From a virus, in IMG/VR virus record IMGVR_UViG_3300021964_000063, positions 1 through 60,230 of that record: 60,230 bases of DNA, one strand, 5' to 3'. The position numbers were made by a program, and so were the translations under genes. The notes below the pieces were generated by a model. That model was not told the origin of the DNA. It saw only the letters and a program-made list of their open reading frames with translations, and did no database searches. Positions within the stretch are counted from its first letter, which is position 1; every line of letters starts with the position of its first letter. This document shows positions 1 through 60,230 of the stretch, one piece after another.

Positions 1-2955
1 AGAAGTTACAATTCCAGTCAATCCTGTACCAGATGATGTCGCAGTAATAAATCCAGCACCATTGGTCAGTTGATTAGTGTTAGTAAATGATGTGGTAATA
101 AATCCAGCACCATTAGTCAGTTGATTATTATTTGTTGGAACTGTTGGTGTATTTGAAAAGTTATTATAATTAAGGTAATAAGATGCTGCTTGACTGTTTA
201 GAGTAAAGGCATTAGTAGCATTGGTTACTGATGTAATTCCACCAATTGTTAGTTGATCTATTTTTTGAAATTCAACAACATCACCATCACTAATAAAGGG
301 TGTCATAGTCACAACAGACCCATTGGTAGCCGTAAAGTCAACTCCACTTCTCTGTTTAATTCCGTTCAGGAACACATCAATCAAACCAACTTCATATCCA
401 CCAGTAATTGTGAAATTCGTTGTTACACCAGAAGATGTTTCTGTCTGTCTAGTGATTGTTGAGAATGGAATATTAACAGTTACAGTCGTTCCAGACCCTA
501 CAATTGTTACACCTGCTCCAATAAAGTTGATGTCTGTATATCCAGTACCAACACGAACTGATCCCGATTGGATTCCAACACCAGAAATGATGTTAGTTAA
601 TTGACTACCATCTCCTCTAAAACTTGATGCTGTAATAATACCAGTTGTATTAATAGAAACTGTTGTGCCAATCCCAACAGATGCTTGTTTTCCATCTCTG
701 TCACTAAAAACAACTTCTCCAGAAGTGTCTTGGTGTATTCTAACTGTGGTGGCAGTACCAATAATTATCTCATCAATACCTTCAATTTTTCTAGCAGTTG
801 GATCTAAGGTAATTGACCCTTGACCAATCGTAAGAATGCCAGTAATTCTAGCATCACCATCAACTAATAATGTAGTATTACCATATCCAACATGAACAGT
901 TCCAATACCAGTACTAATTGTAGATGCACCAGAAACATTTACTCCATTTGATAAGACATCAACTCCAGTTCTTGCGGTAACAATACCAATAGAGTCTATA
1001 TTTTTTACATCTTCATATGTGATTGTACCACCAACTGTTACGTTGCCACTAAAGAAACCATCAACAGCAGTTATAGAACCAGCAATACTAATATTATTAG
1101 GTACGTCATTGGTTCTACCTGCACCATATACAAGTATGGCACCATTAGCAGTAGATTTTTTAAGAACAACAGCAATCTTTTGAACAAGATGTGTTGGGTC
1201 AGTAGGTCTTACATTCGTAAGTCCTCCACCAGGTGCAACATATAGTTCATCTCCTACATCAAATGCCTGAGTGTTAACACCTTCCAGTTCACCATAAACA
1301 ATGATCTGACCATTAGTGTTATTGGCAAGATCTGTACTTACAACACCTTTTGCAGGCATTGTTGTTGAGTTAGATGCTCTTGATTCCTCAACGTCTAATC
1401 TATCCTGTCCACTATTATATGCAACTTGATATACAGGTGTTCCAATAGTTAGTCCATAACCAATATTTTGGTTTCTAACATCAAGGGTAAGTTTTGATGC
1501 GGAATCAGCATCTCCACCTCCTCCTAGGGCAGTGCTAGCAATACCAACCCACTTTGATGTTGAAGAATCGTAAATTAGTAATTGTTTATCAGTACCGTCA
1601 AAAGTTACATCATCAAGATCTTTGATGAAACCTGCTCCACCACCACCCATTGTTGAGAGTTGAGTGGTAATCCTATTAATAAACAGTCTGTAATGATTTG
1701 ATAGATCATCAAGAGTCGCAAACTTTTGATCAAGAGGTGTTAATATATCAGTTTGTCCACCTGCTTTTTCTTTTTCACTAGGAGGTTCATTAAGAAGATA
1801 ATTTTCTTGTAATTGTTTTTGATCTTTTTTGATCAATGAGGCAATATCCTTAAGTTCTTGGACAGTTGATTTTAAAGAATCAATGTCCTTTACTATAGTA
1901 GATATATCATTATCATAATATTTGACTTCTGGAAGTAAATTTACTTGTTCTTTAAGTTCATTAAAAAACTTTAAAAGTGTCTCATCTGTCTTAATGCTCT
2001 GCTCATTGATAGAAGTAATTTCTTTTTCTAACTTCTGTTTTATTTTATTCTGCTCACTCAGAACTGCTTTCTTTAGTTTTCTATCATCATCTTTAAATTC
2101 TCTGTGATATTCCCAAACTTTTAATGATGACTTACTTAGTTCGGAATATATTTTATCTTTAGTTTCAGTTAATCGAATATTAGTTTGATCAATCTTCTCA
2201 CTAACATTATCTTTAAGGTTTTTGACATTTATATTTTGCTCAAAATCTTTTACTTGAATAGTCTCATTAAGTTCTGATACCTCAAAAGATATTTTCTCTT
2301 TAATTACGTCAAGATGTCCTTGAACTCTGGTAAAATCTTCATCAATAGTATTAAAAGTATTTCCAATCCACCTAAAATCAGGCACATCTCTAGATTTTAC
2401 CTTATTAAGTTCTTCTATGAGAGATGATATGTCACTATCATAGTGTTTGATCTCAGGTAAAGATGATATATCTTCTTTTAATTGTGTTATTTTATCATTA
2501 ATATGTTCAATATCATGATCGTAATACCTTATTGTTGGTATTTCGGGTATTTTTGATTCAATTTCAGTTAATTTTTCCTCAAAATGTTCATTTTTTACAT
2601 CTAAGTCATCAATTTTATTACTCTTTTGATCAAACTGTGTAAAATATTCTTCAATATGAGTTAGTTTACTACTTAAATCACTTAATTCTTCATCATAATA
2701 TTTTATTTCTGGTATTTCTGGTATCTCTTTTCTTAAATCATTGACCAGACGCACTAATTCTGCCCATTCTGGTGCAGTCTCTACCAGAATAGGGTTAATG
2801 TTCTCTATTTCTTCAACTAAAACTTCTTCTTTGGGTGATTCTGTAATATAATCTTCTACTGACGGAAGTTCCTTTTCCTCTATAAAATCTTTATATGAGG
2901 GTAGATTATTTTCCTCTACTATATCATTTATTGACGGCAGGTCTTCGTTAGACAT
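1..2955 (-). CDS. Fibre-like virion structural protein, 3' end beyond left edge
   Basis: Open for 985 codons from ATG at 2955 to the window edge, so the C-terminus is missing. The first ~420 residues are charged and coiled-coil-like, with four spaced copies of a YYD-x-(D/E)-(I/L) motif (about residues 85, 145, 170 and 345). The rest is Gly/Ser/Thr/Val-rich and repetitive, with the modules GGTITYEDV (about residue 640) and FRGDGSQLT (about residue 775) that recur in fibre genes at 56314 and 58506. This suggests a trimeric coiled coil followed by a beta-rich fibre or whisker shaft. It lies after gp16, where T4 has gp17, so it is an extra cyanophage-type structural gene. A late promoter lies at 2996-3004. 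The exact role is inferred. Confidence 0.75.
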   Translation of the reverse strand, partial: MSNEDLPSINDIVEENNLPSYKDFIEEKELPSVEDYITESPKEEVLVEEIENINPILVETAPEWAELVRLVNDLRKEIPEIPEIKYYDEELSDLSSKLTHIEEYFTQFDQKSNKIDDLDVKNEHFEEKLTEIESKIPEIPTIRYYDHDIEHINDKITQLKEDISSLPEIKHYDSDISSLIEELNKVKSRDVPDFRWIGNTFNTIDEDFTRVQGHLDVIKEKISFEVSELNETIQVKDFEQNINVKNLKDNVSEKIDQTNIRLTETKDKIYSELSKSSLKVWEYHREFKDDDRKLKKAVLSEQNKIKQKLEKEITSINEQSIKTDETLLKFFNELKEQVNLLPEVKYYDNDISTIVKDIDSLKSTVQELKDIASLIKKDQKQLQENYLLNEPPSEKEKAGGQTDILTPLDQKFATLDDLSNHYRLFINRITTQLSTMGGGGAGFIKDLDDVTFDGTDKQLLIYDSSTSKWVGIASTALGGGGDADSASKLTLDVRNQNIGYGLTIGTPVYQVAYNSGQDRLDVEESRASNSTTMPAKGVVSTDLANNTNGQIIVYGELEGVNTQAFDVGDELYVAPGGGLTNVRPTDPTHLVQKIAVVLKKSTANGAILVYGAGRTNDVPNNISIAGSITAVDGFFSGNVTVGGTITYEDVKNIDSIGIVTARTGVDVLSNGVNVSGASTISTGIGTVHVGYGNTTLLVDGDARITGILTIGQGSITLDPTARKIEGIDEIIIGTATTVRIHQDTSGEVVFSDRDGKQASVGIGTTVSINTTGIITASSFRGDGSQLTNIISGVGIQSGSVRVGTGYTDINFIGAGVTIVGSGTTVTVNIPFSTITRQTETSSGVTTNFTITGGYEVGLIDVFLNGIKQRSGVDFTATNGSVVTMTPFISDGDVVEFQKIDQLTIGGITSVTNATNAFTLNSQAASYYLNYNNFSNTPTVPTNNNQLTNGAGFITTSFTNTNQLTNGAGFITATSSGTGLTGIVTS
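968..1067 (-). repeat. TYEDV module, copy 1
   Basis: DNA encoding VTVGGTITYEDVKNIDSIGI inside the partial fibre gene; matches the copies at 56.8 and 58.7 kb. Confidence 0.72.
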
Positions 2956-2995
2956 TCTATTAGTGCATTACTTTGGGATTTCTCTCCCTGAAATA

Positions 2996-3004
2996 CTATT
3001 TATC
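2996..3004 (-). promoter_or_regulatory. T4-type late promoter
   Basis: Minus-strand GATAAATAG, 41 bp upstream of the fibre gene start at 2955, overlapping the end of gp16. Confidence 0.6.
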
Positions 3005-3421
3005 TGCCTGACTTGCTTGCTTTAACATTTTTTGAAGGTCCGCTGTAGAACCAACAAATAGGGCATTATTTACCGTAGTAGGACCTTTTTGATCCTTTTC
3101 CTCACTAACATCTTTCAGTTTCTTCTGAAGATCCATTAACTTATCAGTAGCATCGGAAACGTTTTTAATAAGTTGACCTGCTACTTCATATGCTCTTGGC
3201 ATCTCACTTTCTTGAGCAAGTTCAAGAATACCATTGATTGCTTCTTGCCCTTTTTCTATTATTGAATAAAGATTACCTCTGGTATATTCGTAATCTTTTT
3301 TGATGTCCTCAGTTGATGATTTGATTTTTTCAATCTTATTATCAACTTTTGTTTTATCTATTTGGACATCTGAAACTTCAACGTCAAATGCCTCATCCAA
3401 ACCGTCATATTTTTTAGTCAT
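2996..3421 (-). CDS. gp16: Small terminase subunit gp16
   Basis: 141 residues (T4 gp16 has 164). The central part matches the T4 gp16 pattern: a D-Y-x-Y-x-R-x-N segment, then a long helical stretch with MPRAYEV and a NALFVGS-type segment near the C-terminus (T4 has ATVFMGS). Gp16 forms the ring that recognises DNA and regulates the gp17 packaging motor. It follows gp15 as in T4. The 3' end overlaps the late promoter of the next gene. Gp17 is not in the window; the next gene downstream is a fibre-like protein instead. Confidence 0.9.
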   Translation of the reverse strand: MTKKYDGLDEAFDVEVSDVQIDKTKVDNKIEKIKSSTEDIKKDYEYTRGNLYSIIEKGQEAINGILELAQESEMPRAYEVAGQLIKNVSDATDKLMDLQKKLKDVSEEKDQKGPTTVNNALFVGSTADLQKMLKQASQADK

Positions 3422-3429
3422 AATAGTAA

Positions 3430-4437
3430 TTAACTAAATCCTCCATCAAATCCAAAGTTATCTCCAACTTCAATGAATGAAGCATCTGCTTTAGTGATAT
3501 TGTAGATAGCAGAACCTAAAACATGTTGTTGAATCGGAGTCTTATCCTGTGCTCTTCTAACTGTTAACCTATTATCAACTATATTATCAACGTACATTTG
3601 CTCTTCGCCCATGTAGATGTATGTTTTCTTGGTAAACTTAGTGCCATCTGAAACTTCAATCACAGTATCTTCAAAATCAACGTTTGCTGTCAACTGAGCA
3701 ACTTCACTTCCGTTATAATCTTTCAGTGCTCTTGGTTCTACAGTGTAAGTAACATCTCTTTCGTATTGAGTTTTTCCTTTTGTTCTTGTTCCTGCAATAT
3801 ATCCAACAGAAACTTTTTCAACAATCGAAGAACTAATATCTGTAAGTGGTCCGTAAAGATAGGTTTTTGCTGTAAATCTAAATGTATAAACTAATGCTCT
3901 TCTTGTATCAAAGTTACCTTCATAATCATCTTCCATTGATACATTATCAAGCACAACTGGAGTATTGACTACTTCTGTTAATCCGCTAAGAAGTTTAACC
4001 GGTATTGTGTATGCGGGAGTGAAATAAGGTAAAATCTGTTCGGTTATTTGCAACATATCATCATTTAGTTTTGTCATTACCGACAATTCAAAAACCATGT
4101 TGTATGGTACTGGCATATATGCCTTTTTAGTTTGTTCTCCGTTATCGCCAGTTATAACAAACGTTTGAGATTTTGATACTTTTCTTTCAGGATCATAAGT
4201 TAAATCAATAAACTCAAATGACATTCTAGGCAATGTCATTTGAACAGGAGTATTCAAATCTGGAGTCTGTTCTAATCTTGCTAGAAACTTTTGTGTAGGT
4301 CCATAGGCAAGAGGAACTTTGACGACACTCCAAGTCTCATCATTTCCGTCTTTGTGTTTAATCTCGATACCGTTAAACAGAGAACCAAATGAAATGATTG
4401 TAGATCTTAGAATTTCGTTATAGAAATACTCAAACAT
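3430..4437 (-). CDS. gp15: Tail sheath stabiliser and completion protein gp15
   Basis: 335 residues (T4 gp15: 272). The N-terminus MFEYFYN matches T4 MFGYFYN. The family pattern continues with LPR followed by a hydrophobic FID/VD segment, then YELS-like 'FELSVMTKLNDD' and the hallmark ITEQILPYFTP (T4: VEQILPYFQP). The protein caps the contracted or extended sheath and joins the tail to the neck. The ~80 extra C-terminal residues resemble no T4 segment. It sits between gp14 and gp16 in T4 order. Confidence 0.92.
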   Translation of the reverse strand: MFEYFYNEILRSTIISFGSLFNGIEIKHKDGNDETWSVVKVPLAYGPTQKFLARLEQTPDLNTPVQMTLPRMSFEFIDLTYDPERKVSKSQTFVITGDNGEQTKKAYMPVPYNMVFELSVMTKLNDDMLQITEQILPYFTPAYTIPVKLLSGLTEVVNTPVVLDNVSMEDDYEGNFDTRRALVYTFRFTAKTYLYGPLTDISSSIVEKVSVGYIAGTRTKGKTQYERDVTYTVEPRALKDYNGSEVAQLTANVDFEDTVIEVSDGTKFTKKTYIYMGEEQMYVDNIVDNRLTVRRAQDKTPIQQHVLGSAIYNITKADASFIEVGDNFGFDGGFS

Positions 4438-4476
4438 GATCTTTAAAGAATATACTTCTATTTAACAGTTTTACGC

Positions 4477-6432
4477 CTAAGGCATTCCAAAAGGATTTTT
4501 CTCACTAAAATCAATAACTAGGCTTGCTTCTCTCTGAATACTATCATTATCTGCGAATGGAGTAACCTCGTCGTAAATACCTACCGTTCTAATAATACCA
4601 ACTGCAGAAGATTCTGAACCAGTGATCGTTTCGCCTGCCTTGAAATCACCACTAACTATTGAAATCTCAAGAGTATTAGCAACTGCATCATACTCTTTAA
4701 CTCTGGCTGTAGTGCCACTAGTTCCACCTGTAACAATTTCATTATATACAAATGATCCACTTGATGTAACTATTCCAGCAACTGGTTTTGATAATGTGAC
4801 ATCTGGTGCTATAACATATTTTGCTCCACCATTTGAGATGTAGATAGAAGTGACAAATCCTGCAGAACTGATTGTGGCAATACCTGTTGCTTTTACCACT
4901 CCATTTACTTCTGTATAATAGTTCTTCTCTGAGGTATCATTTGAAATTGTAACAATAGGAGGAGAAGTATATCCACTTCCACCAAAAGTTACAGTTATGC
5001 CTGTTACTATTCCGCAATTTTGTATGCCTACTTCAACATTTTGGGTTGTTGTAGCAAGACCAACAGTGGCGTTGTTTATAGTAAGAATTGAGGATCCAAT
5101 ACTCGTTACAAAAGTATCTTTTGGTATGATATAAACTCTTTCATATGGACTATCATATCCAGTCTGCAATCTTACACGGTCACCAACTACCATATTAGTG
5201 GTATTGATTCCTGTAATAACTGTTGAACCTATACCTATTGTTCCAGAAGTTGTAATAGAATCAAATCTTATTGTAGAAATTCCTGTAGCAGTAGTTCCTA
5301 CACCACCAGTTGGAGTACCAAAAGTCACCGTAGGTGCCTGTTTATAATAAACACCTCCTGTAGTTCCGTATGGGAACAGATACGCAGATGCACCAATACT
5401 AATAGGTGCCCTTAATACACTAGCACTGTTAAGAATAGCAGTTGCTGCGGCACCAACATGTTTTGGAGTTGATATTCCAACTGTTGGTGCTGTAATATAT
5501 CCTCCTCCACTATTTGCTATTGATACTGTCTGCACAGAACCTGTTGGAACAAGAATGCTAGTAGCAGCTGCCCCAGCACCAGAAGGACCTCCTCCGTGAA
5601 ATGTAATAATAGGTGCTACAGTATATCCACATCCAGCATTTGTTACATTTACTGAAACTATTTTTCCCGATGTTCCATCACACCCAACATAATCATAAGT
5701 AAGTGATGCTACACCTACTGCTGTTGTTCCTCCTGGTGCGGACGAAAAAGCAACTCTGGGTAGTTCTGTATACCCTCTACCCATATTTGTAACTACAACA
5801 GATCCAACAGAACCAGTTGTACACAAACTTGAAGTTGCAGTTGCCTGTGTACTGACTCCTACAGCAATAAGTCTAAGAGTCTTGATATGTCCAATCTGTT
5901 CAATTTCTTCATCAATATCATCGATTCCAGTATCAATGACTTCATCTTCATATCTAAAGAGTTCACATCTTAATGTGTAAACATAGTTCTTTTGTAGTTG
6001 ATAGAAAGGTTGTTCGTGTTCTACATATTTGATTTCAAATAATCTCTCTCCCAGTGGAAAATAAATCAAATCCCCTTCTTTTGGTCTAGTTGCTAGTTCA
6101 ATATTGGGAAGATTCTTAATCAACGGAGTAATGTACTCCTCAAATCTCTCTCTAGACACAACCAGAGTTAGATCATCTTTTTCTTGAATACCAAACCGTG
6201 ATAATATGGTTCCTTCTCCACCATAACCATCATAATTATCTACATATGCCTCAATAGGATATGCGTTATCAAACTCAGATTGTATGACTTCTTTAATTAC
6301 AGTAAACTTCGTAAGATATTTGCGAGGCATATAATACACCTCAATACCATACATTTTCAACTGTTCATTGACGAGACTTTGGATTAATCCCTGTTCTCCT
6401 TTAGTTCCGTTTTGAAAAAATGGATTAAGCAT
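4477..6432 (-). CDS. gp14: Neck protein gp14 with large GxGY-repeat insertion
   Basis: 651 residues against 256 in T4. Residues 1-190 carry the gp14 core: GIEVYYMPRKY (T4 GVECYYVPREY), YDGYGG, FGIQ, and the signature EGDLIYFPLGERLFEI followed by PFYQL. Residues ~195-620 are an inserted repeat domain with many copies of (S/G)GGY-x3-P-x-(V/I) and short ATGIxT strands. The C-terminus ENPFG-like 'FSEKNPFGMP' closes the protein. Gp14 and gp13 form the neck to which head and tail join. The inserted domain probably decorates the collar surface. Confidence 0.9.
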   Translation of the reverse strand: MLNPFFQNGTKGEQGLIQSLVNEQLKMYGIEVYYMPRKYLTKFTVIKEVIQSEFDNAYPIEAYVDNYDGYGGEGTILSRFGIQEKDDLTLVVSRERFEEYITPLIKNLPNIELATRPKEGDLIYFPLGERLFEIKYVEHEQPFYQLQKNYVYTLRCELFRYEDEVIDTGIDDIDEEIEQIGHIKTLRLIAVGVSTQATATSSLCTTGSVGSVVVTNMGRGYTELPRVAFSSAPGGTTAVGVASLTYDYVGCDGTSGKIVSVNVTNAGCGYTVAPIITFHGGGPSGAGAAATSILVPTGSVQTVSIANSGGGYITAPTVGISTPKHVGAAATAILNSASVLRAPISIGASAYLFPYGTTGGVYYKQAPTVTFGTPTGGVGTTATGISTIRFDSITTSGTIGIGSTVITGINTTNMVVGDRVRLQTGYDSPYERVYIIPKDTFVTSIGSSILTINNATVGLATTTQNVEVGIQNCGIVTGITVTFGGSGYTSPPIVTISNDTSEKNYYTEVNGVVKATGIATISSAGFVTSIYISNGGAKYVIAPDVTLSKPVAGIVTSSGSFVYNEIVTGGTSGTTARVKEYDAVANTLEISIVSGDFKAGETITGSESSAVGIIRTVGIYDEVTPFADNDSIQREASLVIDFSEKNPFGMP

Positions 6433-6436
6433 AGCA

Positions 6437-7309
6437 TCAACCGATCATATCTAGAGGTGGAAGTTCGTAAGTGCTTAACATTTTTTGCTTTATTTCATCA
6501 AGTTCTCTTTGTCCATCATCAAATATTTGTCTACCATTAAACTCAATTCCTCCTGGAAGTTTTACACCCTGGAACTTCATCAGATTTTGACCCCATTGTC
6601 TTTTGATAAGAGATGTTAGATATGGTTTTATAAATGAATCATTCCAGACTCGTGAATAATCATTACCATCCAATACTGACCAGCAATCTAAAACTAAAAA
6701 CTCTCCTGCTTTTAATTCCGTCCAATCTACGTCAAGATACATTCTATCTTGTCTTTGATTGAATCTAATTTGCTTATGAGTATTAAGTAAAAAGTTTATT
6801 GTTTCCAAATAACTCATAGTCATTGAGTAGGAGGTAAGATCATATCCAGTTGCTCCTGACCCTTGAAGTCCTGCCATATCACTTAACATTAACTGATATT
6901 TAATGTTAAACATTCCAGAAGATAACCCTTCATTATATTGAAATACTTTATTGATTCCAATAATTGATGGAGGAATTGCTATATAATTGCTATTTTCATA
7001 ATATGTAAATGTAGTATTAGTTCCAGCAATATCTGCATTTGCTGTAATACTAGTTATTCCTGACGTTCCACCGTCACCTGATGGTGCTCCTGGAGGTCTA
7101 GCATTTCCTCTGTTAACATCTTCATCAGTTACTTGGTATTTTAAATATGCTTGACTTACTCCATCAAAATGCCTTTCTTGAAAAAACTGAACAGCATCAT
7201 CAACTAAATCCTGCAACTGCTCTTCGGCAACGTTGATTTCAACAACGGGAGCTCCCAATTGCCTTAAACAATAATCAATTAATTCTTGCCTAGTTGACGG
7301 TTTTGCCAT
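6437..7309 (-). CDS. gp13: Neck protein gp13
   Basis: 290 residues (T4 gp13: 309). The N-terminus RQELIDYCLRQLGAPVVEIN is the strongly conserved gp13 opening, followed by DDAVQFFQERHFDG. Gp13 forms the head-proximal neck ring with gp14. It is directly followed by gp14 four bases downstream, as in T4. A late promoter sits at 7325-7341, just upstream of the start at 7309. Confidence 0.92.
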   Translation of the reverse strand: MAKPSTRQELIDYCLRQLGAPVVEINVAEEQLQDLVDDAVQFFQERHFDGVSQAYLKYQVTDEDVNRGNARPPGAPSGDGGTSGITSITANADIAGTNTTFTYYENSNYIAIPPSIIGINKVFQYNEGLSSGMFNIKYQLMLSDMAGLQGSGATGYDLTSYSMTMSYLETINFLLNTHKQIRFNQRQDRMYLDVDWTELKAGEFLVLDCWSVLDGNDYSRVWNDSFIKPYLTSLIKRQWGQNLMKFQGVKLPGGIEFNGRQIFDDGQRELDEIKQKMLSTYELPPLDMIG

Positions 7310-7324
7310 TATTATAAGACAGTT

Positions 7325-7341
7325 CTTTTTTTATTATTTAG
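7325..7341 (-). promoter_or_regulatory. T4-type late promoter
   Basis: Minus-strand CTAAATAATAAAAAAAG, 15 bp upstream of gp13. Confidence 0.65.
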
Positions 7342-7728
7342 TTAGGTATCAGTAGATATTCCTGTAAAAACATTAATATTTCCTCTTACAACACTGTAAA
7401 GAGTACTTCCGACTCCCATTATAATGTCGTATTCATATCTACCACTCCTGATAGGAATAGTAGTTGCTTTGGCGAGTGTTATACTGAACTCACCTTTATC
7501 TGCATCTGTTATAGTTTCAGTAAAACTAGCAGTTGGGACACCAGATGAACCGATGGAAACAGTTTTAGTCATTTGTGAATACATCGTATGACTCGTCAAA
7601 TTGTAATTTGACCTATCATTATTCAAAATCTTAAATGTCTCTTCAAAATCAACACCAGTATACATTGTAAGGTTCACTCCATAAGGAGTTCTTACCGAGG
7701 GATCAAAGGTAATTGTATTATTTGCCAT
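7342..7728 (-). CDS. Conserved small virion-type protein
   Basis: 128 residues, not assigned to a T4 gene. The sequence is beta-rich and Ser/Thr-rich (SIGSSG, TETITDADKGEF, RSGRYEYDI), similar to small Ig-like or jelly-roll structural domains in phage tails and necks. It is translationally coupled to the gene upstream (11-bp overlap at 7718-7728) and lies between the 2523-residue protein and gp13, where T4 encodes gp11, gp12 and wac. A virion role is inferred from position only. Confidence 0.7.
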   Translation of the reverse strand: MANNTITFDPSVRTPYGVNLTMYTGVDFEETFKILNNDRSNYNLTSHTMYSQMTKTVSIGSSGVPTASFTETITDADKGEFSITLAKATTIPIRSGRYEYDIIMGVGSTLYSVVRGNINVFTGISTDT

Positions 7729-7942
7729 TTGCTATTACTTGGAGAAGAGTTTTGATGTCACTAAGATCATTTTGTAGATTATCCACTTTTTGTTCAAGAT
7801 TATCAACTCTCTTCTTCTCAGAAGAGAGTCTATTTCTTGCATTTATGTAGTTTTCATAATCAGTTTTGTTTCGATTCACGATAGCACCAGTAGTGTTATC
7901 TCTAAAAAATCCATCCTTTCCTTCAATTGGTACTAATGTCAT
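7718..7942 (-). CDS. Small coiled-coil protein of the structural block
   Basis: 74 residues. The first half contains GFFRDNTTGAIVN; the second half is a heptad-like coiled coil (VDNLEQKVDNLQNDL). It starts one base after the stop of the 2523-residue gene and overlaps the next gene by 11 bp, so it is probably co-translated with the structural operon. A small coiled-coil peptide here could be a trimerisation or collar component, but no family was recognised. Confidence 0.65.
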   Translation of the reverse strand: MTLVPIEGKDGFFRDNTTGAIVNRNKTDYENYINARNRLSSEKKRVDNLEQKVDNLQNDLSDIKTLLQVIANGK

Positions 7943-7943
7943 A

Positions 7944-10900
7944 TCAAACTACCGCGACACATCTAAGATTTCTAAACTGAGGAACAATTGCTTGATTGGT
8001 GGATGTTCCTATTAATTTAATCCTAAACATATTAAAGGGAGTTAGATTATCAATAGTAAACTTATACTCTTTAAAGTAATTCAATGATGGATACTGAGTG
8101 TAAACATCCGATGGTGGGACATATACATCTGGTCTGCCATCAGCATTAAATGGTTGAAGAACTGTTCCAAACTCACTTTGATTATTGATGCCTGGGAAAG
8201 GAGTAAATACACATTCTGTAGAAGGAAGATCTTGATCAAGAGCATAGAACATTCTGATGTCATTGAACGTTGAAACATATCCATCAATGAATATTCTTAA
8301 GGACGATGCTGGATTCTCCAAAACAATATTTCTAGTCACATACATCAAACTAGTCGGGTCACTTAAGATTCCTTTTGCTTTGCTATCTGTAGCATAGTTG
8401 GTGATGGGTTGATTTGCTCTATTAGAAACAAATACAACAGCAGCATGATCAAGATCGATAGCAGGAGATAATCTATTATCAACGGTCAGCATATTGCTAT
8501 TCAAAGTCATTGATTTATTGTATGGGAGACCGTTAAGATAACTTCTCTCATTAGTTGAAGAAACAACCATTCTTTGATTATCGAAGTAATTCTTTTCATT
8601 AAGAGAAATTTCTTGATATCCCTTATCCAGGAAAGAGATTTCAGTTCCGCTAACAGATGTTTCAGTGACCGTTCTCATCTGAGAACTAATAGAAGTTCCA
8701 TTAGGTGTAACTGTTCTCAATTTGGGAATAACGATTGAATAAGGAAGATTATATGTTCCTTTAACCTTAGTTCCGCCGCCAGTTTTACTAGTGACAAAAT
8801 ACCGAGAACCTAAAGTAGGAGAAGTAGAACTCCTATCAGTTCCATCAGTAGACATATTAACCTTAATGTTATAGTGATCAAGTCCGATAGCATCAGTAAC
8901 AGTCACATCTGCAAATTGATGTTCTTTATTGATTCTTAGCAAAGAAACTCCACCAAATTCATATCTGTAGACTAGTTCATTTACATTATGAGTAGCAGCA
9001 ACAGTATTATCAACTGCCCTGCTTGATATTCCTACCAAAGAGTTGCCAGCAGTTCCAGTATATGAGATAATCTCACTACCAATCTTTACATATCCAGGAT
9101 TATTAACACTAACAGGAAGACCTTCAAAATCTGCTAAGTTGGCAGTCGATCCGACAGAAATGGCACCTGTATCTGCTTTAGTATATTGAGCAGAAAGTGC
9201 TGTTGGAGTGATGTCAGAACCAACCTCTTTAAGAAGAACTCTGTTTGTGTTTGAATACATTCCATGATTTCTCTGGAACACTTTCAAATGAAGTCCATCA
9301 TTTCTGACAGTAACTGGTGCGTCAGGAACCAAACTTCCACCTACACCCACATTTACATCTGAAGTGATTCCTACAGATGTAGTATATTGTAAGTAGTTAT
9401 TTGCAGTAAACTTGACTTCTCCTTGAACTTTACTGAGTTCAAGTTCATTAAATCCAAGCAATGCATTAACAGACAATTTCATGTCTCTTCCTGGTAATAA
9501 AGCATTACCACCAGTGGTTAATGGTGCTAGAACATCACCAACATTATATCCACTACCGCCCGCATTGATAGTCGCAGCAATAGCAACTCCATTGTTTATT
9601 GTAATGTTAGCGGTTGCATTCACACCTTGACCAGTAAATGCTGTTAAAGCAATTCCAGTATAAGTAAACTGCGATGCTGCGGGAGTATATCCTATTCCTG
9701 GATTAGAAAGTCCAAGATTTCCGGTTGATGAACCAGCAAGACCTACCAATACTCCTCTAAAGTTAGATGAAGTTTGAGTAATTATATCTCCAATTGATAG
9801 TTCTCTTCCAGCATCAACTCCGGTATTATTGATGGTTGTTCCAATCCCAACACTAATCGTTCTAGGAGTAATTGAAATACCATTTCTAGTGATTTTTTCA
9901 AGTTGCTGAGGAAGTTCTGGGTTAAAGAACTGAACAACGCCTTGAGATACGAACTGACAGCGATAAAGAACAAACTTAAGGTCTTCGTATTGACTTGGTG
10001 TCCATACTGAAGCATTCTGAGATTTAAACAAAGAACCTAAGAGAGGTTGCTGAGTAACAATAATTTGTCCTGCTTCTTGGGCAGCAGTTGTTATATCTGC
10101 CTCACCAAATCGGGAAATCCATACGTTGTAATCAGTAACATCTGCCTTAACAATAATCGCATACTCTGTGTTACCGTTCAAATATACTGGAGAGTTAAAA
10201 GTAAATGTAGTTGGAACGGAACCATCTTCAGATATCTCAACAAATTTTGGATCTAAAGTTACTTCAGAGAATGGGAGAATGATATTAGTTGGAGTACCAA
10301 GTCTAGTCTCACGAATTTGAATAGTTACAGGGAAATCTGTTGCTTTAGATTGGAAGAATAAATCAATTTTAGAAAGATATATGCCAGTAAGATCATCAAC
10401 AAAGAATGTTTGAGCGAGAGGATCACCGCGACGAGGACGAGGGGGAGCAGGTGGTGCTGGTGGTGGTGGGGGAGGTGGTATTCTAACAACATTAATATCT
10501 TGTATAATATTAACTTCTGTAGACTCACCAACTAGTTGTCTGCTTTCTGGTTCAATATCTTCATTAGTTGAAACTCTAGCATTTCTCAACGAAAGAGTTA
10601 ATTCTTGAGTGTTATCGAGATCACCTTGAGAATAGAATATTTCTTTAGCACTAGTAGAAAGTGATCCTTTAACTCTACTGTTAATTGAACTACTTGTTAG
10701 TCTAAACTCTGACCTTCCGGTGTCGAAAGTTGGATTAGAGACGCTAGATGGGTCAGGAACACGGAAAGAACCAATCAGAGTACCAACTCGGTCTGTGATA
10801 AGTCTAACAGAGGTTACAGTCGCTTCTGCGCCACTTGTACGTCCTCTCAATACCATTCCTGATTGAATGTATCCAAAGAACTGTGAAAACTCTTCAGACT

Positions 10901-13900
10901 GCAGACTGTCGGTATCTACATTAATAATAGTAGATGCTCCAGTGTACGCAGTTGGCAAACTATTTGCTCTGGTATAAGGATTGCTATCATAAATGTCAGA
11001 AGGTTCAGTGATACTTCCATACTTATGATTTGCAGCTGCTGCTCTAAAAACAATCTCAGGTAAAGAAGAACTACCTATTTGTTGAGAAGTAACGCTACCT
11101 GGCATTGCGCCCTCAATAGTTTCTCCTACAGCGAACGTGCCTGAAGTCATCGTGACTTCCATGAGTTTAGGAACTGTAAATCTACTGATTGCTACACCAT
11201 CAAAATAAGAATATACTTGCGTAAACGGTTTCATTGCCTTAGCAGTGAACTTGATATTACGAGACCTCATTGTGTGAGTGATCTCTCTGTTTACAACTCT
11301 ATCACCAAGACTTTCAGTATTGATTACCTCTTGAATAGACTGTTGTGAACCAGTTCTTGTTTGCTCAAGTGAAACCGATCCATTAATAACTGTGCTTTGA
11401 ACTGTAGTTCTTCCAGTATCAATTCTTGCAGCACCAATTCCTTGTCCTGCAAGAATTGCACCAGCACTAGTTCCATTTCTTTGGGCAGATTGGGCGAGTG
11501 ATTCATTTCTGTTTGTTGCACTTAGATCAAGTTGAGCACCAACAGTTTCCCAAGAGTCCCAAACAATAGGAGCAACGCCAACTCTTGACCCATCTTCAGC
11601 AGTTTCAACTTCTGCTCCAATCACATCAGCAAGTCCTTGGAAAGAACCTTCCATAAGAACATCACGTACCTGCATTGTATTGGTATCAATCCAAACATCA
11701 ACAGATGGTTCTAAATCAATACTACCTTGATAGAAGTTAATCAAGAATGGAGTAACATTTTCAAGTCTTGTAGCAAATGGTTGTTCTAACCAGATATTAT
11801 TAGCATAATCAAGGGTAACAATATTACCTGTTCTGCGTACTCCGGCACCTAATAAAGTATTACCAATTCCAACCTGAAGATTTACAGCATTAGAGTAGTG
11901 AGGTGGTCTGAGAATCTTTCTCTTTGTATCAATAGAGTTTTTAATTCCAATTGTAAGATCTTGTGGAAGTGTGGAACTAAAGTTATCTACAAAAATTCCA
12001 GACTTAAATCTATTAAGTCCATTAATATCTGGAACAAATGTGTTCAGAGTTGATTGCTCAAGCAAATTCAATGAACTATAATATTCAAGATTTTTAACTC
12101 TTTGTTCAATTTTTGAAATATCGACCATTTGATATCTCTTATGGTCAATAAATGTTACTTTTGCATCATCTGTATTATAAAGATATGGAGGTAAGAATAC
12201 ATTACCAACATTCATTCCATCTGTTACCGATAGAGGAAGTTGAGGAATATCATCTGGAGCACCATTCTTGACTGAGAATGATCCATTTTTATCAATATAA
12301 ATTCTATCTGCTCTAGCAAGATAATAGTTATAACCTAAAGTAATAGATTCATCCGATGCTATAACATTTTTTGAACTATGTTGTCCACCATTGAAGTTTC
12401 TACCAAAGAATTCAAGTGGAGATCTTGATCCAGGTGTTACAGTGTAATCTGTAACTCTAGGTCTTCCATCAATAATATCTGTAACTCTACTATTTCCGAT
12501 GGATGGTATTTCAGTTGAATAATCAAAAGAACTGTAAGAATCAACAGTAGTAATATCTCCGTTGTCAGAACTAGAATAATAAGCATTTGAGAAATAAACT
12601 CTCAACTTAGAAGCAGCTTCGGGAACATTTTCTTTTCTTACAATTCTTGAGAAATCATAGAATGAAGATCTTTGACCTCTTGCAAGATAATAATCTCTAG
12701 TTACGTTTTGCGACCCAAGTTCAATATTTGAGGCATTTCCCGAAACAGTTGATTGTGAGAATGATAATGGTTCTCCAACTTCAAATACTATATCATTTAA
12801 GTAAACAAAACTAATAGTGGTGTCGTTCTTTCTTTGAATATACCTTGCTTTAGCACCTGAGGTTCCCCCAGAGAATGTTTCTCCAAGAATCAAATCATTT
12901 GTAGTTGCTGAAGGACCATTCATATTAGCAACAGCAAGATTAGGTGATTCTGGATCTTCTGTTGTTCCTGATTGGAATATGCCGTATACATCAATCACAT
13001 CAGGCACATTTAATGAAATAATATTATCTTGAACTCTTGTTCCAAAAGGATAATTTCCATATATCAATCCGTCCTGCAAAGTAGCAGTTCCAACTCCAGA
13101 AGCACTATTTTTTGATTTATTGATAATAATATTATTAGTTGAATTCTTTAACTTCTTCTTAGATGTTATATTAGATTTACGAGTAGATGTAATAAGAGTT
13201 GCGTCAGGATCCGCACTACTTAAACCCTGCAGTTGAAGTTGAGTATTGCCCTGAGAGAATATAAACTTATCAGCAGTAAGAATTTCAGTTCCACCATCTG
13301 ATCTTAACAGTGAATATCTTTCCTCATCAAATGCTAAGAATACTTCTTTAGCGGGATCATTTACGGAAAATACTTGAGAAAGTCCATTAGCATCAATATT
13401 GATTGATATATTGTTTCTAATTACAATATTACTCCCACTTAGATCTACTGATTCAATATTTTCTTTAGGCAATACACTGTATATTGAATCATTACTTGAG
13501 AGATTTCCAGTTCCTTGCGAACTTTGCAATCTAGAAGCAATTATTGAAATGTTAGTAAGGTTTGTAGCAGATGTTGGAGGAGATCCTTCACAAATACCAG
13601 TTACAGTAGTTACTCCAGTAACAGTAGCAGTTTTTCCATTAATGCCAGTTACTCTTACGATAGTGGGATCAGCATTATCGGCAATCGTATATTTAATTAA
13701 ATTACCTGTAGTGACAACTCCAATAAATCCACCAGCAGCAAGTTCGGGAGCAGATATTGTAGAAATACCGGCATTATCTCTTGCAGAGATAGATCCAATA
13801 CCTATTGAAATTACATCTCTTTGAATTGTATCGGCATTGAATGTATTTGCTGTCCCAACAATACTATAAACCGATTTTACATCAGCAATTGAGTGATTTT

Positions 13901-15515
13901 TAACTCCTGTAACAAATCTAGAAGTATCTAAAACTCCATTAAAACTTAATCTTTCTCCAAAAACAAAATCACCTTGTTGACTGTATGCAGTCAATGCTGT
14001 TCCTGCGCTTACATCATATCTTAAGAATGCAGAAGCACCACTTTGCTCTCCTTGAAGATGAACAGGAGATGATAGTGTAGTACTTACATTAACATTTAAT
14101 GTAGTATAAGTTTGTACATCAAACAGTGATAAATCCCAAATATTTACTTGAGGTGTAGTAGTATTGTAACTTCCTGACTCTAAAGCAAAATCATAAATTC
14201 TAGCAAGTCCTATTTCTGCACCAGCAGCTGTAGTAGAAGATGAACCCACTCTTTGATCTCTAAGGCTCACAGTGGTTGAAGTGTCAAATCCAACAATTGG
14301 AGATCCAGAAACATTATTTACTTCTATGGTAGGACCAAAGGTAAAATTAACTGCCTGATTTTCTAAAAGTCTTGTATCTCGGGGTTTTCTAACATCAATA
14401 AGTGATGGAGACCTTACATCAACTTCATAACCTTTAACATATGCTTTTCCTGGAGATACTTTATATACCAACAAGTCATCAGATGGCACATTACCACCAA
14501 CAGTAATTTGTCCTGGTTCGTAAACACCCCTATTTCCTTCTTGATTATTTAAACTTTCTTTTACAGAAGTTACAAATTCATTAATATAATAATTTCCAGA
14601 TTCTTCAAAAGTTCTTTTTGCTAATTCATCTCCTAAAAGATTATATTTGGTGTCATCAATTTTTGTTCTTAATAATCCTCTTTGAACTTCTGCAAGTTGA
14701 ACAAAATTCTCGTCATTAAAGTCATTCGAGTCCTTCTTCACTAAAGTGCAGGAAATCTTTAATCTGTCTGCACCAGGTGCTGTGTAGTTATTAAATCCTT
14801 GGGCATTATCTGTAAGTTGAGGGTCAATATCTGATGAAATAAGTTCCTCGTTAATTAAAAGACCAATCCTGTAACTAGGTTGAGTTCCATATTGATCAAG
14901 AATCAATAACTGACTCTGAACAGTTACAAAATTGCCCCTAATAAAAAATATACCTTCACTGACAACAAATGCAGATCCTGTTTGTGAAGCATCTTCAACA
15001 ATAGTATTAGCAAAACCTTCTCCAGCACTTATGAAGGTAGTTTCATACGAAATACCTTCATTTACTATAAGAACTTCATTATCAAAAAATGTTTCAGTGC
15101 TATTATCTGTGCTTGATTCTAAGTAATTTACATAAAGAGTAAAGTTTCCATTTTGAGATTCGGAATCAGTAACATAAGTTACAACTTGAGCAGTAATACC
15201 TGAAGATTGCCCAGTAATCTTCTTTCCTAATAACTGATCAAGATAGATTTGTACAGGAACACCAAGAAATTCTTGTTGAATCTGTACTCCATAGAATAAA
15301 TCATTATAATTTAAGTTACCAGGAATTACAACACTTCCTTCCTTATATAAATTATTACCAACGCTTTCAATCTGATTCTGAAGAATAGATTGAAGATTAT
15401 TTAACTCTCTCGCCTGAACTGGGTATGCAGGCTTGAAAAGTACTTTATAATAGTTGCTACGAGGGTCAAAGTCGTCAAAGTAGGGAGCAACGTTGAGGTT
15501 AGTTTCCTGGGGCAT
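7944..15515 (-). CDS. Giant baseplate/tail structural protein (gp9/gp10 position), DUF4815-like N-terminus
   Basis: 2523 residues. The opening (PYFDDFDPRSNYYKVLFKP, then QARELN-x-LQ-x-ILQNQIE) is the DUF4815-type N-terminus known from large phage tail proteins. Around residue 1680 a proline hinge (seven prolines, then APPAPPRPRRG) links to a domain beginning GDPLAQTFFVDD with IYLSKIDLFF, followed by GxGY-repeat segments near residues 1930-1990. It occupies the place of T4 gp9 to gp12 between gp8 and gp13, so it probably replaces several peripheral baseplate and fibre-attachment proteins. Homology to a particular T4 protein cannot be shown by eye. Confidence 0.85.
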   Translation of the reverse strand: MPQETNLNVAPYFDDFDPRSNYYKVLFKPAYPVQARELNNLQSILQNQIESVGNNLYKEGSVVIPGNLNYNDLFYGVQIQQEFLGVPVQIYLDQLLGKKITGQSSGITAQVVTYVTDSESQNGNFTLYVNYLESSTDNSTETFFDNEVLIVNEGISYETTFISAGEGFANTIVEDASQTGSAFVVSEGIFFIRGNFVTVQSQLLILDQYGTQPSYRIGLLINEELISSDIDPQLTDNAQGFNNYTAPGADRLKISCTLVKKDSNDFNDENFVQLAEVQRGLLRTKIDDTKYNLLGDELAKRTFEESGNYYINEFVTSVKESLNNQEGNRGVYEPGQITVGGNVPSDDLLVYKVSPGKAYVKGYEVDVRSPSLIDVRKPRDTRLLENQAVNFTFGPTIEVNNVSGSPIVGFDTSTTVSLRDQRVGSSSTTAAGAEIGLARIYDFALESGSYNTTTPQVNIWDLSLFDVQTYTTLNVNVSTTLSSPVHLQGEQSGASAFLRYDVSAGTALTAYSQQGDFVFGERLSFNGVLDTSRFVTGVKNHSIADVKSVYSIVGTANTFNADTIQRDVISIGIGSISARDNAGISTISAPELAAGGFIGVVTTGNLIKYTIADNADPTIVRVTGINGKTATVTGVTTVTGICEGSPPTSATNLTNISIIASRLQSSQGTGNLSSNDSIYSVLPKENIESVDLSGSNIVIRNNISINIDANGLSQVFSVNDPAKEVFLAFDEERYSLLRSDGGTEILTADKFIFSQGNTQLQLQGLSSADPDATLITSTRKSNITSKKKLKNSTNNIIINKSKNSASGVGTATLQDGLIYGNYPFGTRVQDNIISLNVPDVIDVYGIFQSGTTEDPESPNLAVANMNGPSATTNDLILGETFSGGTSGAKARYIQRKNDTTISFVYLNDIVFEVGEPLSFSQSTVSGNASNIELGSQNVTRDYYLARGQRSSFYDFSRIVRKENVPEAASKLRVYFSNAYYSSSDNGDITTVDSYSSFDYSTEIPSIGNSRVTDIIDGRPRVTDYTVTPGSRSPLEFFGRNFNGGQHSSKNVIASDESITLGYNYYLARADRIYIDKNGSFSVKNGAPDDIPQLPLSVTDGMNVGNVFLPPYLYNTDDAKVTFIDHKRYQMVDISKIEQRVKNLEYYSSLNLLEQSTLNTFVPDINGLNRFKSGIFVDNFSSTLPQDLTIGIKNSIDTKRKILRPPHYSNAVNLQVGIGNTLLGAGVRRTGNIVTLDYANNIWLEQPFATRLENVTPFLINFYQGSIDLEPSVDVWIDTNTMQVRDVLMEGSFQGLADVIGAEVETAEDGSRVGVAPIVWDSWETVGAQLDLSATNRNESLAQSAQRNGTSAGAILAGQGIGAARIDTGRTTVQSTVINGSVSLEQTRTGSQQSIQEVINTESLGDRVVNREITHTMRSRNIKFTAKAMKPFTQVYSYFDGVAISRFTVPKLMEVTMTSGTFAVGETIEGAMPGSVTSQQIGSSSLPEIVFRAAAANHKYGSITEPSDIYDSNPYTRANSLPTAYTGASTIINVDTDSLQSEEFSQFFGYIQSGMVLRGRTSGAEATVTSVRLITDRVGTLIGSFRVPDPSSVSNPTFDTGRSEFRLTSSSINSRVKGSLSTSAKEIFYSQGDLDNTQELTLSLRNARVSTNEDIEPESRQLVGESTEVNIIQDINVVRIPPPPPPPAPPAPPRPRRGDPLAQTFFVDDLTGIYLSKIDLFFQSKATDFPVTIQIRETRLGTPTNIILPFSEVTLDPKFVEISEDGSVPTTFTFNSPVYLNGNTEYAIIVKADVTDYNVWISRFGEADITTAAQEAGQIIVTQQPLLGSLFKSQNASVWTPSQYEDLKFVLYRCQFVSQGVVQFFNPELPQQLEKITRNGISITPRTISVGIGTTINNTGVDAGRELSIGDIITQTSSNFRGVLVGLAGSSTGNLGLSNPGIGYTPAASQFTYTGIALTAFTGQGVNATANITINNGVAIAATINAGGSGYNVGDVLAPLTTGGNALLPGRDMKLSVNALLGFNELELSKVQGEVKFTANNYLQYTTSVGITSDVNVGVGGSLVPDAPVTVRNDGLHLKVFQRNHGMYSNTNRVLLKEVGSDITPTALSAQYTKADTGAISVGSTANLADFEGLPVSVNNPGYVKIGSEIISYTGTAGNSLVGISSRAVDNTVAATHNVNELVYRYEFGGVSLLRINKEHQFADVTVTDAIGLDHYNIKVNMSTDGTDRSSTSPTLGSRYFVTSKTGGGTKVKGTYNLPYSIVIPKLRTVTPNGTSISSQMRTVTETSVSGTEISFLDKGYQEISLNEKNYFDNQRMVVSSTNERSYLNGLPYNKSMTLNSNMLTVDNRLSPAIDLDHAAVVFVSNRANQPITNYATDSKAKGILSDPTSLMYVTRNIVLENPASSLRIFIDGYVSTFNDIRMFYALDQDLPSTECVFTPFPGINNQSEFGTVLQPFNADGRPDVYVPPSDVYTQYPSLNYFKEYKFTIDNLTPFNMFRIKLIGTSTNQAIVPQFRNLRCVAVV

Positions 15516-15521
15516 AATTCT

Positions 15522-17096
15522 TTAGAACTGCAAGATAATCTTTACGTCTTCTTTCTGTGAGGATGACCTGGTTACAGAGGGTCTATTATCAACGTGAATA
15601 ATATTTCCTGAGTATTTTTTAGACTCTGGTTGAGCAACGCCCTTCACAAAACTTTGACCTAGAAAGTAGGTACGACTATTTATTACAGTACTTATACCGG
15701 GACTTCCAATAGATCCAAAGGAGGTATCGATACCCAAAGTAACAGATCCTCCAATAATATTGATATTTCCCCCTGCTGCGGGGTCATTTGTGAATCTCAA
15801 AGACTCAAACCCGTAAATAGGACCTGAATTTTGAGTTCCATCAGAGTTAAATCCAGAGTTTGTTCTATCCTGCCAGTACTTAAGAACTCCTGTAGATTGA
15901 TCATAGGATATAACTCTACCAACTGATGTAGAACCTACTCCTACTTTTTGTGTAATAATGCTATCTGGGGTAAAAATAGCACTTTGATACGCATCACCGG
16001 CACTAGTAAGTTTAAGAGCATATACTGCACTTGCCTTATCTGTAGTCAATATGGTGCTTGAGTCGTTATTAAGAGGATTAGCGATTAATCCGACTCTTGC
16101 AAACTCATTACCGGTAATAAAGTCAGGATTTTCGGTATCATTTTCAAATCTAGCATAAGTTAGAACATTAAATGCCCCTAACTCTCTGTAAATATCAGCA
16201 CCATGCCCTCCATTTGGTGGAATAATAACATCAAAGACTGGAGATGTTGAACCCGTAGGCACTCCACCAGTTTTAAGGTCTAAAGTTCCAAAAGTGTAGT
16301 TTGATCCACCGTTTGAAACATTAACTGATTCAATTTTTGAATCATTATTGATAATGACAGTTGCCTCAGCGCCTCTACCATCACCATTGATGGGTACTCT
16401 AGTATATGTTCTAGCAGTTCCAAGACCAACACCACGGTTTCTAACCGTGACAATTTTTAGTTGTCCACTTGTGGACGCATTCTGCCGTATAGGAGCAACA
16501 TCAGTATCAGTATCCCAATTATTTGGAACAGGGATGTAATTTGTTGATTCAAACTTGATTGCTTGACTTGGTTTAATAGTGTAAAGATATTTCCAAATAT
16601 ATCCATCGCCGCTACTACCAGCAGATCTTGGTTCTAAGTCAGTGAAGGTGGGTTCATCTAATGATGGACCTCCTTGAAAAGCATTTTCTGGGGTTGCGTT
16701 ATTATAAAGACAAATATAAACTCTAAAATCTGAGTTCATTACATAATAATTTGCATCATAGATGTCAAAAGAACCAGATGGTTGTGATGGATTACTCCTA
16801 GTTATATCATTTCTCCACATATCATACGTGGTTCCTGTTGCCCACGTAGTCTTTTTAATGACTTGACTAACATCACTTGATGTGATTTTTTTCATAGCGA
16901 TCATTGTGTCCCAATAATCGTTAGATTCATTCAAACTATCTTTAGGAGACGGGGGATTTGTATTCCACGTAGATTGATAGTCACCAGCATTAGGTAAACC
17001 AATAAAGGTATAATAAGAATTTGAAGTGGATTGTATACCAGCAACAAAGTTCTTAGCATTCAAAATACGAAGTTGGTCAGTAATTATAGCTGCCAT
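15522..17096 (-). CDS. gp8: Baseplate wedge subunit gp8
   Basis: 524 residues (T4 gp8: 334). Diagnostic features are an N-terminal ILNAKNF segment with YTFIG, the motif GDGYIWKYLY (T4 GDGYVWEYLF) near residue 165, and the C-terminal VDNRPSVTRSSSQKED ending in KIILQF (T4 MENRPPI ... EINILFTF). Between them is an insertion with GGSNY and GRGAEA repeats. Gp8 clamps the gp7-gp10-gp6 wedge. A late promoter lies at 17107-17122, ~10 bp upstream of the start. Confidence 0.92.
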   Translation of the reverse strand: MAAIITDQLRILNAKNFVAGIQSTSNSYYTFIGLPNAGDYQSTWNTNPPSPKDSLNESNDYWDTMIAMKKITSSDVSQVIKKTTWATGTTYDMWRNDITRSNPSQPSGSFDIYDANYYVMNSDFRVYICLYNNATPENAFQGGPSLDEPTFTDLEPRSAGSSGDGYIWKYLYTIKPSQAIKFESTNYIPVPNNWDTDTDVAPIRQNASTSGQLKIVTVRNRGVGLGTARTYTRVPINGDGRGAEATVIINNDSKIESVNVSNGGSNYTFGTLDLKTGGVPTGSTSPVFDVIIPPNGGHGADIYRELGAFNVLTYARFENDTENPDFITGNEFARVGLIANPLNNDSSTILTTDKASAVYALKLTSAGDAYQSAIFTPDSIITQKVGVGSTSVGRVISYDQSTGVLKYWQDRTNSGFNSDGTQNSGPIYGFESLRFTNDPAAGGNINIIGGSVTLGIDTSFGSIGSPGISTVINSRTYFLGQSFVKGVAQPESKKYSGNIIHVDNRPSVTRSSSQKEDVKIILQF

Positions 17097-17106
17097 TTTT
17101 AGAGAA

Positions 17107-17122
17107 CTTTTTGTTATTTATC
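17107..17122 (-). promoter_or_regulatory. T4-type late promoter
   Basis: Minus-strand GATAAATAACAAAAAG, 10 bp upstream of gp8. Confidence 0.7.
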
Positions 17123-17140
17123 TTATATTTCAAGTATTTA

Positions 17141-20100
17141 TTACACATAATTATTGAATCTAAGAGCATCTCTTCTAGTGATTAGTGCAGAAGTAGAAAT
17201 GCCACCATATCCATTTTCAGTATAGGAACTAAATGTGGTAGAAATACTACTTCTGCTCACATTAATTTTACCCCAACTAAATGATCCAAAACTAGTTGTT
17301 CCATATGAAACAGTGCTTATAGATCCTACATTAGTTATTAATCTTCTGATAGCAGTTGTTCCAACTCCAATCACATTTGATTGTACAGTTGATGCAGAAT
17401 AAACCTGGAATACACCATCCATAAATGATGTGGTAATTCCCAAAGTAGTTCCATCATTATACAAACTTGTGAGAGCAGACCCTACTGTAGGAGAAATATT
17501 AGAGTTGAATACTGTGAAGTATTCTCCTGTTGAAATTCCACTTACAGTTACCGCAGTGCCTACAATATTTGGATTTCTCATATCAGAATCAACTGGAATA
17601 TAGAAATCAAATCTAAGTTGATTAAATGATCCATTAGTTGTTGTGCCAAATCCAACTATATTGCCATAATCTCCATTATAACTGGAGACTGGCATAACTT
17701 CTTTCACCAAAATAGGTTCTTCAATAATTACAGTAGGTGGATGAGTGTAAGTGTATCCAGAACCAACAGTATTCACAGATACAGTCGATAGTTTACCTGA
17801 TGTTATAGATCCAACTCCAGATGCCCTATGAGTGTTGCCAAGACCAATCGGAGGGGCAACACTAATCGCAATCGTAGATAATCCAACATAACCTTGTCCA
17901 GAGTTAGTAACAACAAAAGATGATATTGTTCCAGCAATGCTTACCACTGCAGTCACAGACGCTCCAACCAAAACATCTTGAGTATTAACTACAATTGAGT
18001 TTTGGAAACCTCTTATATTGGACTCATTTCTAGAATCAAATAATGGTCTAACAGTATCAACATATACAATTGTGGTGCTGATGCTCAATGATTGTGTCAG
18101 ATATGCTGCTGGGAAAATAGATGGTTCATATGCTAGTCTATCTTTACCAATTTCATCACCATCAATAATTTTATCAACTTTTTGCTTACACCAATTCAAT
18201 GGTCTATGTAAAGTTTGATCAGTTGTAACTCCTGGTCCAATGTATGAATTAGTTGCTACGCTATCAACAGTATTGATGCCAGTAACAGTTCTGAAATCTT
18301 GATTTAACGTGATAGGTTGATTTAAATCGGGATTGTTGGATAATTTAAGTAAATCACCAACTTTAACTGTTTCTAGAATATCAGTGAATATAACATCAGA
18401 ATCTCCAGCACCTTTATAAAACAAAATCTTGGAAGTATCTCCAGTATTCCCATAACCTACTAGAGATCCTTTGGGTGCCTCACTGAAAGTGATTATGCTA
18501 CCACCGTCAAACTGATATGCTTCACCAGGTTTTTGTAGAACATCATTAATAAAAACTAATAGTGTTTGATCAAGTTCAATATTTGAACCTTTTTGTGATT
18601 GAATTGATATGGTCTCTTCATTTACACTCAATCTAAATGCTTTTGTAGTTCCATCAAACTGATCATCTAATCGATCAAATACTTGGAATTGTCCGATGGA
18701 CCATCCAGCAAATGAATCAGTATGAACACGATCAACAGTAATCTGGAACTCATCAAAGGTTTTAGTGGTATCAGTTGGAATTCCAGTTGCGCCACCAAGA
18801 GCAACAGTTAAAATTTCTCCTTCTCTGTAACCATAACCAGTATCTCTGATCTCAAAATCAATAACACTAGAACCCTGACCTACGACAATATCTGCTGTAG
18901 CACTTCTACCTACACCAGAGGGACTTGAAGAACTGAATATGAGAGGAATATTTGCATAACTAAGTGGTTCATCAAATACCACTACTGGAGCATTTGTAAA
19001 TGTATATCCTGTTCCGGGGTTTGTAATCGCAACACTTACAATATTACCTCCAGATATACTAGCAGTTCCAATAAACTCTACATTTGCTATAACTCCACTG
19101 TAAGTTTGAACACCAACATTGACAACAGTTTGAATGCCAGATCTATATCCAGAACCACTATTTCCAATACTAATAGAAGTAATAGTGCCTGCTGCAGATA
19201 CTAAAGCAGTCCCTCCTGCTGATATTAATGGCTGATATCCAAATCCACCTGTTGAACCTAGTGAAATAAACTGTCCACCAGCTGGTAGAGATGATTTATT
19301 GTAATCATATCCTGAAGAACTAGGACTGCCTGTAAATGTAATAGAACTTATACCTGTAGGAAGATCTTCAATAACATTATAATCACCTTTATATGCCTGA
19401 ACACCTTGTGGTGTTTGATGGATACCATTCACAAGAACAATTGTACTTGTTGTTATTCCGGTAATATTTGAAGCATTAGAAGTTAATGTATATGTTTGAC
19501 CAATGCCTGTAAATCTATCAGAGATAGAATCAAAAACATAATTTTGATGATAAGTCTCATTTGTAGTTCCTGCACCAGCACCTTTCATAAATGTTCTGCC
19601 TTGGAAATTAGAACTCGTAGTAATTCCAGTCCAATCTCTGCTACTAGGATCACCGGTTGTAGTGCTTAGTGGAGAATTGCCCGTAGGCGCAACACCAAAG
19701 AAAAGTTGATTATTGATGATATTGTAATTGCCTTCATATTTTGTAATTGTTGTTCCAGTCGTGTGTATAGCAACAGTTGATCCAAAATCACCTCTAGATA
19801 CTGAAACTTTTATTGTATTTCCAACTCCAATGGTTTTAAGAATCATGTATTCATCATCAATTTTAATCACATCTCCTGATGTGAATGAGGTTAGTCCAGT
19901 GGTGTTGAACACAAGATCAAAGATAATATTTTGATCCAATGTAGTAGTGATGTCTGTAACGGCAAGTGGAGACTGAATCATGTTATCAATTGTGAGCAAT
20001 GCCTTAGCATTCTGATTTGTAGAGTTAAACGCATGAGATGCGCCAGCTCCTACAGCACTTATTCCAATGGGAACAGGTGGTACACTTAAAGCGTTTTCTG

Positions 20101-23100
20101 CAGATGTTGCCAATTGAATCGCTGCCTCATCAACTTTAATAACAAAAAGTTCAGTGTTAGGTAGTTTAGTTGTAGCGCCAATGCTTGGGAATGTTGTATT
20201 GTCAATGACGATTGCCATTGTTGTTCCTGTACCAGGATGAGAATACTCAATAGATTCTCCACCCACAAAATAATGATTTGGAATAATTACCTTATTATTT
20301 GATACATCAACAGTTGTTGCTGATGAACCATCAAAAACTCTTCTAAAAATGTCAAGTCCATCATGTTTTAGATCAAATTTAGTCTTAAGATCTAGTTTAG
20401 TACCTTCATAATCTTTATGATCAGTTTTAATAACAGTGCTAAACATATCAATTTCATCAATCCTAGTATTATCATCATATATTCTCATTTCTGTGAAATA
20501 AGTCCTAACATCAACATCAATATTAGGTTCGGGAGTGTAGACAATTTGAAGTCCACTAGTTGATGCGGCAACACCTACTGTTCCAATCGTGCCTCCAGTA
20601 TTAATATTGCCCCATTCAACATAAACATCATTTGTGTTGGAGTTCAGTGCCGCAAACTCAAGGATTTCATACTTACTGTTTGTATTGTCTTCAATACTCA
20701 TAAAGTAATAAGCTGACTCTGAAGGATCTTCATAAGATGCCACTACATTAGCAGTAGGAGATCCAGAAGAAGCAATAGTAGAATAACTAGAACCAACTCT
20801 AGTCACATCTAGCAATGTATCAGATACCGTAGTTCCTGCGTCAGAGATAGCAATTATACTCGCGGTACAAGTCATAGCGAGTGCAACATTTGGAAAGAAC
20901 TTAACAATGATATTTCCACCAGAAAGTCTGGCATCAAAAGTTCCAAAACCAACCCCAGTTAATCCTTCATTCTCATCAATTGAACCAAGTTCGAGTTGAT
21001 ATACATCAGTTCCATCGTGTACTAAATTTAACTCAGAAGCAAACATTTTGTTGTCAGATGCTTCAAAGTTAGCCATAATCTTTGCTGATCTATATGTTGC
21101 TCCAATAGAAATTATATCAGTATTGGTTGATGTTGGAACATTGGTGATTTCAGATTTTATAAAAGCAACATCACCAAATCCTTTAGAACTCTCTGTAGAT
21201 ACTCCGGTCAAAATAGCAAAGTTCGTGGTCGAAACATCATAAGTATTAAATTCAAACTTTGTAGGATAGAATAACAATTTCCAACCATCAGATCCTGAAG
21301 CGTAATCATAATATCCGAGATTTGGATATGATTCGATAGATGCAAACTGATTAATGAAACCTACACTGTTATCCTGAAGACAAGAAACGATTGCAAACTG
21401 TCTTTCATCTGTAAAAATTCTATCTCTTGCATGTGTAATAATTTTATTATACTTAAAATCATTTCCAAATACCGAAATAACCTCAAAAGGAGTTGTTCTT
21501 TCGTTGCTATTAAATTGAGGACTAAGATCATCTATACTCAGAACTCTATTTCCTACTGACTGGAAATAATCAGAAAGAAATATCGTATCAAATACAATTT
21601 CATTAGATACATCAACATTTTTTAATCTCTTAGTCCTTTCAATTGCACTGTCAAAATCATAGTAACAGTTTAAATCCGCTGAACTAGTAATATCAACTAT
21701 GGTTTCAATATTTGAGTCTGGAGATGAAACTGTTAATTTAAGATCATTATTTATTTCTCCGCTAAAAATCTGCAGATCTGCATATTTCTTAAATCCAGAG
21801 GTATGTACTAAGGAACCTACTGGATCACTCCAAGTGTCAAAATCAATTTCAGAACTAATCGAATATGATAAATTTTGATAATATTCATTATCAGGAAGTC
21901 TTTGGAGATTATCGTTTAGAAATCCGGTATTCTTCTGCCATCCTCTAGTAATTGTTGTGCCAGTTCCTATATTGATTTCTGCATCAAATACTGTTACAGA
22001 TTCAATACTACCTTCAGCACCAGAGGTTGCTCCTCTAATAATATCACCAGGTCGCGCAACTCCATTTATCTTTGCTTTGAGAATTTCAATATTGTCATTA
22101 TAACTATCAACTCTTCCTTTATATGAAGGACCCTCAAATCTTTCCCCTTTGAGGAAATTATTTTTTCTAATTTGAGCATCAAAGATTGGAAAGTTAACCT
22201 TAGGAATGACTCTACCTAAAGAATCCTTACTATAGTTGCCTGGATATCCTGTTCCAACGTATTGATTTAAATTATACTCCACATATGCTCCAGATCCACC
22301 TGCAGCAGTGTTGACACCAGATACTGGGAATAGTGCATAGTTATAATCTTTTGAGTTAAATCCAGAACCAGTAGATCCAACTCCAACACTTATATTCTCA
22401 ACCAATATTGATTTACCAACTTCAAACGGAAAATCTCCTCCAGAGAATTGATGAGGAAGGAAGAGTCTTACAATTTTAGTTGAGTTATCATACGTGATTG
22501 ATGATATACTAAATCCGTTTGAGTTATTAACGGGAAGAATAGTAGGAGGAACATTATATAAAGAAGATGTATTCTTAAGAATTTTTACTTCAGTATCTCC
22601 TAAATTATATTTAAGATCTGTATCAACAATTTTATTACTAGCCCCATCAATAACAATTAGATCAGGTGCTACAAGATAGTTTATTCCTGAAGATGTGATG
22701 CCGATTGATTGGAATGATGAAAGTGGAGAAAGTTTAATAACTTCGGGAACCCCTGCTAAAATTCTTAGAGTTGGATCAGTAGGGAAATCATAACCAATAT
22801 TAGTAGAGTTAAACTCTGATTTCAAGAGTTTTCCAATATTGTTACTATCTGGTTCTAAGTATGCTCCAGTTCCAAATCCACTTCTTATAGAAGATATAGA
22901 TGGGATTGTCTTATATCCAGAACCGGGATCTAAAATTTTAACTTTTGATATTGCACCTTGAGCAGTTTTTGATGTTGTCTCATATGATGCATTACAATTA
23001 GTTGATCCAAATGATATAATATTTGGTGCTGATGCGATATTAAATGTAAAAGTTGTAGATCCAATACTTGCAATATCTCTTGGACCATCTAATTTTGTTC

Positions 23101-26100
23101 TTACGACATTTATTTCGTTAAAAGCATAAGCATCACTATCTACTATAATCGTGCTTTTATTGGTGGTAATGATTGATTTTTGAGTTGGTTCAAAGTTGTA
23201 CCAAAGGACTGATGGAACTTTATTAGTAAAATTGATTGAAAGGCTGGCATCAGAATCAATCCCCATTTTTCCATTAGTTGATATCTCAAACTGATCACTA
23301 CTTCCTGAGGTAAGAAATCTGTTATTAAATTGAAGATCTGTAAAAATCTTCATTTCAAAGGCAGAATATGTCACTCCATTTGATATAAATGAAAGTGAAG
23401 AATCAGAAAGATCAAATTTTAAAATATTATTTCTACTTACTTCTATAAATGGATTGATTCTAGATAGAGTTCCATCAGAAGTTGAATTTATATCTACAAA
23501 TTTGGGATTAAGAGATTTAAGTTCATTTTTTTCACTTAAAAGTTTAATTTTATTAGAAGTATAGATGTAAACATAGTACATTCCATTATCTGTGAGACCA
23601 CTTGCTGGAGAGGAAGCAGTATATATTACTTTATCTCCAGTTTTGAATGGCATACTAGAGAATTTGATTGAGTTCTCGTCAACATTCACATCAGCAGCAA
23701 TGAAGTTTGTTGGATTAAATACAATTCTTCTATTATAATCATTAAACTTAACAACAACATCAATCTGATTGGTAGGTCTAAGATCAAAGAATATCTTATT
23801 CTTATATGCAAGACCATGAGTGCCTGCTGTAGACACTGTAACTATGTTTTTAGATACATTACCCTTTACAACATTGACTTTATCGGTATGGAAACTATGA
23901 TTGGTTCCAGTTCCTATTCCTGTAAAATATAAAAGACTAGTAGAGGTGTTTACACCAACATAGGTTCCAGTTGAACCTAATCCTACTTTATTGGAACTAA
24001 TTCCAACATATCTATTATTAAGTGGAACTGCATACAACTTATCATATGAAGATAAGTTAGTATATGCTACTCCTACTAATCCACTCCACACTTGAATAGA
24101 TGTTCCATCATTTGGATTGTATTTGATTATTTCATTTATTTTTAGACCATGATTTGGAAGATAGATGTTCCTTGGTTCGACAAATATCTGAGTGATTCCT
24201 GCCCCAGGATTTACAATTGATAAAGTATTACCAATACCTATTGTTCCAACACCAACAGATTCTGAAGGTTCAAAATAAATCTTTTTATTAAGTGTTAATG
24301 TTTGAGTGGTTTTAGCCAAACCAACTTTAATAGCAAATCTTCTTGAGTCATCTTCAATTAAACTGGATACCGTATGTGCAGTAGCAACTGTGTTGTTAAC
24401 TGCTCTCTCTACTCTTAATCTACCGGGTTCAATTTTAAGAACTTTAACTTTTTCTGTTCCTATCTTGAATACATCTTCTACCATTACAGTAGGATAACTT
24501 AAATTACCGGATACCGAAATATACGTGTGAATACCAGTAGATCCTTGAAGTCCTACTTCCTGTGCTAAGGAAAGTCTAGATGTAGTAACTCCAATAGTAA
24601 AGTTGCCATCTAATCCATCAAAATAACGAGAGAGTCCATTCACATTAATAATGTCTTTATCATTAAATCCATGTGGTGTGGACGATACTCCTAAAAACTG
24701 ATTCTTAGAACTTTGAGGAACAAACTCAACTTCACTAATTTGTGTTGTAGCAATACTTACAGTATTGACTTTTCTGCCAGATATTCTATCAACAGAAGCA
24801 CGCGCATTCTTACCAAATTCTACAACATCAAAAATAATCTTATCATTTACTTTATAGTTATCTCCACCAGTGCTTATTCCAATAGATTCAATATTGCCAG
24901 ATTGTGCTGCGGTAATATTAATTTCTTGAGGTTTATCCTTACTTGAATTTAAAATATAGTTGTAAGAACTATATTGATCATTTAATCTATATGGAGTTGT
25001 ATTTCTCAACCAGTTGTTGGATTTTAGATCATAATCAGATTGATTGGATGACTTTAAAAAGTTAAAAGAGTTTGGTTTTGATTTAAAAGTTGGTCCAATG
25101 ATATATGGAAAAGCAGGTCTTTTAAAGTTATCAAAAGGACCAGTATTATCAATATTTGCTTGTATTGTGGCAAAATACGCATAAGTTCCATTTGGATATT
25201 CTGGAGTAACACATATTCTTCCATTGTGCTCATCTAAATCACCAGAACCAGTAAATTGATAATCTTCAACAAAAAATCCCTCTCCAAATGATGAGAGAGG
25301 AGGTCTTTGAGATTGCTGTGTCACCAGTTCATATGAAGATTTAATTCGTGTTATTGCTCCTCCAAACGCATTTGTGTATCCATATGGTCCATAAATTGGA
25401 TTTCCATCATATGCCCAACCAATAATTGGAGAATGCTCTAGAGAATCAACCTCAATACCATTATCTAAGGTTAGATCTGTGTTTCCATAAATTTTATTTC
25501 CATTAGAATCAACTGAATATACGGATTCTCTCAGTTTTCTTGGCGCATATACATGAGCATATTGAAGAGAGTTATCTCTTACATTCTGCACTATAAATCC
25601 ATCATCACTTTGTATATTGTTAAAATCGTTAGCAAAAACATCAACTGTCCATTGTTGAATATTTGCTTTAATTGAGCAATCGTTTCCAGATTTAACTACT
25701 GTTAGTAAAATATTACCTTGACTATACCCTGCTCCACCATTTATAATTTTTACTTCTGTAATTTTTCCATCAACAATAATAGGAGTAAGTTTAGAGTAAT
25801 TGCCAGATCCAGTCAAAACTAAATCAGGAGTAGAGTTATACCCCGATCCACCTGACTGCACAATAACATCAATAATTTGACCATTAGAAACAACAGGGAA
25901 TAACTGCGCTTCAGATCCACTAACTAAACTAATATTAGGTTGTCTATTGAAATTAATCGTAGTAGAAGCACCATATCCAACTCCTCCAGAAGTAGTGTCA
26001 ATAGATTCAACACTTCCTCTGAATATCGGTTGGATTTTGCAGTTAAAATCTTGATTTGTTAACGTATTGACTCCAATAGTTCCTCTAATATTAACTGAGA

Positions 26101-29100
26101 TTGGTTCATAGTTAAACGACCCATTTCCACTAGAAGTAATATTGGCATATATGTTATTACTATAATAGTAATTCTTAGCAATACTTCCTGTTCCTATACC
26201 TGATAGTAAGAACTTATTATCATCTACTTTAGTTACATAATAATCAGTATTAGAAGAAATACCACTCACTGGGGATGACCCTGGAGTATATCTAATAATA
26301 TCACCTTCCATGTATCCATGGTTTGGAATTACAAAGTTGTTAGTAGAAGTATTAATCCCACTAGAAGGTATTGTTCTCTTTTGATTTTTATATCCAAATC
26401 CAGAATTTGTTACTATAATATCTGTTACTATTCTTTTTCTCTCTAATGTCTCTAGAGATTGTGTATCTTTCCCTTTTGAAAGTATTGTTACAGTGTTAAT
26501 GCCTGACTTAGAATCAGATAAGGTATTATGAAGTCTGACAGTGTACGCATCAACTACGTTTGCATAATATACTGAGTTGGTAGACAATCCTAAAATTGTA
26601 TTTGACCCTCCAGTTTTGTATACTATCTTCTCAAAATCTCTAAACTTGTGAAAGGTCGAGAACCCTATGGTACTATTAGATGTATTGACGTTGGTGCTTC
26701 CAGCACCGGCATTGAAAGTAACTACATGAGAAACAGATGATAGATTTGCTTTAGCAGCAGCATCTTGTCCTCCTCCACCTTTGATTTCAATTATAGGTGT
26801 AGTGACATAATCATATCCAGTATCAATTATATCAATTCTCTCTAAAGAACCCTTAACAGAAACGTCGCCAGCAACATCAGATCCTTCAGTGTCTGTAACT
26901 GATAATACTGGTGGATTAATTACATCATATCCATATCCCTTATCAACAACTTCAAAGTTATTAATTTTTCCATAATATACACTTTTAGGAGATTTGAAGT
27001 TAAGAATTTCAACTCCATTAATCAAGATACCAGTAGGTCCTGGTTGTGTAAAGAATGTGCCTGATTTATTGTCTGGAGTCAGCACCTGACGCACAATGGA
27101 TTGTGGTAAGAGTTGCTTACCATAGTTACTATAAAGTATAATCTGATTATTTTCTACAGAACCTAGGGGTATGATATACTTGTTAGAAAACAAATCAGAC
27201 TTACTTTTAGCAAGTTGAATCTCCGTAGAACTAACTCTCTTAACAAAATATACTAATTCATCTAAGTTGGAGAACTGACTTTTAGTTTTAGTAATAATTT
27301 GATTACCATCAGGAGTATTGGTAATCGTTTCTGTTACGTTGCTTTTATAAAAAACTGCATCTCCGGTATATAATCCATGATCCCCTGCTGATTGTAGTTT
27401 TATTACTCCCAATCCAGTCGCACTACCTGAGAAAGTGATTTCCTTACTGTAAGGATTTAAGACTGTTTCAAGATATGATGGAATAGAATTACTAGCAATC
27501 AACAAGTCGCCATTAAACTTGGTATACACATTTTGGATATTGGAGTAATACTTTTGAATGATTGGATAATCATTAGACAATCCCTTCAAAATAATATTTT
27601 TTAATTCATACCTTAATGAAAGTTCAGATGCTGGTATGCTTGATGATAACTTAACAGTAAATCCTTTATCGGTATTGATTGACGTGATAGAACCCTCTCG
27701 TACAACCCCATTTGAACCAGTAAGTCTTACATTATATCCAATATAGAAATAATGATCAGAGTTCAATTCTATTTTGTAAATAGATTCACTTTGATCTATA
27801 AGAATAATTTCTTTAACATTCCAGTTTGTTTTTATATTGAAGAACCAGTTGTTCTCTTTAAAACTAGATGAAGGATATCCTAATGTTTTAACATTTATAC
27901 TATCGTCAGAGTTCAGAGAAAAGGTATCGTCAAAGACATTAAAATCTTTAAGGGCTCCAGTAATACGAACATTTATGATACTATCTGTTCCTAGTTCAGT
28001 ATAACTGTAAGCAAAATCGTTTTCTACTACATTAGATGTATTTGGAATTTCAGTAGTTAAAGTTGTTATTCCAATAAATTGATTGATTGATTTTGAAGTG
28101 TATTGAACAACTACATCGTTATAGTCATTATCCTTCAGGACAATTTCTCCAGTGCTACCAAAACTTACAGTTGAGTCAACATCAATAATAGTGGCACCAA
28201 TACCTGCGGTGTTTACTAGTTGAGTTTTTGCTGCTGGTTCAAATGTGCTATAAACTGTTCCATTTACATCAATATCTCTTTGATATCCATAATCAATAGA
28301 AACTTGATAATATTCGCTTTTGGTATTAAATGCTTCTTTATCAATACCTGACGAAGCATAGTCCCAATTTAACTTTTCTACGTTGCAAACAGATCCTCTT
28401 GCTTTTGTGGAATCTTGATATATTGTGCGCCCCTTTAAATCTAAAGGATCACCGACATTTTTCTCAACCACCATATCAATGGTGACTCTATAATCCGCAT
28501 CAGATGGTTTAAACAAGTATTCACTTGGTCTTATAACTGAAGAATCTTTTCCATATAATGCTCTGAAAAGAATCTCAATTGAATCATCTGTACCTTTTGA
28601 ATCATAGAAAGATTTAGATCCAAAGATAAAGTTTCTTTGATTGAGATCGCTAACTATTGCTCTATCTTCAAAACCAGGAATAATTTGGTTTTTAAGTTTT
28701 CTAAAAAACTCTTTTAGAAAACGAATACTTAAATTATAAATTACAGTGTCTTTGGTGTGATATTCTGCTAATGTTTCTTTAAATACTAGTTCATCTGGGG
28801 TATTGGTCTCAGAGTAACTTGTAACGCCACTGAAACCCCGTACACACCCCTCAAATGACGTATCTGTCTTATGGGTGTATGAAATTATTTCATCATCAAT
28901 TAAAAGCAATCCGTTTCTTTTTGGAAATCCTTCTGTAAAATTTCCATCAATGTCAGTAGGGATAGAGTTATTAACTGGATCAATATCAGATTGAAGAACA
29001 GTAGAATCTACTAACGCATAAAGTTCATCTACTTTGACATACTTATCAATATTTTTAATAAGATCATATGTTCCACTCTTAAACTCTACTGAAAGATAAT

Positions 29101-29200
29101 ACTGTTTTAAAAATTCAACAAGCAGCGGGAAATCATCCCTCACATATGCAGGGACCTGAGATGCGATGATATCTTGAATATTGACTCTATCGATTGCCAT
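17141..29200 (-). CDS. 4019-residue structural protein at the gp7 position, with a YHYH-type domain
   Basis: By far the largest gene of the window, in T4 order between gp6 and gp8 where the 1032-residue wedge initiator gp7 is expected. The N-terminus (RDDFPLLVEFLKQYY) is helical and probably the wedge-binding part. Residues ~1235-1370 contain a YHYH-family pattern: HSPIIGWAYDGNPIYGPYGY, later DEHNGR, VTPEYPNGTYAYFAT and FPYIIGP. Many GxGY repeats (for example GGAGYSQG, GTGYTFTNAPVVVF) and IGVGSTG-type strands fill the rest. It presumably forms an elaborate baseplate periphery. Homology to gp7 is positional, not shown by sequence. Confidence 0.88.
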   Translation of the reverse strand: MAIDRVNIQDIIASQVPAYVRDDFPLLVEFLKQYYLSVEFKSGTYDLIKNIDKYVKVDELYALVDSTVLQSDIDPVNNSIPTDIDGNFTEGFPKRNGLLLIDDEIISYTHKTDTSFEGCVRGFSGVTSYSETNTPDELVFKETLAEYHTKDTVIYNLSIRFLKEFFRKLKNQIIPGFEDRAIVSDLNQRNFIFGSKSFYDSKGTDDSIEILFRALYGKDSSVIRPSEYLFKPSDADYRVTIDMVVEKNVGDPLDLKGRTIYQDSTKARGSVCNVEKLNWDYASSGIDKEAFNTKSEYYQVSIDYGYQRDIDVNGTVYSTFEPAAKTQLVNTAGIGATIIDVDSTVSFGSTGEIVLKDNDYNDVVVQYTSKSINQFIGITTLTTEIPNTSNVVENDFAYSYTELGTDSIINVRITGALKDFNVFDDTFSLNSDDSINVKTLGYPSSSFKENNWFFNIKTNWNVKEIILIDQSESIYKIELNSDHYFYIGYNVRLTGSNGVVREGSITSINTDKGFTVKLSSSIPASELSLRYELKNIILKGLSNDYPIIQKYYSNIQNVYTKFNGDLLIASNSIPSYLETVLNPYSKEITFSGSATGLGVIKLQSAGDHGLYTGDAVFYKSNVTETITNTPDGNQIITKTKSQFSNLDELVYFVKRVSSTEIQLAKSKSDLFSNKYIIPLGSVENNQIILYSNYGKQLLPQSIVRQVLTPDNKSGTFFTQPGPTGILINGVEILNFKSPKSVYYGKINNFEVVDKGYGYDVINPPVLSVTDTEGSDVAGDVSVKGSLERIDIIDTGYDYVTTPIIEIKGGGGQDAAAKANLSSVSHVVTFNAGAGSTNVNTSNSTIGFSTFHKFRDFEKIVYKTGGSNTILGLSTNSVYYANVVDAYTVRLHNTLSDSKSGINTVTILSKGKDTQSLETLERKRIVTDIIVTNSGFGYKNQKRTIPSSGINTSTNNFVIPNHGYMEGDIIRYTPGSSPVSGISSNTDYYVTKVDDNKFLLSGIGTGSIAKNYYYSNNIYANITSSGNGSFNYEPISVNIRGTIGVNTLTNQDFNCKIQPIFRGSVESIDTTSGGVGYGASTTINFNRQPNISLVSGSEAQLFPVVSNGQIIDVIVQSGGSGYNSTPDLVLTGSGNYSKLTPIIVDGKITEVKIINGGAGYSQGNILLTVVKSGNDCSIKANIQQWTVDVFANDFNNIQSDDGFIVQNVRDNSLQYAHVYAPRKLRESVYSVDSNGNKIYGNTDLTLDNGIEVDSLEHSPIIGWAYDGNPIYGPYGYTNAFGGAITRIKSSYELVTQQSQRPPLSSFGEGFFVEDYQFTGSGDLDEHNGRICVTPEYPNGTYAYFATIQANIDNTGPFDNFKRPAFPYIIGPTFKSKPNSFNFLKSSNQSDYDLKSNNWLRNTTPYRLNDQYSSYNYILNSSKDKPQEINITAAQSGNIESIGISTGGDNYKVNDKIIFDVVEFGKNARASVDRISGRKVNTVSIATTQISEVEFVPQSSKNQFLGVSSTPHGFNDKDIINVNGLSRYFDGLDGNFTIGVTTSRLSLAQEVGLQGSTGIHTYISVSGNLSYPTVMVEDVFKIGTEKVKVLKIEPGRLRVERAVNNTVATAHTVSSLIEDDSRRFAIKVGLAKTTQTLTLNKKIYFEPSESVGVGTIGIGNTLSIVNPGAGITQIFVEPRNIYLPNHGLKINEIIKYNPNDGTSIQVWSGLVGVAYTNLSSYDKLYAVPLNNRYVGISSNKVGLGSTGTYVGVNTSTSLLYFTGIGTGTNHSFHTDKVNVVKGNVSKNIVTVSTAGTHGLAYKNKIFFDLRPTNQIDVVVKFNDYNRRIVFNPTNFIAADVNVDENSIKFSSMPFKTGDKVIYTASSPASGLTDNGMYYVYIYTSNKIKLLSEKNELKSLNPKFVDINSTSDGTLSRINPFIEVSRNNILKFDLSDSSLSFISNGVTYSAFEMKIFTDLQFNNRFLTSGSSDQFEISTNGKMGIDSDASLSINFTNKVPSVLWYNFEPTQKSIITTNKSTIIVDSDAYAFNEINVVRTKLDGPRDIASIGSTTFTFNIASAPNIISFGSTNCNASYETTSKTAQGAISKVKILDPGSGYKTIPSISSIRSGFGTGAYLEPDSNNIGKLLKSEFNSTNIGYDFPTDPTLRILAGVPEVIKLSPLSSFQSIGITSSGINYLVAPDLIVIDGASNKIVDTDLKYNLGDTEVKILKNTSSLYNVPPTILPVNNSNGFSISSITYDNSTKIVRLFLPHQFSGGDFPFEVGKSILVENISVGVGSTGSGFNSKDYNYALFPVSGVNTAAGGSGAYVEYNLNQYVGTGYPGNYSKDSLGRVIPKVNFPIFDAQIRKNNFLKGERFEGPSYKGRVDSYNDNIEILKAKINGVARPGDIIRGATSGAEGSIESVTVFDAEINIGTGTTITRGWQKNTGFLNDNLQRLPDNEYYQNLSYSISSEIDFDTWSDPVGSLVHTSGFKKYADLQIFSGEINNDLKLTVSSPDSNIETIVDITSSADLNCYYDFDSAIERTKRLKNVDVSNEIVFDTIFLSDYFQSVGNRVLSIDDLSPQFNSNERTTPFEVISVFGNDFKYNKIITHARDRIFTDERQFAIVSCLQDNSVGFINQFASIESYPNLGYYDYASGSDGWKLLFYPTKFEFNTYDVSTTNFAILTGVSTESSKGFGDVAFIKSEITNVPTSTNTDIISIGATYRSAKIMANFEASDNKMFASELNLVHDGTDVYQLELGSIDENEGLTGVGFGTFDARLSGGNIIVKFFPNVALAMTCTASIIAISDAGTTVSDTLLDVTRVGSSYSTIASSGSPTANVVASYEDPSESAYYFMSIEDNTNSKYEILEFAALNSNTNDVYVEWGNINTGGTIGTVGVAASTSGLQIVYTPEPNIDVDVRTYFTEMRIYDDNTRIDEIDMFSTVIKTDHKDYEGTKLDLKTKFDLKHDGLDIFRRVFDGSSATTVDVSNNKVIIPNHYFVGGESIEYSHPGTGTTMAIVIDNTTFPSIGATTKLPNTELFVIKVDEAAIQLATSAENALSVPPVPIGISAVGAGASHAFNSTNQNAKALLTIDNMIQSPLAVTDITTTLDQNIIFDLVFNTTGLTSFTSGDVIKIDDEYMILKTIGVGNTIKVSVSRGDFGSTVAIHTTGTTITKYEGNYNIINNQLFFGVAPTGNSPLSTTTGDPSSRDWTGITTSSNFQGRTFMKGAGAGTTNETYHQNYVFDSISDRFTGIGQTYTLTSNASNITGITTSTIVLVNGIHQTPQGVQAYKGDYNVIEDLPTGISSITFTGSPSSSGYDYNKSSLPAGGQFISLGSTGGFGYQPLISAGGTALVSAAGTITSISIGNSGSGYRSGIQTVVNVGVQTYSGVIANVEFIGTASISGGNIVSVAITNPGTGYTFTNAPVVVFDEPLSYANIPLIFSSSSPSGVGRSATADIVVGQGSSVIDFEIRDTGYGYREGEILTVALGGATGIPTDTTKTFDEFQITVDRVHTDSFAGWSIGQFQVFDRLDDQFDGTTKAFRLSVNEETISIQSQKGSNIELDQTLLVFINDVLQKPGEAYQFDGGSIITFSEAPKGSLVGYGNTGDTSKILFYKGAGDSDVIFTDILETVKVGDLLKLSNNPDLNQPITLNQDFRTVTGINTVDSVATNSYIGPGVTTDQTLHRPLNWCKQKVDKIIDGDEIGKDRLAYEPSIFPAAYLTQSLSISTTIVYVDTVRPLFDSRNESNIRGFQNSIVVNTQDVLVGASVTAVVSIAGTISSFVVTNSGQGYVGLSTIAISVAPPIGLGNTHRASGVGSITSGKLSTVSVNTVGSGYTYTHPPTVIIEEPILVKEVMPVSSYNGDYGNIVGFGTTTNGSFNQLRFDFYIPVDSDMRNPNIVGTAVTVSGISTGEYFTVFNSNISPTVGSALTSLYNDGTTLGITTSFMDGVFQVYSASTVQSNVIGVGTTAIRRLITNVGSISTVSYGTTSFGSFSWGKINVSRSSISTTFSSYTENGYGGISTSALITRRDALRFNNYV

Positions 29201-29206
29201 TTCTTA

Positions 29207-31297
29207 TTAGTAGCCAGAAGTTGATTGGGTATTATTGAAAGTAGATTGTGCGACTCTATTGGAATTTACCAATGTTGTAGAACTTGTGTTTGAAGTAGAG
29301 GAGGATGTGGTTGAAGCAGATGAAGTTTCTGTAGTTATAAGTTGGGGGGTGCCGCGTACTAACTCATTTCCATCATAACTTGGACTTACAATATAATTGC
29401 TTCCAGAGATATCATCACCAGAATCTATCTTATCTACAACACTATTTACCGTAGTATAATTAAGGTCTAATTGTAGATATAGATCTTGAAGACCAATAAC
29501 ATCATTTGAATAAGGAATAGCAGATACTTCAATAATAGGAACTTTATTTCTAACAATACTTGTTGAAACAAACTTTATTGGATTTAACTTAATCTCACCA
29601 TGAATATAATCTACAACACCAACATTTTGTTTTACAATTATTGCTTGTTTTGGTGATGCCAACTTAAAGAAAAATAGTTTACCTGTCTTCAATCCAATAT
29701 TTGGAATGTCTCCAAGATATAATGTATCAGAGATTCCACTGATTTTGAAACCTGATGATCTTACATTAAATCCTTTGTTCTCAGCATCAGATAGATTTGT
29801 GCCACATTTATCTGTGGAAGAGTTCTTAACTTGGAATCTATTACCATAACATAATTCATACTGACCAAACTTATTAATAACAGGTTCTAAGTCTCTTCTT
29901 ATCTGGACATTTGTAATGTTAGAAGTTGCAGCAATATTACTATTATCAATTAAAGTTTGATACTTACTATACTTAAATCTTGCTCCAAACTTATTCAATG
30001 CAGAGGAAGATGAATATTCAGCGATCGATGATAGAACATCTGCCTTAACTACACTTCCACTTTGCACCTTATTTGTATTATAATATACATTAGAATCAGT
30101 TTCAATATAAAGATAGTTTAAATCAATTAACTGAACTTGAATGCCCGCAACTTTATAGCGATTTATTTTTTCAAGTAGAAAATCTTTCAGACAAGTAGAT
30201 AAAAAGACTCCATTGACAGGTTTAATACTAACAAATACTTTTCCATATTGTGGAGGACTTAAATCTTCTCCACCATATGCTGATACAGACTCTGCTTCAG
30301 GATATATGTTAGGAATTAATGCCTCATAGTCTGATGCTGTCACAGCACGATTCTGAGATGCATAAATCTGTGGGGCATATCTTTTGATTGAATCCACAGA
30401 TTCTATTTGAGCACCAAGTTGCGATGATCCATCAGCAACTAATGCTGTAATAGCAGTTGTAATAGGAGTTCCGTTATTTTCTAATAACTCTCCACTAAAA
30501 GTGAATGAATCAATTCCATTTGCTGCAGCACCTGCAGATATCATATATCCAACTTTTACAACATTTGGTTCTTCTAATTTTTTACCAAATACTCCATCAC
30601 CAAATAGAAGTTCATATTTTTCGTTTGGTATCTCTTGTAAGAAGTAAACACGAGAATCTGACTTAATATCAATCAATCCACTATATTGGGTGTAAGTGGT
30701 TTTAATGTTTGATGTAGACGATTCTAGGACCTCTACAGTCATCAATGACGTGTCTATTCCTGTATTTGGTAATATGATTTTTTGATTAGGAGTTCTGGAA
30801 CTTATTGGAAACTGTGTCTCAACAAAAGTTCCTTCATATATTGTGATATCATAAAAACGTGCTATACCATCTGAATCAACAGTTTTTACAATATCTTTCG
30901 GAATTGAGAAAGTATAATCTTGCGAACCAAATCTTTGAGATGTTATTGCAACAAGACCCTTTTTTAAAGTTACACTTGATGCTGTTGTATCGGACACATT
31001 AACTTCAAAAGAAATAACTGCTCTTGATGAAGTACGAGATCTAGGCACATATCCTATATTTCTTGCTAGTGACACTACATTCTCTCGTAGTGTTGCACTA
31101 TCAATGAATACTTCATTCGTTACCATATTGGCATTGTATGAAGTAATATATGTGTTATATGCTAACGCATCAATAATTGTTGAGAGGTTTGACCCCTCAA
31201 AATCATAATCGGTGAAGTTAGAGTTTGCACGGAGGTAATCCTTTATGGAAACCTTTATCTGTTCAAAATCTAGATTGCTGAAATTTACTAAAGGCAT
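29207..31297 (-). CDS. gp6: Baseplate wedge subunit gp6
   Basis: 696 residues (T4: 660). The N-terminus NFSNLDFEQIKVSIKDYLR, then DYDFEGS, LAYNTYITSYNANM and NEVFIDSATLRENVVSLAR, is the hallmark of gp6 and the baseplate_J-like family. Gp6 forms the continuous ring of the inner baseplate that drives sheath contraction. The Ser/Thr-rich C-terminal tail (TETSSASTTSSST) is low-complexity. Gp25 lies immediately upstream, two bases apart, as in T4. Confidence 0.93.
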   Translation of the reverse strand: MPLVNFSNLDFEQIKVSIKDYLRANSNFTDYDFEGSNLSTIIDALAYNTYITSYNANMVTNEVFIDSATLRENVVSLARNIGYVPRSRTSSRAVISFEVNVSDTTASSVTLKKGLVAITSQRFGSQDYTFSIPKDIVKTVDSDGIARFYDITIYEGTFVETQFPISSRTPNQKIILPNTGIDTSLMTVEVLESSTSNIKTTYTQYSGLIDIKSDSRVYFLQEIPNEKYELLFGDGVFGKKLEEPNVVKVGYMISAGAAANGIDSFTFSGELLENNGTPITTAITALVADGSSQLGAQIESVDSIKRYAPQIYASQNRAVTASDYEALIPNIYPEAESVSAYGGEDLSPPQYGKVFVSIKPVNGVFLSTCLKDFLLEKINRYKVAGIQVQLIDLNYLYIETDSNVYYNTNKVQSGSVVKADVLSSIAEYSSSSALNKFGARFKYSKYQTLIDNSNIAATSNITNVQIRRDLEPVINKFGQYELCYGNRFQVKNSSTDKCGTNLSDAENKGFNVRSSGFKISGISDTLYLGDIPNIGLKTGKLFFFKLASPKQAIIVKQNVGVVDYIHGEIKLNPIKFVSTSIVRNKVPIIEVSAIPYSNDVIGLQDLYLQLDLNYTTVNSVVDKIDSGDDISGSNYIVSPSYDGNELVRGTPQLITTETSSASTTSSSTSNTSSTTLVNSNRVAQSTFNNTQSTSGY

Positions 31298-31298
31298 T

Positions 31299-31700
31299 TT
31301 ACCTAGTGGGTTCTAATGCAACGGAGAGTTCTTGTGCCGGTACATCTATACCAACAATGATATATTGTATCTTACAATCAAAACGATACTTATCAGGATC
31401 TGCTTTGACTTTGACATCAATGAGTTCTACTCTTGGTTCAAACAACCCAATAGTATCTACAATTTCAGTTTGAATTGCTGATGCTGTACGTGAATCAATC
31501 TGCCCAAAGAGTAGATTGCTTATGTTTGATCCTAAAGCAGGGTTAAATGGTTTTTCACCAGGTATTGTAAGAAGCAAGTTACGAATAGAACGAGCAATAG
31601 CATTCTCATTCGTCAGTTCAATCAAATCCATTTTAAGAGGATTGATTTTAAATGACGCACTTAAATCTTTGAATGTTTTACTGTTCCTTTGGACTGGCAA
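31299..31700 (-). CDS. gp25: Baseplate wedge subunit gp25 (lysozyme-like family, TssE homologue)
   Basis: 133 residues (T4: 132). It shows the family pattern NENAIARSIRNLL, PGEKPFNPALGS, and the EPR core (GLFEPRVELIDV). Gp25 belongs to the inner wedge ring and nucleates sheath assembly; contractile injection systems use the homologue TssE. No in-frame ATG is available: the homologous start PVQRNSK is preceded by TTG, so translation probably begins at a rare TTG at 31700. A late promoter lies at 31719-31728. Confidence 0.92.
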   Translation of the reverse strand: MPVQRNSKTFKDLSASFKINPLKMDLIELTNENAIARSIRNLLLTIPGEKPFNPALGSNISNLLFGQIDSRTASAIQTEIVDTIGLFEPRVELIDVKVKADPDKYRFDCKIQYIIVGIDVPAQELSVALEPTR

Positions 31701-31718
31701 AATAATACAAGAATTCTA

Positions 31719-31728
31719 CCTTATTTAG
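31719..31728 (-). promoter_or_regulatory. T4-type late promoter
   Basis: Minus-strand CTAAATAAGG, ~19 bp upstream of the gp25 TTG start. Confidence 0.6.
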
Positions 31729-31732
31729 ACGC

Positions 31733-31894
31733 TTAATCCTCAGTTAATGTTACTGGTTTAGAACCACAAGTACACTGATGATCAGGGTCAGAACAATCAG
31801 TTGTTTCAAAAAGTCCGTCTTCATTAATTTTCTTAAGTTGTCTAGGAGTTTGTTCATCATTTGCAATCTCCCTTAAAAAGTTATTCTCAGGCAT
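31733..31894 (-). CDS. Small Cys-rich acidic protein
   Basis: 53 residues: charged N-terminal part (NFLREIANDEQTP) and a C-terminal segment DCSDPDHQCTCG with three Cys and one His that could bind a metal. It overlaps the stop of the upstream gene by 8 bp, which supports coupled translation. No family was recognised. The TAA stop at 31733 lies just before the gp25 late promoter. Confidence 0.6.
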   Translation of the reverse strand: MPENNFLREIANDEQTPRQLKKINEDGLFETTDCSDPDHQCTCGSKPVTLTED

Positions 31895-32555
31895 CGTTGT
31901 TTCCTCTCTTAATGTCTTGTTGTGTTTTCCAGAAGTATGACTCCTGATCTCCTAATCCCATACGGTCATAACCATTTTCAACCTGATAGTATTCAGTAGA
32001 GACTTTAAAGTCAGGTTTCTTTGGTTCTGCTGGTGTAAGACTATTATCATATATTCTCATTCTATTATTAGGATACAAAGCATATTGTCCATTTACTAGT
32101 TGTATTAGATTATGAGACTTATGCTCTGCTGGATTCTCACTGGTTGCATAATCAACTATATCAGGGTCCTGATGATAGTTATCTAGAGTACACACGTATG
32201 TACCCTTAACGGTCCCGTGATCTCTTGTATACAGTTCATAGTCCATGGACCCTATAAACTGCTTTTGAATCGCTACAACACCATAATCCATACAGTTCCA
32301 AAACTGTAAGTTCTGTAGATTCATATCGGGGTCGGGTTTTTTTGGTTGCGATAAGAATGCACTAATTGGTAACTTATCATACATCGCACCATATTCTGGT
32401 AGATAAGTTTCAAAATAAAACGCACGACCAGGTATACTTTTACATGATACCCAAACACCTTTTACATATTCGCCCCATCCACTCGTATGATCAGTTAAGT
32501 ATTCTTTACGAACCCATACTTCTACTGATGGTAGATTAGTAATCAAACAAGCCAT
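31887..32555 (-). CDS. Conserved phage protein of unknown function
   Basis: 222 residues from ATG at 32555 (MACLITNLPSVEVWVRK), preferred over an upstream start at 32591 that would lie inside the terminator region. Aromatic-rich sequence with the conserved-looking run GVWVSCKSIPGRAFYFETYL and PEYGAMYDKLPISAF. I recognise it as a protein type that recurs in T4-type cyanophages, but no function is known to me. It lies upstream of gp25 in the same direction and immediately follows a strong terminator, so it begins a new transcription unit. Confidence 0.75.
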   Translation of the reverse strand: MACLITNLPSVEVWVRKEYLTDHTSGWGEYVKGVWVSCKSIPGRAFYFETYLPEYGAMYDKLPISAFLSQPKKPDPDMNLQNLQFWNCMDYGVVAIQKQFIGSMDYELYTRDHGTVKGTYVCTLDNYHQDPDIVDYATSENPAEHKSHNLIQLVNGQYALYPNNRMRIYDNSLTPAEPKKPDFKVSTEYYQVENGYDRMGLGDQESYFWKTQQDIKRGNNDA

Positions 32556-32589
32556 AGTATACTCTAATGTTACACATATGTATCTAGAC

Positions 32590-32615
32590 AAAAAAAGAGA
32601 CCCGAAGGTCTCTTT
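32590..32615 (-). terminator. Strong Rho-independent terminator with UUCG loop
   Basis: On the minus strand a 9-bp stem AAAGAGACC/GGTCTCTTT closes a TTCG tetraloop and runs into seven T residues. It ends the unit of the 32622 gene. Confidence 0.92.
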
Positions 32616-32621
32616 GATATA

Positions 32622-32768
32622 TTATCGCCCTTGACCACGATAACGCTTTGGTTTTCCATTACGACTACTAGCAGCATACTTTGTATGCTTTCCTGATCCT
32701 TGCCGAGTCATCTTAGGTTGAGACTCAATCATTGTTTGTCCCAATAGAGATTTTCTAATCTTTGCCAT
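32622..32768 (-). CDS. Small highly basic protein
   Basis: 48 residues, MAKIRKSLLG at the N-terminus and RNGKPKRYRGQGR at the C-terminus. About one third of the residues are Lys/Arg, with few acidic residues, suggesting nucleic-acid binding. It is the last gene before the UUCG-loop terminator at 32590-32615. It resembles a small basic protein common in cyanophages near the gp25 cluster. Function unknown. Confidence 0.7.
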   Translation of the reverse strand: MAKIRKSLLGQTMIESQPKMTRQGSGKHTKYAASSRNGKPKRYRGQGR

Positions 32769-32771
32769 AAC

Positions 32772-32927
32772 TTAAATGCTCCTATCAGTATAAAGTGATT
32801 CTAAGGTTCTCTTTACCTCTTGGTTTCTTTGATGTTGCTTCAAATACTTATCACTAGATACTTCAGTAATAAGTGTCATCTTTGAAGCAAACTCTTCTGA
32901 ACGATCAACTTGAAATTGATTTGCCAT
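32772..32927 (-). CDS. Small hypothetical protein
   Basis: 51 residues (MANQFQVDRS start), helical and charged (DKYLKQHQRNQEVKRTLES). The start is 8 bp after the stop of the glycosyltransferase-like gene and the stop is 3 bp before the next start, so spacing fits an operon. No family recognised. Confidence 0.6.
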   Translation of the reverse strand: MANQFQVDRSEEFASKMTLITEVSSDKYLKQHQRNQEVKRTLESLYTDRSI

Positions 32928-32935
32928 GATAACTC

Positions 32936-33721
32936 TTAGATTACCCGCATTTTTTCGTGACCTACACGAATCCTTGGATCACACCAAATCTTAAATCCTG
33001 CCTCAATAGCATCTAAACAAAATGAGACATCCTCCCCACACATATCTTGTACCGCACCAGATTCAAAGACTTGCATCTTAGGCGCAAACCATGGATATGT
33101 CATCTTTGGACTCTCAAAGACACCGTGCTTAATCATTACCCATCCGAATCCTGTATAATCTACAGTAAAGGGTTTCCGCCGTTTTTGTATGCCATCAACC
33201 ATCTCATGATTCATAACTCCCCCATTGTTTCGGAAGTCATCCTCATCTAACCAGTGTGCTACTGATGTCGTGCGACCATCCTCTGTAGAATACCACCCAG
33301 ATACAATCTCTCGTTCTGTGCCGTCTTCAGTAATTGCCATATCGCATAACTGCCAGAACTTCTCTGAGGTGAACACAATATCACTATCAATCCATAACTG
33401 ATAATCATACTGTAACTTTCCATCCCATGGAATCTGACTAGGACCACGCAATACATTCGCGCCTAAACACTTACATCGGGCAAAGTTCACCATTGAACTA
33501 TAGTCCTGTGAAATCTGAATGCTCATTCCGTTTTGTACTAAGTCAAAACATAGTTGAACAAAGTTTTTCATAAACGTATATGAACATCCCCTCCCTGGTA
33601 AACAGAATACAATCGTCTTACCTTTCATTCTTGCTTTGATCGCATCATAATCCCATTCTTCCTTGGAATCCTCTGATGCTTTCACAGGCGTCTTTGCCTT
33701 TACTGTAAATCCTTTTGCCAT
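32936..33721 (-). CDS. GT-A-fold glycosyltransferase-like protein
   Basis: 261 residues from ATG at 33721 (MAKGFTVKAK); an upstream in-frame ATG at 33745 is possible. After a basic tail, the run TIVFCLPGRGCSYTFMKNF leads to a nucleotide-binding-like Rossmann segment. QLWIDSDIVF (D-S-D at residues 112-114) is a DxD-type metal/sugar-nucleotide motif. Near the C-terminus GEDVSFCLDAIEAGFKIWCDP matches the catalytic-acid ED-x-x-x-C-x-x-A pattern of family-2 enzymes. It may glycosylate a virion protein, host surface glycan or DNA; the substrate is unknown. Confidence 0.7.
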   Translation of the reverse strand: MAKGFTVKAKTPVKASEDSKEEWDYDAIKARMKGKTIVFCLPGRGCSYTFMKNFVQLCFDLVQNGMSIQISQDYSSMVNFARCKCLGANVLRGPSQIPWDGKLQYDYQLWIDSDIVFTSEKFWQLCDMAITEDGTEREIVSGWYSTEDGRTTSVAHWLDEDDFRNNGGVMNHEMVDGIQKRRKPFTVDYTGFGWVMIKHGVFESPKMTYPWFAPKMQVFESGAVQDMCGEDVSFCLDAIEAGFKIWCDPRIRVGHEKMRVI

Positions 33722-33775
33722 CGGAATTAAATCACTCCACTTCAATCTGTATTTTAACGTATTATGTAGAGAAAG

Positions 33776-33997
33776 TCAATACGAACTTTCCTCTATTCCA
33801 TGGGCGGTTTCTTCTACTGCCTCATATGTTAAATCCTCAATACTATAATCAGTCTTCATAAAACCAACTATCGTATTGAGGATCTCCCAACTCTCTTTAA
33901 ACTTATCCTCAGATAGATTATGCATTACACAATCACTCTTTAGATATATGTGAAAAACTTTATTGGTCCCAATTTTTTCTGGGGAAAATTTTATCAT
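33776..33997 (-). CDS. Conserved small cyanophage-type protein
   Basis: 73 residues. Contains IGTNKVFHIYLKSDCVMHNL, a helical middle, and an acidic C-terminus ending EESSY. The protein type is familiar from T4-like cyanophages but uncharacterised. A sigma70-like promoter at 34183-34212 predicts a ~180-nt leader before this start, which is unusually long for this genome. Confidence 0.7.
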   Translation of the reverse strand: MIKFSPEKIGTNKVFHIYLKSDCVMHNLSEDKFKESWEILNTIVGFMKTDYSIEDLTYEAVEETAHGIEESSY

Positions 33998-34176
33998 AAC
34001 TTTTTTTACATCGTCGCTTTATATAGAACTCACGGGTACACACTTTTGTAGGTTAGGGTAGTAGAACGTTTTAAGGAAGGGGGGGTCCTTTATATTAACC
34101 TTACCTTACCTTAGGGGTACGCTACGCTCCGCGTTTCGCCATCATAAATCCGCCATAATACTGTCGGATTCACAAC
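33998..34176 (-). promoter_or_regulatory. Long leader region with GC-rich patch and hairpin
   Basis: About 180 bases without a credible gene. It contains a tandem CCTTA direct repeat (34102-34114 region), a small inverted repeat AAGGA/TCCTT around a G-run (34074-34092), and a GC-rich patch (GTACGCTACGCTCCGCG, ~34118-34134) that contrasts with the AT-rich surroundings. It could be a structured 5' leader; no known riboswitch was recognised. Confidence 0.4.
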
Positions 34177-34182
34177 ACTGTA

Positions 34183-34212
34183 AGTATAGCATATATGCCC
34201 CCTATGTGTCAA
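34183..34212 (-). promoter_or_regulatory. Sigma70-like promoter
   Basis: On the minus strand TTGACA at 34212-34207, an 18-bp spacer, and TATACT at 34188-34183. Transcription would start near 34176 and run through a long leader to the gene at 33997. Confidence 0.65.
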
Positions 34213-34243
34213 ACAAAGAGGGCACTGTAAGATTCACATAGTA

Positions 34244-34390
34244 TCAGAAATCAATGGCGTTAAGTGTTCCCTCTGATGCGTCTGAGTTATCGATAGATTG
34301 TGCCTCATCGGCAATCACATCGAGGATACTCAGAATTTCTGCGCCAGTGTTACCCTGAGACAGCATACCAAGAAGAAGTTCGCGAGACAT
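34244..34390 (-). CDS. Small acidic helical protein
   Basis: 48 residues (MSRELLLGMLSQGN start, ILSILDVIADEAQSID). A short acidic helical protein of a type frequent in cyanophages; no function known. It lies in the unit driven by the promoter at 34789-34817, after the 84-residue gene. Confidence 0.65.
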   Translation of the reverse strand: MSRELLLGMLSQGNTGAEILSILDVIADEAQSIDNSDASEGTLNAIDF

Positions 34391-34448
34391 AATGAAGAAG
34401 AAAAATGTGAGTTAGTAAGCAGTTTAAAGTCATACTTAGGACTGTGTG

Positions 34449-34703
34449 TTAGTTGTTAGATAGTGCTCTAAGTTCATCAAGGCACATCTTGAAGATATCT
34501 GGTTCGTCCATAACATCCAGATCTTCTAAAGTCATATCCCCCGCCATAGAATCACAAATAACTTGTGTTGCTTGGAACTCGTCAAGTATACCCGAAACCT
34601 TATTCTTTGAGCGTAGGAAGTCTGAGTAATCCATCAGTTTTTCACAGGCATTTTCCATGATACTGTTGATGCGTCGGTGCTCGTCTGTGATGATGATGGT
34701 CAT
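34449..34703 (-). CDS. Small hypothetical protein
   Basis: 84 residues, mainly helical (DEHRRINSIMENACEKLMDY), acidic C-terminal half with LEDLDVMDEPDIF. It is the first gene behind a strong sigma70-like promoter and joint repeat copy 1, with an ~80-nt leader. An AGGGA stretch lies ~15 nt before the ATG. Not recognised. Confidence 0.65.
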   Translation of the reverse strand: MTIIITDEHRRINSIMENACEKLMDYSDFLRSKNKVSGILDEFQATQVICDSMAGDMTLEDLDVMDEPDIFKMCLDELRALSNN

Positions 34704-34722
34704 GCGTGATTGCGTCCCTACA

Positions 34723-34750
34723 CTATAGGGGAACTTTAGAGGTTACTAAC
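34723..34750 (-). repeat. 28-bp joint repeat, copy 1
   Basis: Plus-strand form begins CTATAGGGGAAC and ends GAGGTTACTAAC. It lies inside the transcribed leader between the promoter at 34789-34817 and the start at 34703, so in this copy it acts as RNA leader rather than promoter. Confidence 0.9.
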
Positions 34751-34788
34751 AATAATACCCTGTTACTATCTCTCAGTCTTTCCCTTAT

Positions 34789-34817
34789 ATTGTAGCACCT
34801 ATATGACTCTGAGTCAA
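34789..34817 (-). promoter_or_regulatory. Sigma70-like promoter
   Basis: Minus-strand TTGACT (34817-34812), exactly 17 bp, TACAAT (34794-34789). Start site predicted near 34782. It drives the 34703 and 34390 genes and is divergent to the promoter at 34854. Confidence 0.75.
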
Positions 34818-34853
34818 GTGCAGTCCTGTGGGGGAAAAATGTTGCTGGTGCTG

Positions 34854-34882
34854 TTGACTTTTGAGAGAAAGTGTGATATAGT
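34854..34882 (+). promoter_or_regulatory. Plus-strand sigma70-like promoter without an obvious gene
   Basis: TTGACT (34854-34859), 17-bp spacer, TATAGT (34877-34882). No plus-strand ORF above ~12 codons follows in the gap, and genes further right are on the opposite strand. It would make a small RNA or an antisense transcript. Confidence 0.65.
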
Positions 34883-34888
34883 GCGGTC

Positions 34889-35112
34889 TTAGATAACAAT
34901 AAGAATGAGAGTTTCTAGAGACTTAAGTAACAAATAGGAAGAGGGTTAAGTAAGGGGTTTCTCCACAGATTATAGTGATTAAACCACATATAACCCCACC
35001 TTTTCAACAGGGTTGTGGAAAACAAACAAAACACACATATACATTTAAAATAACATTAATAAACGTTTTTTTAATGAAAACATGTTATTTATGGGTGTTT
35101 TGTAGGTGATAC
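34889..35112 (+). other. Gene-free part of the 34751-35112 gap: candidate ncRNA or replication/regulatory site
   Basis: No credible ORF on either strand. It contains two one-mismatch DnaA-box-like sites in opposite orientation (TTCTCCACA at 34959-34967 and TGTGGAAAA at 35014-35022), followed by ~80 bp of very AT-rich DNA with an imperfect hairpin (CATTAA...TTAATG, 35052-35074). It is the longest gene-free stretch of the window. Confidence 0.35.
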
Positions 35113-35316
35113 TTAGGGATTCAAACCAAACCAAGTCTGAGCATCATAGCAATCAATCACCTCTTCTTTAATGTCATCCATTTCATAATCTTTAAGGTTT
35201 TCAACAATAGTATCCACAGCAAGAGTAACTAAAGACTTAATATCCATTCCTTCTACAATCATCTCAGCATAGCGTTGCTTAAGTCCTTCAAGTTTTTCGG
35301 TGTTGGTGATAGTCAT
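35113..35316 (-). CDS. Conserved small cyanophage-type protein
   Basis: 67 residues: TNTEKLEGLKQRYAEMIVEG, then a helical acidic segment (VENLKDYEMDDIKEEVID). The opening is familiar from many cyanophage small proteins of unknown role. Its ATG overlaps the TGA of the preceding gene, so it is translationally coupled. Confidence 0.7.
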   Translation of the reverse strand: MTITNTEKLEGLKQRYAEMIVEGMDIKSLVTLAVDTIVENLKDYEMDDIKEEVIDCYDAQTWFGLNP

Positions 35317-35459
35317 TGGATTACTTTTGATGGTGGATTAAGTAGTCTTTCGAGTGCTTCATTCCTTTCATTGATTGTATCTGTAAGATTACTATCTAAC
35401 AGATCAATCATTAGATTAGCACCTAATATAATGAAGATAGCAAGGAAGATAATTCTCAT
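35313..35459 (-). CDS. Small single-span membrane protein
   Basis: 48 residues. The N-terminal run MRIIFLAIFIILGANLMIDL is a likely transmembrane helix or uncleaved signal, followed by a charged tail (TINERNEALERLL). It overlaps both neighbours by 4 bp (ATGA-type junctions), so it belongs to the 35113-35803 operon. Function unknown. Confidence 0.65.
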   Translation of the reverse strand: MRIIFLAIFIILGANLMIDLLDSNLTDTINERNEALERLLNPPSKVIQ

Positions 35460-35803
35460 GAGAAGACATAACCATTAGTGAATGTTACGTTCTTGAATAC
35501 ATTCTTTCCATTGATTGCTCCTACGAAAAGTCTTACATACCACTGAAAGTCTTTCTGAAATACACCTTCTCCTCTCTCACAGAACTCAGAACAGAGTGCA
35601 TTAAGTCTGGATTTTGTTGTAGTTGATTGATAACCGCCATCAAAAATTGTCATCGAATCATCAGTGATTTCCGCAATCTTGTTACCATGAAGACGAACGA
35701 TTGAGGTTCCTGTCTCTTCATTAAAGTGAACTGTTGTATTAGCATTAGACCAGTTTTGATTTGACTGGATTGCTTGGCACATTTGGGATTCGATTTTACG
35801 CAT
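35456..35803 (-). CDS. Conserved small cyanophage-type protein
   Basis: 115 residues. Contains SIVRLHGNKIAEI, MTIFDGGYQSTTTKSRLNAL and a C-terminal FQWYVRLF segment; the GGYQS-x-TTKSRLN pattern is familiar from other T4-like cyanophages. No function known. It follows joint repeat copy 2 by ~22 nt without a Shine-Dalgarno. Confidence 0.72.
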   Translation of the reverse strand: MRKIESQMCQAIQSNQNWSNANTTVHFNEETGTSIVRLHGNKIAEITDDSMTIFDGGYQSTTTKSRLNALCSEFCERGEGVFQKDFQWYVRLFVGAINGKNVFKNVTFTNGYVFS

Positions 35804-35825
35804 TTGAGTTTGAGTGATGTCTATA

Positions 35826-35853
35826 CTATAGGGGAACTTTAGAGGTTACTAAC
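35826..35853 (-). repeat. 28-bp joint repeat, copy 2
   Basis: Identical to copy 1 over 28 bp. It lies between the stop at 35869 and the start at 35803. Confidence 0.9.
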
Positions 35854-35868
35854 TTTAATAGGGAAGAA

Positions 35869-35976
35869 TCAACGGAGTTTTAAATAACCGTGTTCTACCA
35901 TTAAATCAATGAACTTAATACATTGATTACCTGTTTCCATCTGAGAGAGATGATAATATACAGTTGAAAGTTTCAT
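35869..35976 (-). CDS. Very small hypothetical protein
   Basis: 35 residues: MKLSTVYYHLSQ, then CIKFIDLMVEHGYLKLR. Helical and resembling a fragment of a winged-helix protein, but too short to assign. It fills the space between joint repeat copy 2 and the 36009 gene. Confidence 0.4.
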   Translation of the reverse strand: MKLSTVYYHLSQMETGNQCIKFIDLMVEHGYLKLR

Positions 35977-36008
35977 AGTTGATTGTGATGATTGTGATGT
36001 GATTTGAA

Positions 36009-36197
36009 TCAGAAAGGGTTAGACCATGACTCATATTTTTTCATGGTGATATGTCCTTCCTTACAAAGTGCATCAGTATAGATACTCCATGCTTCACGTT
36101 TTGCGATGCTATCAGTTGCTCTCCGTGTACCCTTGGTTGATACTTTCCAGTTGTATCGGAACTGATCTAATGCCTGTGCTTTGGTGATGGTTCTCAT
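36009..36197 (-). CDS. Conserved small basic cyanophage-type protein
   Basis: 62 residues with the segments FRYNWKVSTKGTRRATDSIA, REAWSIYTDALCKEG and YESWSNPF. This pattern recurs in cyanophages; the basic, Trp-rich composition suggests nucleic-acid or protein binding, but nothing is established. The start is ~20 nt after joint repeat copy 3 and lacks a Shine-Dalgarno. Confidence 0.72.
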   Translation of the reverse strand: MRTITKAQALDQFRYNWKVSTKGTRRATDSIAKREAWSIYTDALCKEGHITMKKYESWSNPF

Positions 36198-36217
36198 GAT
36201 TGGTTGAAGTGCTTACA

Positions 36218-36245
36218 CTATAGAGGAACTTTAGAGGTTACTAAC
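36218..36245 (-). repeat. 28-bp joint repeat, copy 3
   Basis: One G-to-A change (CTATAGAGGAAC) relative to copy 1. The TAG stop of the upstream gene (36241-36243) lies inside the repeat. Confidence 0.9.
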
Positions 36246-36432
36246 AATAATGCTTTCTCTTGATTCTTTCTATTTGCTGTATGATATTCTTATAAGAACA
36301 ACGATCAGATGGTGTCTTTGATGTAACTATCCTTTCGTTAAGTTCTGGATTATAATATATCTTATGTGTCTTTTGTCGTATTAAATGATAACCTTCGGAT
36401 TGTAAATGTTTCGTGATTTGTAACTTCTTCAT
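36241..36432 (-). CDS. HicA-like small basic protein
   Basis: 63 residues. The pattern K-x-L-Q-SEGYHLIRQKTHKIYYNPEL, then basic residues and a C-terminal helix (IIQQIERIKRKH), resembles the HicA mRNA-interferase fold, where G-x-x-x-x-RQ-x-x-H precedes a beta strand. The candidate catalytic His is in THK. No HicB antitoxin is encoded nearby: the upstream 76-residue neighbour is acidic but lacks a HicB pattern. It overlaps that neighbour by 4 bp. Confidence 0.45.
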   Translation of the reverse strand: MKKLQITKHLQSEGYHLIRQKTHKIYYNPELNERIVTSKTPSDRCSYKNIIQQIERIKRKHYC

Positions 36433-36659
36433 GCCTGATAATACTCCCCGATTGATTTACTTATCACAATCAGTTGTTCATGAACTTCCTCAATTAATGC
36501 TTGAATATCATCCTCCTCTCCTAATAATGCCATATGATCAACTTCATCCCAATCTTCTACATTAATACTTCCATCATTGTATTGTGGAGTATAGTATAGT
36601 GTGCCCTCACTATCAATTGAATAGGCACAACCATGATCATCACAAGTTAATACAATCAT
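36429..36659 (-). CDS. Small acidic hypothetical protein
   Basis: 76 residues from ATG at 36659, chosen because a strong Shine-Dalgarno (GGAGG, 7 nt spacing) precedes it; a longer reading from 36713 would overlap the upstream gene. Contains CDDHGCAYSIDSEGTLYYTP and a highly acidic centre. It is one of few early genes here with a good ribosome-binding site. Not recognised. Confidence 0.65.
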   Translation of the reverse strand: MIVLTCDDHGCAYSIDSEGTLYYTPQYNDGSINVEDWDEVDHMALLGEEDDIQALIEEVHEQLIVISKSIGEYYQA

Positions 36660-36663
36660 CTCA

Positions 36664-36846
36664 TCAACCTCCAAACATTTGATCAAATAGAGACTGTCCT
36701 GAACGTTCATCATCGTTCATCTTTTCATTCTCTCGCATACAAACAAGAAAGTTAATCTGTGATTGAATGTCCTCAACTTCATTCTGAAGTTTCTCTTTTC
36801 TGAAGTTTAACTCCATGATACTTTTGTTGATTTCAACTGTAGTCAT
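36664..36846 (-). CDS. Small coiled-coil protein
   Basis: 60 residues with a heptad-rich helix (FRKEKLQNEVEDIQSQINFL) and a C-terminal SLFDQMFGG. The end of the gene supplies the ribosome-binding site for the next gene. Not recognised. Confidence 0.6.
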   Translation of the reverse strand: MTTVEINKSIMELNFRKEKLQNEVEDIQSQINFLVCMRENEKMNDDERSGQSLFDQMFGG

Positions 36847-36887
36847 AGTTTTGAAAATAGTAAGGTTGTTAAGTTGTTCTTTAAGAT

Positions 36888-37100
36888 TCAGTTTGATGCC
36901 TCCATAAACACATCATAGAAACAATCAAATGCCGCAGGATCATGACAGAATGAAGAGATTCCACTTTGATCAGAAACCCAGTCATATGCCATATCAATAT
37001 CGGCACCTGTCTCTAATACAAAGGATTGTAACCCTTGAAGAGCATTTACGAAAGCAGAGTCGTTCAGAAGCATTTTGTTGTTGTTTGTAGTTGTGTTCAT
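36888..37100 (-). CDS. Small acidic hypothetical protein
   Basis: 70 residues with DMAYDWVSDQSG and FDCFYDVFMEAS. The ATG at 37100 follows joint repeat copy 4 with only one base between, so there is no room for a Shine-Dalgarno; an in-frame ATG at residue 10 is an alternative start. Not recognised. Confidence 0.65.
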   Translation of the reverse strand: MNTTTNNNKMLLNDSAFVNALQGLQSFVLETGADIDMAYDWVSDQSGISSFCHDPAAFDCFYDVFMEASN

Positions 37101-37101
37101 A

Positions 37102-37129
37102 CTATAGGGGAACTTTAGAGGTTACTAAC
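37102..37129 (-). repeat. 28-bp joint repeat, copy 4
   Basis: Identical to copy 1. On the minus strand its 3' end TATAG is followed by T and the ATG of the 37100 gene. Confidence 0.9.
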
Positions 37130-37134
37130 AATAA

Positions 37135-37302
37135 TCAAAATATATTTGTCCATGCATAATGTTTAGCAGAACTGATTCTTCCATCCTTAAGTAATCTATC
37201 ACATACTCGACAGAATACTTCAAACTTTTCCATTCGTGTCATGTTAGCATCAATTTTCATTGAAGTTTCACCGACGACTTTGAGAACTTGTCCTTTGAGC
37301 AT
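37135..37302 (-). CDS. Small hypothetical protein, C-terminal coding sequence duplicated at 37877
   Basis: 55 residues with MEKFEVFCRVCDRLLKDGRISS and a C-terminal HYAWTNIF. The last ~8 codons and stop recur next to joint repeat copy 5. The start is preceded by the leader TAACTAACATC and no Shine-Dalgarno. A Cys-x-x-Cys is present but isolated. Confidence 0.62.
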   Translation of the reverse strand: MLKGQVLKVVGETSMKIDANMTRMEKFEVFCRVCDRLLKDGRISSAKHYAWTNIF

Positions 37303-37306
37303 GATG

Positions 37307-37519
37307 TTAGTTAGCAGTTACAATACGATGATAACCTTGTTCTTTATGAAGATTTTTAATAGTTTTAACTTCATGAAGTTTGGTTAGAGTATAATCATAA
37401 CCATCCTCATATTCAAGATACTTTGCATATTCAATCGCAGATAGTTCATCCTTGAAAATCATCATTGATTTGAAATCTTCGTTTTGGGAGTGATACCCAC
37501 CGATGACAGAATACAGCAT
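37307..37519 (-). CDS. Small hypothetical protein
   Basis: 70 residues from ATG at 37519 (MLYSVIGGYHSQNED), preceded by the recurring leader TAACTAACATC. The upstream extension to 37582 would overlap the previous gene. Sequence: FKDELSAIEYAKYLEYEDGYDYTL and a basic C-terminus. Not recognised. Confidence 0.62.
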   Translation of the reverse strand: MLYSVIGGYHSQNEDFKSMMIFKDELSAIEYAKYLEYEDGYDYTLTKLHEVKTIKNLHKEQGYHRIVTAN

Positions 37520-37554
37520 GATGTTAGTTAAGAGTTTACAGTGAGTGAGGGGAA

Positions 37555-37827
37555 TCACCCCACACATGCCATGGGTGCCCACTCTTCACGAGGCATTTTG
37601 TCGGTGTGGTAGTTAGTTACCTCAGCACCTCCAGCAATACGTTCTGCCCATTCGTGCTTGGCATCGATCATACCCACAACACTGTAGGATTTCATACCAT
37701 TAACACGGAAAGTGACACGCTTAACGAAACGTTTGATGACAACTTTCATGCCTTTGACTTCATCTGCCTCAGCAATGAATGCCTCAGGGAAGAAATCAAC
37801 GATACAGACGGAGTTTGAGAGTTGCAT
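37555..37827 (-). CDS. Hypothetical protein
   Basis: 90 residues: acidic N-terminal part (DFFPEAFIAEADEVKG), a basic centre (VIKRFVKRVTFRVNG) and a C-terminus with REEWAPMAC. No family recognised. The start is ~20 nt after joint repeat copy 5. Confidence 0.6.
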   Translation of the reverse strand: MQLSNSVCIVDFFPEAFIAEADEVKGMKVVIKRFVKRVTFRVNGMKSYSVVGMIDAKHEWAERIAGGAEVTNYHTDKMPREEWAPMACVG

Positions 37828-37848
37828 ATGGTTTGAGAAGTGCTTACA

Positions 37849-37876
37849 CTATAGAGGAACTTTAGAGGTTACTAAC
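37849..37876 (-). repeat. 28-bp joint repeat, copy 5
   Basis: Same variant as copy 3 (CTATAGAGGAAC). It shares with copy 3 the downstream leader TAGTGTAAGCACTTC. Confidence 0.9.
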
Positions 37877-37904
37877 AATAATTAAAATATATTTGTCCAT
37901 GCAC
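37877..37904 (-). repeat. Duplicated 3' end of the 55-residue gene
   Basis: The ~28 bases next to copy 5 (AATAATTAAAATATATTTGT and CCATGCA) match those next to copy 4 except for one base. They encode the last residues and a stop of the gene at 37135 but have no ORF in front. This is a gene remnant or a copied joint. Confidence 0.8.
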
Positions 37905-37934
37905 GATGTTAGTTAGTGAATGAATGAGTAAGTG

Positions 37935-38087
37935 TTACTCAGGACGAAGTTTGACTGTAATAATCTCAAAGTTTGGATGTAATTCTGTGCATCTTGCATA
38001 TGCTTCAGCAGCAGTTTCTCTCATGTAAGAGAGCACATCGTGCATCTCTTTTTTGTTGTCGTAACCGTAGCAATTCCAGATAGGCAT
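37935..38087 (-). CDS. Small hypothetical protein
   Basis: 50 residues: MPIWNCYGYDNKKEMHDVLS, RETAAEAYARC and IITVKLRPE. The helix and closing beta strand look like a complete small domain. No Shine-Dalgarno; preceded by a TTCATTCACTAA-type leader. Not recognised. Confidence 0.58.
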   Translation of the reverse strand: MPIWNCYGYDNKKEMHDVLSYMRETAAEAYARCTELHPNFEIITVKLRPE

Positions 38088-38114
38088 GTGATTTAGTGAA
38101 TGAATGAGTTAGTA

Positions 38115-38273
38115 TCAGTCGTAAGGGAAAAAAGAAGAACGGGTTGAATCTGTCTCGTAAGGAATGTCAAAGTCCTCGCCAAACATTCGATAGTAAAGAT
38201 CACTGAAGATAGCAAAATCATCAGGAGTTTCGTTGTTCCAGATTCTCAGGATTTCGTCGTAGGTGTTTCTCAT
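38115..38273 (-). CDS. Small acidic hypothetical protein
   Basis: 52 residues: MRNTYDEILRIWNNETPDDF and MFGEDFDIPYETD. The ATG lies one base after joint repeat copy 6. The next Met is residue 30, so the direct ATG is needed for the protein to exist in this form. Not recognised. Confidence 0.58.
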   Translation of the reverse strand: MRNTYDEILRIWNNETPDDFAIFSDLYYRMFGEDFDIPYETDSTRSSFFPYD

Positions 38274-38274
38274 A

Positions 38275-38302
38275 CTATAGGGGAACTTTAGAGGTTACTA
38301 AC
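38275..38302 (-). repeat. 28-bp joint repeat, copy 6
   Basis: Identical to copy 1. It lies between the TAA stop at 38307 and the ATG at 38273. Confidence 0.9.
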
Positions 38303-38306
38303 ATTA

Positions 38307-39194
38307 TTACCTATTAAACTTGCCCTCTGTGAAGTTTACATAACTGAAAACAGTACGGTTCACTAACTTGATCGCACCTTCCTCACTCCAATATACAAAA
38401 CCCTCTCCTACAGTTTGTGTACCATCAGGGAGAAATGTATCAAAGTCAGAATATACAATCATACTATCAATCACGTCCTCTTTCAGTTCAATCACCCACT
38501 GATATAAGTTTGTAAGATGTGGACAACGTAAGATAGTTGTGAGAACTCCATCATCTAACTCAACACCAGATTTAATCAACTGATTGATTGCTTGCTTCGC
38601 ACGATTTGCTTGCTTAGGTGATAGAAACTTTACTGTGTCTGTGTTAATAATAGGCGGTTCAATCTGCGATGCAATACGATCAACAATTGGCATCACAAAC
38701 TTGACATGTGGAGTATCATCGAAGTTTGTACGAATCGGAAGCGGTGCAGCATCACATAGTTCACCATCAATGTAATACTTTGTATGTGGTGCGATAACAA
38801 GTTTCTGATAGATTTTCTCTCCGAAGATATATGTTAGTGTGTTATTTGAAAATACTTCTGTTCTACCAAACCCAAGGAAGTCACCCTGATATACACCATC
38901 AACGCGAGGCATATATTTCAGCATAAGATACAATATATCTGCTACATCATCTTGATGTCCAAAGTGTGTAAAGATGTCCTCTGTTGTATAACAAAGTCGA
39001 ATCTTTTTCTTGTTGAATGCTGCTTTAGTACAAACAAAAAACTTACCATTAGCAGGATTAGTCCCCCATACAACAGCAGGAGCACCATCCATCTTTAAAC
39101 TAATATGATAAGCATTGCTATAAAGTGCATCAAAGATAGAAAGATCACCAGTCAAAATGGTGTCTTCAGCGTGTTCTAAGTGAGTGTTTGGCAT
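38307..39194 (-). CDS. KxDG nucleotidyltransferase (RNA/DNA ligase-like) protein
   Basis: 295 residues. SLKMDGAPAVVWG supplies ligase motif I (K34-x-D36-G37, Lys as nucleotide acceptor). EGFVYW (264-269) resembles motif IV, and AIKLVNR (274-280) resembles motif V with its Lys. YQGDFLGF and YIDGEL lie between them where motifs III/IIIa fall. This is the pattern of ATP-dependent polynucleotide ligases, without an evident C-terminal OB domain. It may repair tRNA or RNA cut by host defences, or seal DNA. The gene directly follows joint repeat copy 7 with no Shine-Dalgarno. Confidence 0.7.
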   Translation of the reverse strand: MPNTHLEHAEDTILTGDLSIFDALYSNAYHISLKMDGAPAVVWGTNPANGKFFVCTKAAFNKKKIRLCYTTEDIFTHFGHQDDVADILYLMLKYMPRVDGVYQGDFLGFGRTEVFSNNTLTYIFGEKIYQKLVIAPHTKYYIDGELCDAAPLPIRTNFDDTPHVKFVMPIVDRIASQIEPPIINTDTVKFLSPKQANRAKQAINQLIKSGVELDDGVLTTILRCPHLTNLYQWVIELKEDVIDSMIVYSDFDTFLPDGTQTVGEGFVYWSEEGAIKLVNRTVFSYVNFTEGKFNR

Positions 39195-39195
39195 A

Positions 39196-39223
39196 CTATA
39201 GAGGAAGTTTAGAGGTTACTAAT
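39196..39223 (-). repeat. 28-bp joint repeat, copy 7
   Basis: Three differences from copy 1 (GAGGAAGTTT inner part, final AAT). Minus-strand 3' end abuts the ATG of the ligase-like gene after one base. Confidence 0.85.
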
Positions 39224-39233
39224 AATAATCGTG

Positions 39234-39251
39234 AAGTGATTAGAATCACTT
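39234..39251. other. Inverted repeat between genes
   Basis: AAGTGATT and AATCACTT separated by AG, between the stop of the 39263 gene and joint repeat copy 7. There is no T-run, so terminator function is doubtful. Confidence 0.4.
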
Positions 39252-39262
39252 AATCGCTTCAT

Positions 39263-39448
39263 TTACATTCCGTTCATGTATTCGTGAAGTTCCTGATAGT
39301 ATTGTTCTTCAGTCTCAAATGTGCGACCATGAATCACACATGGAAACGTTTTCTTTTGAAACATTGTTGACGCAACTTGTACGTCCTGTTTATCATAACC
39401 CATTTCAATCAGGGTGTCCACGTAAGGGTTGTTTGTAGTGTTATTCAT
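39263..39448 (-). CDS. Conserved small cyanophage-type protein
   Basis: 61 residues: NPYVDTLIEMGYDKQDVQ, then FPCVIHGRTFETEEQYYQEL, ending in HEYMNGM. The first part looks like a UBA-like three-helix motif (MGY); the second resembles the HGR-x-F-x-x-x-E-x-Y pattern of small phage proteins. The start directly follows joint repeat copy 8. Confidence 0.65.
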   Translation of the reverse strand: MNNTTNNPYVDTLIEMGYDKQDVQVASTMFQKKTFPCVIHGRTFETEEQYYQELHEYMNGM

Positions 39449-39449
39449 A

Positions 39450-39477
39450 CTACAGGGGAACTTTAGAGGTTACTAAC
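39450..39477 (-). repeat. 28-bp joint repeat, copy 8
   Basis: One change from copy 1 (CTACAGGGG). It lies 1 base before the ATG at 39448. Confidence 0.9.
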
Positions 39478-39486
39478 AATTATACA

Positions 39487-39750
39487 TTAGAATCCTCTCG
39501 TTGATAGTTCATTATCAACAACTCTTAATATTTCATCAACGATATAATCATGGTCACTAGAGTTAATCTCTGCTAGTACCATTTTTGCTTCATTAGCAGC
39601 AAGTATTACCTCTTTATCACTATTATCATCTTCGGTCAATAAATCATCGTTCGTTATTACCCATGCAGCACAAGGTCCAGTATCACCGTGCTTACGGATT
39701 AGTGCCTTTACATAAGTATCAAGTTCACGCAATGTTTTACACTTTTTCAT
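39487..39750 (-). CDS. Hypothetical protein
   Basis: 87 residues: TLRELDTYVKALIRKHGD, PCAAWVITNDDLL, and an acidic helical C-terminus (DYIVDEILRVVDNEL). The layout resembles small phage proteins with a PxAAW-I core. It overlaps the previous gene by 4 bp, in the operon with the helicase. Confidence 0.65.
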   Translation of the reverse strand: MKKCKTLRELDTYVKALIRKHGDTGPCAAWVITNDDLLTEDDNSDKEVILAANEAKMVLAEINSSDHDYIVDEILRVVDNELSTRGF

Positions 39751-39971
39751 TTCTTTCTCCGTTTCTTGTGTTTATCTATAAAGGCGATTGCTGATTGTTT
39801 GTTTCTACACACTTTGAGAACATTTGCTTGATGAACAATAGCGAGTTTAGTTGTGCTTCCAGCAATAGGTACAGCAGCATACATCATAGGGTCATCATAG
39901 TTTCCAACGATGAATCCTTCCTCATATGGTTTAGCATCAAGCACACTTGTCTTGATATATGTTATCTTCAT
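39747..39971 (-). CDS. Small basic hypothetical protein
   Basis: 74 residues: YIKTSVLDAKPYEEGFIVGN, a beta-rich centre, and a Lys/Arg-rich C-terminus (KHKKRRKK). It overlaps the helicase stop by 4 bp and the next gene by 4 bp, so the three genes are co-translated. A helicase accessory role is possible but unsupported. Confidence 0.65.
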   Translation of the reverse strand: MKITYIKTSVLDAKPYEEGFIVGNYDDPMMYAAVPIAGSTTKLAIVHQANVLKVCRNKQSAIAFIDKHKKRRKK

Positions 39972-41149
39972 CGGCGCACCACACTATCAAGAACTTCACC
40001 CTTTTCAAAAACGATGTCTACAACCCTTTGCAATGCTTTCTCGGTGGATATACCCACATTGCTGTAAACAGGCACACAGAGCATTCCAAAGGTCTTAGAA
40101 TCGCTTCCGCAACGTATCACACGACCCACAGTCTGAGTCATCTCAATCACATCCATATTGCGTAGGAAAACGACTGCTTCCAACTCACTGACGTTGATAC
40201 CTTCAGACAGAATAGAGCGATGAAGTACAACAAACTTCTTGTTAGTATCTTTGCCCCAAGCATTAAGAACTTCAAAGAATTTCTCACGAGATACTTTCTT
40301 ACCGTCAACAATCGCACCAGTCTTGGATGTGATATAGAGGTAAGAGTATCCACGCTCTTTGAGGTCATCAGCAAAATCTGTCTGAAACAGATTGATAAGT
40401 TGTCTGCTAGTCTTGACACAAACAAGAATCTTCTTGATACTGATTTGATCAATAGTTTCTATCACATTGTTGCTTTCAATGTGTGGAGTCAGACTCTTTT
40501 TGTCGTGCTTACCCATCTGAATCACCTTGACTTTAGGCGGCAAGATATATCCACCCTGAACAAGATTAGGTGCAGAAACTTTAGCAATGATGTCCCCATA
40601 GATCTCTCTATCGTTCATTCCTGGTTTCTTGATAGTCACCGAGGTCTTGCGTGTTGCTGTGAAATAGTAGCAACGATCAGCACGACGAGAGAAATACTTT
40701 ACAGACTCATGAAAGTTACGTTGAACACTATTGTGTGCTTCGTCAAAGTAAATCGTATCAACATCAATGTTTGCGTCTACAATACGATGCAGAGAGTGAT
40801 ATGTGGTGAAGATGATAACATGCTCACGCACTGTTTGACACATATCAACAAACAGTTTGATACGATCAGTCTTTGTAGTTTTGAAATGCTTAGTCTCACC
40901 ACTGTGAACATGGAGGACGTTAGCATTAGTTACCTGCTCAAGAAAATCGTTGGAGAGTTGCTCAACCAACAAAATGCGAGGACACACAACAACAATGGTA
41001 CGAGGACTAGAGACTTCAAATCTCTTTACCGCATCCATAATTGCAACCAATGTCTTACCACCACCAGTGGGAAAGATACATTGACCAATAGAGTTAGTTT
41101 GTAGTGCGTTGAGTGCTTCTTGCTGATGAGGGCGAAGACTTACGGTCAT
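39968..41149 (-). CDS. SF2 DEAH-box helicase
   Basis: 393 residues with complete superfamily 2 motifs: LRPHQQEAL (Q-like, 5-13), PTGGGKT (27-33), DEAH (136-139), TAT (164-166), SEGINV (315-320) and QTVGRVIR (339-346). This is the compact type III restriction/SSL2-like helicase layout, shorter than T4 UvsW (587) and without an extra nuclease domain. It lies downstream of the Dam and ParB-like genes, separated from them by a diverged joint repeat. Roles to consider are recombination/replication restart like UvsW, or DNA translocation in a restriction-like system. Confidence 0.9.
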   Translation of the reverse strand: MTVSLRPHQQEALNALQTNSIGQCIFPTGGGKTLVAIMDAVKRFEVSSPRTIVVVCPRILLVEQLSNDFLEQVTNANVLHVHSGETKHFKTTKTDRIKLFVDMCQTVREHVIIFTTYHSLHRIVDANIDVDTIYFDEAHNSVQRNFHESVKYFSRRADRCYYFTATRKTSVTIKKPGMNDREIYGDIIAKVSAPNLVQGGYILPPKVKVIQMGKHDKKSLTPHIESNNVIETIDQISIKKILVCVKTSRQLINLFQTDFADDLKERGYSYLYITSKTGAIVDGKKVSREKFFEVLNAWGKDTNKKFVVLHRSILSEGINVSELEAVVFLRNMDVIEMTQTVGRVIRCGSDSKTFGMLCVPVYSNVGISTEKALQRVVDIVFEKGEVLDSVVRR

Positions 41150-41168
41150 TAAGTTCGTTGCTGTATTA

Positions 41169-41193
41169 CTAAGGAGTTTTGGAGGTTACTAAC
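41169..41193 (-). repeat. Joint repeat, diverged copy 9
   Basis: 25 bp with a three-base deletion (CTAAGGAG) and G-rich changes (TTTTGGAGG). It lies 20 nt before the helicase start and 3 bp after the dam stop. Confidence 0.8.
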
Positions 41194-41195
41194 AA

Positions 41196-42047
41196 TTATA
41201 TGAAATGATTCTTGGTCTTGTATAACAATATCTCTCTTGCTTTCTTTGCTTCATATCCTGCCTCTGTTTTCTTTCTACGTCCCGCAGTGTAAGTGATATT
41301 AAAGTAATGGACATTCATTGACCTTGATTGATTATCAAACCAGTCATCATCAGCACGGTTAGCAACAAAAACTAAATTTTGCATATCGGCAAAGTCAAGA
41401 AGGTCTGACAGTGCATCATCACCAAATCCATTGCCATAATCAGCAAAACTATCACGATAGGGTGGATCAAAGAAGAAAAATCCATTCGGATCATTATTCA
41501 CTGAATCTTTCCAATCTCCTGTCTTGATAGTTACATTCTGAAGTGCATTATGCCACCAGTTCAATACACCACGATCATAAACTTTATCCTTTTGGTTCAA
41601 CAATCCAGCAGGAGTTCCATATCTTCCGTTGGTATTCTTGTTGAGTTGGTAGATACCATTAAACCCAGTCTTCATCAGGAAATATAATGTTGCTGCCTCA
41701 AATGTCTTGTTCCATTCTTTATACTCCCAACCGTGAAGATGTCTGATGTCAAAATAAAACTTCTTACGATCATCTTTGCTCAATGGTAGATACTGAGATT
41801 CAAGACTGTCCAGACGTTGTTGAAACTCTGCCAGGTTAGTCTTGATTGCTTTGTAGATGTTAACAACATCAGAGTTGATGTCATTAATCACAGCATTCTT
41901 TGGTTGGTAGGTGTTCATCACATAGACAAACATTGCACCACCACCAAAGAATGGTTCATAGTAAGTTTCAAAGGAAGATGGCATAAAAGGTGCATAATGT
42001 TTCAGCACCTTTGTCTTACCACCTGCCCAAATAAAGAGAGGTTTCAT
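41196..42047 (-). CDS. dam: DNA adenine N6-methyltransferase, D12/Dam family
   Basis: 283 residues (T4 Dam 259, E. coli Dam 278). N-terminal FIWAGGKTKVL is the family variant of the KWAGGK motif; EPFFGGGAMF forms the AdoMet pocket (motif I). FFFFDPPYRDSF (near residue 195) is the DPPY catalytic motif. Target is probably GATC by analogy with Dam, but this is unproven. The start overlaps the stop of the ParB-like gene (ATGA), so both are made together. It may protect phage DNA from a nuclease, host or phage-encoded. Confidence 0.93.
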   Translation of the reverse strand: MKPLFIWAGGKTKVLKHYAPFMPSSFETYYEPFFGGGAMFVYVMNTYQPKNAVINDINSDVVNIYKAIKTNLAEFQQRLDSLESQYLPLSKDDRKKFYFDIRHLHGWEYKEWNKTFEAATLYFLMKTGFNGIYQLNKNTNGRYGTPAGLLNQKDKVYDRGVLNWWHNALQNVTIKTGDWKDSVNNDPNGFFFFDPPYRDSFADYGNGFGDDALSDLLDFADMQNLVFVANRADDDWFDNQSRSMNVHYFNITYTAGRRKKTEAGYEAKKAREILLYKTKNHFI

Positions 42048-43063
42048 TCAGAATCTTCTTCGGTTTTATTGTTTGTCGTTTTAACTTTAGATGGATCTCC
42101 CAAACCATAGTTAGCGAGTGTATCCTCTCCTATTGGAGATCCTTCAATCGCACCATATGCAAGAGCAGAACGATACTCATCAACAAAACGACGGGCAATC
42201 AACACAAATTGAGCGTTTCCTGCGGTTTTATCTGCAAGTTCTTTGGGAGTGAGTTTATTTGCAATGAGTTCAGATTCAATGAAGTTCACCAATCCAGTGC
42301 GTCTTGATGTACCTTTATTCAATGAATTTTTGAGATACACGACAGCAGATAGACCTCCAATCATTGAACCCTGAAGATCAACACTCTTTTTAGTTTTCCA
42401 CTTGCTTGCTGATTTAGTAGAAGTAAGAAGTTGATTGTAATACTTTATTGCTTCTTTTACTGTTGAAAGTTCATAAGTATTCACTGCTTCCATCAGTTTA
42501 GCATAACCTTTTACAGAATATCCTTCTGAATGACCAATTTTTTCAACATGAACACCCAGTTCAACTAAAGTATCACGAACTTGCATTGCTTCTTTAACAC
42601 TAGCAGCAATATCTGTGCGAAGTTGAGCAACCTGACTTACTGCTGTGCGGTTGACATTAACTTCTTTGAATAGTTTTGCCTCTACTTCTACACATTCTTC
42701 GTTACTAGCATTTGGATCATGCTCAAATACTTGTGCTTGAAGTGTCATTGTCTCTGGATTCATGCAGTAAATTGCTGCTAATACACTCTCATGTTGTCCA
42801 TCAACAATAGCAAATTTTCCGTCTGGACGACGATAAAGACGTAGAGGACTATAAAGACTAGGATCAAATCTTCCTGCCTTTTTAATCATAGCTTCAATGA
42901 GAAGTCGTTGATATTTCTCATCAATGTAGAGTTGACTTAACACTACATCTACAATGGGAGGAAAATCATCTGGTTTTATTTCTTTTCTTATTCCAGCAAT
43001 ACCAAGATTTTTTGCAAAGTCCAGCAAATTTACCAGACCATCATTTTGGGAATCGTAATTCAT
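42044..43063 (-). CDS. ParB/sulfiredoxin-fold protein with DGQH motif
   Basis: 339 residues. Residues ~35-110 show the ParB N-terminal layout: VVLSQLYIDEKYQR, a helix, YSPLRLYRRPDG, then FAIVDGQHESVLAA (ParB: -iidG-x-hR--A-; DndB-like: DGQHR). The family Arg is replaced by Glu (DGQHE). The remaining two thirds are helical with no clear HTH. ParB-fold proteins bind nucleotides, act as nucleases or sense DNA. It heads the operon with dam, behind a consensus promoter and an AAGGAG ribosome-binding site. Confidence 0.72.
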   Translation of the reverse strand: MNYDSQNDGLVNLLDFAKNLGIAGIRKEIKPDDFPPIVDVVLSQLYIDEKYQRLLIEAMIKKAGRFDPSLYSPLRLYRRPDGKFAIVDGQHESVLAAIYCMNPETMTLQAQVFEHDPNASNEECVEVEAKLFKEVNVNRTAVSQVAQLRTDIAASVKEAMQVRDTLVELGVHVEKIGHSEGYSVKGYAKLMEAVNTYELSTVKEAIKYYNQLLTSTKSASKWKTKKSVDLQGSMIGGLSAVVYLKNSLNKGTSRRTGLVNFIESELIANKLTPKELADKTAGNAQFVLIARRFVDEYRSALAYGAIEGSPIGEDTLANYGLGDPSKVKTTNNKTEEDSE

Positions 43064-43085
43064 TTTGTTCTCCTTTGTTTAGTGT

Positions 43086-43097
43086 TGGCATATGCCA
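43086..43097. promoter_or_regulatory. 12-bp perfect palindrome in leader (possible operator)
   Basis: TGGCATATGCCA, located ~+16 to +27 of the predicted transcript and ~20 bp before the ParB-like start. The wider TGTTGG...CCAACA symmetry also allows an RNA hairpin. Confidence 0.5.
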
Positions 43098-43119
43098 TTG
43101 CGGCACCAACATGATAGTA

Positions 43120-43149
43120 ATTATACAACTAGTTGGGGTCAGTTGTCAA
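43120..43149 (-). promoter_or_regulatory. Consensus sigma70 promoter for the ParB-like/dam operon
   Basis: Minus-strand TTGACA (43149-43144), 18-bp spacer, TATAAT (43125-43120). Both hexamers are perfect, so the host polymerase should use it early. Predicted start near 43113. Confidence 0.85.
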
Positions 43150-43152
43150 CCA

Positions 43153-44019
43153 TTAGATTTTCACATTGACATATCCATCAGCAATCGCTTGAGTATCACC
43201 ACCACGTTTGAACTTTGGAGTGAACTTTAGATTGAGACCATCAATAATAGATGGATCTGCTATATTGACAATTTCCATTGTCTTATCTTTAATATACATG
43301 ATATTGTCCCATTTGTCAACTTCTTTGTACTGCTTTAGAGCAAACTTTCCGACAGCAGTATTGAACTTTACAGGATCTTTGTAGTTCTTCTTTACATCTT
43401 CAAAAAGTTGAGTAATATCACAACCAGGATAAAGTTCACTGAAGTAATCAAAATAAACTTCAGGTTTTTCAACTGACTTTACATGTTCGGAGAACTTTTT
43501 AGCATCTTTATATCCTGGTGCATGTCCTTCAAAATACTTATCATTCAGTTTATCAACTAAACCCTTATCAGTAACACCAGTTTTAATAGGTTTTAGACTT
43601 GCACCATCATCTTTCAACTCAGATTTTCTATTAGCACCATATCTACCATCATTATTGACAGAAAACTGGTAATCAGAAAAAATAAGAGGAAGAATCAACT
43701 CACCCTTGCCAATACCCTTTCCTTTGTTTGACAATAAGACTTCAAAGAGAAGAGGAAATATAATATCTCCCTTCAGTTTTTCTGGCACTAAATCCCACAA
43801 TGACTTACGAAAATTAGTGCCTAAAATATCAGTGCTTGTAAGATTGCTTTCATCTTCAAGTAGGGAGAGAGTATTCTCGGCATCTCCATCAGTAACTACA
43901 TCAAAATAACAAAGATATGCCTTAAAATCTTGACGAAACCTATCAGCAGCAACATGACCTTTGATCCCTCTATTAATCAGTAAAGAATCTATTCTTTTTT
44001 CAAGATCTTTTGAGTACAT
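43153..44019 (-). CDS. Candidate PD-(D/E)XK nuclease-like protein
   Basis: 288 residues from ATG at 44019 (a TTG lies two codons upstream). Residues 102-107 read GIGKGE, followed ~27 residues later by KSELKDDGASLKP (E134-L-K136). G-x-GE plus E-x-K followed by GA/GG is the layout of a divergent family of phage PD-(D/E)XK-type proteins, but a clear middle Asp is uncertain. The C-terminal half (TDKGLVDKLNDKYFEGHAPG) is not recognised. It lies directly upstream of the ParB-like gene. Alternative: a non-enzymatic early protein. Confidence 0.5.
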   Translation of the reverse strand: MYSKDLEKRIDSLLINRGIKGHVAADRFRQDFKAYLCYFDVVTDGDAENTLSLLEDESNLTSTDILGTNFRKSLWDLVPEKLKGDIIFPLLFEVLLSNKGKGIGKGELILPLIFSDYQFSVNNDGRYGANRKSELKDDGASLKPIKTGVTDKGLVDKLNDKYFEGHAPGYKDAKKFSEHVKSVEKPEVYFDYFSELYPGCDITQLFEDVKKNYKDPVKFNTAVGKFALKQYKEVDKWDNIMYIKDKTMEIVNIADPSIIDGLNLKFTPKFKRGGDTQAIADGYVNVKI

Positions 44020-44021
44020 AA

Positions 44022-44219
44022 TCAATAAGAATAGGTGGAGAGATTGCGAGCAGGGACATGATACCCATTCTTAGGGTTGTTCACATCAAAAACCCATACT
44101 AACTCATCATCGGATGCTTTGTAAACATCCATGCAAAACATAGGAACAAGTTTTACCATAAGAGCACCCCAGTGATACTCTGTTTCAAAATCAAATGTCA
44201 TAAGATCAGAAGTGCTCAT
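44022..44219 (-). CDS. Small hypothetical protein
   Basis: 65 residues: MTFDFETEYHWGALMVKL, then YKASDDELVWVFDVNNPK and HVPARNLSTYSY. The ATG lies one base after joint repeat copy 10. The stop is 2 bp before the nuclease-like start, so it is probably coupled with it. Not recognised. Confidence 0.62.
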   Translation of the reverse strand: MSTSDLMTFDFETEYHWGALMVKLVPMFCMDVYKASDDELVWVFDVNNPKNGYHVPARNLSTYSY

Positions 44220-44220
44220 A

Positions 44221-44248
44221 CTATAGAGGAGTTTTAGAGGTTACTAAC
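44221..44248 (-). repeat. 28-bp joint repeat, copy 10
   Basis: CTATAGAGGAGTTTTAGAGG form; directly precedes the ATG at 44219 and follows the stop at 44253. Confidence 0.88.
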
Positions 44249-44252
44249 TTTA

Positions 44253-44417
44253 TTAGTCACAGACTGGACGCACAGAGTTAATAATAACCTTTTCGGCAGG
44301 ATACATTGATTCCACCAAATCTTCAACGAAAGAACGTTCAGAACGGTCAGATTCTATGTTGAAGTTGTGACGGCGACCGCGTGAGTCAATCCAAGCACCA
44401 GAACAATCGTAATACAT
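44253..44417 (-). CDS. Small hypothetical protein
   Basis: 54 residues: MYYDCSGAWIDSRGRRHNF, SDRSERSFVEDLVESMYP and VIINSVRPVCD. Too short for the ORF list but a clean frame bounded by a stop next to joint repeat copy 10. Leader is CTAACTAACAAAA without Shine-Dalgarno. Not recognised. Confidence 0.55.
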   Translation of the reverse strand: MYYDCSGAWIDSRGRRHNFNIESDRSERSFVEDLVESMYPAEKVIINSVRPVCD

Positions 44418-44455
44418 TTTTGTTAGTTAGTAAAGAGAATAAAGATAAAAGTATA

Positions 44456-44836
44456 TTATCCGTTACACCATCCCATAATCTCACAACCTGGGTCAGATAA
44501 CATTTCTTCTTTGATGCCATTTGCTTTACATACTTCCCAGTCTTCATAAGTACAATCACGAAGATACTTTCCATCCTTATCATGCACTGAGGCATATTGT
44601 GAGATGTAAAAGTCCCACTTGAACCCTTTATCTCTCATCTCCAGATCATCATCACTATTCCAAATATCCCAATCAATTGCTTCAACATCTTTCTCTGATA
44701 ATCCATACTTCTTTAAGCATTCATCAGTCAACCACAAGAAACCAGAGTGATTCTGGTCCCAATTGTAATACTCACCATCAACCTCATCTAACATATCAAG
44801 GTCAGATTGTTCTGTCAAATCATACTCATGCGCCAT
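44456..44836 (-). CDS. Acidic hypothetical protein
   Basis: 126 residues from ATG at 44836 (MAHEYDLTEQ). Very acidic and Trp-rich: DGEYYNWDQNHSGFLWL, IDWDIWNSDDDLEM, CTYEDWEVCKANG. Acidic early proteins of this composition can mimic DNA or bind host enzymes (T4 Arn, Ocr as examples), which is only a suggestion here. It overlaps the previous gene by 11 bp. Confidence 0.62.
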   Translation of the reverse strand: MAHEYDLTEQSDLDMLDEVDGEYYNWDQNHSGFLWLTDECLKKYGLSEKDVEAIDWDIWNSDDDLEMRDKGFKWDFYISQYASVHDKDGKYLRDCTYEDWEVCKANGIKEEMLSDPGCEIMGWCNG

Positions 44837-45008
44837 GATCGTCTCTCTCGTTAAGTGTTTCATTGATAATGTCCTTGAGTTCCTGACGTTCCTCTGGTGT
44901 AAAGATAGTGCGTTTCTTTACAGGCATAGGGGGAAACTTTCGATTTGAGGTAATGTTACCATTACCAGGCAAACTCATGCCTTGAGTATCAATCTTGTCC
45001 ATGAACAT
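44826..45008 (-). CDS. Small hypothetical protein
   Basis: 60 residues. Unstructured N-terminal half (MSLPGNGNITSNRKFPPMP), then a helix (FTPEERQELKDIINETLNER). It begins 2 bp after the stop of the 45010 gene; a second in-frame ATG two codons later is an equally possible start. Confidence 0.58.
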   Translation of the reverse strand: MFMDKIDTQGMSLPGNGNITSNRKFPPMPVKKRTIFTPEERQELKDIINETLNERDDHGA

Positions 45009-45009
45009 A

Positions 45010-45222
45010 TCAAGCAGCAGGTGCTTCAGTTGATGCTTTGCCTACGTTAGAAGGACCAACCCAAACAAGGTTATTCTCCTTCCAATATGTTACAAATGCA
45101 CGACGAAGTTCAGTCAGTTCAGTGTAACGTGACTGCTGCTCTTTAGTATAAGAGAAGTTTTGTGTGCGCCATACCTTACGCAGTTCCTGAAGTTCGCGGA
45201 GCACTTGTGAAGAGTTGTTCAT
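45010..45222 (-). CDS. Small helical hypothetical protein
   Basis: 70 residues: a long helix (VLRELQELRKVWR, RYTELTELRRAFVTYW) and a short Ala-rich tail (KASTEAPAA). The start is ~18 nt after joint repeat copy 11. Not recognised. Confidence 0.6.
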   Translation of the reverse strand: MNNSSQVLRELQELRKVWRTQNFSYTKEQQSRYTELTELRRAFVTYWKENNLVWVGPSNVGKASTEAPAA

Positions 45223-45240
45223 GTCATCGTGTGTCTTACA

Positions 45241-45268
45241 CTACAGAGGAACTTTAGAGGTTACTAAC
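45241..45268 (-). repeat. 28-bp joint repeat, copy 11
   Basis: CTACAGAGGAACTTTAGAGG form; the last copy seen in the window, between the stop at 45270 and the start at 45222. Confidence 0.88.
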
Positions 45269-45269
45269 T

Positions 45270-45815
45270 TTAACTACCAGGAAGTGCCTTGCGTTGAGGT
45301 GCAGCATTGAGTGCAGTCCTTACAGGTGAACTACTCAAACTCTTACGTTCTGGAGATGAACTTAACTGCGGGGATGCTTTCTTACCTTTCATAAGATCAG
45401 GTCTTTGTGCTGTACCTAATTGGGGTCTAAAAGACGCTGTAGCAGGTCTTTTAACAGCAGGTTGAGGTTTACTTACCTTTGCGATTGCACCGCCCTTAGA
45501 AGATGATTTATCAGCAGGTTTTGAACTTCTATATGGTTGAGGTTTTCTTGATTGTGTAGAACCTGCCGTATTCTGTCCAGCATTCTTTACTTCTTGACCA
45601 GCATTCTTAGCAATGTTTTGCTTCTCTTTAGGCGTTGCTTTTCTACCTTTCTTTTTATTATCTCCAGAACCTAAACTTAAACCAAGTCTAGGTCTTTCCC
45701 TGAAAGGTTTAGTTGAACCACCTTGAGTTCCTGACTGTGGTGTAGAACCACTGCCGTAACTTGTTTGTGTTTGTTGTTCAATTGCTTCGCTAAAAAACTC
45801 TTGGAATGTCTTCAT
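45270..45815 (-). CDS. Predicted encapsidated internal protein with capsid-targeting sequence (A)
   Basis: 181 residues. The N-terminus MKTFQEFFSE matches the capsid-targeting sequence of T4 internal proteins IPI-IPIII and Alt (MKTYQEFIAE), after which prohead protease gp21 cleaves; the expected cut is after residue 10. The rest is disordered, basic and rich in Ser, Pro, Gly and Gln (TSYGSGSTPQSG, KKKGRKATPKEK, PERKSLSSSPVR), without Trp. This suits a DNA-associated protein packaged in the head and injected with the DNA. It overlaps the next such gene by 4 bp. Confidence 0.72.
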   Translation of the reverse strand: MKTFQEFFSEAIEQQTQTSYGSGSTPQSGTQGGSTKPFRERPRLGLSLGSGDNKKKGRKATPKEKQNIAKNAGQEVKNAGQNTAGSTQSRKPQPYRSSKPADKSSSKGGAIAKVSKPQPAVKRPATASFRPQLGTAQRPDLMKGKKASPQLSSSPERKSLSSSPVRTALNAAPQRKALPGS

Positions 45816-46435
45816 TTCATTCTTGCGTGAACTCTACCCATAATCTTGGTTCTACCTTTGGCATCAGGGTTTTGACCGGTTTCTTTCTTATACTTAGCAG
45901 TTTCTTGGTCCTTGAAGATACCACGCAACATAGTTTCACCTGCACGTTGCTGCTTCATTCTCTCCTGGCGTGTCATACCAGACGCTTTTGCTGGTTTATA
46001 ATCAGGTGATACAGGTTTCTCAGGGTTCTTCTTACTTAGTAGTTTAGTTCCTGCCTTTTCAGTGTCTTTAGATTTAGGTTCATCTGTTGTTGTAGTTCCA
46101 CCAGATTGTTTTGCTGCTGCTCTTGCTTGTGCTGCTTTTCTCCTTTCTGCTTTTACTTTATCAGCATAGGATTGTTTAACTTCAGCACTACCTCTTTCTT
46201 TTGTTGGTTGTTGCTGTGTTTGTGATCTTGGTTTAGGAGTACCAATATCTTTTCTGTCTTTATACTGCACTGGTTCTTGCTTACCGCCACCAGTCGCTTT
46301 CATCCTGCGTCTCTCAGGATCAGATTTCTTCTTGGAAGGATATAATCTACCACCTTCACCTGTCTTTCTTATTTGTGAACGACCCTGAACTTCAGGGTCA
46401 TACACTTCGCTCATGAACTCTTGAAAAGTTTTCAT
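45812..46435 (-). CDS. Predicted encapsidated internal protein with capsid-targeting sequence (B)
   Basis: 207 residues. MKTFQEFMSE at the N-terminus is the same capsid-targeting-like signal as in gene A; the remaining sequence is not alignable with A by eye. It is extremely basic and low-complexity (KKKSDPERRRMKATGGGK, VKAERRKAAQARAAAK) with a C-terminal GRTKIMGRVHARMK. Predicted to be cleaved and packed with DNA, in the manner of T4 internal proteins, some of which inhibit host restriction after injection. It overlaps both neighbours by 1-4 bp. Confidence 0.72.
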   Translation of the reverse strand: MKTFQEFMSEVYDPEVQGRSQIRKTGEGGRLYPSKKKSDPERRRMKATGGGKQEPVQYKDRKDIGTPKPRSQTQQQPTKERGSAEVKQSYADKVKAERRKAAQARAAAKQSGGTTTTDEPKSKDTEKAGTKLLSKKNPEKPVSPDYKPAKASGMTRQERMKQQRAGETMLRGIFKDQETAKYKKETGQNPDAKGRTKIMGRVHARMK

Positions 46436-46626
46436 TACCCTTGCACCACGGTTACATTAGTGAATCCACCATTTTTACCATCTGGATTAGCAATAGCAGC
46501 ATTTGCTTTTGCTTTTGATGAATAAGTTACTTTACCAACTGACTCATCAGTCCAGCGATTGCCACCGTGATAATACACAGTTTTAGTAGGTTCAATTATG
46601 CTTGGTTTAGTAAGATAATATGCCAT
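46435..46626 (-). CDS. Conserved small cyanophage-type protein
   Basis: 63 residues: MAYYLTKPSIIEPTKTVYYH, GNRWTDESV, and SSKAKANAAIANPDGKNGGF. The pattern of a beta-rich N-terminus, aromatic GG-x-RW and an AKANA helix is familiar from cyanophage small proteins. A 13-bp hairpin ends two bases before the ATG. It overlaps internal protein gene B by 1 bp. Confidence 0.68.
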   Translation of the reverse strand: MAYYLTKPSIIEPTKTVYYHGGNRWTDESVGKVTYSSKAKANAAIANPDGKNGGFTNVTVVQG

Positions 46627-46627
46627 G

Positions 46628-46663
46628 ATTGAGAGACTAATATATTATATTTAGTCTCTCAAT
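46628..46663. other. Perfect 13-bp hairpin before a start codon
   Basis: ATTGAGAGACTAA and TTAGTCTCTCAAT separated by 10 bases. It follows the stop of the 46673 gene and abuts the ATG at 46626. No T-run follows on the minus strand, so it is more likely a translation control or RNA-stability element than a terminator. CTAAATA (late-promoter-like) lies within it. Confidence 0.7.
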
Positions 46664-46672
46664 GACTAAATA

Positions 46673-46843
46673 TCACCAAACATCAGGGGCATTGAGATCT
46701 TCAATGTATGGAGTTACTTTTTCACCACCTTGAATGTCTAGACACTTTTCCCAGTTGATATTGTATGGATTGAAATCATCCATCACATCCAACTCTAGCG
46801 TCACACGATATTTAGTTTTTTGCGGAACGAAAGCGAAAGGCAT
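46673..46843 (-). CDS. Small hypothetical protein
   Basis: 56 residues: MPFAFVPQKTKYRVTLELDV, MDDFNPYNINWEKCLDI, ending NAPDVW. A good ribosome-binding site (AGGAG, ~8 nt) and a sigma70-like promoter precede it. It appears to be the first gene of the unit including both internal proteins. Confidence 0.65.
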   Translation of the reverse strand: MPFAFVPQKTKYRVTLELDVMDDFNPYNINWEKCLDIQGGEKVTPYIEDLNAPDVW

Positions 46844-46868
46844 TGGTGAACTCCTGAACTACTTTAAT

Positions 46869-46897
46869 ATAGTAAGATATTTCCATACAGAAGTCAA
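46869..46897 (-). promoter_or_regulatory. Sigma70-like promoter
   Basis: Minus-strand TTGACT (46897-46892), 17 bp, TACTAT (46874-46869; weak -10). Placed ~25 nt upstream of the 46843 start. Confidence 0.5.
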
Positions 46898-46902
46898 TAG
46901 AA

Positions 46903-47127
46903 CTATACCGCTTTATTGGGTGGCACAGTGTTCTTATTTATGCTTATTGTGCTACATTTTGTGCTTTTGCTGTCAAACCAGAGATTTTTAACATTACCAG
47001 CAATAATAAAGAAGTTAGTTATAATTAATTGAATCATAATAAAAGTGCGGATAATGGCAATTTTATCCGCTTCTTTTACATCTCTACCATCTTTTTGACC
47101 AAGTGCCTTCGCCCATATTCTCCACAT
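46903..47127 (-). CDS. Small membrane protein
   Basis: 74 residues. MWRIWAKALGQKDGRD, a charged stretch, then one transmembrane segment (TFIMIQLIITNFFIIAGNV, ~29-47) and a polar tail. Recurs in cyanophages beside the HEGWH protein gene, as here (7 bp apart). Function unknown. Confidence 0.68.
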   Translation of the reverse strand: MWRIWAKALGQKDGRDVKEADKIAIIRTFIMIQLIITNFFIIAGNVKNLWFDSKSTKCSTISINKNTVPPNKAV

Positions 47128-47134
47128 GGATATT

Positions 47135-47800
47135 TTAGTCTTTAATATATCCGAAGTCTACCAGATACTTACGTGTCAAAGGAGTGGGAGGGTATACTTC
47201 CCACATATTACCACCAGCACATGCTGCTAGAGCATTCATTGTCATGTTCTCAGTTCTACCTGCCCACCCTGCTTCTGCTTCCCAAGGTACAGCAGACTTA
47301 GGATAAGTACGCTCTGCCATTACACGCCAGATCATAGGAACTTCATCCTCTGGTTTAATAATAGCAATCAGACTGTTGTCAATCGTGCCTGCCATACAAT
47401 CTTGTGCTGCGTGCCATCCTTCGTGACGCATTACCATCATGAGAACATTAGGTTGTCCCATGTAATCCTTATTCAGGAAGAAGTTATTAGATAAAGTATG
47501 ATAGACACCACGATGTCCTGCTGGAAAATACTTACTGTCAGCAAGAAATACATTCACACCAACTTGATTGAGTGAATGTAACATATTATGAAACTCACCA
47601 GTAACACCGGTAAACTCTTCTGTATTAGGATACTGAGATGAAATATCAAGCATAGAATATATTTTTTCTACACCATCAGTGCATTCTCCAAGTAACATAC
47701 AACCCATAGAGTCCATGGAGTTGTATCCTTTAGTTATTTTATTGTCATCAGCAAAAACTGGAGTTGCTGCGAATAACAGCGCAAGTAATAAATGTCTCAT
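47135..47800 (-). CDS. Secreted HEGWH metallopeptidase-like protein
   Basis: 221 residues. Residues 1-17 are a signal peptide (MRHLLLALLFAATPVFA, cut before DD). Residues near 127-131 read RHEGWHAAQD, an HExxH zinc-binding motif. Conserved Cys pairs (GCMLLGEC, AACAGG) suggest disulphides in the periplasm. The third zinc ligand could be the Glu in WEAEAGW. It might act on the cell envelope or remain in the periplasm during infection; the substrate is unknown. It is coupled (1-bp overlap) with the upstream gene. Confidence 0.7.
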   Translation of the reverse strand: MRHLLLALLFAATPVFADDNKITKGYNSMDSMGCMLLGECTDGVEKIYSMLDISSQYPNTEEFTGVTGEFHNMLHSLNQVGVNVFLADSKYFPAGHRGVYHTLSNNFFLNKDYMGQPNVLMMVMRHEGWHAAQDCMAGTIDNSLIAIIKPEDEVPMIWRVMAERTYPKSAVPWEAEAGWAGRTENMTMNALAACAGGNMWEVYPPTPLTRKYLVDFGYIKD

Positions 47801-48108
47801 TAGTCGTCATAAATTGTTTTTCTTGAACGTATATATTCAATTTGATTCCAATAGCACTTGTGGCATAATACAAGGGTATGTTCATTACAGTGTAAAGTAT
47901 TTCTTGAATATTCGCAATGTGGTTTTTGTTTTACACCAACCTCAATGGTAAAATATTTATCATCTACAAAATATATCCACCCCTGATCAACTGATCCTGT
48001 TGATCGTGTCCAAATAACATAATCATTAATCTTTGGAATATATTCAGTCTGACTCTGGGACTCCAATGAGTTTGAGGACTTCTTGTTGCTTGAAATAGAG
48101 TTTGACAT
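47800..48108 (-). CDS. Conserved small protein with His/Cys-rich C-terminus
   Basis: 102 residues. Ser-rich N-terminus, then PKINDYVIWTRSTG, a beta-rich core, and HCNEHTLVLCHKCYWNQIEYI with several Cys/His, possibly metal-binding. The start overlaps the upstream gene by 65 bp; there is no later Met, so either the overlap is real or a non-ATG start is used. The C-terminal pattern with WNQIEYI is familiar in cyanophages. Confidence 0.6.
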   Translation of the reverse strand: MSNSISSNKKSSNSLESQSQTEYIPKINDYVIWTRSTGSVDQGWIYFVDDKYFTIEVGVKQKPHCEYSRNTLHCNEHTLVLCHKCYWNQIEYIRSRKTIYDD

Positions 48109-48235
48109 AACAACGGAGTGCTTCTTTTAGGACTTCAATATCATCACAGTTATCAATGTCTCTCGACATTTTCTCGTATGCGAATAGTTTTGATGGAGTA
48201 TCAATCGTTATTCGAGATGGGTCTAGTTCTTTCAT
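48044..48235 (-). CDS. Conserved small cyanophage-type protein
   Basis: 63 residues: MKELDPSRITIDTPSKLFAY, then a helix ending LYFKQQEVLKLIGV. A very recognisable cyanophage small protein, all helical after residue 14, of unknown function. It overlaps the upstream gene by 4 bp. Confidence 0.75.
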   Translation of the reverse strand: MKELDPSRITIDTPSKLFAYEKMSRDIDNCDDIEVLKEALRCYVKLYFKQQEVLKLIGVPESD

Positions 48236-48507
48236 AGAAATGCTCTTTCTAATGGAGTTAAGTTCAACTGCATTGCAGAGAAAGGTGTGGTATCATCAAT
48301 ATTTACCACACCACCACGTCTTTTGAAATTGATAGGAGCATGATATTTTTTTGTCCGACGATTATAGAATCCCCATACACTAGACGGATACTTTCCTTCA
48401 GTATATGCAAATGAACCTAGATTACGAATCCATATTCGGACAGTTGTATTGTTGAAGTCTTCTGTCCAGTATTCATAACCCTTTGGTGCTTTGTGAGGGA
48501 ATTCCAT
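48232..48507 (-). CDS. Conserved small protein
   Basis: 91 residues: PKGYEYWTEDFNNTTVRIWI, SSVWGFYNRRTKKYHAPI, and a C-terminal AMQLNLTPLERAFL. Aromatic-rich and beta-like with a closing helix. It recurs in cyanophages as a hypothetical protein. ATGA junction with the next gene. Confidence 0.7.
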   Translation of the reverse strand: MEFPHKAPKGYEYWTEDFNNTTVRIWIRNLGSFAYTEGKYPSSVWGFYNRRTKKYHAPINFKRRGGVVNIDDTTPFSAMQLNLTPLERAFL

Positions 48508-48509
48508 GA

Positions 48510-48662
48510 TTAAAGAGGTCGGATTTGTGTGTTTTTTGCTCCTTGTGATAGAACTAACTGTTCATACCACATAGCATCCTCAAGATTATAAAAGATCGCT
48601 TCCTGTTGCGAGAAATGGGATGTTTTTTTCTTCGATTGTTGGAACTTGAGTAGGTACTTCAC
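48510..48662 (-). CDS. Small protein overlapping its upstream neighbour out of frame (possible frameshift)
   Basis: 50 residues from GTG at 48662: MKYLLKFQQSKKK, FSQQEAIFYNLEDAMWYEQL, GAKNTQIRPL. The FYNLEDAxWYE...GAKN pattern looks like a genuine conserved small phage protein. It overlaps the 78-residue gene by 77 bp in another frame. A run of seven A residues in the overlap means a one-base change would fuse both frames. No ATG start is available. Confidence 0.5.
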   Translation of the reverse strand: MKYLLKFQQSKKKTSHFSQQEAIFYNLEDAMWYEQLVLSQGAKNTQIRPL

Positions 48663-48822
48663 CGGTTTTCTTATAATGATATAGTGTATCGAGCATGAGT
48701 TCTCTCCAACCCATCAATTCTTTTTCACAGAACTGATTATAAGCACACCCACGAAGTTTACTATCAGGTTTGAGAATGCTCTCAATCATAAGATCAAGTG
48801 CTCTGGATTGATATTCATTCAT
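48586..48822 (-). CDS. Conserved small helical protein
   Basis: 78 residues: MNEYQSRALDLMIESIL, GCAYNQFCEKELMGWRELML, YHYKKTGEVPTQVP, then a tail (IPFLATGSDLL) that lies in the region shared with the 48510 gene. The first 60 residues look conserved; the tail may be an accident of frame. It overlaps the previous gene by 4 bp. Confidence 0.62.
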   Translation of the reverse strand: MNEYQSRALDLMIESILKPDSKLRGCAYNQFCEKELMGWRELMLDTLYHYKKTGEVPTQVPTIEEKNIPFLATGSDLL

Positions 48823-49022
48823 AGGTCAAACACTTTACACATTGGAGAACCTGGATGATCATCGCAAAACTTGTCTAGTTTTTTATCTTGATGTCTATTA
48901 TGCCAGTCAGCAATCTTACCATCGTGCTCTGAATCCCATTCATCTTCTGAATGATTCTCATTGCAGTGAAGATCAACTTTGAAATCAGAATACTTATCGT
49001 TTGGGTCTTTTTCGACAGTCAT
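48819..49022 (-). CDS. Small acidic His-rich protein
   Basis: 67 residues, rich in Asp, Glu and His: DLHCNENHSEDEWDSEHDG, DWHNRHQDKKLDKFCDDHPG. The composition suggests metal binding or DNA mimicry; no family recognised. The ATGA overlap joins it to the 48586 gene. Confidence 0.6.
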   Translation of the reverse strand: MTVEKDPNDKYSDFKVDLHCNENHSEDEWDSEHDGKIADWHNRHQDKKLDKFCDDHPGSPMCKVFDL

Positions 49023-49027
49023 TTTGT

Positions 49028-49261
49028 TTAAGTAATGAAGTTCGTGACTAATCTAGACTCAGTAGAGTCTAGTAAAGCATATTTAGATGCCCTTGTAATA
49101 TTTTCTCTTAGTTTACCATAGCATCCAATGTTTAGATCATCGTCTTCACAAACAATAATATCAAAACATTGCTCATCACTCTCAGCAATGACATTCCATA
49201 GACCTCCATATTCTGATTGAGGAAATGGAACAAAATGTTCTACACTGTAATAGTACTTCAT
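49028..49261 (-). CDS. Small hypothetical protein
   Basis: 77 residues: MKYYYSVEHFVPFPQSEYGG, LWNVIAESDEQCFDIIVCED, GKLRENITRA. Looks like a compact alpha/beta domain. It shares one base with the upstream gene. Not recognised. Confidence 0.62.
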   Translation of the reverse strand: MKYYYSVEHFVPFPQSEYGGLWNVIAESDEQCFDIIVCEDDDLNIGCYGKLRENITRASKYALLDSTESRLVTNFIT

Positions 49262-49452
49262 TACTCCTTATTGGTTTGTGTTTCCATTTTAGCAGTTGTG
49301 ACTAAATTAGTCAACTGCCTATCCAACTCATATTTGATTGGAGACAAATGATTGTACAGATAGTTCTTATATGGATTACCATCCAGTAAAGTAACTAAAT
49401 TGTCCACTTGCATAATAGCAATGGTCAAAACTTCTTCGTCAGTCATACTCAT
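49261..49452 (-). CDS. Small helical hypothetical protein
   Basis: 63 residues, all helical: MTDEEVLTIAIMQVDNLVTL, YNHLSPIKYELDRQLTNLV. A second ATG at residue 3 is an alternative start. TAATG junction with the 49452 gene upstream. Not recognised. Confidence 0.6.
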   Translation of the reverse strand: MSMTDEEVLTIAIMQVDNLVTLLDGNPYKNYLYNHLSPIKYELDRQLTNLVTTAKMETQTNKE

Positions 49453-49577
49453 TAAACAAACTCTTCAAGGTAGTAATCAAGATTGACTCCAAGTTCTTTT
49501 GCTTTTTCTTCACATTCTTTGAGGAAGTCATCAAAATCACATGGTTCGATTTCTTCAAGTTTTCGGTTGATACTCAT
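49452..49577 (-). CDS. Very small acidic protein
   Basis: 41 residues: MSINRKLEEIEPCDFDDFLK and ELGVNLDYYLEEFV. The TAATG junction downstream and a 23-bp overlap upstream fit the compact operon. Not recognised. Confidence 0.5.
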   Translation of the reverse strand: MSINRKLEEIEPCDFDDFLKECEEKAKELGVNLDYYLEEFV

Positions 49578-49716
49578 TTTTCAGTTTGTTTACAAGGTCA
49601 GCAGCAAAGGTTTCAAGTTTATCAGGATGTACGGCACGAATGTCTACATCCTGAACTGCTTTGCGGATAGAAATAACCTCTTGCTCTTTGATTGGTTGAT
49701 TTGTAGGAAGAGTCAT
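49555..49716 (-). CDS. Small hypothetical protein
   Basis: 53 residues: MTLPTNQPIKEQEVISIRKA, DVDIRAVHPDKLETF, ADLVNKLKNEY. Charged and helical. The start follows the stop of the 116-residue gene by 5 bp. Not recognised. Confidence 0.52.
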   Translation of the reverse strand: MTLPTNQPIKEQEVISIRKAVQDVDIRAVHPDKLETFAADLVNKLKNEYQPKT

Positions 49717-49721
49717 AGGAT

Positions 49722-50072
49722 TTAAGAGAGATCGATGTCGATACCATCATACAATGATTTTGTGGTGGTTTCATCATATTTAAGCATTGCTTCAGACGGT
49801 GCTTCATATTCTGAAACACGGTAAGGATTATCAATTTTGTAGACTTCTCCTACTGTATTGTTCCAAGCACGTTGAGATGCTTTTTGATACTGAGCACAAT
49901 AGACAGGCATAAAAGCATTGAGTGCATGACTAATGTTAACAATCGCCATTTCATCTTGTGTATCAACTGCTGCAACCAAATCCTCAATCATGGATTCAAT
50001 TGTTGTGATACGATTGAATGATTCCTCTAGGTTGTTCATCACTTCCCAGGTCTTGTTGTATGAAATGGTCAT
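49722..50072 (-). CDS. Conserved helical protein
   Basis: 116 residues: NKTWEVMNNLEESFNRITTI, IVNISHALNAFMPVYCAQYQ, KASQRAWNNTVGEVY, acidic C-terminus. Familiar as a conserved hypothetical protein of cyanophages. It overlaps the upstream 64-residue gene by 4 bp. Confidence 0.68.
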   Translation of the reverse strand: MTISYNKTWEVMNNLEESFNRITTIESMIEDLVAAVDTQDEMAIVNISHALNAFMPVYCAQYQKASQRAWNNTVGEVYKIDNPYRVSEYEAPSEAMLKYDETTTKSLYDGIDIDLS

Positions 50073-50263
50073 TTGATAATCTCCCAGTTTTGATCATTTT
50101 CTTTAGACATCCAGAAGAAGTACCTTCCAGAGATTGAAGCAAGGAACATCTTCTCCTGGTCTTCTTGTTCTACCCTACACGAATGTAAATCATCCATCAG
50201 ATTAGCAAAACGATTCTTTGCTTTGGATGTTTTGGGTTTTACAGTGACGAATTTGGTCTTCAT
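50069..50263 (-). CDS. Small basic protein
   Basis: 64 residues: KFVTVKPKTSKAKNRFANLM, DLHSCRVEQEDQE, FLASISGRYFFWMSKENDQNW. Basic N-terminus and a beta-rich C-terminus. A recurrent cyanophage hypothetical protein. First gene of the 49261-50263 run. Confidence 0.66.
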   Translation of the reverse strand: MKTKFVTVKPKTSKAKNRFANLMDDLHSCRVEQEDQEKMFLASISGRYFFWMSKENDQNWEIIK

Positions 50264-50309
50264 TGATTTAGTAATCTAGAACTTGATCTTCAAAGGCGAC
50301 AAACCTAGT

Positions 50310-50645
50310 CTATTGGTGATTGACTAATTTGTCAAGGTTCTGGTCTTCACTCATATAGGCACACATCTCACATTGAGGCATACCGTTGAGATATTGATAC
50401 ACATGATACATTTCATGTAACAGTGTTTTAGTGTACTCATCACCAGTGAGATCCTGATGGATTTGAATAGTAAACTCGCCTTCTCCTGTCTTAAGACACC
50501 ATCCAGTTACACCCTCATCTGAAAGGTCTTTGTGCTCTACTGTAAGGTCTAATCCGTGGTCAGACAGGTATTCCATAAGAAACCATTCTAAAGCACCAGT
50601 ACAGGCGCTTATAGAGGTCTCAGGGATGATTTCAATACAATGCAT
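50310..50645 (-). CDS. Zincin-like metalloprotein (HEMYH)
   Basis: 111 residues from ATG at 50645 (MHCIEIIPET), which overlaps the preceding small gene. FTIQIHQDL and KTLLHEMYHVYQYLNG give an HExxH zinc motif (77-81) in a SprT/ImmA-like context, where the motif is followed by an aromatic helix. No third ligand was identified. It may be a peptidase acting on host or phage proteins. A start three codons upstream (50654) is also possible. Confidence 0.65.
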   Translation of the reverse strand: MHCIEIIPETSISACTGALEWFLMEYLSDHGLDLTVEHKDLSDEGVTGWCLKTGEGEFTIQIHQDLTGDEYTKTLLHEMYHVYQYLNGMPQCEMCAYMSEDQNLDKLVNHQ

Positions 50646-50730
50646 TGATAGCAAGCGAAGTTACACGGGTTCCCCACTGCATCATCCATATAAAAGATGC
50701 AATAAAGACGAGTTTGTGTGTGGTGGTCAT
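50632..50730 (-). CDS. Tiny membrane-associated peptide
   Basis: 32 residues: MTTTHKLVFIASFIWMMQWG, then VTSLAINALY. One hydrophobic helix near the N-terminus. It overlaps the zincin-like start by 14 bp, so coupling is plausible. No family recognised. Confidence 0.42.
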   Translation of the reverse strand: MTTTHKLVFIASFIWMMQWGTRVTSLAINALY

Positions 50731-50756
50731 GCCCCTGTGTCTTGTATGTACCTACT

Positions 50757-50812
50757 ATAAAACCCCACAGTTGCCTGCGGGGTCTTGAGTGGACAGTTCT
50801 AAAAGTGGTTAA
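50757..50812 (-). terminator. Rho-independent terminator, repeat copy 1
   Basis: On the minus strand the hairpin ACCCCGCAG-GCAA-CTGTGGGGT (50783-50762) has a GNRA tetraloop and is followed by TTTTAT. The stop codon of the glycine-rich fibre gene (50809) is part of the same 56-bp repeat, shared with 57141-57196. Two differences between copies are compensatory in the stem. Confidence 0.85.
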
Positions 50813-51822
50813 ACTCTATACCTGACTACCACAATACCTGAAGATCCATTACCAGCTCTAGTAAAACCAGTGTTTCTTTTATCACATCCACCACCACCAG
50901 ATCCAGTGTTAGAAAGTGCGTCCAAATCAGCAGTTGGTGCTGATCCTGGGCTTGTGTGATTTCTCTGACCTCTACCACCAATACCAGATTGTCTAGGTGT
51001 AACACCAGCAGCACCATTCACTCCACCACCAGATCCACCTGCAGCATAAAATGAAGATATACCAGTTATATTATATTGTGTACCAACACCTGCATTATTG
51101 GCATACGCAACCGGTGGTGAGACATACGCTACTCCAGCACCACCGGCACCACCTCCACCGGCACCTCCTGTTGGAGCTCCTGTTCCTCCAGGATAACCCT
51201 GGAAAGTAGGAGTTCCTGCATCAATACCTGCGCCACCTGAAAGACTACTGTAAGCACCACCACCACCTGAACCACCACCTCCACCGACAGCAACGTATCC
51301 ACCAGCACCACCATTTCCACCACCAGCAGCAACAATTCCAGTACCAATTGTTATAGATGATGCAGAACCAACTGTTCCTCCACCAGAAGCTGGACCACCA
51401 TCACCACCACCACCAACAGTTACAATAAAACTACCTATAGATGCAGTATATTCCGTAGGGACATTTTGAATTGCTGATCCAGTTAAATTAGTACGAACAC
51501 CTCCAGCACCTCCAGCACCACAATAGTAACCGCCGCCACCACCGCCACCACCGCCAACAACTAAGATATCAAGAGAATTGGATTGACCAATAGCCAAAGA
51601 ACTTACATCAAAAGTTCCTGTTGAATTAAAAGTATGTGACCTATATTTAACTCCACTATCAGTATAATCATTAATAATGTTACCACCAGATGCTGTTAGT
51701 CCTGTAGGTTTTTGGTTTGCTGCTCCTCCGCCAGCACTAAAACTATTTCTAAAATATTCTGAGAGGTGTCCATCAGTCTGGTTAAGACCTGGACCTCTAC
51801 TTTGTGAAGATCGTGCTCCCAT
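50809..51822 (-). CDS. Glycine-rich tail fibre tip / adhesin-like protein (paralogue 1)
   Basis: 337 residues. Gly-rich runs (DILVVGGGGGGGGGY, GAGGAGG, PTGGAGGGGAGGAG) and a closing SSGIVVVRYRV strand mark the glycine-rich fibre/adhesin family, comparable to the Gly-rich tips of T-even adhesins. Paralogous to genes at 55300 and 57193, from about residue 40 (YTDSGVKYRSHTFNSTGTF) onward. Probably a receptor-binding tip. It is followed by a dedicated terminator and preceded by the 51834 gene at 11 bp. Confidence 0.72.
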   Translation of the reverse strand: MGARSSQSRGPGLNQTDGHLSEYFRNSFSAGGGAANQKPTGLTASGGNIINDYTDSGVKYRSHTFNSTGTFDVSSLAIGQSNSLDILVVGGGGGGGGGYYCGAGGAGGVRTNLTGSAIQNVPTEYTASIGSFIVTVGGGGDGGPASGGGTVGSASSITIGTGIVAAGGGNGGAGGYVAVGGGGGSGGGGAYSSLSGGAGIDAGTPTFQGYPGGTGAPTGGAGGGGAGGAGVAYVSPPVAYANNAGVGTQYNITGISSFYAAGGSGGGVNGAAGVTPRQSGIGGRGQRNHTSPGSAPTADLDALSNTGSGGGGCDKRNTGFTRAGNGSSGIVVVRYRV

Positions 51823-51833
51823 TTTTAATTACC

Positions 51834-52241
51834 TCAGATATCCGTATCACCAAGGATTTGATAGTTGATAGCACTACCAATACCTGCTCCTCCAACTGTT
51901 GATGCTGGTTGTGTAACTTCTACAACAATCTTTTCTTGATTTACCAGAACCAATGGATAGTTCATCTCATAGAAGAATGTTTCATTAGAACTTAAATCAA
52001 CTCTTGCTAATCTATATGCCGTCTGCCCTACCGATACATCACTTACACTGCTTGGATATACATAAAGTGATGAAGTTGCAGTAGAAAGTCCAGTATTATG
52101 CATTACCACACCTCTCAGGTATGTGGTTGATGCAATACCAACTCCACCGGCAGTTTGAGTCACTCCGACAGTCAAAATACCAACGGTGTTAATTCCAGTA
52201 ACTGCCTGAATTCCTAATAGTTTAGTTCTTTTGAGTCCCAT
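51834..52241 (-). CDS. Fibre-cassette accessory protein (paralogue of 58145)
   Basis: 135 residues, beta-rich: TGINTVGILTVG, VVMHNTGLSTATSSLYVYPS, SSNETFFYEMNYPLVLVNQE. The segment NETFFYEMNYPLVL matches the KETALIEPIYPIVL segment of the 112-residue protein at 58145. Both precede a glycine-rich fibre gene, so it may be a trimeric cap or chaperone. A late promoter lies at 52250-52265. Confidence 0.65.
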   Translation of the reverse strand: MGLKRTKLLGIQAVTGINTVGILTVGVTQTAGGVGIASTTYLRGVVMHNTGLSTATSSLYVYPSSVSDVSVGQTAYRLARVDLSSNETFFYEMNYPLVLVNQEKIVVEVTQPASTVGGAGIGSAINYQILGDTDI

Positions 52242-52249
52242 TGGTATAT

Positions 52250-52265
52250 CTTTTTAGTTATTTAG
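52250..52265 (-). promoter_or_regulatory. T4-type late promoter
   Basis: Minus-strand CTAAATAACTAAAAAG, 9 bp upstream of the 52241 start; identical to the copy at 52958-52973. Confidence 0.72.
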
Positions 52266-52951
52266 TTAAACAATGCTGCATCAAGTTCAGTGAACCCTGC
52301 AGGAATATTAATATTAGTGAGTGTGGATCCATCACCATGAAATATAGTTGCTGTAATAGATGAACCAGCACTAATGCTTCCAGTAGCAGTAATACTGCCA
52401 GATACATTTTGATCAAGCAATGTTGCTGTAATGATACCACTTACAACAATACCTTTAGGGAAGTTTGGAGCACCATTTCCTGACTTATCAGAGAAGTTAT
52501 CAGCACGAATTCTACCACCACCACCTGCTAATACTCCAGGAACCTGAACATCTGTTGAAAGTCCGAGAATATCAGGGACAAAATCATCACCATCATCAAT
52601 AATGAAATCAGCACCTGTTTCTACAACTACTTCTTGATATTGTGTATATGCTACCTTAGCATTTTCAGGAACGGTAACAGTAATAGTATTGGGGACGCTT
52701 ATTACTTCATCAGTAAAATATATTACATCACCAGGAGCAGTTTCACTTATGGCAGTTCCAAGTCCAGCACTTGCTACACCATCAAGATTAGAACCATCAC
52801 CATAAAACGCAGTTGCGCTAACGATACCTACTACATCAAGTGTGGATGTTGGTAGAGTTGAAGCAATACCAACTCTATCATTTACATTATTAACCGTTAA
52901 AGCATCTCCTGATGCAATGTCGGCTAAAAGTGCTGCTTTAGATAAAGTCAT
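52262..52951 (-). CDS. Fibre shaft-type structural protein
   Basis: 229 residues. The N-terminal part has VNNVNDRVGIASTLPTSTLD and SATAFYGDGSNL; a middle polar part holds acidic DDGDDFVPDIL. The segment RIRADNFSDKSGNGAPNFPK matches the start of the genes at 56314 and 58506. C-terminal IFHGDGSTLTNINI is the GDGS-x-LT module seen in the 1-2955 gene. A modular tail-fibre shaft is the likely role. Confidence 0.7.
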   Translation of the reverse strand: MTLSKAALLADIASGDALTVNNVNDRVGIASTLPTSTLDVVGIVSATAFYGDGSNLDGVASAGLGTAISETAPGDVIYFTDEVISVPNTITVTVPENAKVAYTQYQEVVVETGADFIIDDGDDFVPDILGLSTDVQVPGVLAGGGGRIRADNFSDKSGNGAPNFPKGIVVSGIITATLLDQNVSGSITATGSISAGSSITATIFHGDGSTLTNINIPAGFTELDAALFN

Positions 52952-52957
52952 TATTAT

Positions 52958-52973
52958 CTTTTTAGTTATTTAG
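52958..52973 (-). promoter_or_regulatory. T4-type late promoter, opposing the early promoter at 52974
   Basis: Minus-strand CTAAATAACTAAAAAG, immediately adjoining the plus-strand TTGACA. Confidence 0.7.
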
Positions 52974-53002
52974 TTGACAAAACACCTTACATTTGATATA
53001 TT
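52974..53002 (+). promoter_or_regulatory. Sigma70-like promoter of the sulfotransferase gene
   Basis: TTGACA (52974-52979), 17 bp, TATATT (52997-53002). Predicted start near 53009, leaving only a few leader bases before the GTG at 53016. Confidence 0.7.
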
Positions 53003-53015
53003 ATAGAATAAAACT

Positions 53016-53828
53016 GTGAAACAATATTATTTTTTAATTGGTGCCCCAAGAACTGGCAATACTTTACTATCATCCATCCTAAATCAAAACCCAGATGTAA
53101 AGGTTTCTGCTTATAGTTTTTTGGATCAACATTTATATCAAACTGCATTGTTCTCATATTCAGAAAAATATAAAAACTTTCCAGATAGCAACTCTTTAAG
53201 TAATCTGATAAATGGTAGTTTTGATTGCTACTATAAAGACTGGGATGCAAAATATATTATTGATCGTGGAGAGTGGGGAACACCTTCCAACATCCATTTA
53301 CTTCAACAGATAATTAAAGGTGACATTAAAGTTATTTGCACAGTTCGTGATATTGTAGAAATTATTGCTTCATTTATTAAAGTTTCTCCAGACAGATGGA
53401 GAAAGGAATTAGAGAAGGAGATACAAAGTAATTTAAGATATAATCAAAGTTATAAGTCCGAGTTAGAGTTACTCTGTGAAGTGATTATGAGACCAACAGG
53501 TCAGATTGAAACTGCTTTATTTGGATTAAATAATCTTTTTTATAATCACAGAGATATTTTGCATATAGTTGAATATAATGATTTAGTGGATAATACTGAG
53601 CAGACTATTAAGGGAATTTATAATTTTTTAAACATTGAGCACTATCCTCATAAATTTAATTATATAAATCAATTTGAAGTCAATGGTGTAAAATATGATG
53701 ATAGTATTTGGGGATCTGACTTACACAAACTCAATAAGAAAATAAAGCATTCAAACTATAAAGTTGAGGATATTCTTACACCTAAGTTGATTAGTAAATA
53801 TTCAAACATGGAGTTTTGGCGAGACTGA
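53016..53828 (+). CDS. Sulfotransferase-family protein (only plus-strand gene)
   Basis: 270 residues from GTG at 53016; no upstream ATG. IGAPRTGNTLLSSIL (8-22) is the 5'-phosphosulfate-binding loop of PAPS-dependent sulfotransferases; KVICTVRDIVEIIASF (~103) is the 3'-phosphate-binding strand and helix. It would transfer sulfate to a sugar or protein hydroxyl. It is more AT-rich than its neighbours, on the opposite strand, and its 3' end overlaps the convergent carbamoyltransferase gene by 38 bp, which suggests later insertion. The Cys/Lys-rich C-terminus is not conserved that I can tell. Confidence 0.78.
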   Translation: MKQYYFLIGAPRTGNTLLSSILNQNPDVKVSAYSFLDQHLYQTALFSYSEKYKNFPDSNSLSNLINGSFDCYYKDWDAKYIIDRGEWGTPSNIHLLQQIIKGDIKVICTVRDIVEIIASFIKVSPDRWRKELEKEIQSNLRYNQSYKSELELLCEVIMRPTGQIETALFGLNNLFYNHRDILHIVEYNDLVDNTEQTIKGIYNFLNIEHYPHKFNYINQFEVNGVKYDDSIWGSDLHKLNKKIKHSNYKVEDILTPKLISKYSNMEFWRD

Positions 53829-55269
53829 TAAGTTTTCCTATCTCGGGCAAATACAAATAATTAATATCACTCTTCTTGAGTGTTCTGATGGCATCATCAA
53901 ATGTCTCAACCAATGGTTCTCCTCCTAAATTGAATGATGTGTTCAATAGGATGGGAACCTTTGTTTTATGTTTGAATGCTTTAATAAGATTATAGAAGTG
54001 CTTATTCTGTTTCTTAGTGACAGTCTGTATCCTACATGTGTTATCAACATGTACTACAGCATCAATGCCAGTTCTCTTTACTTTGACTGCATATTGCATA
54101 TATGAGCAATCTTTGAGCCCTCTCATATCAAACCATTCATTAGCATCTTCTAGTAAAACTGTCCCAGCAAAAGGTCTGAATGATTCTCTTTGCTTAATTT
54201 GATTTACAATATCTCTACCATTTTCAACTCTTGGGTCATATAATAAAGATCTATTACCTAATGCTCTCTGTCCTGCTTCTGACCTGCCCTGAAACATAGC
54301 AACTACTTCACCATCACACAATATATCCACAACATCAGAATAAGATACTCTTCTATGATTCAATCCATCTAGTTTATATCCCTTCTCTCTCAAACCAACA
54401 TAAAAGTTGTTCATTGGTTTGGGGTTCTTTGCATGATAATATGCTTGACCTATTGAAATGCCCGCATCAAAACATACAGGGTCAATGTAGAAGTTGTAAT
54501 CGGGGAAATGTTTTAGATATTCATAGTTTGCCACACAGTTCAATCCATACCCACCAGACAATACAATATTCTTTGTGTCATACTTCTGGGTGCTCTTTTC
54601 AATTAGAGCAATAACTTCTTCTTGTGTGGATCTTTGAACCTCACTACATTGATTAAGATGTTTTAACCACTCATTATCTAGTTTATTCTCATAACCTGTG
54701 TATTGTGCAAGACCCATAACTTTTCCTGCGCCATACCAATCAAAACCTATTTGTTTTGATAAGGTCTCAAATTGATAAGAAACACTGGTTGGTTGATTAT
54801 CTCCAGGTGTAATAGAATATCTTTTTGTTTCTTCTACAATACCATTTCTGTCAGCATAATAAACACTTTCAATTTCAGTGTAGAGTTTGCCATCTCTTGA
54901 TACTGAAGATCCATGCCCATCTAAAATTATACAAATCGCATCATTGAAATGTGAATTATAAAAACCACTATATGCATGGTAGATGTGATGTCTTTCATAA
55001 TCAAATTCTATTCTTTTAATTTGAAACTCTTTTTTGAATAATCTTCTAAGAGGATCTTCAAACTTTCTATCATCAAGACGATATAAGTTAACTAAGACAA
55101 CATCAAATTTTGTGTGTCCATGCTTGTGTAGATATTTAAGCACATGGATAATTCTATCACAGTGTTTCTTTCTAGTGATTCTCTCTGTTGATAGATAAAA
55201 AGAAACTCTCCCGTTCTCTAGGATTGTTGCAGAAGCATCATGTCCTATTGAAAAAGAGAGTATTCTCAT
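53791..55269 (-). CDS. Carbamoyltransferase, NodU/TobZ/CmcH family
   Basis: 492 residues. GHDAS (9-13), RHHIYHAYSGFY (HHxxHA, 94-99), LSGGYGLNCVAN, SEAGQRALGNRSLL and LLNTSFNLGGEPLV give both the Kae1-like carbamoyl-adenylate site and the C-terminal domain. Substrate is a sugar or antibiotic-type hydroxyl in known members. In cyanophages such genes often lie among fibre genes. The neighbouring convergent sulfotransferase suggests joint decoration of a glycan, on fibre or host. The shorter length (492, usual ~570) lies mainly in the middle. Confidence 0.88.
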   Translation of the reverse strand: MRILSFSIGHDASATILENGRVSFYLSTERITRKKHCDRIIHVLKYLHKHGHTKFDVVLVNLYRLDDRKFEDPLRRLFKKEFQIKRIEFDYERHHIYHAYSGFYNSHFNDAICIILDGHGSSVSRDGKLYTEIESVYYADRNGIVEETKRYSITPGDNQPTSVSYQFETLSKQIGFDWYGAGKVMGLAQYTGYENKLDNEWLKHLNQCSEVQRSTQEEVIALIEKSTQKYDTKNIVLSGGYGLNCVANYEYLKHFPDYNFYIDPVCFDAGISIGQAYYHAKNPKPMNNFYVGLREKGYKLDGLNHRRVSYSDVVDILCDGEVVAMFQGRSEAGQRALGNRSLLYDPRVENGRDIVNQIKQRESFRPFAGTVLLEDANEWFDMRGLKDCSYMQYAVKVKRTGIDAVVHVDNTCRIQTVTKKQNKHFYNLIKAFKHKTKVPILLNTSFNLGGEPLVETFDDAIRTLKKSDINYLYLPEIGKLISLAKTPCLNIY

Positions 55270-55299
55270 AATAAAAACTATATTGACTATATTATAGCA

Positions 55300-56301
55300 T
55301 CATACTGGAACTCTGACCATTACACACCCAGACCCACCTAAACCACCATTACCTCTTGGATTTCCTGATCCACCGCCGCCACCACCTAAGTGGTATCTCG
55401 CTGCAGGATTGGCCACATTACCAGGACTACCAGCACCACCGCCACCAAAACCACCAGACGCGCCAGATGGGTAGTTGTATCCCGATCCACCACCACCATA
55501 ATAATCAGTGGTTGGTCCCATTAATGGTATAGAAGCAGCAATAGTTGGAATTAGTGGACCCGCAAATTGAGGAACGGCAACACCAACACCACCTGCAAAT
55601 GTGCTAGCGCCAGCACCACCACCAGCACCATCTCCTCCATACATGGTCGGTGACACAGTTGGTCTGGAGTGTATATTTACTGTCCAAGTTCCATATGGTT
55701 GATAAGGAGTTGGTACTGTATATGGATTAGATGTTCCAGAAGTAGTATATGAAGCTGCCCCGCCACCAGCATTACTACCGGTAGTTGACCCAGGTTCTCC
55801 ACCACCACCCGGACCAGAACCACCAAAACCACCACCAAGAAGGATTATATCACCAAAAACACTTCTTCCTCCATCACTTCCAGAAGATGGACCTGGTGGA
55901 AACAATCCCTTCGATCCTTGACAAGCAACTTCAATATTGTAAGTTCCTTCCGGTAAGTCTAAACCTGTTCCAACAATAACGCCACTACCGCCGCCGCCAC
56001 CTCCATAATATCCTGATCCACCGCCACCACCACCAGCAACAACTAAAACATCACAATTTGCGATGGGTCCACCTGAAATTTGAAATCCACCACTAATAGG
56101 ATCTGGGGAGGTAGCAGTATTTGCAGAACTATGAACAAAGACATGGTAGTTATATCCATTACCTGGAGTATGAACTGTTCCACCACTAGCACCAGCACCA
56201 CCACCACCACCTATAGCAAGTCCAGTTCCTCCACCACCAAATCCAAGCATAGAAAGGATTGGAGATTGCTTTACATGAAAGAAATTGTTAAAAACTGACA
56301 T
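55300..56301 (-). CDS. Glycine-rich tail fibre tip protein (paralogue 2)
   Basis: 333 residues. A VFNNFFHVKQSPILSML start, then PGNGYNYHVFVHSSANTA, DVLVVAGGGGGGSGYYGGGG, and further Gly-rich loops ending SGCVMVRVPV. Homologous to the 50809 and 57193 proteins. A Shine-Dalgarno-like AGGAGG precedes the ATG closely (spacing 6). It is the C-terminal, receptor-facing member of its cassette with the 56314 gene. No terminator was seen downstream. Confidence 0.72.
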   Translation of the reverse strand: MSVFNNFFHVKQSPILSMLGFGGGGTGLAIGGGGGAGASGGTVHTPGNGYNYHVFVHSSANTATSPDPISGGFQISGGPIANCDVLVVAGGGGGGSGYYGGGGGGSGVIVGTGLDLPEGTYNIEVACQGSKGLFPPGPSSGSDGGRSVFGDIILLGGGFGGSGPGGGGEPGSTTGSNAGGGAASYTTSGTSNPYTVPTPYQPYGTWTVNIHSRPTVSPTMYGGDGAGGGAGASTFAGGVGVAVPQFAGPLIPTIAASIPLMGPTTDYYGGGGSGYNYPSGASGGFGGGGAGSPGNVANPAARYHLGGGGGGSGNPRGNGGLGGSGCVMVRVPV

Positions 56302-56313
56302 TAATTATCCTCC

Positions 56314-57063
56314 TCAAGAAGTCTTACTGTGATTAGCAATTACGGTAAATGTTGCGTCTGCCGTCTTGATAATAGTGAAGGAATGAATATCTACACCTGA
56401 ACTTCCACCATCAGATGGGGCACTACCACCAACCCAGTTTTCTGTTACCGCACTACCATCAATGGTAATGTTTGCAGAATAAGCAGCAGCTGCTGCTGTT
56501 GTGATGAGTGTTGCGACGACACTTTCTCCAATTGCCATCACACTATTCAATGATGTTGATCCATCTACTCTAATATTCGGTGTTGATGTTGTTGTCTCTG
56601 TTGTTGTAAACAGATGAACCATACCATTAGCAAGGTCAATATTGAGATTATCACTCAACTTACCAGCAGTTACATTAACTTTCTCTCTTAAAGTTCCATT
56701 CAGGTCAATACCTGATGCTGCTGTAGTAACTCCAACGATATTAGCACCACCAGCAAGAACTTTAATACCAGTTCGGGCAGTTACAATACCAACTGAATCT
56801 ATATTCTTTACGTCTTCGTATGTAAGTGTACCACCAACAGATACATTTCCACTAAATGTACCAGTGGTTCCTGTTACTGAACCAACTACAATACTTGGTG
56901 TTCCAGTTAATCCCTGAGCATTAGTTGCCGAGGTAGCATTACCACTTAATGTCCCACTAAACGTGGTTGCAGTTGCCACACCAGTTACAACTGCTCCGTT
57001 AGGAAATAGAGGAGCGCCTGAACCTCCTTTGTCTACATATCTGTCTGCTCTTACTCTAGACAT
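56314..57063 (-). CDS. Fibre shaft-type structural protein with TYEDV module
   Basis: 249 residues. MSRVRADRYVDKGGSGAPLF opens like the genes at 52262 and 58506. The central GNVSVGGTLTYEDV-KNIDSVGIVTARTGI module recurs at 58506 and in the 1-2955 gene. The C-terminal 120 residues (LNIDLANGMVHLFTT, ITIDGSAVTENWVGG) form a separate beta-rich domain. It probably extends the fibre that carries the 55300 tip. Late promoter at 57071-57088. Confidence 0.72.
   Translation of the reverse strand: MSRVRADRYVDKGGSGAPLFPNGAVVTGVATATTFSGTLSGNATSATNAQGLTGTPSIVVGSVTGTTGTFSGNVSVGGTLTYEDVKNIDSVGIVTARTGIKVLAGGANIVGVTTAASGIDLNGTLREKVNVTAGKLSDNLNIDLANGMVHLFTTTETTTSTPNIRVDGSTSLNSVMAIGESVVATLITTAAAAAYSANITIDGSAVTENWVGGSAPSDGGSSGVDIHSFTIIKTADATFTVIANHSKTS
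56755..56870 (-). repeat. TYEDV module, copy 2
   Basis: DNA encoding VSVGGTLTYEDVKNIDSVGI, ~80% identical to 968-1067 and 58625-58745. A likely site of recombination between fibre genes. Confidence 0.75.
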
Positions 57064-57070
57064 GAGTTTA

Positions 57071-57088
57071 TATTTTTAGTTATTTATG
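57071..57088 (-). promoter_or_regulatory. T4-type late promoter
   Basis: Minus-strand CATAAATAACTAAAAATA, 8 bp upstream of the 57063 start. Confidence 0.7.
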
Positions 57089-57140
57089 CTTCATATCTGG
57101 TATTAATACCAATACCAAAACAACCAGATATTAATTTATT

Positions 57141-57196
57141 ATAAAACCTCACAGTTGCCTGCGAGGTCTTGAGTGGACAGTTCTAAAAGTGGTTAA
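57141..57196 (-). terminator. Rho-independent terminator, repeat copy 2
   Basis: Stem ACCTCGCAG/CTGTGAGGT (57167-57146) with GCAA loop and TTTTAT tail; differs from copy 1 only by a C-G to T-A pair change in the stem. Contains the stop codon of the 57193 gene. Confidence 0.85.
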
Positions 57197-58143
57197 GAAG
57201 ATGGATACCTGATTACCACAATACCAGGGCCACCAGCTCCACCATCATAGGTGGAGCTCCCACTGGATCCACCACCACCTCCTCCTAGAAAGTTTACTGC
57301 TGATGGACCAATGCTGCCACCACCATTAGCACCACCTCCAACACCACCAGTGCCGCCAGGACCAGCACCACCGCCTCCACCATATTGATTTTGCAGAGGC
57401 CCCATAACAGGAATAACAGGTGCTAAAACTGGAATATTTGATGCAGGAAACCTATTAACTGTTATCCCATCACCACCAGCGGTCCCTGAACCAGCGGCAC
57501 CGGCACCTCCACCACCACCACCTACAATGCCTGGAATCCTAGCTGTTGCTGCATTATTTCCATATGCAGTATATCCTGTTACTGCAGAGAAAGTAATAGC
57601 TATTCCTACACCTGATTCTATAGGACTTACATAATAACTTGCACCGCCACCAGATCCACCATCTGCACCATCGTTGTTGATCCCTGGTCCGCTACCACCA
57701 GCGCCGCCACCTAAAGCTATTACTGGACCAAAGTTACTACTTTGGCCATTGCCTGCCGGTGTGTTCTGACCATCCCCGCCAACACCTCCATCTCCAGCAG
57801 TTACAATCACGATTCCTGGTTGAATGGGAATACTTACTCCTTCAATAACTTTTCCAGCACCACCACCACCAGCATAATATCCGCCACCGCCTCCACCACC
57901 AGCACCAATAATTAAAATATCCCCTGTACCACCACCAGCGGTCACTTCAAACAATGTTGCGCCCAGAGGTGCAGTTATCATATGATATTTGAATCCATCT
58001 CCTGGAGTTGCTACTGTTCCACCAGTTGCAGCAATAGTACCTGTAACTCCACCACCAGAGATAGTTTCTCCAATATTAGATGTAAGATAAGATTTAACTA
58101 ATTTGCCCAGGTTTCTACCTGCTATAGATTTAAATGGTGCCAT
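57193..58143 (-). CDS. Glycine-rich tail fibre tip protein (paralogue 3)
   Basis: 316 residues: FKSIAGRNLGKLVKSYLTSN, then GDGFKYHMI, DILIIGAGGGGGGGYYAGGG, a conserved Gly-rich centre, and the closing strand PGIVVIRYPSS. Same family as 50809 and 55300, sharing with 50809 the terminator repeat. The variable part (residues ~170-260) differs between the three paralogues, which would fit receptor specificity. It starts 2 bp after the 58145 gene. Confidence 0.72.
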   Translation of the reverse strand: MAPFKSIAGRNLGKLVKSYLTSNIGETISGGGVTGTIAATGGTVATPGDGFKYHMITAPLGATLFEVTAGGGTGDILIIGAGGGGGGGYYAGGGGAGKVIEGVSIPIQPGIVIVTAGDGGVGGDGQNTPAGNGQSSNFGPVIALGGGAGGSGPGINNDGADGGSGGGASYYVSPIESGVGIAITFSAVTGYTAYGNNAATARIPGIVGGGGGGAGAAGSGTAGGDGITVNRFPASNIPVLAPVIPVMGPLQNQYGGGGGAGPGGTGGVGGGANGGGSIGPSAVNFLGGGGGGSSGSSTYDGGAGGPGIVVIRYPSS

Positions 58144-58144
58144 A

Positions 58145-58483
58145 TCATGCCTCCTTATCGCCAGTTATCAAAATATTAACTGTACTACCAATAGCAGTTA
58201 CACTTAACTTATCTCCATCAGTATCAAGAACAATCGGATATATCGGTTCAATAAGAGCAGTTTCTTTTGCCGTCAAAGTTACATCAAACATTTTAGTTCC
58301 ATTGCCAACTGCTCCACCATTTTGAACTACAAATACTTGAGCAGTAGCACCTGCCCCAATAACATCACATGCTGCAATTGATCTGATATAAACTTTTTTA
58401 GACGATGCAACGGTAATAATCCCTACTGTGCTGCCAGGATTAATCGTAATAACATTGCTAAGTTTTCCGTTACTGAATGCCAT
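58145..58483 (-). CDS. Fibre-cassette accessory protein (paralogue of 51834)
   Basis: 112 residues, beta-rich: NVITINPGSTVGIITVASSK, VFVVQNGGAVGNG, KETALIEPIYPIVLDTDGDK. Matches the 51834 protein in its C-terminal half. Same relative place, directly before a glycine-rich tip gene. Late promoter at 58491-58507. Confidence 0.65.
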   Translation of the reverse strand: MAFSNGKLSNVITINPGSTVGIITVASSKKVYIRSIAACDVIGAGATAQVFVVQNGGAVGNGTKMFDVTLTAKETALIEPIYPIVLDTDGDKLSVTAIGSTVNILITGDKEA

Positions 58484-58490
58484 TTCTTTA

Positions 58491-58507
58491 CTTTTTAGTT
58501 ATTTATC
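58491..58507 (-). promoter_or_regulatory. T4-type late promoter
   Basis: Minus-strand GATAAATAACTAAAAAG, 8 bp upstream of the 58483 start. Confidence 0.72.
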
Positions 58508-58838
58508 AACCAGATACAGTTAACCAACCGAGCAAAGTTACTTGTTGCTCATTAAGTCCAGCACCTGTAAGTTGTGAACCATCACCGTAATAAGTTAGTG
58601 CGCCATCAGAACCAATACTTTGTCCAGCACCAACTCTAATACCTAATCGTGCTGTTACAACACCAACAGAATCAATGTTAGTTACATCTTCATACGTTAA
58701 AGTTCCTCCAACGGAAACGTTTCCGCTGAAAGAACCAGAAGTTGCTGTAATAACACCAGTGACGCTAACACCTTTGGTAAAAGTGGGAGCGCCATCTGCT
58801 GCTCTATTTGTAAAATTGTCTGCCCTAACCTTAGACAT
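58506..58838 (-). CDS. Short fibre shaft-type protein with TYEDV module
   Basis: 110 residues: MSKVRADNFTNRAADGAPTF, GNVSVGGTLTYEDVTNI, then TYYGDGSQLTGAGLNEQQ. A compact version of the 56314 protein with the GDGSQLT module at its end. Late promoter at 58848-58865. A structural adaptor between shaft and tip is the likely role. Confidence 0.68.
   Translation of the reverse strand: MSKVRADNFTNRAADGAPTFTKGVSVTGVITATSGSFSGNVSVGGTLTYEDVTNIDSVGVVTARLGIRVGAGQSIGSDGALTYYGDGSQLTGAGLNEQQVTLLGWLTVSG
58625..58745 (-). repeat. TYEDV module, copy 3
   Basis: DNA encoding the same VSVGGTLTYEDV-x-NIDSVG segment as 56755-56870. Confidence 0.72.
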
Positions 58839-58847
58839 TCTTATCCA

Positions 58848-58865
58848 CTTTTTCAGTTATTTATA
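58848..58865 (-). promoter_or_regulatory. T4-type late promoter
   Basis: Minus-strand TATAAATAACTGAAAAAG, a full TATAAATA box, 10 bp upstream of the 58838 start. Confidence 0.72.
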
Positions 58866-59409
58866 CTGATTGATGATCGGGTAGTTTTGGAAGTAAGTCA
58901 AAGGAAATAATAGTCCTATGTTTTCTTACCTGATTGGGATGAACGAAGTGTAATGTATATGATGGAGAGATAAAGATTGTTCCCTCCTTTACATTCTGTG
59001 GATATGCTAATGATGTAGTATCACTTCTTGGGTCTTGCCATGGTGCTACAAAACAAGTGGGAGTATGAACTTTAGGGTCATAATCAACATAAAGAATACC
59101 AGTAAATCCCCAACTCTTATGGTTATGAATTGTTTGCTGGTCTCCTTTTTGATAACGAACTGCCCATACATCAGTCATACTACAAGTGACTTGTGCTTCC
59201 TGGACAAACTCCCATAACTCATCTTTGATTAGGTCTTGAAAGTAATGAAGATAAGATTTCTTGTTAGTCTGTCTATCAGTCTCAAAGGTTTGGAGGTCAG
59301 TTCTAATAAACTTCTCCTCCTTTAACCTCTTTAGCAATCCTTTCTTCTTAAAATCCCAATCCTTAATTTGATATTGATAGGTAGGATATTCAAAAAGAGG
59401 TGCCTTCAT
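58861..59409 (-). CDS. 2OG-Fe(II) oxygenase-family protein
   Basis: 182 residues. TIHNHKSWGFTGILYVDYDP resembles the metal-binding H-x-H and strand of the PF13759-type family; KEGTIFISPSYTLHFVHPN carries the distal His, and RTIISFDLLP the 2OG-binding Arg. Such enzymes hydroxylate using 2-oxoglutarate and Fe(II). Cyanophages carry several, usually near fibre genes; a virion, glycan or nucleotide substrate is unproven. It overlaps the upstream hydroxylase by 4 bp. Confidence 0.78.
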   Translation of the reverse strand: MKAPLFEYPTYQYQIKDWDFKKKGLLKRLKEEKFIRTDLQTFETDRQTNKKSYLHYFQDLIKDELWEFVQEAQVTCSMTDVWAVRYQKGDQQTIHNHKSWGFTGILYVDYDPKVHTPTCFVAPWQDPRSDTTSLAYPQNVKEGTIFISPSYTLHFVHPNQVRKHRTIISFDLLPKLPDHQSV

Positions 59410-60140
59410 CGTGCCCTATCCCATGCACAGTGTGCTCTTTGTCCATCAGCAAGTACATAATGAAAAAATATTTGATGATAGTATTGCTCTGATGTAGGAG
59501 TTTTACCAAACAATTTCTTATTCTTCTTACCAGTAAAACCAGGCATAGGATCACGCCAATGTGGACGTTCACATCCTTTGTAAATCATTCCATCACCAGC
59601 ACCTAAGATAACAGCACGGTTCTCACCAGGAATCAGAATGGTTGTCTTCTTCTTATCCGTATATGTATCAGGTGTCTTGATCCAAATAGGCCATTCAGCA
59701 TCTTTACCTTCTAGGTTAGTGCTCACATGAACTGTTACTGAAATCTCACAGGCATCACGATCTGCATGTTTTGTAAGTGATTGTCCTGGAAAGTAATACC
59801 GATCATAATAATAGGTATTATACAGCTTCCTACCGAGATGTTCCTCCAATTTCATGCGAATACCGGAGTGAATCGCACGATATTGTGGATGCCAATAACG
59901 TGATGTAGACCCCTCTACCTGTTGTTCTACAGGAACATGATTAAAATGTTCTGGGTTTTTGTCCCAATAGTTGTACTGTCCTTTCTCTTCTGGCACTGGA
60001 TGATAAAGTTCTTTAGCATCCCAAAGGTTTGGAATGACTAAGTAACCATTCTTATCAAAATTATCATTACGAGTCCATGATGTTCCAGTGTTGTTCTTTT
60101 CCTGCATCATTAGTTGCAGTTCGTTCATTTGTTCTGCCAT
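59406..60140 (-). CDS. 2OG-Fe(II) oxygenase, prolyl hydroxylase-like
   Basis: 244 residues from ATG at 60140, chosen because its TAATG junction follows the stop of the next gene with a GGTGG-type ribosome site. KNGYLVIPNLWD is the usual opening; FPGQSLTKHADRDACEISVT gives the HxD iron ligands; GDGMIYKGCERPHWR the distal His. The Lys/Arg-rich loop TGKKNKKLFGK is unusual. It probably modifies a protein or sugar. Confidence 0.82.
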   Translation of the reverse strand: MAEQMNELQLMMQEKNNTGTSWTRNDNFDKNGYLVIPNLWDAKELYHPVPEEKGQYNYWDKNPEHFNHVPVEQQVEGSTSRYWHPQYRAIHSGIRMKLEEHLGRKLYNTYYYDRYYFPGQSLTKHADRDACEISVTVHVSTNLEGKDAEWPIWIKTPDTYTDKKKTTILIPGENRAVILGAGDGMIYKGCERPHWRDPMPGFTGKKNKKLFGKTPTSEQYYHQIFFHYVLADGQRAHCAWDRAR

Positions 60141-60230
60141 TACTTCCACCTCGGACCAACAACCCAACCAACAATAGATCTACGAGTTCCTTTTGTTACC
60201 TTAAGAACTCTATGTTGTGTGCGAGAATCA
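60140..60230 (-). CDS. 2OG-Fe(II) oxygenase C-terminus (partial, off right edge)
   Basis: 29 visible codons ending QHRVLKVTKGTRRSIVGWVV then GPRWK and TAA at 60140-60142. HRV-x-x-VTKGTR-x-S-x-VGW is the hallmark C-terminus of PKHD-type phage hydroxylases; the His and the Arg would bind iron and 2-oxoglutarate. Confidence 0.72.
   Translation of the reverse strand, partial: DSRTQHRVLKVTKGTRRSIVGWVVGPRWK

Follow-up and report, generated by a model that had tools for sequence, protein, structure and literature searches.

Two neighbouring genes of an environmental virus encode proteins that begin with nearly the same ten residues and continue with bodies showing no sequence relation to each other. 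This raises the question of what the common start does, and whether the two proteins belong together. The genes lie in IMG/VR record IMGVR_UViG_3300021964_000063, whose entire 60,230 bases were analyzed and are called the window here. The window is a fragment of a T4-like, Kyanoviridae-like cyanophage on which genes for baseplate, neck, and tail are found; the two genes are adjoined by those for a helicase and a DNA methyltransferase.

Two tagged genes in a short operon

Both genes are located on the minus strand. P2 (207 amino acids [aa]; 45812..46435) starts with MKTFQEFMSEVYDPE and combines a capsid-targeting sequence (CTS) with a basic, mostly disordered body and predicted C-terminal helices. 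P1 (181 aa; 45270..45815) starts with MKTFQEFFSEAIEQQ and features a CTS followed by a disordered body rich in Pro, Ala, Lys, and Arg, with the C terminus QRKALPGS. The first-pass annotation, which had described two adjacent proteins both starting with MKTFQEF-x-SE, is borne out at exactly these positions. The CTS of P2, MKTFQEFMSE (46406..46435, minus strand), has its predicted processing site between E10 and V11, and that of P1, MKTFQEFFSE (45786..45815, minus strand), between E10 and A11, with a Phe at P3. Within the window, P1 and P2 are the only proteins with MKTFQEF starts of this kind.

The stop codon of P2 and the start codon of P1 overlap by 4 nucleotides (nt) in an ATGA (45812..45815, minus strand), a layout also found in L108 and L447-L449, and this overlap makes translational coupling of P2 and P1 likely. 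The first gene of the operon (46435..46626, minus strand) encodes a 63-aa protein of phrog_24339, to which no function is assigned, and has 1 nt in common with the P2 start (TAATG); in S-B05, too, a homologue immediately precedes the counterpart of P2. A late-promoter-like CTAAATA motif (46648..46654, minus strand) is found 22 to 28 nt upstream of the first ATG of the operon and in the same place in L108. CTAAATA or ATAAATA also occurs 20 to 30 nt before gp25 (31700), gp8 (17096), and a gp13-like gene (7309) of the window, as well as before the tail-fibre-like genes at 52241, 52951, 57063, 58483, and 58838. The late promoter of S-PM2 reads NATAAATA (PMC2984593). The conserved CTAAATA motif would fit late expression of the operon. 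A perfect 10-bp inverted repeat, GAGAGACTAA and TTAGTCTCTC, flanks this motif (window positions 46624 to 46660, minus strand) and is largely kept in L108; it is a possible operator or terminator. A solved-structure homologue was not found for the neighbouring 290-aa protein.

The mature bodies of both proteins are strongly basic (pI of 11.3 for P1 and 10.3 for P2), contain neither Cys nor Trp, and are rich in disorder-promoting residues by composition. Compared with L108, dN/dS is ∼0.18 for P2 and ∼0.10 for P1. Because this indicates purifying selection, P1 and P2 are genuine proteins despite their low complexity. The AlphaFold model of P2 shows a helix over the tag (residues 4 to 11), low confidence for most of residues 12 to 90, and confident C-terminal helices; with a pTM of 0.29, no fold is claimed. 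Neither protein matched a Pfam or PHROG family, nor was a match to an ADP-ribosyltransferase (ART) domain, as expected of an Alt-like enzyme, found for either of them.

The tag and its cleavage site

Mutational work on the T4 internal protein IPIII showed that residues 4 and 7 govern targeting and that processing depends on residues 8 and 10; tag length ranges from 10 to 19 residues (PMC9026906). P1 and P2 both have aromatic residues at positions 4 and 7 (MKTFQEF), and both tags end in hydrophobic-x-Glu, namely, MSE/V in P2 and FSE/A in P1, with the slash marking the predicted cut. The Phe at P3 of P1 is atypical, as T4 prefers Leu or Ile, and recurs in the virion-detected protein gp136 of S-CREM2 and in the cytidylyltransferase of P-TIM68. 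The earlier reading of the start as a T4-type CTS thus holds, with the T4-critical residues conserved and tag-bearing proteins detected in cyanophage virions.

The tag is distributed nonrandomly. A DNA pattern for MKTFQEFxxE gives at least 120 matches in IMG/VR, compared with 0 and 1 matches for two residue-permuted versions of it, and only 2 matches in 257 Gb of bacterial and archaeal genomes, neither of which resembles a tagged cargo. When only MKTFQEF was fixed, matches of at least 40 aa numbered 95, and for 94 of these a stop codon lies in frame no more than 40 codons upstream; these matches therefore represent true open reading frame (ORF) starts.

The cleavage-site rule was derived from 40 cargo-distinct MKTFQEF proteins with no residue fixed beyond position 7. 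A [ILVMF]xE site follows shortly after F7 in 38 of them, against 16.8 expected from shuffles, and none of 5,000 shuffles reached 38. Its Glu is at position 9, 10, 12, 13, 14, or 18, and the residue after it (n = 38) is often Ala (14), Ser (5), or Cys (4). A fixed Glu10 was considered and discarded. Since E10 is present in only 19 of the 40 proteins, compared with 38 with hydrophobic-x-Glu anywhere from E9 to E18, the rule describes a site and not a position. The spacing varies while the site is kept, a behaviour expected of a protease site and not of a helix pattern.

A search for the gp21-type protease (PF03420) gave a match in each of the 11 complete phage records and above-cutoff matches in 6 of another 11 large viral records; the 60-kb fragment itself does not contain gp21. 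All cyanophage and pelagiphage gp23 sequences that were read show [LI]xE or LME at the place of the T4 maturation site FLTE/A.

Cargo range

The first-pass annotation had proposed a search for such starts in other cyanophages. A search of this kind led to at least 247 distinct tagged proteins in at least 72 clusters of unrelated cargos from marine and freshwater phages, often encoded in tandem. Recognizable cargos include cytidylyltransferase-like enzymes, adenylate kinase, GNAT acetyltransferases, cell-wall enzymes of the double-psi beta-barrel and glucosaminidase types, DUF5661, DUF5662, DUF6267, and DUF6321. The densest array seen comprises five tandem genes (L057:5915-9422) with MKTFKQF or MKSFKSF starts and unrelated bodies. 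Tagged and untagged members exist in the DUF6267 family: a relative in L043 (947-2098) starts with MKTFAQFISEA, and the DUF6267/phrog_455 protein of the window (38307-39194), which contains a KMDG reminiscent of nucleotidyltransferase/ligase motif I, has no tag.

A family of small tagged proteins (L165:3965-4420, L150, L184, L166, L153, L110, L018, L059, and L029) shows subthreshold matches to ART domains. Its structural model (pTM of 0.62) best matches structures of the ADP-ribosyltransferase superfamily, with Tpt1/KptA as the best match, and the family may be an environmental equivalent of T4 Alt.

Tagged proteins in virions of relatives

Proteomes of related cyanophages link the tag to virion-detected nonstructural proteins. 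The cyanophage core protein T4-GC190 was detected in purified S-SM1 particles (PMC3037559), and the T4-GC190 cytidylyltransferase of S-SM2 carries the tag MKSFFQFLSEA. Its counterparts SSCSM1_91 of S-SCSM1 (MKSFLQFLKEA; PMC9602691) and S-SZBM1_140 of S-SZBM1 (MRFRQFIIEA; PMC9146016) are also virion detected. In S-CREM2, virion-detected nonstructural proteins start with MKDFDSFLEE (SAM hydrolase), VKRFDAFLTE (kinase), MKNFSSFLTEA (cytidylyltransferase), and MKDLHSFLTE (PMC10665884), and the undetected genes near them do not show such starts. With a tag pattern that was relaxed after some of the S-CREM2 N termini had been seen, all 5 matching genes of this genome are detected, and there is no match among its 166 undetected genes (Fisher P = 5.7e-4). 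The virion-detected Cas9-like nuclease gp12 of S-CREM2 (7704-10313) contains LRFASFMAEA ∼17 residues into the annotated protein, the start of which may be placed too far upstream.

The small tagged proteins S-SZBM1_191 and S-SCSM1_30 are not marked as virion detected in the accessible parts of the respective papers and annotations. In the accessible parts of two of these proteome studies (PMC9602691 and PMC10665884), the authors hold carryover during purification possible and propose no packaging signal.

P1 and P2 families and their fusions

tblastn searches with P2 gave matches solely in cyanophage and marine virus records, with homologues in P-TIM68, SynMITS9220M01, S-B05, RN05-S, RB11-B, and S-SM2. 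A search with the P2 body, from which the tag had been removed, retrieved 545 IMG/VR relatives. A CTS-like start is present in 71 of the 80 relatives that were read; in several of the remaining 9, the tag is displaced or extended. This set is free of the bias of alignment A3, whose search design made the tag invariant. Indels between F7 and the body of P2-family proteins keep hydrophobic-x-Glu directly before the body, as in MFE/V, FLE/A, LTE/V, ITE/A, LAE/A, and LCE/A. In the P2 homologue of P-TIM68 (45038-45652, corresponding to L001:3974-4588), the annotated start MKQINLP is probably 7 codons early, as an inner Met gives MKRSFLEFMSLCE/A. For the homologue of S-SM2, the predicted N terminus after cleavage is AYDKDVMGSSQIR.

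Near-identical copies of P1 are found beside P2 in IMG/VR contigs, with more distant relatives elsewhere (P1 relatives are L108, L156, L143, L194, L195, and L206). tblastn with P1 against phages, with low complexity filtered, found nothing, and a fused relative as the query gave only hits with E values of about 0.2, which were not used.

In six contigs, apparently of three lineages, P2 and P1 form a single ORF. The P2 part shows ∼70% identity (E values of 1e-71 to 1e-93) and is followed by a P1 part with ∼40% identity (1e-18 to 1e-21). At the join, the MKTFQEFF of P1 is gone and an MSE/S site is kept, which leaves the fusion with a single tag but with a candidate cut site before each part. The reverse order, with a P1-like part ahead of the P2 body, occurs in L502 and L504-L507. 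In further fusions, the P2 body is preceded by modules of other kinds, and the join reads TNE, QNE, or SSE. Cleavage at these joins is doubtful; because P3 is not hydrophobic, the Glu may belong to the P2 body.

The fusions make it very likely that P1 and P2 work together; a conserved internal-head module of two parts describes them better than a pair of independent effectors. Of the earlier description of unrelated basic disordered bodies, the missing sequence relation between P1 and P2 stands, but the two proteins are linked and, in relatives, fused.

Proposed mechanism and alternative explanations

These data are best accounted for by P1 and P2 being internal head proteins that are loaded through the tag, trimmed by gp21, and associated with DNA and that act as a unit, a reading to which a probability of about 0.82 is given. 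Both proteins would be made late from the short operon. The MKTFQEF(F/M)SE start would form a short helix that binds the scaffold core of the prohead through Phe4 and Phe7, followed by a cut of the prohead protease gp21 after the Glu of hydrophobic-x-Glu, by which the tag would be lost. The basic, mostly disordered bodies would remain in the head on the packaged DNA and probably exit with it. P1 and P2 would act as one unit, which in relatives would be a single polypeptide with a single tag and the internal MSE/S. Packaging of P1 and P2 is likely from the homology of the signal, the family-wide statistics, and the proteomes of relatives. Cleavage after the site Glu is predicted from the site rule, and injection would follow by analogy with T4. 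As a best guess, composition suggests DNA binding or protection of the incoming DNA as the task of the bodies. Their broad conservation, purifying selection, and fusion are no less compatible with internal-head or DNA-associated proteins than with the hypervariable antirestriction type represented by IPI.

The tag might instead mark structural or core-assembly proteins, similar to T4 IPIII, gp67, and gp68, with no effector role in the new host. This is a serious possibility, although not a probable one: the wide conservation of P2 (545 relatives), purifying selection, the basic disordered makeup, and the P1-P2 fusion are all compatible with it, and T4 IPIII mutants are slow in head assembly (PMC9026906). 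However, P2 was found in only 10 phage records compared with hundreds of cyanophages in the collection, and it is therefore not generally required for head building; the operon also lies outside the head module. Targeting to the head without any processing appears unlikely. In T4, an Asp at position 10 prevents processing while leaving targeting intact (PMC9026906), and the unusual Phe at P3 of P1 could point in the same direction, but hydrophobic-x-Glu is kept at varying distances in 38 of 40 unrelated cargos and across the indels of the P2 family, and the fused P2-P1 ORFs lose the aromatic part of the second tag while keeping MSE/S.

Very unlikely is a noncapsid function of MKTFxxF as an N-terminal motif in translation start, as a degron, or in membrane contact. 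The motif is short, and packaging of P1 and P2 is an extrapolation, but such a function would leave unexplained the identity with the tag of T4 internal proteins, the near absence from 257 Gb of cellular genomes, and the association with virion-detected nonstructural proteins. Adjacent genes could also share a start through local duplication; a chance likeness of two duplicated N termini is, however, hardly credible and is refuted by the genome-wide scan and the permuted patterns (0 and 1 versus at least 120 matches), with at least 72 unrelated cargo clusters sharing the tag.

Beyond this locus, the chances are about even that T4-like phages of marine and freshwater habitats use the tag as a general export address. 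In that case, the acquisition of some 10 residues would secure head loading, gp21 trimming, and delivery to the next host for at least 72 unrelated cargos, among them nucleotidyltransferases, adenylate kinase, acetyltransferases, ADP-ribosyltransferase-like proteins, and cell-wall enzymes, and some phages would use a P2-P1 polyprotein whose two cargos enter with a single tag and are separated by gp21. The latter would mean that prohead maturation also acts on a polyprotein. New here are the breadth of the tag beyond T4 and its close relatives and the fused single-tag forms. No report of the tag in cyanophages was found in the searched open-access literature, and the literature search found no paper with the literal tag strings. 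Nonstructural enzymes recur in cyanophage virion proteomes, where their presence is unexplained or suspected to be carryover (PMC9602691 and PMC10665884). A 10-residue tag with a cleavage rule would explain the entry of these enzymes and predict other carried proteins, and it offers a sequence-search route to proteins that environmental phages may inject into cyanobacteria.

Comparison with known systems

The closest known system is the CTS of the T4 internal proteins described by Mullaney and Black and reviewed elsewhere (PMC9026906 and PMC3012670). The first-pass annotation had attributed MKTYQEFIAE to T4 IPI, IPII, IPIII, and Alt. This is correct for IPII and IPIII, which read MKTYQEFIAE/A in the genome. 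IPI (95 aa) starts with MKTFKEFTSTTTPVSTITE/A, in which MKTFKEF is followed by a Glu at position 19, in agreement with the 76-residue mature form, and Alt does not share the tag, as it reads MELITELFDE. Common to IPI, IPII, IPIII, P1, and P2 are the MKT[FY]xEF start with hydrophobic-x-Glu at a variable distance (E10 or E19) and basic, mutually unrelated bodies behind one tag. In contrast to the T4 proteins, the bodies of P1 and P2 show no detectable relation to internal proteins, are more disordered, and are conserved in many phages; they are also found fused to each other behind a single tag, with MSE/S inside the fusion. Their cleavage and injection are predictions. T4 gene 61.1 (18966-19130) encodes the hypothetical 54-aa protein gp61.1, which starts with MKTFKEFIKE and may be an unrecognized small internal head protein.

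Alt itself, which has a 7-residue propeptide, enters the core and is processed by gp21 (PMC9026906), as proposed here for the tagged cargos, but with MELITELFDE instead of MKTYQEF as its start. Some tagged proteins share a predicted ADP-ribosyltransferase-like fold with Alt; no such domain match was found for P1 and P2. Head ejection proteins of the phiKZ/SPN3US type also have propeptides that are cut by the prohead protease and are ejected with the DNA (PMC5694885). They differ in that several of these propeptides exceed 100 residues, and no match to the tag pattern was found in phiKZ. The T4-GC190 cytidylyltransferase/NMNAT carries the same tag as P1 and P2 on a nonstructural protein of the virion, but with an enzyme domain in place of a disordered body. 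Its presence in virions of S-SM1, S-SCSM1, S-SZBM1, and S-CREM2 was established by mass spectrometry in studies whose accessible parts identify no tag.
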